Both the position numbers and the translations under genes were made by a program. This document shows, piece after piece, positions 1 through 38,192 of a DNA stretch of 38,192 nt (position 1 is the first letter of the stretch; the number at the start of each line of letters is the position of its first letter). The notes beneath the pieces are model-generated. The model was not told the DNA's origin. It saw only the letters and a program-made list of their open reading frames with translations, and did not search any database. The stretch is from Verrucomicrobiales bacterium (GTDB lineage Bacteria > Verrucomicrobiota > Verrucomicrobiia > Verrucomicrobiales > DEV007), in NCBI GenBank assembly GCA_028281705.1, contig JANQJH010000260.1, positions 1 through 38,192 on the forward strand. Reading direction: 5' to 3'.

Positions 1-165
1 ACTGATCGTGGCGAATTTTTCTAAGACTGCCCGAGGCGTCAGCCCTTGGCCAATTTTGCGCAGCAACTGCCGTAGGGCCACATGATGGCAGTAACCTAGT
101 GTCCAAAGCCCTTCGTTTGGACGGCTACTCCCGAAATCATCTTCAAAAAAGATCGACGATGTCAT
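1..165 (-). pseudogene. C-terminal fragment of an IS4-superfamily (IS1634-like) transposase, runs off the left edge
   Basis: On the minus strand an open frame begins with ATG at 165 and continues to the window edge without a stop. It includes the stretch ALRQLLRKIGQGLTPRAVLE followed by KFATI, which resembles the end of large DDE transposases of the IS1634-like type, where such a segment precedes a C-terminal tail. No catalytic part is present, so this is the 3' part of a gene whose 5' part is missing. An N-terminal piece of what looks like the same family lies at 8868-9170 in the same orientation. The family call is from remembered motif similarity and is moderate. Confidence 0.5.
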
Positions 166-294
166 TTCTTAAACGAATTAGGGCACTAGACAGTTTTAGT
201 ATCTGAGCATGATAGAGAATGGTTAGTTGCCAAATTTGCAATTGTTGAGGTGCCCTTTCATCCTGGCAAGCACGCGAAAATGCGTGAATGAGAA

Positions 295-3200
295 ATGAAG
301 CGATTCCTTGCCCGCCTGACCGTTGTCTCCCTCGTTTTCGGGGCCCTGGCGTCCCTAATGCAAACTCAAGCCCAGGAGCCTCTGCCTTATGAGGCCGCTT
401 TTGAGATCGATGATGGTTTCCGGATGGGCGATGTCGATGGCCAACGCGGTTTCTCCGTCGTCCGCGGCCAAGCCCAAGTCGTTCCTGACGAAGGCGTTGA
501 GGGCTCTGACAGTCTCAAGCTGCTGCCCTCGCGCCCCTTTGGCATCGTCCAGTTGAGCATTGATGCCGGCTTGGATGACGCCGGCAGCCCGGATAGGGTG
601 GTGCACACCGATTTCATGGTCCGTCCCGGCGCCGTGGAGGCCGCCGAGGGCGATCAGTTCGCCGATGTCGAGGGCAGCCTCACCGGCTTCTTCAAGATTG
701 ACGACCTGGGCGAACTCCACATCTACGACGGCGGTGACGCTGATGCCGCGGGACAATGGCTGCCGTCCGGCGTCCGTTTCGAGCTCGACGAGGCCGGGCA
801 GGCCGTCAACTGGATCCGGCTTTCCTTTCGCCAGGACTTCGAGCGTGGACTCTGGGATGTTGCCATCAACGGCGAGATCTTCCGTGCCAATCTGGCCATG
901 GCCGAGCAGGCCCAGACCCTGGAAAAGATCGAGTTCATCGGCCAGAGCCGTCAACCGCTCTACGTGGACAACGTGCGCGTCAGCCGCGAGGCCACAGCAT
1001 TCGCCGACGCCGACCGCGACGGCATGCCGGATTTCTGGGAGGTCGAGCAGGGTTTGACTGAGGAAGATGGCCGCGATGGCGACAAGGACGGGGACGGTCT
1101 GACCAATATCGAGGAACTCGTTCTTCAGACCAAAGCCCACGAGGCCGATACCGATGGCGACGGTTCCAACGACGGCGATGAGTACGCCTCGGGCACCGAT
1201 CCCAGGGTGGGTGTGGATGCGCCCGAGGAGGCGGCGCTGTCCTGGCCCGGAGCGGGCGGGCTCTCGCTCAATGTCTCACCCTATGGGAGCGGCTATCACA
1301 TGCTCACCGTTTCCTGGAGTAGCTACACGGAATGGAAGATCTGGGTCTACAACAGCTGGGATTATCCTTACGTGTACCGATACATGACCGGGGAGTCCAT
1401 CGGGCAGGGGAGCTCCAATTGGACTGGCGGCACGGACTATGTCATTTCCGCTACGGGAAACGTTGCCTTCATTTATCTCTGGGCCAAGAACCACATGAGC
1501 GGCGGCACAGAGAACTCGGTCCTTTTTAAAGTGAACTCCGGAAGTGGCGGTTCGGTTCTTAGCTCGGGAAGCAGTCTGGGCGGAGGAAACCTGGGTTCCG
1601 AGGAAGCTGCCGAAGAAGCCCTGGACGATTACTGTGACTTTTGCGCCGACTATATGAGTGATAGCGATTGCGATCAGATCAATGTCGGCAGCATCAAGTT
1701 CAGCGTGGGTGTAGGGAAGACGCAGTTCGGGCGCCGTTCGCATGCCCTCGTGGTCCACGAGCAAGGGATCACAGAGCGCTCCTTCTCGCGGGAATCCATC
1801 CACCTAACCAATCCAGAGGATCTCGACGTCGGGCGAAGCATTCCCCGCCCGAAATCCGATCGCGGATTTGTCCCGATTTCCAAAAAAACGGAGCCCCTGC
1901 TCGACTGGGTCAGGACGGACACCCGTTTTGTCAAACTCAACGACATTGTTGGAGGCTATGAGATTCGCAAGTATGCCCTGGATCAGGTCAGCGCAGACAA
2001 CGAACCCACGGGCGATCCCTATGTCGCCATGCGGGTCTATAACCCTGATTATCCGCTTCTGCACGCCGACCACCGGCGTTTGATCATGGAGAAAGCGGAG
2101 GCCGGCCGGACCTCGGTGCACGAATACCGTTATTCGGTGGATGCCGCCTCGGGCCGGGAAACCTGGGAACTGTTTGAGGGCGCCCCCGGCACGCACGTGA
2201 CCCAACCGCTGCGTCTGCGCCGCCTGGTGATCGAAGACCCCGATGCGGCAAATCGCGGCGATTACACCGAGACGCGCACGGTGCATCACTGGAACGCGCA
2301 ATTGGGTGAGCTTGCCCTCGATAGCAAGACGCGGGAGACCTTTCGGCGTTTCCCGTATGGCGCGCGCAAGATCAGCCGGGTGGCCGATCCCGATGGCGAG
2401 GCCCTCACGGTTTCACTGCAATACTACGATGCCGAGGAAAGCGAGTTTCCGGTCACTGGCCGCGTCAAGACCATTCAGTGGGCCGATGGCGATTGGGAAT
2501 ACTACGTCTACGACGAGCAGGGGCGCGAAACGGAAATCTATCGGCCGGCGGGCAACACCCCGCTTCCTCAAGGAAAACCCGAGGGAGGCGTGGGCTACGA
2601 ATCGGCCGTCATCGACTATGACGGGCCAGGCTATCAGTTGAAACGGACGCGTTACCTGGATGGCCACCCGGTGAAGGTCACCTATCAGCGGTGGGACAAG
2701 AACGACATGCAACAGGACCGCCAATTGGTGGAGATCGAAGCCGCCACGGTCACTTCAGGACCGGACGATCCGGCGAACCACGTCACCGTCAGTCGCGAAG
2801 AGGCCGTGACGCGCCGTCCCGTGCATCGTTCCCATCCGGATGGCAGCACGGTCGACTATCGCTATGAACTGATGGGAGCTGATGAACGCAGCACTGTTGA
2901 GCGGCGTGATCGACGTGGCGTGGTCGATAGTATCGAGACCACCTTGCGTCATCCTTCCGGTGCCCTCTTGGAGCGAAAGCGAGTCGATGGCGCCACCGAC
3001 ATCGTCACCGCGCATGAAGTCGTGGGAATGGAGGGGCTCGATACCCGCTTCCGCGCCGTGACCACCGTGGACCATGTTTCGAACCAGATCACCCGCCGCT
3101 CGTACAACTGTTGCGGTCTCGAATGGGTCACCCAGGGAGACGGATCGACGACGAAAAACGAATACGACGTCCTTGGCCGTGTCGTTGCCGTGCAAAGCGG

Positions 3201-6200
3201 CTACAAGTCGCCCTTGGAGCCCGGCAATCAGCTGACCGCGGTGCTGTCTGCCGAGCGCTATCATCTCGATGGTCTCGACCGGGCCTTGCTCACCGAGAAC
3301 ACCCTCGACCCCGGGGATGCCCCGCCGCTGGCGCCCGCTACCGAGCGCTACGACCTTGCCGGGCGAGTCGTGGAATCCGTCTCTACTTCCGGTGTGGCCA
3401 CACGCTCCAAGACCGTCATGCTTCCCGAGGGAGGGCGCGTGGAACTCACCAGTCTACCCCGGAGCGGTCACGACAACCGCCATCGCATCACGGCGCGCCA
3501 GTTCCGTGCCGACGGCCGTTTATATTGCGAGCGGACCTATGCTTCCAGTGAGCCCTTTGGCCTGGAACCGGATCCCCGCACCACGGTCAGCCATCGCGTG
3601 CATCAGGAGGGCATTGATGCCAAAGGCCGCTACAGCGAGGTCATCGATATCGCCAATCTGTTCGATCGTCGCGTGACCCGCACCTATCTCAACGAGCGGG
3701 GACAGACCCGCGAGATCGTCCACGCCTATGGCACGAGCCTGGCGGCGAGCGAACACTTCGAATACAGCCAAGACGGCCAGTTGATCCGAACGGTCGATCC
3801 CGACGGCGTCACCACGCGCTATGGTTACAACGAAAAGGGCCGGCGTTACGTCACGGCGATCGACATGAAGGTCGAGCCCAACGAGCCCGCCGGCCACATC
3901 GACTACGACGTCGATCGCATCACGCGCACCTCCACCGAGCTGGCCACCGATGCCGGAGGACAGCCCATTCGCCGAACCACCACTGAGCGCTTCACCGAAA
4001 GCGGGCCCGTAATCGTTTCCGTGCAGGAACAAGCATTGGATGGCCGTTCGAGCGCCACCATCGAGAACGGCCGCCGTGCTACCCGCCAACGCGTGGAAGG
4101 TGATGGTCCCGGCCGGTGGTCCACGGTGGTCACCCAAGCGGACGGCAGCCACACCATCCAGACGTACGAGAACGGTCGCCTCACGCGCAACGCACGCCAC
4201 GGCTCCGATGGCGCTCTCATCTCGTGGAAAGGGCAGACTTACGATGGGTATGGCCGCGTTTCCGGGATGACGGACGGCCGCACGGGCACGACGACCTTTC
4301 ACTACGACGAGCGTGGCCGCCGATGGAAGATCAGCGCACCGAATCCCGCCACGGGATCGAGTGTCGAGGGCACATTGGACACCATTATTCACTACGATGC
4401 TCTGGGGCGAGCCACTCGCACCACCAAACCTGGTGGAGGGGAAGTGCACCAGGTTTTCAACGCCAACGGGACCCTGCACGGCACGCATGGCCATCACACG
4501 ACCGATGTGAACTACCGCTACAACGGCCGCGGGCAGCGGACACACCTGATCACTTACTACGGAGCGGACAACCAGCCGGCAGAAACCCGGTGGTCCTACA
4601 ACCCACGCGGCCAATTGGCCTTCAAACAAGACGCCCATGGCAAGCGCGCCCACTACACCTACACCCCCGCTGGCAAGTTGAAGACCCGCACCTGGGCACG
4701 AGGTGTGACGACCACCTATCACTACGATGAAGACAATCGCCACGACCTACGAGCGGTCGACTACAGCGACGGCACACCGGACGTCCACTTCACCTACAAT
4801 CGATTGGGCCAAAAATGGTCGGTTCAAGACGCCGGAGGTATCACGACCTACTCCTATCGCCCAGAAGCACCCACCGAATTGCGCTCCGAGACCAGTGGCG
4901 AGAATCTTTACGCCGAGGCCAAAACCCTGACGTATCTCCAAGACGGCTTCGGCCGCCCGGGCGGCTTCCAAATCGGAACGGAAGAGGATCCGGATCAGGA
5001 CTACGCCCTAGGGTTAGGTTTCGACAATGCGAGTCGACTTGAAAGTGTCCACGCTCACGGTTATTGGTTCTACTACGCCTACGAGCCTAACTCCACCACC
5101 GACCGTGTGAAAACCGTGACCGCGCCCTTCGTCAAGCAAACCGAGTTCACTTATGAACACGGGCGCGATACGATTGTCCGTGTGACCAATCGCGTGGGTT
5201 TCAACCCGGACCGGGAGATCGCGCGCTTCGATTACACCAACAACGCCGAGGCCCAGCGCACCGCCCGCACGACCAGTGATGGTGATGCTGGTAACAAGTT
5301 CGAGGATAGGTTCACCTACGATCCGGACACTGGCGGCGTCATTGCTTCCGAACGGGATAACGGCGGGGCTAGTTACGCCTATGCCTACGACAAGATCGGG
5401 AATCGACTGAGCGCCACTGAGAATGGAATGGAGACCCGCTACGAGGCCAACGCGCTTAACCAGTATACCGTAACAGGAGACGAGCATCCGCGTCACGATG
5501 CCGATGGCAACCTCATCGCCAAGGGAGATCGCACCTACGTCTGGGACGGCGAGAATCGCTTGGTCGCCATACGCGAACGCGGCACCTTGGTTGCCGAATA
5601 CACCTACGACCATCAGTCGCGTCGTATCGCCCGCAAGACCCGTGACGGAGTAGATGAGCGTTACCTCTACCAGGGGTGGAATCTGATCGCGGTCTATCGG
5701 CCCGACGAGTCTGAGCCGACGGAGACCTTCACCTGGGGCAAGGACCTCAGTGGGAGCCTGCACGGTGCTGGCGGCGTAGGCGGACTTTTGTTCGCCAACA
5801 TGCGGGATCACCAGAGTGATGCCTGGATCTACCACTACGACGCCAATGGAAACGTCACGGTGGTAACCGATCCGAAAGGTGGCGGTTTAGACCGCTACGA
5901 CTACGATCCTTTCGGTAACCTGCTTGGCGCGCCGCAGCTTCCCAAGAATCGGTGGCGGTTTAGTACCAAGCCAGCGGATCTAGAGAGCGGCTGGTATTAT
6001 TATGGCAACCGATGCTATGAGCCTATTGGCGGCCGTTGGCCGTGTCGAGATCCCAAAGCTGAGTCCGGGGGAACTAACCTATATGCTTTTGTCTCCAACG
6101 ATTCTACCAACCGCATTGATGTGCTTGGACTTGAGCCATGGCCAATTACTCGAGATGGATACGTAAATGCGATCGATAGCGCGATCAATACGCTATCCGG

Positions 6201-6798
6201 CCTTGGGAACAATTCAATAGCATCAGGTAAGCAGCAAGAGGAAAACAATCAAGCGCCGACAGATTATGGGGCGTACAATACAACGGATAACGGGACTATA
6301 AAGATCTATGGTCGAGAATTCGGAGTCACGGTGTATTATTCTTGCCGGCTAGGAGAAACAAGCATATTAGGCGAAACTGGCATCATTAAAGGGTACTTTG
6401 TAGGTCCAGTCATTGTTAGTTCCATGCCGTCTCTAGATCTAGTGAATCAAGGCACATACGGCGTTACTAATATACCTACCGGGTATTGGAGTCAGAAGAA
6501 ATATGCCAAGCCGGACCATCGAAACTTCAGCTCGACGAGACCTGTCAGCTTTCTGCATACACATTTACTAGAAGTTTGGAGACTTAATACAAGTAGTGGA
6601 CAGTATGAGCAAGAGACATTGCCCGTAGGATTAAGTCATGCTGACGCTCTGGCGGTAGCAGGAACACCAGCCGCGGGGACGCCGATTTTTGCGGTTGAGG
6701 TTGACGGAAATACATACTTCAACGACCCCTCAGATATCGAGAACGACCACAAATACAAGCCGAAGCTTCCGCCTTCGTCAGGCTACCCGGATCTGTAA
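295..6798 (+). CDS. Giant secreted RHS/YD-repeat protein with a polymorphic C-terminal tip
   Basis: 2167 residues. Residues 1-26 form a signal peptide ending near QTQA. Residues about 30-235 look like a beta-sandwich (LamG/concanavalin-like) domain. Residues about 238-304 are acidic thrombospondin-type-3-like calcium repeats (DADRDGMPDFW, DKDGDGLTN, DTDGDGSNDGDE). From about residue 560 to 1945 are many YD/RHS repeats such as YDVLGRV, YDERGR, YNPRGQLA and YDPFGNLLG. The RHS core ends in GWYYYGNRCYEPIGGRWPCRDP and then LYAFVSNDSTNRIDVLGL. RHS proteins form a shell that encloses a variable C-terminal domain, often a toxin. Here the last roughly 220 residues follow the core and are encoded by visibly more AT-rich DNA. 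They contain HTH and, 23 residues later, SHAD, resembling the metal-binding pattern of JAB/JAMM or DUF4329-type domains. The ATG at 295 is followed directly by the signal peptide. A GTG-started gene begins 15 bases after the stop, suggesting co-transcription. The toxin role is inferred. Confidence 0.9.
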   Translation: MKRFLARLTVVSLVFGALASLMQTQAQEPLPYEAAFEIDDGFRMGDVDGQRGFSVVRGQAQVVPDEGVEGSDSLKLLPSRPFGIVQLSIDAGLDDAGSPDRVVHTDFMVRPGAVEAAEGDQFADVEGSLTGFFKIDDLGELHIYDGGDADAAGQWLPSGVRFELDEAGQAVNWIRLSFRQDFERGLWDVAINGEIFRANLAMAEQAQTLEKIEFIGQSRQPLYVDNVRVSREATAFADADRDGMPDFWEVEQGLTEEDGRDGDKDGDGLTNIEELVLQTKAHEADTDGDGSNDGDEYASGTDPRVGVDAPEEAALSWPGAGGLSLNVSPYGSGYHMLTVSWSSYTEWKIWVYNSWDYPYVYRYMTGESIGQGSSNWTGGTDYVISATGNVAFIYLWAKNHMSGGTENSVLFKVNSGSGGSVLSSGSSLGGGNLGSEEAAEEALDDYCDFCADYMSDSDCDQINVGSIKFSVGVGKTQFGRRSHALVVHEQGITERSFSRESIHLTNPEDLDVGRSIPRPKSDRGFVPISKKTEPLLDWVRTDTRFVKLNDIVGGYEIRKYALDQVSADNEPTGDPYVAMRVYNPDYPLLHADHRRLIMEKAEAGRTSVHEYRYSVDAASGRETWELFEGAPGTHVTQPLRLRRLVIEDPDAANRGDYTETRTVHHWNAQLGELALDSKTRETFRRFPYGARKISRVADPDGEALTVSLQYYDAEESEFPVTGRVKTIQWADGDWEYYVYDEQGRETEIYRPAGNTPLPQGKPEGGVGYESAVIDYDGPGYQLKRTRYLDGHPVKVTYQRWDKNDMQQDRQLVEIEAATVTSGPDDPANHVTVSREEAVTRRPVHRSHPDGSTVDYRYELMGADERSTVERRDRRGVVDSIETTLRHPSGALLERKRVDGATDIVTAHEVVGMEGLDTRFRAVTTVDHVSNQITRRSYNCCGLEWVTQGDGSTTKNEYDVLGRVVAVQSGYKSPLEPGNQLTAVLSAERYHLDGLDRALLTENTLDPGDAPPLAPATERYDLAGRVVESVSTSGVATRSKTVMLPEGGRVELTSLPRSGHDNRHRITARQFRADGRLYCERTYASSEPFGLEPDPRTTVSHRVHQEGIDAKGRYSEVIDIANLFDRRVTRTYLNERGQTREIVHAYGTSLAASEHFEYSQDGQLIRTVDPDGVTTRYGYNEKGRRYVTAIDMKVEPNEPAGHIDYDVDRITRTSTELATDAGGQPIRRTTTERFTESGPVIVSVQEQALDGRSSATIENGRRATRQRVEGDGPGRWSTVVTQADGSHTIQTYENGRLTRNARHGSDGALISWKGQTYDGYGRVSGMTDGRTGTTTFHYDERGRRWKISAPNPATGSSVEGTLDTIIHYDALGRATRTTKPGGGEVHQVFNANGTLHGTHGHHTTDVNYRYNGRGQRTHLITYYGADNQPAETRWSYNPRGQLAFKQDAHGKRAHYTYTPAGKLKTRTWARGVTTTYHYDEDNRHDLRAVDYSDGTPDVHFTYNRLGQKWSVQDAGGITTYSYRPEAPTELRSETSGENLYAEAKTLTYLQDGFGRPGGFQIGTEEDPDQDYALGLGFDNASRLESVHAHGYWFYYAYEPNSTTDRVKTVTAPFVKQTEFTYEHGRDTIVRVTNRVGFNPDREIARFDYTNNAEAQRTARTTSDGDAGNKFEDRFTYDPDTGGVIASERDNGGASYAYAYDKIGNRLSATENGMETRYEANALNQYTVTGDEHPRHDADGNLIAKGDRTYVWDGENRLVAIRERGTLVAEYTYDHQSRRIARKTRDGVDERYLYQGWNLIAVYRPDESEPTETFTWGKDLSGSLHGAGGVGGLLFANMRDHQSDAWIYHYDANGNVTVVTDPKGGGLDRYDYDPFGNLLGAPQLPKNRWRFSTKPADLESGWYYYGNRCYEPIGGRWPCRDPKAESGGTNLYAFVSNDSTNRIDVLGLEPWPITRDGYVNAIDSAINTLSGLGNNSIASGKQQEENNQAPTDYGAYNTTDNGTIKIYGREFGVTVYYSCRLGETSILGETGIIKGYFVGPVIVSSMPSLDLVNQGTYGVTNIPTGYWSQKKYAKPDHRNFSSTRPVSFLHTHLLEVWRLNTSSGQYEQETLPVGLSHADALAVAGTPAAGTPIFAVEVDGNTYFNDPSDIENDHKYKPKLPPSSGYPDL

Positions 6799-6813
6799 AA
6801 CTGAGCTAGTAAA

Positions 6814-7452
6814 GTGAAACTAATAATTGCTGTTAACGCATGTTGCGCGATTTCAATGCTTGCGACTCAAAGCGCTGAAGTTGAGATCGATCACCTCATT
6901 CCTTCCGAGAGTCTTGTTTGGACGAACAGCCGCCTTCTGAAAATCGCCGAGAAGGCTGGGGAGTTGATATTGCCTAAGGATTGCCTGTTGTCTTACATCG
7001 TAATTGGCCCAAAGCAATCTCATGGAGTGGCATTGATCGAGGAGGAGGGGCGTTACGTACTTGTAGCGCGTGAAGTGGGTGGGCCGATTCGCTTGCGGGA
7101 TGCGGTGGAGAGTGATGTGTTGGGGGATTATCGAATGGTGATTCCGGAAGGATTGGCCGTCGAGCTTCGGGCGTATTGGAGGGATCTTCTTCTAGGGGTG
7201 CGCTATCCCGAGTCAGGAGAACTCGCCATGGAAGTTGGAGGGGCAATGATCTATTTTGCCTGCCGGATCCGGGAGGGAGGTCGCTTGCAAGCTAAATTGC
7301 CTCCGATGCATGGATTGAGAGAAAATGGAGAGGTGCTGCGGTTCTCCAGAACGGCGGCACGTCTACTGTCGATGGTCAGAAAAGACGGCGGGGAACGTGA
7401 TCGGGTTTGTCGTAAGCTCGAGGGGGAGTTGAGGTCTAGAGCGAGATCCTGA
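6814..7452 (+). CDS. Small secreted protein of unknown family, candidate immunity partner of the RHS tip (copy 1)
   Basis: 212 residues, starting with GTG only 15 bases after the RHS stop. The first 20 or so residues (MKLIIAVNACCAISMLATQS) look like a short signal peptide, so the product probably acts outside the cytoplasm. I do not recognise a named domain. It is clearly related to the next gene: both share IDHLIP near the mature N-terminus, LLSY-VI, Y-LVAR, an IPE-LA-L---W---LL--RY block, IYF-C, L-A-LP and GEV-RF-R-AA. Position immediately after an RHS gene is the usual place for an immunity gene, and tandem related immunity genes are common in such loci. That role is inferred from position only; a chaperone or a secreted accessory protein is also possible. 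Confidence 0.75.
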   Translation: MKLIIAVNACCAISMLATQSAEVEIDHLIPSESLVWTNSRLLKIAEKAGELILPKDCLLSYIVIGPKQSHGVALIEEEGRYVLVAREVGGPIRLRDAVESDVLGDYRMVIPEGLAVELRAYWRDLLLGVRYPESGELAMEVGGAMIYFACRIREGGRLQAKLPPMHGLRENGEVLRFSRTAARLLSMVRKDGGERDRVCRKLEGELRSRARS

Positions 7453-7516
7453 GCTGAGAATCGTCAATGCGCGGAGATGTGTATCTATCATGATCACGAC
7501 GAGAGAGAATAGGAAG

Positions 7517-8284
7517 ATGGAGGTTTTGAAGTGGATCCTTTGTGTTGGGGCCATTTGTCTGCCGATTGCCTACGGAGGAGATAAGGGGATTGATCACCTC
7601 ATCCCTGCCGAGGGAGTTTTTTCAGCGCGGGAGGCGGCGCTGGATACGGTCTTGGAGGCTCGCCAACGGTTGCTGCCTTGGAACCCGAGGAGCGGTGAAC
7701 TTTTGTCCTACTTGGTTATTCCTGAGGACGCTGGGCCGTATAGTCTGTCATTAATCGTGAAGCGAGGTTCTTATACTCTGGTGGCGCGAAGGATCGTCGA
7801 TCCCGTGGGGGAGATTGGAGAGCCGGGGGAAACCGGCGACGACGTCAGCGATAAGGTAAATGAAAGGAGAGGAAGAACTGAGCTGATCGAGCGGCAGATG
7901 GCGATCCCGGAAGAATTGGCGTTGAGATTGCACGAACTATGGAAGGTGATGCTTCTCAAGGCGCGATATTCGCCTGAGGAGATGCTCATAGGGGAACATG
8001 ACCTCTATCCGATCATTTACTTCAAGTGTATCACGGGGAGCCCGCCGATCTTGCACGCCAGGTTGCCTCGGAAAACGGCCCGGCGAGCGGACGGCGAGGT
8101 ATCACGTTTTGCCAGGATTGCAGCACATACCGAAGCCATGGTTTCACGAGAAGGTAAGGCACGTCGCCAGATGCTGAAAGAACTGGAGAATTTGCTCGAT
8201 GCCCATCGTAACGAAATTGCTTCAGGGGAGCACAGAGCATCGAGTGTAGAACGACAATTGGAAATCCTCGGTAGCGACAACTAA
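7517..8284 (+). CDS. Small secreted protein of unknown family, candidate immunity partner (copy 2)
   Basis: About 255 residues from the ATG at 7517; an in-frame ATG at 7490 would add nine residues. I prefer 7517 because it is preceded by the purine-rich AGAGAGAATAGGAAG and places a signal peptide (MEVLKWILCVGAICLPIAYG) at the very start. The mature part begins with GIDHLIPAEG and follows the same conserved blocks as the preceding gene (LLSYLVI, YTLVARRI, IPEELALRLHELW, IYFKC, LHARLP, GEVSRFARIAA). It carries an extra acidic insertion around residues 100-125 and a longer basic, probably helical C-terminus. The two genes are therefore diverged tandem duplicates. Function is unknown; immunity or accessory function for the RHS protein is inferred from location. 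Confidence 0.75.
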   Translation: MEVLKWILCVGAICLPIAYGGDKGIDHLIPAEGVFSAREAALDTVLEARQRLLPWNPRSGELLSYLVIPEDAGPYSLSLIVKRGSYTLVARRIVDPVGEIGEPGETGDDVSDKVNERRGRTELIERQMAIPEELALRLHELWKVMLLKARYSPEEMLIGEHDLYPIIYFKCITGSPPILHARLPRKTARRADGEVSRFARIAAHTEAMVSREGKARRQMLKELENLLDAHRNEIASGEHRASSVERQLEILGSDN

Positions 8285-8443
8285 AATTCCCCGCTTTTTT
8301 AAGGGGGCGGCGTTGGGGTGCTTGGGCGAGGTGCTGGGCAATGATCAACGCCGTTCGTTTGTGACAGACCGCTCTACAACGGAAGTAGATGAAAGAGATG
8401 TTCTGTTTTGGTTGGGGGAAGAAGATGTTCGATAGGTGCGACG

Positions 8444-8830
8444 CTACTGGCCGTTTTTTCGTAGGCGTTCACGCAACGCCCGTAACTGCAGGATGGCGGC
8501 TTGCTAGGCGGCGTCATCCCATTCTGAGAGGTGTGGCAACAGCTCCTGCCTGTTGGCCTGTTTGTGGGGAGTTGATGGGGATGGCTTGAGGCTGACGGTT
8601 GTCTGGGCTTGGAGATCGAGCACTTGGTAGTTCGGTTTGTGATAGGCGACGAGCTGAGCCTCGACGAGTTCACTGCGAGCCTAGCGTAGCTGGAAGGTGT
8701 CTATTTTCAGCATGCCGCAGAGGCTGCGGTCGTTGTAGTAGCTGATGCCGTGCCGGTTGCCTACAGTAACGAGAACGAGGTAGAGGGCGAGGGATCTGGC
8801 ATGGCAATGGCGAAAGTGGCCGTTTCTGAT
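8444..8830 (-). pseudogene. Broken helix-turn-helix-like protein of the type found beside insertion sequences
   Basis: In one minus-strand frame the translation reads LALYLVLVTVGNRHGISYYN, then DRSLCGMLKIDTFQL, an in-frame TAG at 8681-8683, and continues ARSELVEAQLVAYHKPNYQV. A second stop lies at 8504-8506, with a further in-frame stretch ending at 8444. The pattern (hydrophobic helix, GISYY, short helices, LI--DLIA, FQVL) matches small IS-associated hypothetical proteins that I know by pattern only. With two stops in frame and no clear start it is treated as decayed. It directly follows the transposase fragment at 8868-9170. Confidence 0.5.
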
Positions 8831-8867
8831 GAGACGTGGATCGAGCCAGCTGAAGGGCTGAGAGGGG

Positions 8868-9170
8868 CGGCCGGTGTAAGCCCAATTCGCTGAGCTTAAC
8901 CTTGAGGCCATCGATGCCTCGGCTTTCCAATCCTTCGGGAGGCTGGCAATCTTGGGGAAAGAGAGCGACTTGCCGAGGAATGTCGGAGCCATGCTCGTAA
9001 GCTTCGAGCATTTTGCACCGGGAGGCCTTTTGGGAATCGTTGATTTCTCCGAGATAGAGGACCTGGCGCTGAGCCATCTTGCCACCGCGCAGACGATGGT
9101 TCACGACGACGCTCCAATAACGATGAACGGACCCGTCCTTCCTTCGTTTGTAGTAGCAGCGCAGAAACAT
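8868..9170 (-). pseudogene. N-terminal fragment of an IS4-superfamily (IS1634-like) transposase
   Basis: An ATG at 9170 opens a frame with MFLRCYYKRRKDGSVHRYWS, then RLRGGKMAQRQVLYLGEIND and ELGLHRP. These are characteristic opening segments of large DDE transposases of the IS1634-like group. Homology stops after about 100 residues at ELGLHRP. The frame continues to 8670 but the residues after the break no longer look like transposase. The catalytic DDE domain is absent, so the gene is dead. The C-terminal part of a related gene lies at 1-165 in the same orientation, so the RHS module sits between two pieces of this element type. Confidence 0.65.
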
Positions 9171-9390
9171 GAAACATGATCAGCGCCAAGAATTTGACAC
9201 TGAATAGGAAAGACGAAAGGGGGAGGGTCTTCACTACAAGCCGAAATGGAAGCCCCTACCTAGGGAATCGCGACTTAGAATAAGAAATCTTACGGGAAAA
9301 AAAATTCGGGCTCTCGTGAAGCGTGAAAGTCGGGCTAGCAGGCAGGTTTTTCATTGAAATTATGTTATTTATGGCCAACAGTGGCAAACA

Positions 9391-9807
9391 ATGTGGTGCT
9401 CGGTTCACCAGAGAGGATTCAGTCTCATTGAGATACTGGTCGTGATTTCGATCATCGGCCTCATCGCGGGTATCGCCATCCCTCAAATCTCCAGCTTCCG
9501 CCAAGCCGCCACCGAGGCCAAGGCCATGCGCAACGCCCAGAACCTGGCAGCCGTCTCCTCCCAAGCCAAGGCCGTTGGCATCGATTTCGTCGGTTCCAAC
9601 TCGAGAGCCCAAGCGATTTCCAACGTCATCAGCGGGGCCACCCCCGTCGACGGAAGTTTTGCCGGGGACTATTTCGGTGTCCCCAACATGACCCCCAGCG
9701 AGGCCGTGATCGCCTCCGTCTATCTCAAGATCCAGGATAGCGCCCTGCAGTATTTGCCCGAGGGCGGACAGAGCCCCATCTCCTCTCTCCCCCCAGCAAA
9801 CCAATGA
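9391..9807 (+). CDS. Type II secretion/type IV pilin-like prepilin (pseudopilin)
   Basis: 138 residues. Residues 8-26 give a textbook prepilin leader: a short positively charged leader ending in RG, then FSLIEILVVISIIGLIAGIA. Prepilin peptidase would cleave after Gly9 and methylate the new N-terminal Phe; Glu at position 5 of the mature chain is present. The hydrophobic helix is followed by a small soluble domain ending in a Pro/Ser-rich tail. The length is at the small end for pseudopilins. No pilin assembly genes lie nearby, so it is an orphan; verrucomicrobial genomes often contain many such isolated prepilin genes. It converges on the CotH gene across 159 bases. No strong ribosome-binding site is visible before the ATG. 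Confidence 0.85.
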   Translation: MWCSVHQRGFSLIEILVVISIIGLIAGIAIPQISSFRQAATEAKAMRNAQNLAAVSSQAKAVGIDFVGSNSRAQAISNVISGATPVDGSFAGDYFGVPNMTPSEAVIASVYLKIQDSALQYLPEGGQSPISSLPPANQ

Positions 9808-9851
9808 TCTCAAAAAACTTAAACATAAACTTACACTTCAACTTAAACTCC
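9806..9851. repeat. Degenerate (ACTTAA)n hexamer tract
   Basis: Just after the prepilin stop the + strand reads as imperfect six-base units: ACTTAA, ACATAA, ACTTAC, ACTTCA, ACTTAA, ACTCCT. A similar tract lies at 18768-18800 upstream of the HNH gene. It is AT-rich in an otherwise GC-rich region and lies between convergent genes. Its role is not known. Confidence 0.4.
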
Positions 9852-9966
9852 TCCAAACAATTGTTAGTAGCACAACAATCTTGGAGATGATCTCCGGCAA
9901 ACAGAGACGCAGACGGGGCGGGCAAGAGTGTCCGCATCACTGGGCCCAGCCTATTCGGAAGTTCCC

Positions 9967-12900
9967 CTACAAATCCGAAACACCGGGAGATCCCCCTTTC
10001 CGCTTACTTCGGCTCCAACTGGCGGCCTCCCCCGGACTCTTCCCCGGTGCCGAGAACACGAGGGAATAGCCGTCTCCATCTGCCTCCTCCGGCCAGGGGG
10101 CCTTGTCATTGTAGACAAGTTCCGTGATGGACGTTAAATCGGCCGCCCGAATGCCAAGCGGCTCGCCATCGTTGCTCAAGCTCCCGGAGTATTCACCGGC
10201 GATCGGACGCTCCTTGCCATAACGGAATTCGAAGGCAGCACGATTCTTCACCAAGAGCAGGTGTTCCCCAGGGCCCAGCGTCTGCTGGGTGCCGGCGTTG
10301 AAATCAAAGTAGATTCCGTTGGTAAACGACACATCCGTTAGATTGATCGCGTGTGACCCAATGTTGCTCAGTTCGACAAACTCGAAATCGCCTCGATCAT
10401 CATGCCCGGCTCTTTCCTCAGCATCGGTCGCCTGCGCGGGACGGTACATGATTTCCGTAATCCGAAGATTGTCCCCGCGGGCCGCGACCTCGTCCACAAG
10501 GAATCTAGCAGATACCAGCGCTGACCAATCACCACGAGGCGTTCGCATCCGCGCTTGCACGGTGACACTCTGATCCAACGTCAGTGCAGCCTCATGCGAT
10601 CCGCTCTGGATACCCTTCGAATTCACCTTTCCGCCGAGGAGGCGCGGGTCGCTGCCATCGGTCGTATAGATCAGTTGATCACCTTGATTGCCGCTGATCG
10701 TGAGCGTTGCTTCGGATCGTACTTCACCGCCGTGTGGGGAGAAGGACGGGGCTATCACATTGGGATAGAGCTGATCTTCCTTGAGCTGATTGAGAACAAT
10801 CGACGCTCGCGTCGGAAGAAAACTCCGCACCACATTGTCGATGGCCGCCTCCCAATCGCTCTTTGTGAAACGCCGTCTGCCTTGGGCATCACCCCAGCGT
10901 GCGGAATGCGCGATCATGGCAGGCCCGACTTGCCGAGCGCGCCGCTGAAAACGCTCGATCGTCGTTTCCGGCGTCAGCGCGCCGCCATTGAAGAAATGCC
11001 GATGAATTCGATCGGCGAAGAGCAAACGGTACTCGGCCGAACTCACCAGGTTCTCGTGAATCCACTCCGGATTGCTGTAAGGCTGACTCTGTGGACCCGC
11101 CGTGAGAGGACCGGTGCGATCATAGACGGCCGTGGGCACATCCATGGTGTGTTCCCCGTCGTGACAAAAAAACTGAAACCCCTGATCGCCCTCGCGATGG
11201 TAGAGGCTGTGCCAATTGTTCGCCTTCCGATACCGTAGAAACCGGGACATGGGAGCATCTCCATCGCCCATGAAGAATATGATGAGCATGTAATCGATCA
11301 GATTCTCGGGATCCAGCAATACTGGCAAGCTGAGGTCGCGCCGGCCCGTGGCATCTCGCCCCATCATTTTGAAATAAGTCGCCTCCGCCGGCTGATTCCT
11401 CATGGCAACGGCAAGCTCCCAGAGCTCGTTCCAAGCTTCCATGTTCCCGTCCGTCGCCTCAGTGTGGTAACCCGCCACACGATTGGCGCATTTCACGGCG
11501 TCGAACTCCTCTTTCTCCCCGCCGAAATAAGTCTCTCCGTACGCCGCCTTGGGACGCTCTTGGGATTGATAGACCCCCCAATAGATACCGTTGATATAAA
11601 GATGATAGTATCGACTGCGCGTGTAGGGTTGACCAATGATGGCCTGGGTATCACGGGCGAAGACGTCACGGACAAACGTGTGCTTGGTCGGATCGCTATC
11701 GGAAGCCGCGTTTCGCGCCCAGGAGTGATTGGCCGTGGTGCGAAAATCGAGGTTATCGAATCGATCCGCTCCTTCAGCGCCAAAAACCGGGTACTTCAAT
11801 TTGGCCTCACCATAGGCTTTGCGGAAGAAGGTGCGGAACCCGTGCTTGTAGAACCAAGGAGAGCGCGTGTAGCCGCCGCGCACTCGAAGGCCGGCATTGA
11901 TCTGGAAGCCCTTGGTCCCATCGGGAAAGATCATCTCCAGGGAAATCGGACGCTCCCAGGCACGACCGTGCTGGAGGGCGTTGACGTAGATGCCCTTGGA
12001 GGCGCCCGCGAAATCGTCCATGGAGACGGCAATCGAGACCGTGGGGATCGCCTTGAGAGAGGCGATGACCTCCGCACGCGGGTGAAGCTGGCCGACAATC
12101 TGCGGGTCCATCCCATAGTTAAAGACCTGGCGATTCACCGGGGCGCTGGGCCAGCCTGGGGGCGCCGACCCATCCGCCGACTGGTCAATGACGTCATTGA
12201 GAAAGAAATACGAGTAGGTGGAAACGGTCGGTTTGTAACCGTCGTTGATCGCCGCAGTACGGAGGATGGTCGTGCCACTGATGGTTAGAGGCGACGTGTA
12301 GGCGGGACTGTCGATCGTCGGCTCGCTCCCATCGAGCGTGTAGCGGATGCCGTCATCCTCGCTCTCGAGCGTCAATTCAAACGGATCCTCATAAAAGCCG
12401 TGGGGCTGACTGGCGGTCACTTCGTCGGCAAACCCCTTGTAGGATTGTCCGTTCGACTCTCCGGGCGTCGGTTGAGGAAGGTAACCCGCCGCCCCCAGCG
12501 TGGCCCCCGCGGGACGAACGAATTGAAGCTCCGGCAGGATGAGCAGGTCTGAGCTGGCAGTTCCGCCATTCAATCCGTGAATCGCCAGCACGTTCTTCCC
12601 TCGACGAAGACGGTTGACATGCTCGGTGATATCAAAATCCTCAAACACCACAGCCGCAGTGTCAGGATTGTCCGCCACCGCTCCGGAGTTGTAACGCACC
12701 CGGTTGGGAGCGTTCACCTGGGCGACCTTGGCCCCATTCACATAAGCCACAAAGCCGTCGTCGTATTTCATGCGCAGCACCAAGCGGACACCCGGCGGGA
12801 CCGTGGTGAGGTCAAATGGGATACGAACATAGACCGAGGCGTTGATCCCATACATACGGCGGGTGAGATCGCCATTCTTGCCGAAAAGATTCTCATAACC

Positions 12901-13512
12901 CCGGCCGCGCTCGATCCCTAGACCCGTATTGGCACTGAGCCAACCCGCATCATCAAATCCGGTCGCCACCCAAGCTCGTCCGATCTCGGAATCGGGCACC
13001 AGCACTTTGCTCGAAGCTCCGGACTCGATCAAAGTCGTGCGCGAGACGGTGCTCTTCATCTCTCTTCCATAGGCAACGTCCGGCTCCTGCTCGGGAATGT
13101 CCTTGTACTCATCGACCGGCACGCCGTCAGGCCCGACCAAGGCGAGGTAATCGTCCTCCTCCGAAAGCGTGAAATTGGCGTGCCAAGGGGAGCCACCCGC
13201 GCGCCCCTGCCCCGAGGCGATGACAATGGCAAAGGCGTTCACCTGCAATGTCGCCGCGGGGAGCGCCCATTTCTTGAGGTCGTTCCGGTCGTTGGTCAGA
13301 AAATACCCGTCCAGCGAAAGAGCATTTCCGGGACCCGGATGGCAAATTTCAATCCAGGGGTAAGACTGGCCCGCTCCCTCGCCAGGCGTCTCTGACTCGT
13401 TGATGGTCAAGAACTCGGAAATGAAAGGATGCTCCGCAGCCAAGGTCGCGTTCACGAAAAAGAATGGCACAAGGAAACCCGGCCGTAAAAATGATTTTGT
13501 TAGAATTTTCAT
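9967..13512 (-). CDS. Secreted CotH-family protein with lamin-tail and chitobiase-like C-terminal domains
   Basis: 1181 residues from the ATG at 13512. The frame is open to 13647, but only the later start places a signal peptide (basic MKILTKSFLRPGF, hydrophobic stretch, cleavage near TLAA) at the N-terminus. Domains in order: lamin-tail domain (about 25-135), a beta-sandwich jelly-roll region with an FDLTT segment (about 210-330), a chitobiase/hexosaminidase C-terminal-like domain with YTLDGSEP (about 364-430), CotH kinase-like domain (about 490-870, including LRVRGGYTR, YHLYINGIYWGVYQSQERP and FFCHDGEHTMD), a second chitobiase-like domain with YTTDGSDPR (about 920-1005) and a second lamin-tail domain with ITEIMYRP (about 1010-1160). 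CotH proteins are atypical secreted kinases; this architecture is frequent in Verrucomicrobia and Planctomycetes and its substrate is unknown. It is divergent from the next gene. Confidence 0.88.
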   Translation of the reverse strand: MKILTKSFLRPGFLVPFFFVNATLAAEHPFISEFLTINESETPGEGAGQSYPWIEICHPGPGNALSLDGYFLTNDRNDLKKWALPAATLQVNAFAIVIASGQGRAGGSPWHANFTLSEEDDYLALVGPDGVPVDEYKDIPEQEPDVAYGREMKSTVSRTTLIESGASSKVLVPDSEIGRAWVATGFDDAGWLSANTGLGIERGRGYENLFGKNGDLTRRMYGINASVYVRIPFDLTTVPPGVRLVLRMKYDDGFVAYVNGAKVAQVNAPNRVRYNSGAVADNPDTAAVVFEDFDITEHVNRLRRGKNVLAIHGLNGGTASSDLLILPELQFVRPAGATLGAAGYLPQPTPGESNGQSYKGFADEVTASQPHGFYEDPFELTLESEDDGIRYTLDGSEPTIDSPAYTSPLTISGTTILRTAAINDGYKPTVSTYSYFFLNDVIDQSADGSAPPGWPSAPVNRQVFNYGMDPQIVGQLHPRAEVIASLKAIPTVSIAVSMDDFAGASKGIYVNALQHGRAWERPISLEMIFPDGTKGFQINAGLRVRGGYTRSPWFYKHGFRTFFRKAYGEAKLKYPVFGAEGADRFDNLDFRTTANHSWARNAASDSDPTKHTFVRDVFARDTQAIIGQPYTRSRYYHLYINGIYWGVYQSQERPKAAYGETYFGGEKEEFDAVKCANRVAGYHTEATDGNMEAWNELWELAVAMRNQPAEATYFKMMGRDATGRRDLSLPVLLDPENLIDYMLIIFFMGDGDAPMSRFLRYRKANNWHSLYHREGDQGFQFFCHDGEHTMDVPTAVYDRTGPLTAGPQSQPYSNPEWIHENLVSSAEYRLLFADRIHRHFFNGGALTPETTIERFQRRARQVGPAMIAHSARWGDAQGRRRFTKSDWEAAIDNVVRSFLPTRASIVLNQLKEDQLYPNVIAPSFSPHGGEVRSEATLTISGNQGDQLIYTTDGSDPRLLGGKVNSKGIQSGSHEAALTLDQSVTVQARMRTPRGDWSALVSARFLVDEVAARGDNLRITEIMYRPAQATDAEERAGHDDRGDFEFVELSNIGSHAINLTDVSFTNGIYFDFNAGTQQTLGPGEHLLLVKNRAAFEFRYGKERPIAGEYSGSLSNDGEPLGIRAADLTSITELVYNDKAPWPEEADGDGYSLVFSAPGKSPGEAASWSRSKRKGGSPGVSDL

Positions 13513-13728
13513 CACCCAAAAACGCGTACAAACAAGGTAGAAGTCTATCGATGGTGTGTCACCATGCAACTCGGGCAGGGGATGCTCCCGCCACGCGCCC
13601 ATCCAGGGCAACGGCTTCGTCACCAACGCTCTAGCTTTCCAGTCCAAGAAAGATCGACAGCCACGGTCAATTGGGAGAAACTGAGGCGCATCGCCGAGTC
13701 GAGTTCACCATTCGTTCTTCCGAGCACT

Positions 13729-16700
13729 ATGAGCCTGATCGCGTTCTTCTTGGGATTCTTCGCCTGGATGATCATTCTCGGCGTCGTCACGGCGGAGGAG
13801 GCCGCCATCCCGGTGCGGCCCACCGTCCGTCTCTCGCCCCAACCGGTTTGGGTCATCCCCTACGGAGGCGAATTCTGGCGGGCGGATTCGAACGGCTCCG
13901 ACATCGATCTCTCCGGATTCATCGAACGAACGACCCACGTCTGGAAGCACGGGGCTGTGGCCGGCTCCCACTACCACGCCGCACTGCATGGTGATACCCT
14001 CACATTCATCACGAAAGGAGCAACCGAGGCCCGGGTCGATCTGCAAACGCTCTCCACTTCCAATCCAGCACCTTGGAATTTCCACGGGAATGTGGCCCAG
14101 CGCCTCCTCCAGCACCCTCTTGGTCTGGTGGAACACCTCGAAGCCCGCCGGGACGGCCTCGCCCTCACCTGGATTCTCCGGCGACGGCCGCCCTCTGACA
14201 CCTTCGCCATCGAAATCGGTGTCAGCGCCAGCGGCTACGCCGGCAAATCCAAACATGGCCATCATTTTACCGACGCCTATGGTACGGCACGAATCCGTTT
14301 TGGGAGCGTCGTCCTCGTCGATCGCCTGGGGAATCGCTCGCCCGCCGCCGTCCAGTGGGACAGCGAAGGCGATCGCCTTCGCATCGAAGTCCCCGCAGCC
14401 GTTCTCGCCACGGCCGCCTACCCGCTCGCCATCGATCCCGTGATCGGCCCGGAATTCGAGATCGATGTACCGGCGGAGAAGATCCGGCCAGCCAAGCTCC
14501 CGGATGTGGCCACGAATGGTCAGAACTACCTCGTGGTCAGCCAGCAGGACATCATTATGGGGTTCCGGATCACCCAGCAGATCTGGGGCACGCTCCTCTC
14601 CTTGGACGGCGATGTGTTGGACAATTTCCCCATTGGCCAATCCGATGACGGCGGCAGTTCGCGCGCCATCATTCCCTCGGTGGCGAGCAATGGCCGTGAC
14701 TATCTCGTGGTGTGGTCTGACAATCGATCACAACGGGAAGGCGGCTTTCCTCCTCCAGCTGATCTCATGGGGATGCGTATTGCGGGCGACGGTGCCCTGC
14801 TCGATGGCGAGGGATTTGTCATCGCCGACGACGCCGTGGGACACAATTTCGTCGACGTCGCCTCCGACGGCACAAACTACCTCATTGCGTGGGAACACTT
14901 CCCCGTCGGCGAAACCTTCAAGGTGCGCTCAGCCATTATTGCAGGAAGCGGAGAAATCTCGAAGCCACCCATCACCGTGCTTGGTGAAGCAGGCACCCAG
15001 GGACCTCCTCAAATCGCGTTTGGCGGCGAGCACTATCTCGTTGTCTGGGGATCGGGCCAGGTTCGCGGTGCCCGCGTACATCCAGACGGATCGGTCATCG
15101 CATCCGGCGCCTTCCCCATTGGACCGCAGGGCCAGCAGGTCAAATTTCCTAACGTCGGCTTCAACGGAACCGATTTCCTGGTCACGTGGGGAAACCTCGT
15201 CCCGCCGAAGTTTCGGCTCCAGGGCTCGCTCGTCACGGCCTCTGGCGAGGTCGTACACCCGGAGGGGATTCTCATCGGTGACGAGGCCCAGGTCTTCGGC
15301 AACGTCTCTCACCCCTCGGCCATCGTGGGGGCAGGAACGGATTTCCTCGTCAACTGGATCAACGGCAATGAGCTGAAGGGAACCGTGGTTTCCGGAACCA
15401 ACGGGGCCTCATCGAGTCCGGAGGGAACGCCCCTGAGCGAGGCCGGAGTGGTGACCAAGGTTGTCGCGGTGCCCAACCCTTCGGGCGGCGCCTTCGTCGT
15501 GTGGAACGATCTGCGATTTGCCAGCAACGGGGTCGATTCCACCTTTCTCGCCGTCAATCTCGATGCCGCGGGAGCGATTGCCGAACCGCCCGGCGAGTTC
15601 CCTGTCATTCTCACCCGCAACAGCCAAACCCAGCCGGAGATCGCTTCGAACGGCCAAGGCTTCCTCGTGGTTTGGGACGACGACCGCAACCAGGCGGTGG
15701 CCGGCTCCGATGTGCTCGGATTCAGGCTCGATGCCGAGGGGAAACTCCTCGACGCAGAAGCCCTCCCCATCGGTGTGGGCCCCGGCCCGCAATCGTTCGC
15801 CGGCGTGGCGAGCAATGGCACGGACTACTTGGTGGTCTGGAACGACAATCGCAAACGCGTGGAGCGGTTTCCCGGCCAGCCGGCCTTCGGATTCGATGAC
15901 GATCACGAGATCTATGGTGCCCGCGTCCGAGCCTCCGATGGCGTCGTCCTCGAACCGGAAGGGTTTCCCATCGCTGAGGCGCCTAACCAACAAGTGGTTC
16001 CCGTCGTCGCCGGCACACCCAATGGCTACCTGGTGGTTTGGGAGGACCGGCGAAATTCCCCGCAGTTTGGCTTCGAGTCGGACGTCTACGGTGCCCGTGT
16101 CAGTTCCGAGGGAGTCGTTCTCGATCCCAGTGGCATCCCCATCGACGCGCAAGAGAACGAACAAGCTAACCAGGTTTTCGCGGCTGGCAACGGCAGTGAT
16201 TTTCTCGTTTCCTGGATCGTGAGCAAGAGCGAGACCGTGGATAACACAACGTCCAACTGGAGCGAACTCTTGGCCAGGAGGATCTCGCCGGAGGGCGCCA
16301 TCCTCGATCCCGCACTGCTGCCAATCAGCGTGGCGCGCAGTTTCAAATCCTTTCCGGAAATCGCCTCCAGTGGTGGGGACTTCTTGGTCGTCTGGTCAGA
16401 CAACCAAGACAATACCGAGAACCGCGACATCTGGGGGGCTCGTATCTCCGCCGCCGGTGAATTGCTCGACCCCGGTGGGTTCGTTCTCAATGCCGGTAAT
16501 GATTTCGAAACCGATCCCGTGGTTGCCGGGTACGATGACGGATACATGGTGATCTGGGCCGATGAACCCAATCCCTCCTCGGACATCAACGGCGCCCGTG
16601 TCGGGCTCGATGGCACGGTCATGGATCCCTCCGGTTTTGATGTCGCCGTGGGCGAGAGTGACGAATTCGAACCCGCCATCACTCATCTGGCCGACGGGCG

Positions 16701-17019
16701 ATTTCTCGTCGCCTTCGAGCAGATCGATGCCTTCGCTTTCCCGCGGATTCGCGGAATCATCCTAACTGAAAACGGCGTCACCGCCCCATCCAACCCGGTG
16801 CGAATCACTGCCATTGTGCACGACGAACGCGGGATCACGCTGACATGGACGTCCAACAGCGGCAGAAGCTATCGCGTGCGTCACAGCGCCAGCATGATGC
16901 CCGATGGCTGGACCGACCTGACCGGAGATGTCACGGCGACATCAGCTTCCACTTCAAAGACCGACAGCACCGTCGGCGGGGTCTTGGAGCGCTATTATCA
17001 GGTGGTCGAGCTACCCTGA
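13729..17019 (+). CDS. Secreted repeat protein, probably beta-propeller-like, with a C-terminal beta-sandwich
   Basis: 1096 residues from the ATG at 13729. The frame is open from 13564, but the later start gives a signal peptide (MSLIAFFLGFFAWMIILGVV, then TAEEA). After an N-terminal domain (about 25-240) there are many diverged repeats of 80-110 residues with the signature NG-DYLVVW-D-R followed by GAR---DG--LD--G-PI, for example NGTDYLVVWNDNRK and GYLVVWEDRRN. Repeats with this signature occur in secreted proteins of myxobacteria and Verrucomicrobia and suggest blade-like beta sheets. Residues about 1025-1096 form a fibronectin-like module with LTWTSNSGRSYRVRHS, a common C-terminal module in this phylum. 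The next gene begins three bases after the stop, so the two are probably co-transcribed. Function is not known; binding or adhesion is a guess. Confidence 0.8.
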   Translation: MSLIAFFLGFFAWMIILGVVTAEEAAIPVRPTVRLSPQPVWVIPYGGEFWRADSNGSDIDLSGFIERTTHVWKHGAVAGSHYHAALHGDTLTFITKGATEARVDLQTLSTSNPAPWNFHGNVAQRLLQHPLGLVEHLEARRDGLALTWILRRRPPSDTFAIEIGVSASGYAGKSKHGHHFTDAYGTARIRFGSVVLVDRLGNRSPAAVQWDSEGDRLRIEVPAAVLATAAYPLAIDPVIGPEFEIDVPAEKIRPAKLPDVATNGQNYLVVSQQDIIMGFRITQQIWGTLLSLDGDVLDNFPIGQSDDGGSSRAIIPSVASNGRDYLVVWSDNRSQREGGFPPPADLMGMRIAGDGALLDGEGFVIADDAVGHNFVDVASDGTNYLIAWEHFPVGETFKVRSAIIAGSGEISKPPITVLGEAGTQGPPQIAFGGEHYLVVWGSGQVRGARVHPDGSVIASGAFPIGPQGQQVKFPNVGFNGTDFLVTWGNLVPPKFRLQGSLVTASGEVVHPEGILIGDEAQVFGNVSHPSAIVGAGTDFLVNWINGNELKGTVVSGTNGASSSPEGTPLSEAGVVTKVVAVPNPSGGAFVVWNDLRFASNGVDSTFLAVNLDAAGAIAEPPGEFPVILTRNSQTQPEIASNGQGFLVVWDDDRNQAVAGSDVLGFRLDAEGKLLDAEALPIGVGPGPQSFAGVASNGTDYLVVWNDNRKRVERFPGQPAFGFDDDHEIYGARVRASDGVVLEPEGFPIAEAPNQQVVPVVAGTPNGYLVVWEDRRNSPQFGFESDVYGARVSSEGVVLDPSGIPIDAQENEQANQVFAAGNGSDFLVSWIVSKSETVDNTTSNWSELLARRISPEGAILDPALLPISVARSFKSFPEIASSGGDFLVVWSDNQDNTENRDIWGARISAAGELLDPGGFVLNAGNDFETDPVVAGYDDGYMVIWADEPNPSSDINGARVGLDGTVMDPSGFDVAVGESDEFEPAITHLADGRFLVAFEQIDAFAFPRIRGIILTENGVTAPSNPVRITAIVHDERGITLTWTSNSGRSYRVRHSASMMPDGWTDLTGDVTATSASTSKTDSTVGGVLERYYQVVELP

Positions 17020-17022
17020 GTC

Positions 17023-18051
17023 ATGACGCGGGATCCCAAGGTTCTCCACGTTGTGAGTTGTCACGCCGAAGGCGAGGTCGGCGATGTGATCATTGACGGC
17101 GTGGCGCCACCACCAGGCGAAACCCTTTGGGAACAGCGAACCTTCCTCGCAGAGGACGAATCGCTGCGCAACTTCGTCCTCAATGAACCGCGCGGCGGCG
17201 TCTTCCGGCATGTGAATCTCCTCGTTCCGCCCATCGCTCCCAGAGCGCAGATGGGCTTCCTCATCATGGAGCCGGCCGACACGCCACCGATGTCCGGATC
17301 CAATTCCATCTGTGTCGCCACGGTGCTCCTGGACCATGGCATCCTCCCCATGACTGAGCCGGAAACGCGCCTCGTTCTCGAGGCGCCGGGAGGGTTGGTA
17401 GAAGTGCGCGCCCAGTGCCGGAACGGCAAAGCCGAACGCATCACCATCACCAATGTTCCCTCCTTCGCCGCCCAGTTAGACGTGCCCCTTGAAGTGGAAG
17501 GCCACGGCACACTCACGGTCGATACCGCCTACGGAGGCGACAGCTTTGTCATCGTCGACGCCGCCGAACTCGGCGTCGAGATTGCACCTCAGGAAGCGCG
17601 GACGCTCTCCGTGCTCGGCATGAAGATCGTTGCCGCAGCTAACGAACAGCTCGGCTTCGTCCACCCCGAGAACCCCGATTGGAATCACCTCTCCTTCTGC
17701 CAATTCGCAGGACCTTTGGTGCGTGAGAACCACATCCTCACGGGCCCGAACGCCGTCGCCATCCGCCCGGGCAAGATCGATCGCAGCCCCACCGGGACCG
17801 GATGCTCGGCGCGGATGGCCGTCCTCCATCGCAAAGGACTCATGGCGCCGGGCGAGACCTACCGCGCCCGTTCCATCATCGGATCCGAGTTTCTCTGCGG
17901 GATTGAGAAAGTAACCAGAGTGGGCGAATTTCCCGCCATCCACCCGAGCATCTCCGGCCGCGCCTGGATCACCGGCACCCACCGGCACACCCTCCACCCG
18001 GAAGACCCCTGGCCCGAGGGTTATCGACTTTCGGATACGTGGCCCGCGTAG
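17023..18051 (+). CDS. Proline racemase-family enzyme (hydroxyproline epimerase/dehydratase type) with Ser/Cys active site
   Basis: 342 residues, the usual length. Conserved features are [11 protein letters not shown] near the N-terminus, [10 protein letters not shown], the first active-site loop [10 protein letters not shown], the [10 protein letters not shown] segment around residues 167-176, and the second loop [12 protein letters not shown]. The family uses two catalytic residues. Proline racemase and typical 4-hydroxyproline 2-epimerase have Cys/Cys, and trans-3-hydroxyproline dehydratase has Cys/Thr. Here the first residue is Ser91 and the second Cys261, the less common Ser/Cys arrangement. 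Exact substrate cannot be assigned from sequence; hydroxyproline epimerisation or weak dehydration are the candidates. No hydroxyproline catabolic genes are adjacent. It starts three bases after the large repeat protein. Confidence 0.85.
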
Positions 18052-18103
18052 TCAGCTACGGTAAGAAAAGAGGAAGCGGAAATTGGCAAGCCCCTCACCA
18101 TGA

Positions 18104-18130
18104 TGCCGGCGCCACGGAATGACGCCGGCA
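18104..18130. other. Hairpin between convergent genes
   Basis: TGCCGGCG at 18104-18111 pairs perfectly with CGCCGGCA at 18123-18130 across an 11-base loop. It lies between the convergent racemase-family and HNH genes and could stop transcription from both sides, but no T-run follows on either strand. Confidence 0.3.
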
Positions 18131-18169
18131 CCATGGACGGATGGGTTCCGCAGCCAGCAATCTAACTAA

Positions 18170-18754
18170 CTAACTTTTTCTCAGAAAGCATTCCCAATCC
18201 GGGATGTCGTGGGTATTCTTCAAGAGAAACGTCACCGGAACCTGCCGCGGAGACGAGGGCTCGGCGATCAAGCGCAGTCCCGCCTCGGCCGGAGTCCGGT
18301 CAGCTTTTCGAGTGTTCACCCTTCGGTCGGCCAGGACGCAGTTATCCCACGTCGTCAGACCGCCTCGCGACCGGGGAATGACGTGGTCGATGTTGCCTTC
18401 GCCCGGTTCCAGCGCACGGCCTGTGTACTGACACCGGTTTCCATCGCGTTGCCGCACGGCGCGGAGACTGAACTTCGGCCGCTTCAGAGGCACGCGATTG
18501 TAATTGGCCAGGACCACCACCGTCGGCACGCGCACGGGACCGTGCACCGTGCCGATCGATTCATCCCCGGCTCTCACCGGCAAGGTCTTCCATTTCTCCC
18601 ACGTCGTCGGCACCATGCGGTCTGTCCCATGGATATCGAGCGCCGTGACCACATCCGTCGCCATTTGGGCAAAGGCCATCGCCGGCGGCGTCGTATTGAT
18701 GGCCTGCCAGTTCCGATTGAGAACAAGGACAATGTTTTTATGTAAAGCACTCAT
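18170..18754 (-). CDS. HNH endonuclease
   Basis: 194 residues. The C-terminal half carries the HNH (beta-beta-alpha metal) fold: CQYTGR at 108-113, NIDHVIPRSRGG around 121-132 with the Asp123-His124 pair, WDNC at 136-139 and VNTRKADRTP after it. Many relatives have CxxC in the first knuckle; here the second Cys is Thr, leaving Cys108 and Cys139. The N-terminal 100 residues (VLNRNWQAIN, VVLANYNRVPLKRPKFSLRA) match the long HNH proteins common in bacterial chromosomes and phages. It is likely a DNA nuclease; its biological role is not known. It is on the same strand as the slipin and the tRNA array upstream. HNH genes have been noted beside tRNA arrays in other bacteria, so the link may be meaningful. 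Confidence 0.88.
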   Translation of the reverse strand: MSALHKNIVLVLNRNWQAINTTPPAMAFAQMATDVVTALDIHGTDRMVPTTWEKWKTLPVRAGDESIGTVHGPVRVPTVVVLANYNRVPLKRPKFSLRAVRQRDGNRCQYTGRALEPGEGNIDHVIPRSRGGLTTWDNCVLADRRVNTRKADRTPAEAGLRLIAEPSSPRQVPVTFLLKNTHDIPDWECFLRKS

Positions 18755-18767
18755 TTCACTATCATTT

Positions 18768-18800
18768 CATCAAAATTTAAACATAGACTTAAACTCACAC
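18768..18800. repeat. Degenerate (ACTTAA)n hexamer tract
   Basis: The + strand reads ATTTAA, ACATAG, ACTTAA, ACTCAC, ACTAAT, similar to the tract at 9806-9851. It lies just upstream of the HNH start on the minus strand, so it may form part of its 5' region. No function is known. Confidence 0.35.
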
Positions 18801-18856
18801 TAATCCCGAAGCCTAAGTTCACGGGTGTTCGTTCTATGACGCTGCCTTCCACCGCA

Positions 18857-18900
18857 GGGCAACCCGTCCCCCGCTCTCTTCAACGAGGAACGGGCTGCCC
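18857..18900 (-). terminator. Possible terminator of the slipin gene
   Basis: GGGCAACCCGT (18857-18867) pairs with ACGGGCTGCCC (18890-18900) with one A-C mismatch and a long loop. It is about 45 bases after the slipin stop on the minus strand. No T-run follows, so intrinsic termination is uncertain. Confidence 0.35.
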
Positions 18901-18943
18901 CGGTCGCCAGTCGACCGCTTTTTCTCCATCGCTCACCAATCCG

Positions 18944-19732
18944 TCAGTCCTTGGATACGGCTGTGGCCAACCGCACCACATCCTCCGGCAAGCCGATATA
19001 GAGAGCGTTGTTGTATCCGGATCCCAACTCTTTCAGGGTGTCGAGATAACGCATACGCAAGAGTTCCGGATTGTTCTCGAACACGCGTGCGGCGTTCGCC
19101 ATGGTGCGCAGGACGGCGGCATCTCCTCGCGCCTTCTCCTGCTTGGCTTGGGCCTCTTTGCGCGACGTCAAGACACTGGAGAGCGCGCTCTTGAGTTCGC
19201 CACCCAGCATGAGATCCCGCAGAACCACTCGCTTGATCTCGATTCCGAGCGCCTCCGTCACCAGATTGGCCCGCACGGATTCAAGCAAGGCCACGGCGAA
19301 TCCCGCCTTTTCCGCCAAGATGACATCCAGCTCCAGGGCGCCCAAAACTTCGCGCAGGGCGAGCTGGACCTGGGTGTAAAGCGCCTGCCGCCCGTCTTCC
19401 ACCGCCTCGTGGAACTTCCGGGCATCGTCGACCCAATAGTGGACCACGGCAGACAACTTGAGCGTGGCCGAATCGGCCGTGATCAGTTCCTGGCCCTGGA
19501 CCACGAGTTCGATCACCCGCTTGTCGAAGGCGACCACCGAATGGCCCGTTCCCCAGAGGCGGTGCATCCCGGGCTCGAGGGTCCCGGCATACTTGCCGTT
19601 CTTGTAATGCAGGACTGTCTGAAAATCCCAAACCAACACCCGCTGGGTGAATCGGTTCCATAGCATGGTGGCGATCACGCAGATCAAGAAGATCGCCAGG
19701 CTAAGCGAAATGATTAGGTTCATGGTGTTCAT
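18944..19732 (-). CDS. Slipin-type SPFH/band 7 membrane protein
   Basis: 262 residues. Residues about 5-24 are one transmembrane helix (NLIISLSLAIFLICVIATML). The band 7 domain follows, with GMHRLWG, VAFDKRVIELVVQGQELITA, LKLSAVVHYWVDD and a heptad-rich segment ending VLTSRKEAQAKQEKARGDAA. Relatives (stomatin, slipin) form membrane-bound oligomers that organise proteins and membrane domains. Partner proteases of the NfeD type often lie next to such genes but none is seen here. The nearest upstream genes on the same strand are the tRNA array, 225 bases away; a T- and A-rich stretch (ATTTTAACACAATC) about 30 bases before the start may include its own promoter. Two ATG codons three residues apart are possible starts. 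Confidence 0.88.
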   Translation of the reverse strand: MNTMNLIISLSLAIFLICVIATMLWNRFTQRVLVWDFQTVLHYKNGKYAGTLEPGMHRLWGTGHSVVAFDKRVIELVVQGQELITADSATLKLSAVVHYWVDDARKFHEAVEDGRQALYTQVQLALREVLGALELDVILAEKAGFAVALLESVRANLVTEALGIEIKRVVLRDLMLGGELKSALSSVLTSRKEAQAKQEKARGDAAVLRTMANAARVFENNPELLRMRYLDTLKELGSGYNNALYIGLPEDVVRLATAVSKD

Positions 19733-19875
19733 TGTTTCGATTGATTGATTGTGTTAAAATAGGTCTCACCGACTCACGATCGCCCTGCCACGGACCCACG
19801 GTTCCGGAAGCGGAAAGAACGCGTCATCCGGCCGGCACTGCACCCAGCAAAAGGGCACAACGGAAGCCGGTGAGA

Positions 19876-19952
19876 GGCCTTCTTTAACAAGGCGCGAAAC
19901 CGCTGTCCCATCACTCGAAGAGAGGAGAGGAGACCGGCGCCGTCACAGGGCG
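19876..19952 (-). pseudogene. tRNA debris downstream of the array
   Basis: Two short exact matches to array tRNAs lie here in the same orientation. The 17 bases GGCGCCGTCACAGGGCG (19936-19952, + strand) are identical to the anticodon arm of the tRNA-His gene at 21387-21403. GGCCTTCTTTAAC (19876-19888) is identical to part of the tRNA-Tyr variable arm at 21899-21911. Neither has a full cloverleaf. They look like remnants of deleted or recombined tRNA copies at the array end. Confidence 0.5.
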
Positions 19953-19957
19953 ACGTC

Positions 19958-20027
19958 AAGTTTGGCTGGAATCGAACCAGCTACCTCTGAGTTCAAGTCA
20001 GATGCTCTACCATTGAGCTACACGGGT
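19958..20027 (-). pseudogene. tRNA-Ser(TGA)-anticodon, class I, acceptor stem broken
   Basis: D-arm GCTC-AATGGTA-GAGC, anticodon arm TCTGA-CTTGAAC-TCAGA (anticodon TGA) and T-arm GCTGG-TTCGATT-CCAGC are all intact. The variable loop is only four bases, unlike normal class II tRNA-Ser. The 5' acceptor ACCCGTG does not pair with the 3' sequence CAAACTT beyond the first two inner pairs and the outermost one. No CCA is encoded. It is the last unit in the direction of transcription, and its 3' side runs into tRNA debris, so the end was probably lost by recombination. G18-G19 and T55 are canonical. Confidence 0.7.
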
Positions 20028-20125
20028 TCATCACCCGGTTTCCGAACCGATAGGCGGGACCCATCCGGGATACCTTCCGGGCCGCGCGGTTTCGAAAGTG
20101 TCCTTCTTGCAAGAGAAAAGTGAAT

Positions 20126-20200
20126 TGGCATCCAGGGATGGACTTGCACCACCATCTTCGGTTTCAGAGACCGATGTCCTCACTCTTGAACGACCTGGAC
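20126..20200 (-). tRNA. tRNA-Gln(CTG), variant elbow
   Basis: Acceptor GTCCAGG pairs fully with CCTGGAT (one G-T). The D-arm is GTTC/GGAC with loop AAGAGTGA. The anticodon arm is TCGGT-CTCTGAA-ACCGA. The T-loop is TGCAAGT, with G at position 55. Discriminator G fits Gln. CCA is encoded. D-loop position 18 is A, followed by G19. Confidence 0.9.
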
Positions 20201-20216
20201 GATGAAAGAAAAGAAG

Positions 20217-20288
20217 CATCCCCGGCGGGAATCGAACCCGCGACTACAGATCGAAAGTCTGTCGTGCTTGCCACTACACTACGGGGAC
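20217..20288 (-). tRNA. tRNA-Glu(TTC), canonical elbow
   Basis: Acceptor GTCCCCG pairs with CGGGGAT. The anticodon arm is ACAGA-CTTTCGA-TCTGT. The T-arm is GCGGG-TTCGATT-CCCGC, with normal T54-T55-C56, and the D-loop has GG. Discriminator G fits Glu. No CCA is encoded (CTT follows). Confidence 0.93.
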
Positions 20289-20305
20289 ACATCAAGGAAA
20301 GGGAA

Positions 20306-20381
20306 TGGCGCCCCTGGAAGGATTCGCACCTTCATTCTCCGGCTTCAAAGGCCGGCGCATCGACTGTTCTGCCACAGGGGT
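20306..20381 (-). tRNA. tRNA-Gln(TTG), variant elbow
   Basis: Acceptor ACCCCTG pairs with CAGGGGC except for an A1-C72 mismatch. The anticodon arm is CCGGC-CTTTGAA-GCCGG. The D-loop contains AACAG (A18-G19) and the T-loop is TGCGAAT (G55). Discriminator G and encoded CCA are present. It sits seven bases from tRNA-Lys. Confidence 0.88.
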
Positions 20382-20387
20382 GAAAAT

Positions 20388-20463
20388 TGGTGGGCCCGGA
20401 GAGACTTGCACTCTCACCCGGCGGATTAAAAGTCCGCTGCTCCCCTATTTGAGCTACGGGCCC
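20388..20463 (-). tRNA. tRNA-Lys(TTT), variant elbow
   Basis: Acceptor GGGCCCG/CGGGCCC is perfect. The D-arm is GCTC-AAATAGGG-GAGC. The anticodon arm is GCGGA-CTTTTAA-TCCGC. The T-arm is GAGAG-TGCAAGT-CTCTC with G55. Discriminator A fits Lys, and CCA is encoded. Confidence 0.93.
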
Positions 20464-20491
20464 GATGGATCGGATTCGATCACGGAGAAAA

Positions 20492-20589
20492 TGGCGAAGC
20501 CCTGAGGGCTTGCACCCCATCCAGCACTCGGCTTGGCTGGACCCTTCGATTAGCAATCGATGCCGGCGCGCTTGTCCGGTTAAAGCTCC
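20492..20589 (-). tRNA. tRNA-Ser(GCT), class II, variant elbow
   Basis: Acceptor GGAGCTT pairs with GGGCTTC through several G-T pairs. The anticodon loop is TTGCTAA. A true long variable arm is present (TCCAGC pairing with GCTGGA), as required for Ser. The D-loop contains ACAAG (A18-G19) and the T-loop is TGCAAGC (G55). Discriminator G and encoded CCA are present. Confidence 0.88.
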
Positions 20590-20606
20590 GCAAAATACGG
20601 AAAGAT

Positions 20607-20683
20607 TGGTAGCCACGGTGGGATTCGCACCCACAACCTCCGGTTTCTAAGACCGGCGCCTCTGCTAGTTGGGCTACGTGGCC
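20607..20683 (-). tRNA. tRNA with Leu anticodon TAG but class I shape
   Basis: Acceptor GGCCACG pairs with CGTGGCT. The anticodon arm is CCGGT-CTTAGAA-ACCGG, giving anticodon TAG, which reads the Leu codon CTA. The variable loop is only AGGTT, whereas bacterial tRNA-Leu has a long arm. The D-loop has AACTAG (A18-G19) and the T-loop is TGCGAAT (G55). Discriminator A and encoded CCA are present. Which amino acid it would carry is unclear. Confidence 0.85.
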
Positions 20684-20728
20684 GTTCTGCTTGGTGGCCA
20701 GGGCCACCGAGCTAAAAATAGGGAGGGA

Positions 20729-20804
20729 TGGTGCTCACGGCGGGATTTGCACCCGCACTGAACCGGTTTTAAGCCGGCTGCCTCTGCTCTTGGGCTACGT
20801 GAGC
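20729..20804 (-). tRNA. tRNA with Leu anticodon TAA but class I shape
   Basis: Acceptor GCTCACG/CGTGAGC is perfect. The anticodon arm is GCCGG-CTTAAAA-CCGGT, anticodon TAA, reading TTA. The variable loop is TCAGT, so again no class II arm. The D-loop has AAGAG and the T-loop is TGCAAAT (G55). Discriminator A and encoded CCA are present. It resembles the neighbouring TAG tRNA and is probably a duplicate of it. Confidence 0.86.
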
Positions 20805-20815
20805 AATCCAAAAAA

Positions 20816-20891
20816 TGGTTCCTCCGGCCGGCGTCGCACCGGCATGGTCTCCTTTACGAGAGGAGTGCCTTTCTTTCTCGGCCACAGAGGA
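20816..20891 (-). tRNA. tRNA-Thr(CGT), variant elbow
   Basis: Acceptor TCCTCTG pairs with CGGAGGA. The anticodon arm is CTCCT-CTCGTAA-AGGAG. The T-arm is GCCGG-TGCGACG-CCGGC. The D-loop is A-rich with AAAG and lacks GG. Discriminator A and encoded CCA are present. Confidence 0.9.
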
Positions 20892-20909
20892 TCAGATCAT
20901 CATTCATTT

Positions 20910-20981
20910 GACTTCCGGCAGGATTCGAACCTGTAACCTCCTGGTTCGAAGCCAGGCGCCCTTCCATTGAGCTGCGGAAGC
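20910..20981 (-). tRNA. tRNA-Arg(TCG), canonical elbow
   Basis: Acceptor GCTTCCG pairs with CGGAAGT. The anticodon arm is CCTGG-CTTCGAA-CCAGG. The D-loop is AATGGA with G18-G19 and the T-loop is the normal TTCGAAT. The T-stem has one A-C mismatch at its base. No CCA is encoded; the discriminator would be C, which is unusual for Arg. Confidence 0.88.
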
Positions 20982-20994
20982 ATTCAAGTCGTCA

Positions 20995-21110
20995 AGTTAG
21001 CTGCCGCCGCCGTCTCTGGAACACAACCCGCCCCAACCTAGACGACGGCAAGATGCCCCATTGAACTCCCTCCCCCGGGAGCTCCGCATCATTGACCGCG
21101 GCGGCTAACT
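20995..21110 (-). ncRNA. Structured 116-nt element inside the tRNA array
   Basis: On the minus strand AGTTAGC pairs with GCTAACT as a perfect 7-bp outer stem, extended by CGCCGC/GCGGCG past a small bulge. Inside are three more helices: GAGCTCCC/GGGAGTTC around a GGGGGA loop, GGCA-TCT-TGCC, and GCCGTC-G-TCT pairing with AGA-GACGGC. Part of the GCCGTC helix and the outer extension compete for adjacent bases. The overall form is a four-helix junction with a tRNA-like 7-bp closing stem, but no T-arm or anticodon arm can be assigned. It fills most of the only long gap within the array. It could be a heavily altered tRNA or a separate RNA. Confidence 0.5.
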
Positions 21111-21160
21111 ATTCTTCAACATTCGCTCGTCCATGAGCGAAACTTCAGAATCAAAAGGAT

Positions 21161-21234
21161 TGGTGCGTCATGCCGGTGCCGCCCCGGCGTCGCCTGGGTG
21201 GAAGCCAGGAGTCATGCTGTTAGACCAATGACGC
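21161..21234 (-). tRNA. tRNA-Gly(TCC), strongly variant T-loop
   Basis: Acceptor GCGTCAT/ATGACGC is perfect. The D-arm is GTC/GAC with loop TAACAGCAT. The anticodon arm is CCTGG-CTTCCAC-CCAGG. The T-arm is GCCGG-GGCGGCA-CCGGC: T54 and T55 are both G, while C56 is kept. Discriminator A differs from the U usual in bacterial tRNA-Gly. CCA is encoded. Confidence 0.88.
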
Positions 21235-21244
21235 AAAAGAATGG

Positions 21245-21320
21245 TGGAGCCTCCCGTGGGTAACGCTCCCACCATCCTCGGATTTGCAATCCGGGCCGTT
21301 CACTTGCTCGGTCGGGAGGC
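21245..21320 (-). tRNA. tRNA-Cys(GCA), strongly variant T-loop
   Basis: Acceptor GCCTCCC/GGGAGGC is perfect. The D-stem is CCG/CGG. The anticodon loop is TTGCAAA. The T-arm is GTGGG-AGCGTTA-CCCAC, with A54-G55-C56. Discriminator T is the specific Cys identity base. CCA is encoded. Confidence 0.92.
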
Positions 21321-21355
21321 TCAAACTCGATGGATCACCGCCACCGTGTGAAAAA

Positions 21356-21430
21356 TGGGCTGGTCAACGGGATTTGCACCCGTACAGGCGCCGTCACAGG
21401 GCGCAATGCTGCGATTACATCATGACCAGC
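21356..21430 (-). tRNA. tRNA-His(GTG), variant elbow
   Basis: Acceptor CTGGTCA/TGACCAG is perfect. Base -1 is G and the discriminator is C, the G-1:C73 pair required by bacterial HisRS. The anticodon arm is GCGCC-CTGTGAC-GGCGC. The D-loop is TAATCGCAG (C18-G19) and the T-loop TGCAAAT (G55). CCA is encoded. Confidence 0.94.
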
Positions 21431-21446
21431 ATCTCTTCTTGAAAAA

Positions 21447-21520
21447 TGGTGTCCCCGCCAGGATTCGCACCCGGTCCGGCTCCTTCGCACGAAGCCATGC
21501 CTCTCTTACACCACGGGGAC
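21447..21520 (-). tRNA. tRNA-Arg(GCG), variant elbow
   Basis: Acceptor GTCCCCG/CGGGGAC is perfect. The anticodon arm is GCTTC-GTGCGAA-GGAGC, anticodon GCG. Bacteria normally read CGN codons with ACG changed to ICG, so GCG is unusual. The D-loop has AAGAG and the T-loop is TGCGAAT (G55). Discriminator A and encoded CCA are present. Confidence 0.88.
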
Positions 21521-21561
21521 GTCGCTTCATCCAATCGCTGAATGAAAACGAAAATGAAAAA

Positions 21562-21635
21562 TGGCGGCCCATGCCGGTTACGCTCCGACGTCCTCTGTTC
21601 GACAGACAGAGATGTTACGATTACACCAATGGGCC
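21562..21635 (-). tRNA. tRNA-Asp(GTC), strongly variant T-loop
   Basis: Acceptor GGCCCAT/ATGGGCC is perfect. The anticodon arm is TCTGT-CTGTCGA-ACAGA. The D-loop is TAATCGTAA (C18-G19). The T-arm is GTCGG-AGCGTAA-CCGGC with A54-G55. Discriminator G fits Asp, and CCA is encoded. Confidence 0.92.
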
Positions 21636-21657
21636 TCACCCAAACCAAAAAAGAAAT

Positions 21658-21731
21658 TGGCGGCCGCCAGGGAGTTGCACCCTTCCCTCCGGCTCTTCAA
21701 GCCAGCGCTCTCCTGCGTGAGCTAAGCGGCC
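21658..21731 (-). tRNA. tRNA-Phe(GAA), variant elbow, T-stem one base short
   Basis: Acceptor GGCCGCT pairs with GGCGGCC. The D-arm is GCTC-ACGCAGGA-GAGC. The anticodon arm is CTGGC-TTGAAGA-GCCGG. The T-arm is AGGG-TGCAACT-CCCT, only four base pairs, because one base is missing before the acceptor. Discriminator is G instead of the usual A for Phe. CCA is encoded. Function is less certain than for its neighbours. Confidence 0.82.
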
Positions 21732-21774
21732 AGGAACGAAGCTAGGGCAAGGTTGCCCGCAGCCTTCAATATCA

Positions 21775-21849
21775 TGGCTCCCCCACTTGGATTCGCACCA
21801 AGAACTCAGGCCTTAACAGGGCCGTGTGATACTCTTTCACCACAGGGGA
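21775..21849 (-). tRNA. tRNA-Asn(GTT), variant elbow
   Basis: Acceptor TCCCCTG pairs with TGGGGGA. The D-arm is GTGA/TCAC with A18-G19. The anticodon loop is CTGTTAA on a GGCC/GGCC stem. The T-arm is CTTGG-TGCGAAT-CCAAG. Discriminator G fits Asn, and CCA is encoded. Confidence 0.92.
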
Positions 21850-21859
21850 TCAAATGAAA

Positions 21860-21949
21860 TGGTAGAGGCTGGTGGTAATGCACCACTCGTCCACTTCCGG
21901 CCTTCTTTAACGACGGCGGGTTTACAGTCCGCTGGCCGGATCAGCCTCT
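21860..21949 (-). tRNA. tRNA-Tyr(GTA), class II with truncated D-arm
   Basis: Acceptor AGAGGCT/AGCCTCT is perfect. The anticodon loop is CTGTAAA on the stem GCGGA/CCCGC, with an A-C mismatch at the loop end. Only eight bases (TCCGGCCA) lie between positions 9 and 27, so the D-arm is missing or must share bases with the anticodon stem. A long variable arm (CGTC to GACG) is present as expected for Tyr. The T-loop is TGCATTA. Discriminator A and encoded CCA are present. Confidence 0.8.
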
Positions 21950-21967
21950 TCAAAACAGAAAATGGAA

Positions 21968-22039
21968 TTGCGGGGGAGGGAATCGAACCCTCGGCACTTG
22001 GCTTATGAGACCAAGCTAAGTTCCATCACTTTCCCCGCA
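21968..22039 (-). tRNA. tRNA-Met(CAT), canonical elbow
   Basis: Acceptor TGCGGGG/CCCCGCA is perfect. The anticodon arm is TTGGT-CTCATAA-GCCAA. The D-loop has GG and the T-arm is GAGGG-TTCGATT-CCCTC. No CCA is encoded. There is no C1-A72 mismatch and no run of three G-C pairs in the anticodon stem, so it is not a standard initiator. A lysidine-modified Ile tRNA cannot be excluded. Confidence 0.88.
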
Positions 22040-22054
22040 CAAAACTTAAAAAAA

Positions 22055-22131
22055 TGGTCGCGCCGGCAGGACTCGCACCTGCTTTCTCGTACTTCCAAGG
22101 TACGCGTCTCGACACCTTCGACCTCGGCACG
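22055..22131 (-). tRNA. tRNA-Pro(TGG), variant T-loop
   Basis: Acceptor CGTGCCG pairs with CGGCGCG. The D-stem is GTC/GAC with loop GAAGGTGTCGA. The anticodon arm is CGTAC-CTTGGAA-GTACG. The T-arm is GCAGG-TGCGAGT-CCTGC (G55). Discriminator A and encoded CCA are present. It is the one G55 tRNA in which a GG in the D-loop can still be aligned to 18-19. Confidence 0.9.
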
Positions 22132-22161
22132 TGAATACATTCATAAAAAAAGGAAATCTCT

Positions 22162-22232
22162 CATGCCGCCCCGGTGCTGCCCCGAGTCCTTCCGGTTTTG
22201 GAGACCGGAATGCACAAGCTGGTGCGCGGCAT
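22162..22232 (-). tRNA. tRNA-Trp(CCA), strongly variant T-loop, first in the array
   Basis: Acceptor ATGCCGC/GCGGCAT is perfect. The anticodon arm is CCGGT-CTCCAAA-ACCGG. The T-arm is CTCGG-GGCAGCA-CCGGG (G54-G55). The D region is short, with GCAC/GTGC pairing around CAGCTT. Discriminator G fits Trp. Unlike the other G55 tRNAs, CCA is not encoded (AGA follows). It is the promoter-proximal gene of the array. Confidence 0.87.
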
Positions 22233-22736
22233 CGACTGAGATTCGAGTCAGCCTGGCTCCATCGCGTGACGGTGGATGCTCACTGACTCTGTTGCTGTTA
22301 GCAAAATATAGAACGAACACCGTTGCCCTATGATCAGGGACAGCCGCAGGATTTCTCGACGGACGTTTCGGTGTTTCCGGCACACCTCCCAGGGGAAAGC
22401 CTCCTCGTTCGCCCGAAGATGGGAGTGGAGAGGTATTGTGATCCTGCCTAGAGATGCCTTCGCCGTCCGGGCACAAAGGTGCCCGTTGACTTTCATCCAT
22501 GACCCCGCTAGCTTCGTGTCGCCAGACTGAGTAGCGATCGTCATTGATGGTCTCTATAATGAATCAGTTTGCCTCCCCGCCCGTTAGCAGTTGCCGCTGT
22601 TAACGGGCGTCTTCGTAGATGGCTATGTCTATGATGCTATCAAATGTGTCAGTTGGACCAATCCGGTCCTCTCTTAATCAATAGGTAGTCAGTTGGATCG
22701 TGGGTTGTTCTCTTCCTATTTCGAGGAGGCCGGGCA
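22233..22736. other. Gene-free upstream region of the tRNA array
   Basis: No ORF here resembles a protein. Reading on the minus strand toward the array there is a TATATT motif near 22303-22310 that could be a -10 element, with no convincing -35 partner. A strong hairpin lies at 22579-22608 (separate entry). The promoter of the array should lie in this stretch, but it cannot be placed from sequence alone. Confidence 0.4.
22579..22608. other. Strong 12-bp hairpin
   Basis: GCCCGTTAGCAG (22579-22590) pairs with CTGTTAACGGGC (22597-22608) across six bases with one G-T pair. No T-run follows on either strand. It may be an RNA structure or a protein-binding palindrome upstream of the tRNA array. 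Confidence 0.4.
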
Positions 22737-22771
22737 TTAAAAAACCCTGCTTCCTCTCGGTAAGCAGGGTT
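22737..22771 (-). terminator. Intrinsic terminator on the minus strand
   Basis: AACCCTGCTT and AAGCAGGGTT form a perfect 10-bp stem with a nine-base loop. On the minus strand the stem is followed by TTTTTT, a classical Rho-independent terminator. It ends a transcript coming from higher coordinates, presumably the small ORF at 22797-23015 or a small RNA, and it may insulate the tRNA array. Confidence 0.75.
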
Positions 22772-22796
22772 ACGTAAAGTCCTTGTTTGGAAAACT

Positions 22797-23015
22797 TTAG
22801 GTAAAACTGCCTACCTCCCGTGTCTTGCCCTCAAACCTCAAATACCGATGACAACCAATGGTCACACCACAGAGTGATCCGAGGGACGCAACCCAATCCA
22901 TGGGTTGCGGCATCGTGGAATCGCTCAGTATTGGCTTGTGGTTACTTGAAGACATTGTTTCGATTTTGGAGCCCAAGTTTAACACAGGGAAATCGCTCTT
23001 CAAGTTCTTATTCAA
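22797..23015 (-). CDS. Possible small protein of unknown function
   Basis: A 72-residue frame starts with TTG at 23015; a later ATG (MSSSNHKPILSDSTM) would give about 52 residues. It contains WVASLGSLCGVTIGCHRYLR, which is not a motif I can assign. Support comes mainly from the terminator that begins about 25 bases after its stop on the same strand. There is no clear ribosome-binding site, so a non-coding RNA ending at the same terminator is equally possible. Confidence 0.3.
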   Translation of the reverse strand: MNKNLKSDFPVLNLGSKIETMSSSNHKPILSDSTMPQPMDWVASLGSLCGVTIGCHRYLRFEGKTREVGSFT

Positions 23016-23211
23016 CTAATCTTGGTTAGGCCACTTCAGGAATTTTGTTAGTAGCTCGAAATAAAACACCGTACCCGCCATTGCAGCCATTCTTCCAACG
23101 CGAATTTCAGGCTCATGACGCTTCCTCTACCCCGCCGTACCTGCCATACTTCCGGCGAACAAATAGGGCAAAGCGACTGGACCAACGTTCTCTCCACCCA
23201 CTCAATCACTC

Positions 23212-25728
23212 ATGAAAAAGACCAAATTCATCCCCACCCCACCAACCATTTCCGCAATCCTCTGTGCCCTCGTCACGACCATGGCGGGACCTCCAACCGG
23301 AGTGGCGCAAGAGGAGGCGGCGGCAGAGACCGACTCCCTCACCTCGAGAAGCGCCCTGCTGCTCACCATCGAAGGCGCCAATAGCCGTCGCCTGCGCTTT
23401 CGGGGTCTCAATCCGGACCCGATTCATGCCAAACTCGCCGACGGGACCCTGGCAGCATTTCAGCCATCCGAAGGCGACGCCATTCCCGGCGTCGAAGGAT
23501 CCCGCTGGAAGCCGATCAAACTTTCGGCCGACGGATCGACCGAGGAACGCGGGCTCTATCTCGATGTACCGGTCGAACTGGACAAAGCGGAGACGTTTCT
23601 TCTCAGCACTTCGGGCAGCGAGACCTATGTCAATGGCGTGCCCCGTTGTGGCAACGTCTATGGCTACGGCTATGTCGAGTTGCCCATTGCGCTCAAGCAG
23701 GGAAGCAATCATGTGCTCTTGCGAGCCGGCCGCAAGCTTCTGCGTGCGCTCTTGTCAACGCCACCCTCTCCCGTATCCCTCAGCGACCAGGACATGACCT
23801 TGCCCGATCTCGTGGCCGGCGAATCCGCCAATACCTGGGGGGCGCTCATCGTTCGCAATGCCACGGGAGAGACGGCAAGCGGATACACCCTGACGGTCAC
23901 CGGTTCGGGATTTGACGAATCCGCAGTCGCCATTCCCGACATCCCCCCCATGTCGATTCGCAAGATTGGCTTTCCAGTTCGATGCATTGCCCCCCATGAA
24001 ACCGGTGATCTCGATACCGTGATCACGCTTCAATCCCACGAAGGGGAGGCGCACCATCAGATCGACGCCGTCTTCAAGGTCGTGCGACCGGACCAAACGC
24101 GACGCATCACGTTTGTCAGCGAAATTGACGGCAGCGTGCAATACTACGCGTTGCGTCCCGCCGTCCCCGCTTCCCCAGATGACCCACCCCCTGCCATTGT
24201 CCTCTCCTGTCACGGTGCTTCCGTTGAAGGCCGAGGGCAGGCAGCCGCCTACGGTCCCAAACGCTGGTTCCACATCGTGGCTCCGACCAATCGGCGTCCC
24301 TACGGTTTCGACTGGGAGGATTTCGGGCGCATGGATGCCATGGAAGTCCTCGCATTGGCCAAATCTTCCCTGCCTCACGACCCCGCGCGCACCTATGTCA
24401 CGGGACATTCCATGGGCGGCCATGGCGCGTGGCACCTCGCGGTGACCTATCCGGACCAGTTTGCCGCCGTCGGGCCGAGCGCGGGTTGGATCTCGCGTTC
24501 CACCTATGGACGGCGGCGGCGCTCCACAGAGGAACCCTCCGCCCTCAAACAACTGCTGGAGCGCAGCACCACACCTTCGGACACGCAGGCATTGGCCAAC
24601 AATCTCAAACATCACGGCGTCTATATCCTGCACGGGGGCGACGACAACAACGTTCCCGCCGGCCAAGCACGCACCATGGCAGACCTCTTGGCCACCTTCC
24701 ATCACGACTGGTTCTACCACGAAGAACCCGGCAAGGGACATTGGTGGGGAAACGAATATAGCGACAACGGCAGCGCCTGTGTCGACTGGCCCTTCATGTT
24801 TGACGCCTTTGCCAGACATGCCCTCCCTCCGTCGACATCCATTCGCCAGGTCGAGTTCGCCACGGCGAACCCCGGCATTTCCAGCAAGTGCCATTGGCTG
24901 GAGATTATCCAGCAAGAACGCCACTCGGCCGTGAGCAAGGCTGATCTCCACCTCTGGCCGAACAAGCGCCAGATCCAGGGGTCGACGGAGAATGTCGCTC
25001 TCTTGAGACTCGACTTGAACCCCATGAGCAATCGAGAACCGGTGTCATTGGAAATCGACGGGCAAAGCCTCAGCGATATCCCTCAGCCCATCAGTGGATC
25101 ACTCTACCTGAAACGAGACGGTTCCCAGTGGCGAGTGGTGGAGATGCCCGCGCTCGATGAAAAGGGTCCACACCGTTGCGGCGGTCCCAAGGACGTGCTC
25201 AGCGAGCGTTTTCTCTTCGTCTACGGAACCAACGGCACTGCGGAAGAGAACGCCTGGGCCTTTCAGAAGGCACGCTTCGATGCCGAGACCTACTGGTACC
25301 GCGGCAACGCTTCTGTCGATCTCATCAAGGACACCGATTTCACTCTATCAGGCTACCAGGATCGCTCCATTGTTCTCTATGGCAATGCCGTGACCAACGG
25401 CGCCTGGCCCGCCTTGCTGAACGACTCTCCCATCCAGGTCAGCCGCCATGGTGTCCGCCTCGGCCAGCGCGAGATCGAAGGTGAGGATCTATCCACGATT
25501 TTCGTTAGGCCACGGCCTGACAGTGATCGCGCCTCCGTCGTGGTCATCTCCGGAAGCGGTCTCGCCGGGATGCGGGCAAGCTACCGGCAATCCTTGTTTC
25601 TCCCCTTCATACGCTTTGCCGACTGCGTCGTCCATCGCCAGGGGGAACCAGTTGCCGGCGGCTACTTCGGCAATGATTGGGCCGTCGAAACCGGCGAATT
25701 TGAGTTCGCCTCTCCCTCAGAGTTCTGA
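23212..25728 (+). CDS. Secreted alpha/beta-hydrolase (prolyl oligopeptidase/PHB-depolymerase-like esterase)
   Basis: 838 residues with a signal peptide (MKKTKFIPTPPTISAILCAL, cleavage near GVAQ). Residues 30-290 are beta-rich accessory domains. The alpha/beta-hydrolase core covers about 295-550: IVLSCHGASVEG (oxyanion region), GHSMGGHG with nucleophile Ser400, HGGDDNNVP with Asp478, and PGKGHWWG with His510, so the catalytic triad is complete. Residues 550-838 form another beta-rich region without a motif I recognise. Such secreted esterases act on polysaccharide acyl or feruloyl groups or on polyesters; the substrate cannot be told. Neighbouring genes give no hint. It stands alone, with 196 bases upstream to the small ORF. 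Confidence 0.87.
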   Translation: MKKTKFIPTPPTISAILCALVTTMAGPPTGVAQEEAAAETDSLTSRSALLLTIEGANSRRLRFRGLNPDPIHAKLADGTLAAFQPSEGDAIPGVEGSRWKPIKLSADGSTEERGLYLDVPVELDKAETFLLSTSGSETYVNGVPRCGNVYGYGYVELPIALKQGSNHVLLRAGRKLLRALLSTPPSPVSLSDQDMTLPDLVAGESANTWGALIVRNATGETASGYTLTVTGSGFDESAVAIPDIPPMSIRKIGFPVRCIAPHETGDLDTVITLQSHEGEAHHQIDAVFKVVRPDQTRRITFVSEIDGSVQYYALRPAVPASPDDPPPAIVLSCHGASVEGRGQAAAYGPKRWFHIVAPTNRRPYGFDWEDFGRMDAMEVLALAKSSLPHDPARTYVTGHSMGGHGAWHLAVTYPDQFAAVGPSAGWISRSTYGRRRRSTEEPSALKQLLERSTTPSDTQALANNLKHHGVYILHGGDDNNVPAGQARTMADLLATFHHDWFYHEEPGKGHWWGNEYSDNGSACVDWPFMFDAFARHALPPSTSIRQVEFATANPGISSKCHWLEIIQQERHSAVSKADLHLWPNKRQIQGSTENVALLRLDLNPMSNREPVSLEIDGQSLSDIPQPISGSLYLKRDGSQWRVVEMPALDEKGPHRCGGPKDVLSERFLFVYGTNGTAEENAWAFQKARFDAETYWYRGNASVDLIKDTDFTLSGYQDRSIVLYGNAVTNGAWPALLNDSPIQVSRHGVRLGQREIEGEDLSTIFVRPRPDSDRASVVVISGSGLAGMRASYRQSLFLPFIRFADCVVHRQGEPVAGGYFGNDWAVETGEFEFASPSEF

Positions 25729-25947
25729 CAAACTCTCAGAAAAGCTACGGCAGTACCTGTCCGCCTCATGAGCGTCCTCAGTCGCCAGAGTTCATCTCCG
25801 AGACGAACACACCAACCCAATAATCACTCAGTTAGTGCAAGCATCAGGCGCCTCGGCGATCCTGATCTCCCACAACTTGATTCCATTAGCATCAACCCCT
25901 CTGCGGCTTGGCGCCTCGGCGTGAAAACCGAACCGATCCCCTGCAAT

Positions 25948-26331
25948 TCACTCCTTGCTTTCGACGACTTCGTCGGGACCCCACGAAACCCCGGCATCGG
26001 GTCGCGACCAGTCTGGCGTTTTCAGGAGATAGGCCTGGATTTCAAAAGGGAAATCCTGACGCAAGGCGATGCTCTTCCGCACATACTCAGCTCCCTCGTA
26101 GAGATCGAGTTGCCCCAGGCAGGCCGAGGTCACTTCCCAAACTTCACCCTCCACCGCATTCCCCTCCTCCTCCGTGGACTCCGCCAAACCCGGATACCAG
26201 CCGAGATCGAGAAGGCGAAAGACCGGCGCGGTCTCCGCCGGTCCGAGAAAACGCTGCCCAGCCAGCAGATGATGATTCACCTGGCCTCGTTTGAGCGTTC
26301 CGTAGATGAAGAGATGTGACCGATCCCCCAT
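25948..26331 (-). CDS. Gamma-glutamylcyclotransferase-like (AIG2/GGCT) protein
   Basis: 127 residues, the usual size. The fold signature YGTLKRG lies at residues 10-16. The VEGEVWEV segment carries the acidic residue expected in the active site, and LDLYEGAEYVRKSI follows as in the family. Family members release 5-oxoproline from gamma-glutamyl peptides or related gamma-glutamyl amines. It starts 10 bases after the panB stop on the same strand and is probably the last gene of that operon; there is no obvious metabolic link to pantothenate synthesis. Confidence 0.85.
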   Translation of the reverse strand: MGDRSHLFIYGTLKRGQVNHHLLAGQRFLGPAETAPVFRLLDLGWYPGLAESTEEEGNAVEGEVWEVTSACLGQLDLYEGAEYVRKSIALRQDFPFEIQAYLLKTPDWSRPDAGVSWGPDEVVESKE

Positions 26332-26341
26332 CGCGTTGACA

Positions 26342-27139
26342 TCACCTTAGACTCGTCGCCGCGCCGGACGTCACGGTGGTGGTGGACCGGACGTCGTCGA
26401 TGTAATCTCGCACGGCCTGCGAGGTGGCACCGGCGACATCCGTCTTGGGCTTGGCAAACGGAGGGCAGAACCAGGGGAAGGCACCGATGAGGTCGTGGGT
26501 CACGAGAATCTGGCCATCGCATCCATGCCCGGCGCCGATGCCGATGGTGGGCACGGATACCGCCGCCGTGATCTCGCGAGCCACACGGCGAAACATGCTC
26601 TCGAGCACCATGCCGCGAACCCCCAACTGATCGAGAAGCAGCGCTTCGGCTAACAAGTGCTGGGCTTCGGCTTCCGATTTCCCCTTTTTCTTGTAGCGCC
26701 CCTCTTCCAAAATGTGCTGCGGCAGCATCCCGAGATGCCCGAAGACCGGGATGCCATCGGCGATGATGGCCCGGATCTGCTCGGCCACGTCGGCACCGCC
26801 CTCAAGTTTGACCGCATCGGCGCCATCCGCCCGCAACTGGCGCGCGGAATCCACCGCCTGTTCCGGGGTTTCGTAAGTCTTGTAGGGCAGATCGGAGACG
26901 AAGAGCGCGCGTTTCACCCCCCGCCGAGCGGCCCGCGTGTGATGCCGCATTTCTTCCAGGGTCACGTGGGTCGTATCCTCGTGACCGAGCACCACCATGC
27001 CCAACGAATCGCCCGTCAAGATCAGATCCGTCCCCGCCTCGTCCAGCAGCCGGGCCGTGGGATAGTCATACGCCGTCAGGGCGGCGATGGGCACCCCGCC
27101 GTCGCGGACTTTCACTAGGTCTTTGCCTTCGCTACTCAT
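26342..27139 (-). CDS. panB: 3-methyl-2-oxobutanoate hydroxymethyltransferase
   Basis: 265 residues, typical of PanB. It transfers a hydroxymethyl group from 5,10-methylene-tetrahydrofolate to 2-oxoisovalerate to form ketopantoate, the first committed step to pantothenate and coenzyme A, in the cytosol. Family segments are ALTAYDYPTARLLDEAG, LTGDSLGMVVLGH, DAVKLEGG, PVFGHLGMLPQ, VLESM, and TIGIGAGHGCDGQILVTHDL. The metal-binding Asp of GDSLGMV and the catalytic Glu near VLE are present. It lies 51 bases after hflX on the same strand. The panC gene is not in the window. Confidence 0.95.
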   Translation of the reverse strand: MSSEGKDLVKVRDGGVPIAALTAYDYPTARLLDEAGTDLILTGDSLGMVVLGHEDTTHVTLEEMRHHTRAARRGVKRALFVSDLPYKTYETPEQAVDSARQLRADGADAVKLEGGADVAEQIRAIIADGIPVFGHLGMLPQHILEEGRYKKKGKSEAEAQHLLAEALLLDQLGVRGMVLESMFRRVAREITAAVSVPTIGIGAGHGCDGQILVTHDLIGAFPWFCPPFAKPKTDVAGATSQAVRDYIDDVRSTTTVTSGAATSLR

Positions 27140-27190
27140 TCCATCTTAACGTGACTCAATCCACCCACACATTTTCGCTACCCGTTCCCA

Positions 27191-28534
27191 TCATCCCAGG
27201 GGAGAGGACTCCACCACCGGGACTTCCGTGGTCGTGGCTGCGGCCGCCGCGTCCACACGTGTCTCGACGAAGGGCCGCACCACGTCCTCCATCGCTTTGG
27301 GAATGACCACCTGGAGGAGCACGTCGTCCCCCTCATAATCACAGGAAATCACCTTGCCCTCGCGATGGAGCCGGGAAACGACGTCGTTGCGGCTCTGCGG
27401 GATGCGCAGCCGTAGGCGCTGCACGCGGGAGGCCAGCATGCCGCTCATCCGATGCTTCAGCTCTTCCAAGCCCTCTCCCGTGTGCACAGAGACGAAGCAG
27501 GCCTCGGGAAAGTGTAATTCCAGCTCCCGCCGCCGTGCCGGATCCTCCTCCAGAAGATCCACCTTGTTGAGCACGAGAAGGCTCCGCTTTTCCTCAGCAC
27601 CGAGTTCGGTCAGCACATCGTGCGTCGTCTGATAAGTGGTGTAGACATTGGGATCGCCGGCATCCAGCAGGTGGACGAGAAAATCAGCCAGCAAGGCCTC
27701 TTCCAGCGTGGCCTTGAAGGCCTCCACCAATCGATGCGGCAGCCGGCGGATGAAACCCACCGTGTCCGTGAGAAGCAAGGGCTGTCCGTCGGGAAGCTCG
27801 ATGCGGCGGGTCGTCGTGTCCAAGGTGGCAAAGAGCTTGTCTTCCGCCAGGACATCACTCCCCGTCAGCTGATTGAGGAGCGAGGACTTGCCCGCATTGG
27901 TGTAACCGACGATCGAGGCATGCGGCAGCGGCATGCGTTCCCGCTCCTTGCGCTGCGTCGTCCGCTGCTTGCGCACCTCTTCGAGCTGAGCCTTCACCCG
28001 GTCGATCCGCTTCCGCGCCAGCCGGCGATCCGTTTCCAGCTGTTTCTCGCCTTCACCGCGTGCGCCCACGCCGCCACCTTGACGGTCCAGGTGGCTCCAC
28101 ATGCGCGCCAGGCGGGGCAGCGAATACTCCATCCGCGCCAACTGCACCTGGAGCCGCGCCTCCTTCGTCTGGGCCCGCTCGTTGAAAATATCGAGTATGA
28201 CTTCCTGCCGGTCGATGACGCACATATCGGCGTCCGCTTCCCAGGCCCGTTGCTGGGCCGGAGTCAGTTCGTTGTCGAAGACGATGCAGTCGCATTCCAG
28301 GTCCACGGCAAAATCCACGATCTCCGCCGCCTTCCCCGTCCCCATGAGCGAGCGGGCATGCGGCTTGGGCGCCTTGATCAACACCTGATCGACCACGCCA
28401 ATCCTCAGCGTCTTCACCAGCTCCCGGAGCTCGTCGAGCAAACTCGCCGCCTCATCCGCCTCACTCTTGTCAAAGTAGACGCTTACCAAGAGGGCGCGTT
28501 CGACCAGATTGGGCTTGTCTCGGATCTCAAACAT
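27191..28534 (-). CDS. hflX: Ribosome-associated GTPase HflX
   Basis: 447 residues. The N-terminal HflX domain (about 1-200) includes VLIKAPKPHARSLMGTGKA, DCIVFDNELTPAQQR, the DRQEVILDIFNERAQTKEA segment and GARGEGEKQLETDRR. The G domain has G1 GYTNAGKS (210-217), G2 TLDTTTR (238-244), G3 DTVGF (257-261) and G4 NKVD (323-326). A short C-terminal extension with poly-Ala and Thr ends the protein. HflX splits stalled or hibernating 70S ribosomes after stress. It follows the unknown protein gene by 24 bases and precedes panB by 51. Presence of a ribosome-rescue factor in the window is ordinary for a chromosome. Confidence 0.95.
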   Translation of the reverse strand: MFEIRDKPNLVERALLVSVYFDKSEADEAASLLDELRELVKTLRIGVVDQVLIKAPKPHARSLMGTGKAAEIVDFAVDLECDCIVFDNELTPAQQRAWEADADMCVIDRQEVILDIFNERAQTKEARLQVQLARMEYSLPRLARMWSHLDRQGGGVGARGEGEKQLETDRRLARKRIDRVKAQLEEVRKQRTTQRKERERMPLPHASIVGYTNAGKSSLLNQLTGSDVLAEDKLFATLDTTTRRIELPDGQPLLLTDTVGFIRRLPHRLVEAFKATLEEALLADFLVHLLDAGDPNVYTTYQTTHDVLTELGAEEKRSLLVLNKVDLLEEDPARRRELELHFPEACFVSVHTGEGLEELKHRMSGMLASRVQRLRLRIPQSRNDVVSRLHREGKVISCDYEGDDVLLQVVIPKAMEDVVRPFVETRVDAAAAATTTEVPVVESSPLG

Positions 28535-28558
28535 CGGAGGCCAACCTACGCAGAGTTT

Positions 28559-29083
28559 TCAAGATTTCACCACCTGATCGACCCCATCGAGGAGCACGAG
28601 CAAGCGGACAAAGCAGAGTTCCACCTCCTCCCGCGTGAGATCCCCATCGTCGTAAGCCGCCAGAAGCCCCTCGGTCGCATGGCCCAGCAAGGGCAATTGA
28701 GGAAGTTCAAATCGCTCCACCAAGATCTCCAGTGCCTCCGCCAATGCCTGGCTCCGCGCCTGTTTTCCCACGAGAAAGGCACCCACCGTCGAACCACGCT
28801 TCTTTGCATTCCGCCACACACGGGCCTCATCCACCACCGAAAGCTTGAACGGCCCCTTGGGAAAACGGCGCCACTCCACCACCTGAAATACCGTGACCGC
28901 GAGGTAGAGCAGGATCTCCTGAGCCGTCTCCGAACAGGCCTGCAAGTCCATCGTCAACTGCTGGAATAGGGGCGTCTGCTCATCCCGAAACCGCTGCATC
29001 GCCGCCAGGGTCTCCTCGGGTGCCTGCGCCTCCAGTTTCAGCCAAATCACGCGGACGACCGCCTCCTCGAGCTCTTGCATCAT
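28559..29083 (-). CDS. Helical protein of unknown function upstream of hflX
   Basis: About 174 residues from the ATG at 29083, which follows GAAGGTCTCCCCA; a GTG at 29098 would add five residues. The sequence is largely alpha-helical and leucine- and glutamate-rich, with ILLYLAVTVFQVVEW in the middle and EEVELCFVRLLVLLDGVDQV at the end. No signal peptide or named domain is recognised. It starts a probable four-gene operon with hflX, panB and the cyclotransferase-like gene. Confidence 0.75.
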   Translation of the reverse strand: MMQELEEAVVRVIWLKLEAQAPEETLAAMQRFRDEQTPLFQQLTMDLQACSETAQEILLYLAVTVFQVVEWRRFPKGPFKLSVVDEARVWRNAKKRGSTVGAFLVGKQARSQALAEALEILVERFELPQLPLLGHATEGLLAAYDDGDLTREEVELCFVRLLVLLDGVDQVVKS

Positions 29084-29193
29084 TGGGGAGACCTTCACCG
29101 GAAATAGAGATTCTCCAGAATAATTCGCGGCCCTGCGAAAAACGCCACAAGCGACACCAAGCGCGAGGTTTTCAAATTACTATCACTAAAGAA

Positions 29194-29221
29194 TTGGCCA
29201 TAATTACCATTGTTATATAAT
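29194..29221 (+). promoter_or_regulatory. Sigma70-like promoter of the PEP-CTERM gene
   Basis: TTGGCC (29194-29199) and TATAAT (29216-29221) are separated by 16 bases in a conspicuously AT-rich patch within GC-rich DNA, 38 bases before the ATG of the PEP-CTERM gene. The -10 matches the consensus; the -35 is partial. Confidence 0.5.
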
Positions 29222-29259
29222 ATGGTAAGTTGAAGTAAAACCCGACCGACACTCCGCCC

Positions 29260-30219
29260 ATGTCCCATCCCCGTTTCCGTCTCTCCCTTCTGGCCGCCGT
29301 CCTCGGGGCCACTGCCGGCATGTCGTCCACATCCCCGGCTGACGTCATCGAGTGGGCCAACGGAGGGGATGAAATCCTCAACATCTTCAAGCCCTACGAC
29401 GACAGCACGGCCAGCTTCACCGTCGATACCGTGACCAACGGCGTGACCTTCACCCTGGGACACCAGAGCACCTCGAGCGGGATGGATTCGGCCTCCCAAT
29501 GGAACATCAACCGCTGGCCCGTGGCCCCGCTCTTCCACGAATCCACGGGGAACTTTCAGATCTCAACCAACGAGAACAACGACGTCGTCCTCGGGCTCTA
29601 CGGCTTCTATGGGGACAACGGCTTCGACGGGACCACGCCCCCGAACGAGATCACCCAGCCGCAAATTGGCGATGCCGTGAGTTACACCCTCAGCCTCGAC
29701 TTCGACACGCCGGTGAGAGAACTCGGCTTCGAAGTCAATGGAATCAACGCGCTGGGCAAATCCAACGGGTTCAACAGCAATGACGCCCTGCTCGTCGAAG
29801 CCTTTCTCGGAGACACCCCCGCGGCCTCGCCCTCCTACTCTTCGGAGGGCCCGGGCTTCATCCGTACTGGTGATCTTCTCGAGGGAAACTGGGATCATCA
29901 GATCGGACTGGCGAACGACCCGCCCTACGTCGAGGCCACCCACCACGTGACCAACGAGGGTTCTGTCAGGATCGAATTCAGTGAGCCCGTGGATCGCGTT
30001 GATCTGACCCTCACCAACACCGCGGAGTTTCCCAACGGCACCTTTCTTTCGGGCTTCGACTCGCCGAACACACCCGATACTCAAGAAAGCCTTCAAACTT
30101 GGTCTTTCTCGGTTGGCGATGTCGGCTTCACCACCATCCCCGAACCCTCCACGGCCAGCTTCCTCCTCGGCGCGGGGATGCTCTTCCTCTTGAGGAGAAC
30201 GCGAAAGCACCGGGTGTAA
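29260..30219 (+). CDS. PEP-CTERM sorting-signal protein
   Basis: 319 residues. An N-terminal signal peptide (MSHPRFRLSLLAAVLGATAG) is followed by a beta-rich body of about 260 residues without a recognised domain. The C-terminus has the PEP-CTERM signal: IPEPSTASFLLGAGMLFLLR and then RTRKHRV, that is PEP, a hydrophobic helix and a basic tail. Such proteins are cleaved and anchored or released by an exosortase and are typical of Verrucomicrobia and other exopolysaccharide makers. It has its own promoter and a hairpin just past the stop, so it is probably monocistronic. Confidence 0.9.
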   Translation: MSHPRFRLSLLAAVLGATAGMSSTSPADVIEWANGGDEILNIFKPYDDSTASFTVDTVTNGVTFTLGHQSTSSGMDSASQWNINRWPVAPLFHESTGNFQISTNENNDVVLGLYGFYGDNGFDGTTPPNEITQPQIGDAVSYTLSLDFDTPVRELGFEVNGINALGKSNGFNSNDALLVEAFLGDTPAASPSYSSEGPGFIRTGDLLEGNWDHQIGLANDPPYVEATHHVTNEGSVRIEFSEPVDRVDLTLTNTAEFPNGTFLSGFDSPNTPDTQESLQTWSFSVGDVGFTTIPEPSTASFLLGAGMLFLLRRTRKHRV

Positions 30220-30221
30220 TC

Positions 30222-30241
30222 TGATCCGTTTATACGGATCA
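30222..30241 (+). terminator. Hairpin after the PEP-CTERM gene
   Basis: TGATCCGT and ACGGATCA form a perfect 8-bp stem around TTAT, starting three bases after the stop codon. There is no T-run, so it may be a weak or bidirectional terminator between the two convergent genes. Confidence 0.45.
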
Positions 30242-30259
30242 ATGTCCGCTTGCAATCGG

Positions 30260-30742
30260 CTATCCCTTCTCCTTCAGGATTCGCCTCATTTCGCTATCGA
30301 GTTCTTCCTTTGACGGGGGGTTCTGTTCCCACCGAACGCTCCAGCCATTGGACATCGCGGGCAATCTCACTTGAGCCATAGGATCGTCTGACAATACAAT
30401 GTCAAATAAAACCAATGACCTCATAGCATACCAACATTTTCCCCACCAAACTCGTTTTGCCCGATAATAGTGAGACCGCAGGAGGCCACTGAGATCCCTC
30501 GTATTCGTCCAAGGGTCCACAAAGTGCCACTGACCGTGATAATAAACCTCCAGCGCAGCCGTTTGCCCTAGATCGGCCACGACAGGCTGCGGTTTCTCCC
30601 CGCTGGTGTCCACTCCATCCAAGTACCGGACCGCCACCGTCAGAATAGATGTAGGGTATCCCAGGCGCCGATAGATCTTTGATGCAAGAAGCGCATGATG
30701 CAAACAGACCCAGGCCAATCCATGCTGTCTTCCCATCAACAT
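30260..30742 (-). CDS. Transglutaminase-like domain protein, probably partial
   Basis: 160 residues. The first part, GLAWVCLHHALLASKIYRRLG, resembles the Cys-bearing helix of transglutaminase-like domains. ALEVYYHGQWHFVDPWTN resembles the His/Asp strand, but the usual His before the aromatic strand is not seen, so activity is doubtful. An in-frame stop lies about nine codons before the ATG, so the missing N-terminal part is not simply an unrecognised upstream start. It may be a shortened or decaying copy of a larger enzyme. The gene diverges from the next one. Confidence 0.6.
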   Translation of the reverse strand: MLMGRQHGLAWVCLHHALLASKIYRRLGYPTSILTVAVRYLDGVDTSGEKPQPVVADLGQTAALEVYYHGQWHFVDPWTNTRDLSGLLRSHYYRAKRVWWGKCWYAMRSLVLFDIVLSDDPMAQVRLPAMSNGWSVRWEQNPPSKEELDSEMRRILKEKG

Positions 30743-30841
30743 TGATACCGATTTTCCCCTGCTTTTTCAGCAACAAATCTATGTGTGCTATTGGGACGGA
30801 CGGCGCTTGCCGTCTTTGCAATGATGAACAATTCTCCACTC

Positions 30842-31267
30842 ATGAAAACACCGGTCAAGATAGGCATCGGAACCGCTCTTGCGATCACCGTCATCGGCGG
30901 CGCCATTGCCATCATTCACCATCTGAGCGTTCCCCGAATCATTGCCCGAGAGAGCGCTCCGGACGGCACGGAGTTCTGCATCATCCAGAAGTGCAACTGG
31001 AGCGCCGAGCTCTTCACCACTTCTTGCTACTATCGCAAACCAGGCGGACCATGGGGCAGGTATTACTACGATCACGAAGACTGGTACTGGAGGCGAGCCC
31101 ACGTCGAAGTGGATACCGCTTCCAAGCAGTTCCGCGTTCATCGCAACGGTGCGGTCACCGCGATGTTCGATTGGGAAACGGAGACCTTCCGGCTACGCCG
31201 CCAAGACTTCCAACAGAGAGATATCCAAGGCCCCCAATCTCTGATGCCCCGCGGATGGAGCCCATGA
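30842..31267 (+). CDS. Small membrane-anchored protein of unknown function
   Basis: 141 residues from the ATG at 30842 (MKTPVKIGIGTALAITVIGG); the frame is open from 30785 and an ATG pair at 30821 is also possible. The chosen start puts a single hydrophobic segment (about residues 6-22) at the N-terminus, likely a membrane anchor or uncleaved signal. The soluble part has EFCIIQKCNWSAELFTTSCY, then RYYYDHEDWYWRRAHVEVD, suggesting a small beta-rich domain with three Cys. No family is recognised. Confidence 0.65.
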   Translation: MKTPVKIGIGTALAITVIGGAIAIIHHLSVPRIIARESAPDGTEFCIIQKCNWSAELFTTSCYYRKPGGPWGRYYYDHEDWYWRRAHVEVDTASKQFRVHRNGAVTAMFDWETETFRLRRQDFQQRDIQGPQSLMPRGWSP

Positions 31268-31343
31268 TCTACGGATTTGGCTAGTTCTTTGCTAAGAATC
31301 GTGCCATTCGTGGCTCGGCATCCTGCCACATTTCAGTCCGGAC

Positions 31344-32693
31344 ATGAGCGCCAAAGTATCTTTAAGATCGAATCTCCACAAGATCGCGCCCGCGACTCTA
31401 GCGCTCTTGCTGCACGCCATCGGCGCCTCGGCTGAGGAAAGGCCATGGTCGGCCCACCGCCCCTCGATCACGTGGACGACAGATTGGTTTGCCTACCTGG
31501 ACGAATCCACCCTCGGCGGCGGCGATCAACACTTGGTTCGGAGTGATCTTCAGTTCCTCTTCGAAGGTGTCGTGGGCGACCATTTCAATTATTCCATCGT
31601 CCCCCAGCTCCGCATCGATAGCGGAGACCACAGCGAATCCGGCTTTGCCTTCCTCGAAGACGGAAAACGCCGGCCCGTGGCCACTTTTCGGGAAGCCAGT
31701 CTCGGCTGGTCTAGCAATGCCTTTGAACTCTCCATTGGAAAGCAGATCTTCAACTGGGGCGTGGCGGACGCCTGGAGCCCCATCGACGATCTCAATCCCT
31801 GGGACTACCTCGATGTGCCGACGGCCGAACGCATCGGCGTTCCCGCAATCTCGATCTATCACTTGTCAGAAAAATTCGAGATCCAAGGGGTGTGGCAGCC
31901 CTTCTTCACGCCAAGCCGCATCCCCTTGCCCGGCATCGATAGCCGCTGGTTTCCCGATCCGGAGGGATTCTCCGCCCCCGCCATGGCATTCTCCCAGTTC
32001 ACCTTCCAGGGCCGGGACTTGCCGGCGACGCAGTTGGAGAACTCTCAATTCGGCCTCCGCCTCAGCAGCAGCGTCCTCCTCGATGGCTGGGACCTGGGCG
32101 CCGTCTATTACCGGGGTCATCAGTCGGCGGGCGTGTTCAAAGCGAGCCCGGCAGGGTCAGCGATCAATGCCGTCTTGGAGTACCCGCGCTATCAAGAATT
32201 CGGCCTCAGTTTCGCCACCGTCTTCGGCCCGTGGCAAGTGCACGGCGAGGGTTCCTATCACGATACCGATGAAGAGGAGATGGACGATGACTACATCGAA
32301 TACATCATCGGGATCAACCGGTCCTTTCCCGATCCGCCGATCCCCTTTGTCGATGAGGCCACCATGGTCATCGAATACGCCGGCCAGGAAGTCACTCGAG
32401 CCAAGTCCTCGGACAGCCCCTACTTCGGATCGAGACAGTTTCTCCGTCCCTTTGCTGATGCTCTCGTCGGCAGCCTAACTTTATCCTTCTCCGATGATAC
32501 CGAACTCAACCTCTCCGCCTCTCACGATTTTGCCGATGGCGGGTCTTACTACGGAACGGATTTTTCCCACAAGTTTTCCGACCATGTGAAATGCTCCATC
32601 GCCTGCGACTTTTTCGCCGGACCCGGCAACAGCTTTTTCGGGAAGTGGGGCAAGAATGATCGACTTTCTGTGAGTTTGACTGTCAACATGTGA
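31344..32693 (+). CDS. Outer-membrane beta-barrel protein of an RND/LolA-like operon
   Basis: 449 residues. After a signal peptide ending near GASA, the sequence has alternating beta-strands with aromatic girdle residues and short turns. A conserved stretch is ELSIGKQIFNWGVADAWSPI and then DDLNPWDYLDVP, as in DUF1302-like barrels found with RND transporters. The last residues (SVSLTVNM) form a plausible C-terminal strand. It is followed after 22 bases by a LolA-like gene and then an RND transporter gene, a gene set seen repeatedly in Gram-negative bacteria. It probably provides the outer-membrane step of the same export route; the cargo, perhaps a lipid or hydrophobic compound, is not known. 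Confidence 0.75.
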   Translation: MSAKVSLRSNLHKIAPATLALLLHAIGASAEERPWSAHRPSITWTTDWFAYLDESTLGGGDQHLVRSDLQFLFEGVVGDHFNYSIVPQLRIDSGDHSESGFAFLEDGKRRPVATFREASLGWSSNAFELSIGKQIFNWGVADAWSPIDDLNPWDYLDVPTAERIGVPAISIYHLSEKFEIQGVWQPFFTPSRIPLPGIDSRWFPDPEGFSAPAMAFSQFTFQGRDLPATQLENSQFGLRLSSSVLLDGWDLGAVYYRGHQSAGVFKASPAGSAINAVLEYPRYQEFGLSFATVFGPWQVHGEGSYHDTDEEEMDDDYIEYIIGINRSFPDPPIPFVDEATMVIEYAGQEVTRAKSSDSPYFGSRQFLRPFADALVGSLTLSFSDDTELNLSASHDFADGGSYYGTDFSHKFSDHVKCSIACDFFAGPGNSFFGKWGKNDRLSVSLTVNM

Positions 32694-32715
32694 CTTCAGT
32701 CTGAATGATGACACC

Positions 32716-33519
32716 ATGCTCTCTCTCTCATCTCTCACTCCCCTTGCCGTGCTTGCCCTCCTGGCACCGGCAGCTCTGGGAATCACCGGTCTCGAAATCA
32801 TGGAGGAACGGGAACGAAGGCACGAACGTTCCTTCGAGGAATCCTGGGTCGAAATGCGATTGTTCGACAAGAAGGACCGGCAGCGGAAATCCCGTGTCAT
32901 GGTCACGTGGTCGATGAAAGAAAAGACGGCAGGGCTCGATCGGAGATTGATCAAGTTCGCCGCCCCGGCCGACATTCGAGGGACCGGGCTCATGCTCTGG
33001 GAACAACCGTCATCGAAGGAAGATGATCAGTGGCTCTACCTCCCCGCATCCAAACAGGTCAAGCGTATCGCCGGCAGCGGGAAGCGAAACCAATTCGTGG
33101 GGACGGATCTCGCCTACGAGGATCTTCGGCCGGAGAATCTCGCGGCCCACGACTACGCGGTGACCGGTGAAACCGTTCTCGACGGCGCCCGATGCTGGAT
33201 CGTGACGGCCACCCCCAAGACGGCTCGGGAGAAGAAGAACAGCGGCTATAGCAAGCGCGTGCTCTACATCCGTCAGGATATCTATTTCACGGTCAAGGTC
33301 GAATACTATGGGCGACGAGGCAAGTTGGACAAGGTGGCCACCGCCGAAAAGCTGGTCAAGGTCGCAGGTCGTGCCTGGCGCAGCAATCTGGCCACGGTCA
33401 AGCGGCTGAAACCCGGCACCAAGACGGTCCTCATCCATCAGAAACGCACGCTGGACCGCAAAATTGAGGCCTCGCGTTTTACCCAACAGGGCCTGAGGCG
33501 ACCGATGGCCGGCAGATAG
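32716..33519 (+). CDS. Periplasmic LolA-like (outer membrane lipoprotein-sorting) protein
   Basis: 267 residues with a signal peptide (MLSLSSLTPLAVLALLAPAA, cleavage near LG). The mature part matches the LolA-like family found with MMPL transporters: LIKFAAPADIRGTGLMLWEQ, DDQWLYLPASKQVKRIAGSG, FVGTDLAYEDLRPENLAAHDY, CWIVTATPK and YFTVKVEYY. Relatives have an open half-barrel that binds acyl chains. It probably shuttles a lipidic cargo between the RND pump and the outer membrane. It lies between the barrel gene and the transporter gene (gaps 22 and 28 bases). Confidence 0.87.
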   Translation: MLSLSSLTPLAVLALLAPAALGITGLEIMEERERRHERSFEESWVEMRLFDKKDRQRKSRVMVTWSMKEKTAGLDRRLIKFAAPADIRGTGLMLWEQPSSKEDDQWLYLPASKQVKRIAGSGKRNQFVGTDLAYEDLRPENLAAHDYAVTGETVLDGARCWIVTATPKTAREKKNSGYSKRVLYIRQDIYFTVKVEYYGRRGKLDKVATAEKLVKVAGRAWRSNLATVKRLKPGTKTVLIHQKRTLDRKIEASRFTQQGLRRPMAGR

Positions 33520-33547
33520 ATCGATTGTGTTCGTGTAAGTCTACGTC

Positions 33548-36274
33548 GTGACCAAGCTCCTAAATTGGTTGCTCGCGCACCACCGCGTGTCCTTCTTGGC
33601 GGTGTTTGTCTTGACCCTAGCCTTCGCACCAGGCGTCCCGCGGATCTCCTTTGACACCTCGGCCAACATGCTGGTGCAGGAGGATGATCCTCAGCGCGTG
33701 TTCTACGATGAGGCCCGCGAGACTTTTGGTGACGATCTTATCCTGTCGATCGTGGTCAAGTCCGATCACCTCTTTAGCCCTCCCCTGCTGGCCGCCATCG
33801 AACGCATCACCGGCGCCGCAGAATCCATTCCCGGGGTCAACCGGGTTGTTAGCCTCTCCACCGTGAGCGATCTTCGCGGACGGGACGGATTCCTCGAGAC
33901 AGACTATCTCGTCCCCTCGATACCGGAAGACGAAACCGCGGCTGCGGAGATCCGGACGAACGCGCTGGGCAATGACCTCTTTCAAGGAGAAGTCATCTCC
34001 AAAGACGGCCGGACCACGGCGGTTAATCTCTTCGTCGCGGACGACCCGGCGAACAGACAGTTCAATCAACAGCTGGTCGATGCCGTCGAGCAGATCTTGC
34101 AAAGGGAACGCAAGATTCTCGGTCGGGAGGTCGAACTCTACCAGGCTGGAAACTCCGTCCTCAAGGTCTCAATGCTCCGCAGTATTCGGCGAGACATGAC
34201 GCTGCTCTTGCCCGTGGCCTTCGTCGTCGTTTTCGCCACCATCTTCTTTCTCTACCGCCGCGGAAGTGCCGTCGTCATCCCTCTCGTTACCGGAACGATC
34301 AGTGTCATCATCACCGTCGGGTTCATGGGCTATGCCGGGATCCCCTTCAATCCCATCACTGCCATCATCCCAATCCTTCTCGTGGTCATCGGTGCCACCG
34401 AAGATATCCATCTGATATCGGAACACGGCCTTGCCCTCTCCAGGGGAAAAATCGGCCGGGCAGCCGTCGAATCCATGAATGCCAAAGGCGGTCTGGCGGC
34501 GCTGCTCACCGCGCTGACGACCTTCCTGGGCTTTGCCACCATCATTGGAAACGCGATCCCGGCACTGCGCGATTTTGGCATCGCAGCCTCCTTCGGCATC
34601 GCCATCAATTTCGTCGTTACCATCGCCACGGTGCCGCCTCTACTCTTGCTCCTCTCGCCACGTGGAGATCACCCGACTCGTGCCGGTGGCGACCGGCAAG
34701 CACCGTGGCTCCTCCGATCAGCCCGATTTGTCGCGCGATTCGGAACCCGCCATCGCTCCACCGTCATCGCGTTGGCTTTCCTCCTCGGAATCCTGTGCCT
34801 CCTGGCCTCGCAGAGAATCGTGGTCAATACCAACTACCTCAGCTTTTTCCATGAGGACGCCCCGCTCCGGCGCTCGTTTGAGGACATCAGCGAACAACTC
34901 GCCGGCGCCAACAGTTTCTATGTTGTCATCAATACCGGGGAAGAAGATGGCCTCAAGAATCCGGCGACCCTCAAGGCCATCGCCGGACTGGCAGACTTCC
35001 TTTCCAATCGGGCCGACAAGGTCTCCGGCTTCCCCTTTCTCATTCGCAAAGCGCACCAGGAAATCAACGACGGCGACACCACCTTTCATCGTATCCCCGA
35101 CACCACCGAACTCATTGCGCAGTATAGCATTTTGCTCAACCAGGATGACCTCGATCGCTTTGTCTCGCCCGATTTCTCCAGCACCTGCCTCTTGGCCCGA
35201 ACGAACGAAGCCGGCTCCCTTCATCTGCGAATGCTTGCGAACGAGATCAACGGCTATGTCGAAGCACATTTCCCTCGCGGTTTGGAGGCTGCCGTCACCG
35301 GTGAACTGATCCTCGTGGCCAACGGCTCTGACCAAATTGCCGAAGGCATCTGGTACAGCCTGGGCTTCCTCCTCCTCGCCGTCTTTGTCGTCATCTCTCT
35401 CCTCTTTTGGTCCCTCAAGGCCGGTCTCCTCTCCATGATCCCAAACATCATCCCAGTCATGGTCAATTTCGGAGCCATGGGATTGCTCGGCATCCAACTC
35501 GGGCCTGGCACTTTCTCCGTCGCCATGATCGCCTTTGGGATTGCGGTGGATGACACCATCCATTTCATGGCTCGTTATCTCAAGGAGCTAAAGACCACCG
35601 AGACCGACACCGAAGCGGTCGAGAGTTCCGTGATGAAAGAGTTCCGGCCGGTGCTCGCCTCGACCGTGGCCTTGGTCGCCGGTTTCCTCGTTCTGTCCTT
35701 CTCGGAGTTCGCCTCGACCGCAGAGTTCGGGATCCTGGCCGCTACCAGTCTGGCAGCAGCCCTCATCAGCGATCTCTTTCTCGCGCCCGCCGTGATTGGC
35801 ACCGTGCCGCTCATCTCGTCGTGGGATTACCTCTTGCTCAAGATCAGTCCGGACCGTCTCCGCCAGAGTCAGATCTTCAAGGGCTTGAAGCCATCCCAGA
35901 TTCGGAGGATGGCGCTCACGGGAAGCTTGCTCACGGTGAACCAAGGTGAAACCGTCATCCGCCAGGGTGACTTGGGATCCGATGTCTATTTCATCGTTGA
36001 AGGCCGAGCCAGGGTTCTCATGACCGAGGCCGATGGGTCTGGCGAACGCACCCTGGGCGAATACCAGCGAGGTGATCTCTTCGGTGAAATGGCCTTCATC
36101 ACCGGCGAACCTCGAAGTGCGACCGTCGTCGCAGTAAACGACTTGGAGCTTCTTCGAATCGATGAGCAAGCCCTCAATCGAGTCCGCCAAAACTATCCGC
36201 GGATCGCCCTGGTCTTCTTTCACAATCTCTCGCATCTCTTGAGCGAACGGCTGAAGCGAACGAATCAACAATAA
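33548..36274 (+). CDS. RND/MMPL-family transporter fused to a C-terminal cyclic-nucleotide-binding domain
   Basis: 908 residues with a GTG start. Residues 1-770 form a hydrophobe/amphiphile exporter of the RND (HAE-3/MMPL) type: an N-terminal helix, a periplasmic loop, a five-helix bundle containing GATEDIHLISE (about 281-291), a second periplasmic loop and a second bundle with FGIAVDDTIHFMARYLKEL (about 660-685). Residues about 776-900 are a cNMP-binding/CAP-like domain with VNQGETVIRQGDLGSDVYFI, VEGRARVL, RGDLFGEMAFITGEPRSATV and LLRIDEQAL. In such domains the GEMA-RSA segment binds the phosphate of cAMP or cGMP, and it is well kept here. The fusion suggests nucleotide-controlled export. 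Confidence 0.92.
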   Translation: MTKLLNWLLAHHRVSFLAVFVLTLAFAPGVPRISFDTSANMLVQEDDPQRVFYDEARETFGDDLILSIVVKSDHLFSPPLLAAIERITGAAESIPGVNRVVSLSTVSDLRGRDGFLETDYLVPSIPEDETAAAEIRTNALGNDLFQGEVISKDGRTTAVNLFVADDPANRQFNQQLVDAVEQILQRERKILGREVELYQAGNSVLKVSMLRSIRRDMTLLLPVAFVVVFATIFFLYRRGSAVVIPLVTGTISVIITVGFMGYAGIPFNPITAIIPILLVVIGATEDIHLISEHGLALSRGKIGRAAVESMNAKGGLAALLTALTTFLGFATIIGNAIPALRDFGIAASFGIAINFVVTIATVPPLLLLLSPRGDHPTRAGGDRQAPWLLRSARFVARFGTRHRSTVIALAFLLGILCLLASQRIVVNTNYLSFFHEDAPLRRSFEDISEQLAGANSFYVVINTGEEDGLKNPATLKAIAGLADFLSNRADKVSGFPFLIRKAHQEINDGDTTFHRIPDTTELIAQYSILLNQDDLDRFVSPDFSSTCLLARTNEAGSLHLRMLANEINGYVEAHFPRGLEAAVTGELILVANGSDQIAEGIWYSLGFLLLAVFVVISLLFWSLKAGLLSMIPNIIPVMVNFGAMGLLGIQLGPGTFSVAMIAFGIAVDDTIHFMARYLKELKTTETDTEAVESSVMKEFRPVLASTVALVAGFLVLSFSEFASTAEFGILAATSLAAALISDLFLAPAVIGTVPLISSWDYLLLKISPDRLRQSQIFKGLKPSQIRRMALTGSLLTVNQGETVIRQGDLGSDVYFIVEGRARVLMTEADGSGERTLGEYQRGDLFGEMAFITGEPRSATVVAVNDLELLRIDEQALNRVRQNYPRIALVFFHNLSHLLSERLKRTNQQ

Positions 36275-36292
36275 GGAGGGCACAGCGTTCCT

Positions 36293-36443
36293 CAGGGACT
36301 AAAATCCCTGCCACTTTCTTAGCGCTATCCATTCGCGAACATGTTCCAGGAATGTGGCAGGGACTTCAGTCCCTGCCACTTTCTTAGCGCTATCCATTCG
36401 CGCACATGTTTCCAGGAATGCGGCAGGGACTTTCGTCCCTTTA
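36293..36443. repeat. Tandem 65-bp repeat containing a perfect palindrome
   Basis: Two copies (36293-36357 and 36358-36423) and a partial third (36424-36443) repeat the unit CAGGGACT...CCCTGCCACTTTC...GCGCTATCCATTCGCG...ATGTTCCAGGAATG. At the copy junction GTGGCAGGGACT (36354-36365) and AGTCCCTGCCAC (36368-36379) form a perfect 12-bp inverted repeat with a two-base loop. It resembles REP-type intergenic palindromes. It lies between the stop codons of the convergent transporter and AraC genes and may end both transcripts. Confidence 0.85.
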
Positions 36444-36469
36444 TCGCACAGCAGTCCTTGGGCGAAGCC

Positions 36470-37330
36470 TCACTGCTTCAGACGATGCTCCTTGCGGTAC
36501 TGGCCGGGCGAGCAGCCGCATGACTTCCGGAAGACATCGTAAAACCGGCTCAAGGTCTGATAACCGGAATCGAGGGCAATCTCCACTATCTGATGATCCG
36601 TCGTGACCAAGAGGCGCTGCGCATGCGAAATGCGATTCTGCGCAATGTATTCGTTGAGCGTGATATTGAAGGCCTGTTTGAAGAGGTTCATCGCGTAGTT
36701 GGGATGCAGCTTGACCTGCTCGGCGATGTCTTCAATGGAGAGCTTCTGCTGGTAACTGCGCGCGATGTAGGCCGCCATCTCTTCCACTTTACTAATCCCA
36801 CCCTCACCAAGAACCATGGACATCCCTCGCCGGCCCGAAGTGCCGGAGTCGTCCTCCAGCTCATCAGCGATGCGGCGCAGACGGGCGTGCATCTCCAGCA
36901 AGGTCGCCGGGCGCGGCTCGATGCCTCGCGCGGGTAGATCTTTTTCCCAACTCTGAAAAAGCCGCAAGTCCAGTTCGAAACGAGTCCGGTTCGGATCGCG
37001 GAGAAATTGGCCGTGCAAGAGGCGGTCCACCAAATTGGGGGGCAAACGGCATTGGAGAAACCAGGCCAGCGGCAGCGTCACCACGTAGTAATCCGCCCCT
37101 CCCTTGGAACCGATGACCTGGTGCGGGATCGCCGCCCAAAACAGGCCTATCCGCCCACGCCTGATCGTAATGCGCTGACCACCAAAAAGATAGGTCAAGG
37201 ATCCCTTCTTCAAGAAGTTCAGTTCAATCTCGTTGTGCCGGCTCGGGCGACGCATCGGTGCCGCGGTCCACAACTCACAGGTGAACCCGTAAGGCTGGAA
37301 GTCTGATCGCGAATGATCAAAAGTGATCAC
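36470..37330 (-). CDS. AraC-family transcriptional regulator
   Basis: 286 residues. Residues about 1-140 form a cupin-like sensing domain (EIELNFLKKGSLTYLFGG, RRGRIGLFWAAIPHQVIGS). Residues about 188-286 are the two helix-turn-helix motifs: LSIEDIAEQVKLHPNYAMNL with FKQAFNITLNEYI, then IVEIALDSGYQTLSRFYDVF and RKSCGCSPGQYR. Ligand unknown; sugars are frequent effectors for this shape. It diverges from the LamG gene and may control it or itself from the 120-base gap. Confidence 0.92.
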   Translation of the reverse strand: MITFDHSRSDFQPYGFTCELWTAAPMRRPSRHNEIELNFLKKGSLTYLFGGQRITIRRGRIGLFWAAIPHQVIGSKGGADYYVVTLPLAWFLQCRLPPNLVDRLLHGQFLRDPNRTRFELDLRLFQSWEKDLPARGIEPRPATLLEMHARLRRIADELEDDSGTSGRRGMSMVLGEGGISKVEEMAAYIARSYQQKLSIEDIAEQVKLHPNYAMNLFKQAFNITLNEYIAQNRISHAQRLLVTTDHQIVEIALDSGYQTLSRFYDVFRKSCGCSPGQYRKEHRLKQ

Positions 37331-37455
37331 GATCTTAGGATGTAGGAATTAATAGAGCCAAAGCAAGGAAGATTCGCCACCCCGAAATATGCTAAAATGG
37401 AATCGGACTAACTTTTTCCCTACCGGCAATGGGAAAACCTAAACAACCTCTATCA

Positions 37456-38096
37456 ATGAAAAAGAACGCCAACCCAGTCGCACGATGGCTCTCGCTACGT
37501 CGTGCACTCCCCAACACTGTTGCTGTGTGCTGTCTTTCGCTCTTCACTTCAGGGCAAGGCCTGGCACTGGACTCCTCAGATTTCGTCGCCGGCTATTCCT
37601 TCGACGACGGCACCGCCACGGACCAATCGGGCAACGGCCTGGACGGCGAACTCGTGGGCGGCCCCACGCCCGCCGAAGGGCGTGTCAACGGCGCCCTTGA
37701 GTTCGACGGCTCTGACGACATGTTTGTCAGGACACCGGACCTCGGCGAGGTCGACGAATTGACCATTGCCACCTGGTTCAAGATGACGGGCCGCGAGTCT
37801 TCCTGGCGCGTGTTTTACAATGTCGACGGCTGGAGCGCCGGATGGGTGCACCACCAGTTGCATCCCAACAACATGATCGAATTCTCCATTCACTCGAATC
37901 CCGGGGGAAACGATACCTTCGGCGAGACGGTCTTCGATGCCGAGAAACTCGACGAATGGCACCACTCGGCGGTGGTCTACTCCAGTTCCGAAGAGACGAT
38001 CAAGTTCTACGTCGACGGCGAGTTGGACAATGAACAGGACTGGGGAGGCAACCCGGCGGTGCTCGGCCCGGCGGAGATCGGCGCCTGGGATGGCGG
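37456..38096 (+). CDS. Secreted LamG-domain protein, 3' end lost
   Basis: Start taken as ATG 37456 (MKKNANPVARWLSLRRALPN), which gives a signal peptide; 37429 is an alternative. The LamG/concanavalin-like domain starts at about residue 40: YSFDDGTATDQSGNGLDGEL, then VNGALEFDGSDD, LTIATWFKM, WHHSAVVYSS, KFYVDGEL and EIGAWDGG. LamG domains normally continue with a strand such as G-IDEVRIY, and large verrucomicrobial members have further domains. Here the family sequence stops at GAWDGG. The frame runs on to a TAG ending at 38124, but the last residues (NCPNWCCT) are the wrong frame of another gene. So this is a truncated gene. Confidence 0.8.
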
Positions 38097-38192
38097 GAAT
38101 TGTCCCAATTGGTGCTGTACGTAGGGAACCTATGGAGATAGTTAAAATGTTAGACTTACCTGAATATGTCTTTCCAGTGTGTGGATTAGTTA
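38097..38192 (+). CDS. Internal fragment of a nitroreductase-family (FMN) oxidoreductase, runs off the right edge
   Basis: From 38099 to the edge one frame is open and reads IVPIGAVRREPMEIVKMLDL, then PEYVFPVCGLV. This matches the region of NfsA-type nitroreductases where LG--PIGA-R--P--I--LL-LPE-VFP--GL is conserved. No start codon precedes it; it begins in mid-protein, directly after LamG DNA. Its codons are A/T-rich (TTA, ATA, AAA), unlike the rest of the window. It therefore seems to come from another genome region or another organism. Confidence 0.6.

Follow-up and report, generated by a model that had tools for sequence, protein, structure and literature searches.

Arrays of tRNA genes associated with HNH endonuclease genes are known on mobile DNA of mycobacteria and of mycobacterial phages and plasmids (Morgado and Vicente, PMC5966550; Yano et al., PMC12803027). 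As in the locus described here, the mycobacterial units are dense, offer near-complete anticodon sets and have an HNH gene embedded or adjacent; the parts of these two reports considered here make no mention of a change at the tRNA elbow (PMC5966550, PMC12803027). In the M. avium array that was examined the elbow is canonical (18 UUC, 1 AUC), unlike that of the present locus. The Anabaena trn operon, a plasmid-borne tRNA operon under TrcR, is induced by translational stress and shares its regulon with HNH, slipin and rtcB genes (PMC10272220). The Anabaena/Nostoc operon resembles the present module in joining a tRNA array with HNH and slipin genes, with rtcB in the trn regulon (PMC10272220). 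In Nostocales arrays related to it, G55 is found in Glu(CUC) and Ile(GAU) units, most of which also have A18, and these units recur across the order; each array has at most two such units, whereas in the present array and many of its relatives the majority are altered.

Two further systems share parts of this arrangement. The Salmonella RNA-repair operon responds to tRNA fragments (PMC7790460). The rtcBA and rsr-yrlBA-rtcBA operons are similar to loci related to the present one in their combinations of RtcB, Ro60, RlaP and slipin, but they carry Y RNAs and no tRNA array (PMC7790460), and the present locus itself has just slipin and HNH. Phage-borne tRNAs are thought to substitute for inactivated host tRNAs and so evade tRNA-targeting defence; their changes lie in the anticodon loop or affect single isotypes, whereas here the elbow is changed in most isotypes (PMC10264068, PMC11555353). 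Although HNH-linked tRNA arrays are established, no published description of this elbow swap was found.

The window, the whole stretch of DNA analysed, comprises 38,192 nt from a Verrucomicrobiales bacterium (GCA_028281705.1, contig JANQJH010000260.1). It shows two traits of an HNH-associated tRNA array unit, a dense multi-isotype cluster and an adjoining HNH gene, with 21 units in 2.3 kb on the minus strand at 19958–22232. The features are as follows, with the supporting method in brackets.

22162–22232, minus: tRNA-Trp(CCA); T-loop GGCAGCA (G54 G55 C56), degenerate D-arm (scanner)
22058–22131, minus: tRNA-Pro(UGG); T-loop UGCGAGU, D-loop GG kept, an exception (Rfam, scanner)
21968–22039, minus: tRNA-Met(CAU); canonical U55 and GG, degenerate D-arm (ARAGORN, scanner)
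21863–21949, minus: tRNA-Tyr(GUA); G55, very short D domain (scanner score 20.5, the weakest unit)
21778–21849, minus: tRNA-Asn(GUU); A18-G19 and G55-C56, G73 CCA (Rfam, scanner)
21660–21732, minus: tRNA-Phe(GAA); D-loop ACGCAGGA, G55 (Rfam, scanner)
21565–21635, minus: tRNA-Asp(GUC); C18-G19 and A54-G55-C56, G73 (Rfam, scanner)
21450–21520, minus: tRNA-Arg(GCG); A18 and G55 (ARAGORN, scanner)
21359–21429, minus: tRNA-His(GUG); C18 and G55, C73 (Rfam, scanner)
21248–21320, minus: tRNA-Cys(GCA); A18 and A54-G55-C56, U73 (tRNA-Sec model below cutoff, scanner)
21164–21234, minus: tRNA-Gly(UCC); A18 and G54-G55-C56 (Rfam, scanner)
20999–21117, minus: 119-nt structured element within the array (fold z-score -4.4)
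20910–20981, minus: tRNA-Arg(UCG); canonical elbow (Rfam, scanner)
20819–20891, minus: tRNA-Thr(CGU); A18 and G55 (ARAGORN, scanner)
20732–20804, minus: tRNA-Leu(UAA), type I variable loop; A18 and G55 (Rfam, scanner)
20610–20683, minus: tRNA-Leu(UAG), type I variable loop; A18 and G55 (Rfam, scanner)
20495–20589, minus: tRNA-Ser(GCU), long variable arm; G55, D-loop without GG (direct reading, below scanner threshold)
20391–20463, minus: tRNA-Lys(UUU); A18 and G55 (Rfam, scanner)
20309–20381, minus: tRNA-Gln(UUG); A18 and G55 (Rfam, scanner)
20217–20288, minus: tRNA-Glu(UUC); canonical elbow (Rfam, scanner)
20129–20200, minus: tRNA-Gln(CUG); A18 and G55 (Rfam, scanner)
19963–20022, minus: truncated tRNA-like unit, UGA anticodon; canonical elbow, acceptor stem unpaired (Rfam model positions 6–65 only)
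18944–19732, minus: slipin-like SPFH/Band_7 protein, directly downstream of the array (Pfam PF01145, 2.8e-26)
18170–18754, minus: HNH endonuclease (Pfam HNH_4, 1.9e-7)

ARAGORN called 14 units in the array, and Rfam RF00005 gave E-values below 1e-5 for 14 units and 0.071 for Met; the Cys unit matched the tRNA-Sec model under that model's cutoff. A cloverleaf scanner that leaves positions 18, 54, 55 and 58 unscored found 19 units with scores of 20.5–38.2, against a top score of 18.6 in ten shuffles of the array region, and Ser(GCU) and the truncated unit were added by reading the sequence directly. Shuffled related loci (2.04 Mb) produced no match at the cutoff applied which, with positions 18 and 55 unscored, rules out a scanner artefact. 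The 119-nt element had no homologue among the related loci fetched.

The contact between G18 and pseudouridine 55 is regarded as near-universal in tRNA. The preliminary description had reported its coordinated loss, and a recount agrees: G55 is present in 17 of the 21 units (Trp, Pro, Tyr, Asn, Phe, Asp, Arg(GCG), His, Cys, Gly, Thr, both Leu, Ser, Lys and both Gln), 15 of which carry A or C as base 18, while the four others (Met, Arg(UCG), Glu and the truncated unit) have U55 with G18-G19. The two exceptions it had named also stand, as Pro retains GG and the D domain of Tyr is too short for alignment. Its reading of the T-loop as TGC for TTC holds for most G55 units and fails for Trp and Gly (GGC) and for Cys and Asp (AGC), with positions 58 and 60 altered too. 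Its statements on perfect acceptor stems and fitting discriminators need two corrections: the truncated unit has no paired acceptor stem and the Phe discriminator is uncertain. The D-arms of Trp and Met are degenerate. All 30 ordinary tRNAs recovered from other contigs of the same genome, a 91% complete assembly in which certain isotypes are missing from that set, have a canonical elbow, which rules out such loops as a general habit of this organism's tRNAs. The host genome encodes TruB.

The search of other arrays that the preliminary description proposed recovered the same pair in relatives. In Verrucomicrobiota and phages, orthologues of the window's HNH gene serve as markers of tRNA arrays, and the arrays beside them gave 756 distinct units, among them 171 with D-loop GG and U55, 517 with G55 and no GG, 45 with GG and G55 and eight with U55 and no GG (Fisher p 3e-113, indicative only, as the units are related). 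In the GG/G55 class the GG mostly lies elsewhere than at 18-19. Among 7-nt D-loops, which can be numbered without ambiguity, there are 187 cases of A18-G55, 52 of G18-U55 and none of A18-U55. Base 18, when assigned by rule in units with G55, is A in 481, C in 17 and U in eight. Intermediate states are rare in the pooled arrays, and 19 isotypes include both swapped and canonical units. The joint change of positions 18 and 55 is thereby confirmed as real and far wider than the window; it is common to Verrucomicrobiota at large, phages and the two Nostocales units. Glu, Arg(UCG) and Ser often remain canonical. Among cultured carriers, Brevifollis gellanilyticus (L143) has a largely swapped array and Roseibacillus persicicus (L134) a mostly canonical one. 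Among 388 genomes from the phylum, an exact Leu D-arm pattern was matched in only 3, and patterns of this kind are accordingly a poor gauge of prevalence.

The neighbouring contact is retained or recoded in step. G19-C56 is present in 242 of 261 pooled units with 7-nt D-loops, and a changed base 56 is matched by a changed base 19 in 27 of 30 units (shuffled mean 14.7, maximum 24). With the T-loop left wholly unscored, C56 is still found in 96% and R57 in over 99%. Kept identity bases, the stereotyped change and its recurrence in 19 isotypes and many arrays rule out decay into pseudogenes, and the earlier preference for selection over decay is sustained. Re-moulding of one founder tRNA into all isotypes is weakened by the isotype-specific identity bases and by close canonical counterparts of the same isotype, which at an identity of at least 72% outside the elbow exist for 228 swapped units in 19 isotypes. 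Because the nearest canonical unit is of the same isotype for only 176 of 491 swapped units (null mean 26), some re-moulding within arrays is possible.

Identity elements were examined in 491 swapped units. The discriminators are U73 in 31/31 Cys, G73 in 22/22 Asp and 18/18 Asn, and A73 in 63/64 Leu units; C1-G72 is kept in 27/28 Pro and G3-U70 in 7/8 Ala units, and His discriminators are altered in many. C56, R57, G53-C61, U33 and the identity bases are strictly kept. The larger arrays have one tRNA per anticodon and near-complete anticodon sets, and in arrays of 28, 30, 28 and 33 units the different anticodons equal the units in number. At the level of sequence, the kept identity elements support the earlier claim that the swapped tRNAs are chargeable. 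The L1 stalk and RNase P both use the 19-56 pair for docking, by stacking. Use outside normal translation, which the preliminary description had also offered, is disfavoured by the anticodon loops, U33, identity elements and G19-C56 that are kept and by the near-complete anticodon sets.

The window has genes of a chromosomal type, and its relatives' arrays lie on phage contigs as well as bacterial ones. RtcB, RlaP or Ro60 is present at 20 of 28 bacterial loci with at least five swapped units, including TROVE/Ro60 at L108 and L143 and, at L183, an RlaP-HATPase-TIR-RtcB-HNH succession with 28 tRNA units. None of the three is found within the window, which has only slipin and HNH; its own genome lacks a match to RlaP or TROVE/Ro60 and has one weak RtcB match on another contig, so that the link to RNA repair comes from relatives. 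Swapped arrays share contigs with phage capsid and terminase (L212), terminase (L217) or portal (L221) genes, and the module is probably mobile and patchily distributed. Wholly canonical phage arrays also stand beside orthologous HNH genes (L192, L202 and L208), and the swap is therefore unnecessary for array function. The HNH protein was judged unlikely to be an elbow-specific tRNase, as it accompanies canonical arrays too and its domain is closest to the Cas9/IscB-type HNH.

Hundreds of swapped tRNAs, often near RNA-repair genes, suggest back-up tRNAs that survive attack on ordinary ones. The back-up set envisaged in the preliminary description also agrees with the single tRNA per anticodon of larger arrays and the repair genes linked to them in relatives. 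The best explanation, which we consider evenly poised between right and wrong, is a spare set connected with damage to tRNA and with RNA repair, with an alternative contact that avoids both elbow modification and elbow-reading attackers. The module, a tRNA array with HNH and often slipin, RtcB, RlaP and Ro60, would respond to tRNA damage or translational stress. We infer that the spare tRNAs are expressed; they could be charged and used on ordinary ribosomes, having conserved the identity bases of the acceptor, the anticodon loops and the exposed 19-56 pair. Since A18-G55 appears to take the place of the G18-U55 contact in nearly every swapped unit, often along with altered bases at 54, 58 and 60, such a tRNA is predicted to fold by an alternative contact closed to pseudouridine-55 and Gm18, with the usual T-loop signature gone. 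Its most likely purpose would be to function without elbow modification while being a poor substrate for any factor that checks for a normal elbow. Once ordinary tRNAs were inactivated, the spare ones would maintain translation, and phages may use similar arrays to continue translating under host tRNA-targeting defence. A bolder version, put forward tentatively, casts A18-G55, in some units with 19-56 and 54-58 recoded as well, as a second, interchangeable elbow code. Selection would maintain it in the mobile spare translation kits that bacteria and large phages carry, since a hypothetical widespread tRNA-inactivating effector would read the standard elbow of all isotypes.

Natural coordinated replacements, in hundreds of units, many isotypes and phages, show that the elbow is rewirable without loss of the charging determinants or the docking pair. 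Swapped arrays make it testable why the universal elbow persists, whether for folding, modification or reading by many factors. Resistance of these arrays to tRNA-inactivating immunity would implicate effectors that recognise the elbow, and an ability to work unmodified would make them useful for engineering tRNAs that need no modification.

Protection from a factor that recognises the normal elbow, as first proposed, is plausible, and function without elbow modification fits about equally well. As a complete account with no attacker, modification independence is somewhat unlikely. It supposes that spare tRNAs produced in bursts or in foreign hosts outpace the elbow-modifying enzymes, so that selection removes G18, U54, U55 and A58 along with further modified sites. 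In bacteria the elbow is modified at 18, 54, 55 and 58, the positions that change here (PMC7912444), and G18, U54, U55, A58, U8, U47, U39 and D-loop U are depleted in swapped units; the depletions tested with stratification by isotype and GC all persist. The 31-39 pair turns from A-U to U-A (share 0.64 to 0.35), by which U leaves the TruA site, and C56, R57 and G53-C61, which are unmodified in bacteria, are retained. However, the TruC site at 65 shows no flip, certain unmodified sites drop as well (U43–45, U60 and A21 are among the extra losses) and A37 rises. Canonical phage arrays evidently work unswapped, and canonical transcripts without modification form the elbow anyway (PMC7912444).

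Compensatory drift, in which relaxed selection on a rarely used set lets one elbow base change and its partner follow to restore folding, is improbable and already weakened. The degenerate D-arms of Trp, Met and Tyr in the window and the lower conservation of U8, A14, A21 and 48 in swapped units would suit it, but the replacement takes the same stereotyped form in phages and from isotype to isotype, the retained bases are strict and intermediates are rare.

The non-proteinogenic, cell-wall tRNA-Gly of staphylococci shares with the swapped units an altered G18-G19, which it lacks, and a UGC T-loop. That the arrays likewise feed aminoacyl-tRNAs into a non-ribosomal pathway is nonetheless very doubtful: the staphylococcal case concerns a single isotype, whereas here whole sets keep U33 and G19-C56, with one unit per anticodon, which points to decoding, and the neighbour genes tested include no peptide ligase or Fem-like gene. 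Equally far-fetched is an escape at the DNA level, whereby an altered T-arm sheds sites for integrases or homing and the D-loop changes in turn only so that the RNA still folds; integration into tRNA genes is common and HNH genes adjoin the arrays, but orthologous HNH genes lie beside canonical and swapped arrays alike.

The tRNA array and two downstream genes lie on the minus strand of the window:

22232 to 19958, minus strand: tRNA array of 21 units
18944-19732, minus strand, downstream of the array: slipin-like SPFH protein
18170-18754, minus strand, downstream of the array: HNH endonuclease

T-loop position 55 is G in 17 of the 21 units, 15 of these 17 carry A or C at position 18, and all four U55 units have G18-G19, in agreement with the counts of the preliminary description. 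The UGC (TGC in DNA) T-loop triplet that it assigned to the G55 units is present in most of them; the triplet is GGC in Trp and Gly and, together with U58, AGC in Cys and Asp. A custom cloverleaf scanner was used that scores the stems, U33, the 53-61 pair, C56, R57, A14 and A21, leaves positions 18, 54, 55 and 58 unscored, and under-detects Ser and Tyr units. It found 19 units in the array, with real units scoring 20.5-38.2 and ten shuffles of the array region reaching at most 18.6.

The preliminary description had left room for such loops being common in ordinary tRNAs. In the assembly containing the window (8.3 Mb, 678 contigs, 91% complete), all 30 ordinary tRNAs recovered from the other contigs have a GG D-loop and a UUC T-loop, so the array loops do not reflect how this organism generally builds its tRNAs. 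The genome encodes TruB; its normal tRNAs can therefore be modified at position 55, and the G55 units cannot.

Several genomes of the order have HNH orthologues with 53-65% identity next to tRNA arrays, and the loci closest to the HNH gene of the window are labelled Verrucomicrobiota, mostly Verrucomicrobiales. A search with an alignment of 21 HNH sequences yielded 53 IMG/VR loci and 80 genome loci, the latter all assigned to Verrucomicrobiota or, more widely, the PVC group; with earlier loci and the window, these gave 756 distinct tRNA units. Linkage to HNH is built into this set, which was gathered through that gene, and its counts are no estimate of prevalence. An exact Leu D-arm pattern matched 3 of 388 genomes of the phylum, and patterns of this kind are a poor gauge of prevalence. 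Among the 756 units, a D-loop GG accompanied U55 in 171 and G55 in 45, and D-loops lacking GG accompanied G55 in 517 and U55 in 8 (Fisher 3e-113, only indicative because the units are related). In the 45 units with GG and G55, GG lies mostly outside positions 18-19, as in AACAGGA. The 261 units with 7-nt D-loops, in which numbering is unambiguous, comprised 187 A18-G55, 52 G18-U55, 13 G18-G55 and no A18-U55.

Canonical and swapped elbows were both seen in 19 isotypes (all but Ser), with respective counts of 25 and 21 for Glu, 13 and 12 for Met, and 14 and 35 for Gln. Furthermore, 228 swapped units from 19 isotypes have a canonical counterpart of the same isotype with at least 72% identity outside the elbow. 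On L239, a 529-kb IMG/VR contig, Leu(GAG) is swapped and the adjoining Leu(CAG) and Leu(CAA) are canonical. Isotype re-moulding within arrays may contribute. The Glu(UUC) elbow is canonical in many otherwise swapped arrays (loci L066, L067, L068 and L108).

Swapped arrays also occur on phage contigs of 58 kb (L212; Mu-F-like and major capsid proteins, terminase), 191 kb (L217; terminase) and 82 kb (L221; portal). G55 is present in 32 of 33 units of the 131-kb L230, on which neither of the two families sought, one terminase and one portal, was found. Many other phage arrays beside orthologous HNH genes are mostly canonical. At 4902-7706 of L212, the otherwise universal U33 is replaced in 8 of the 28 phage tRNAs, in most cases by C33, and this array thus departs from further universal tRNA features. 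Beside more distant HNH genes, the Mycobacterium avium, Methylibium and Acidiphilium plasmid arrays are canonical except for a few changes at position 54. In Nostocales arrays, Glu(CUC) and Ile(GAU) units have G55, mostly with A18; of five plasmids examined, four carry the Glu unit and four the Ile unit. TrcR represses the trn operon of Anabaena, translational stress induces it, and its regulon includes HNH, slipin and rtcB genes (PMC10272220).

Compensation at 19-56 and replacement of 54-58 indicate that the swapped elbow is rebuilt rather than lost, a conclusion that, like all those on the arrays, is sequence based. C56 was kept in about 96% of units, even without any T-loop scoring. Position 56 differs from C in 30 units; in 27 of them, the Watson-Crick partner of the base present follows an 18-like purine in the D-loop; shuffling D-loops among these 30 units in 2000 trials gave a mean of 14.7 and a maximum of 24. 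Recoded elbows on the IMG/VR contigs L212 and L210 are A18-C19/G55-G56, A18-A19/G55-U56 and A18-U19/G55-A56. Recoded 19-56 with normal 18-55 was found on two further IMG/VR contigs, as G18-C19/U55-G56 (L182) and G18-A19/U55-U56 (L202). A-U, G-G or C-A takes the place of U54-A58, usually with A60.

The arrays look like a near-complete spare decoding set: in arrays of 28, 30, 28 and 33 units, the number of different anticodons equals the number of units. Across 491 swapped units, the discriminators are U73 in 31/31 Cys, G73 in 22/22 Asp and 18/18 Asn, and A73 in 63/64 Leu and all Ile, Lys, Val and Pro units; C1-G72 is present in 27/28 Pro and G3-U70 in 7/8 Ala units. His is the exception (C73 in 12, A73 in 16, U73 in 5). 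U33 stands at 91% in swapped units. The 19-56 pair is the stacking platform for the L1 stalk, RNase P and T-boxes, and 18-55 is an internal pair with a single hydrogen bond (PMC4810234), so swapped tRNAs may still work. Two Leu tRNAs of the window (20610-20683 and 20732-20804) are type I, with a variable loop of 4-6 nt, as are 62 of 64 swapped Leu units of the arrays and, likewise, the Leu units in arrays of Nostoc and M. avium. In bacteria, tRNA-Leu normally belongs to type II.

To our knowledge, which covers part of the literature on tRNA operons and RNA-damage systems, the elbow swap has not been described. Escape from factors that read the elbow fits a change that is common to many isotypes and present in phage arrays, and we know of no elbow-reading factor of a fitting kind. 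The contacts of Cas12a3 lie on the T-arm backbone and the CCA end (PMC12851939), and phage-tRNA escape as described lies in the anticodon loop (PMC10264068). Alternatively, swapped tRNAs would be independent of modification and avoid the bases that bacteria modify. Correspondingly, U55 is fully and G18 almost fully depleted in swapped units; U54 and A58 are reduced by one third and, to a milder degree, U8, U47, U39 and D-loop U. The depletion persists at those sites that were tested in isotype- and GC-stratified comparisons. Elbow positions unmodified in bacteria stay strict, and the 31-39 pair is flipped in orientation, away from U39. However, independence of modification has only partial support, because a like flip was absent at U65, some unmodified positions are also depleted and A37 is commoner.

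Among 28 bacterial loci that span 9 kb or more and hold at least five swapped units, RtcB, RlaP or TROVE/Ro60 was found in 20 and slipin in 11. The former three are components of previously described RNA-repair operons, and tRNA halves activate one of these operons (PMC7790460). L183, a 27.5-kb IMG/VR contig, encodes RlaP, HATPase, TIR, RtcB and HNH in the same direction and has an array of 28 units with G55 in 27; TROVE/Ro60 proteins are encoded in the related loci L108 and L143. Of this gene set, only slipin and HNH are present in the window. In its 91% complete genome, RlaP and TROVE were searched for and neither was found; RtcB has a weak match elsewhere in it. A family of 250-300 aa proteins, with no match in Pfam, recurs in repair and array loci (L183 2475-3371, L134 7119-7880, L108 9912-10730).

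Within the window array, a strongly structured 119-nt element (20999-21117; fold z -4.4) had no match in Rfam, and the retrieved loci contained no homologue of it. At the 3′ edge of the array, a truncated tRNA-like unit (19963-20022) with a UGA anticodon, canonical loops and unpaired acceptor ends is perhaps a relic or integration scar. The window starts with a very large protein (295-6798; 2167 aa) with YD/RHS-like repeats, as judged by eye only, and at 33548-36274 encodes a cyclic-nucleotide-binding domain fused to an MMPL transporter.
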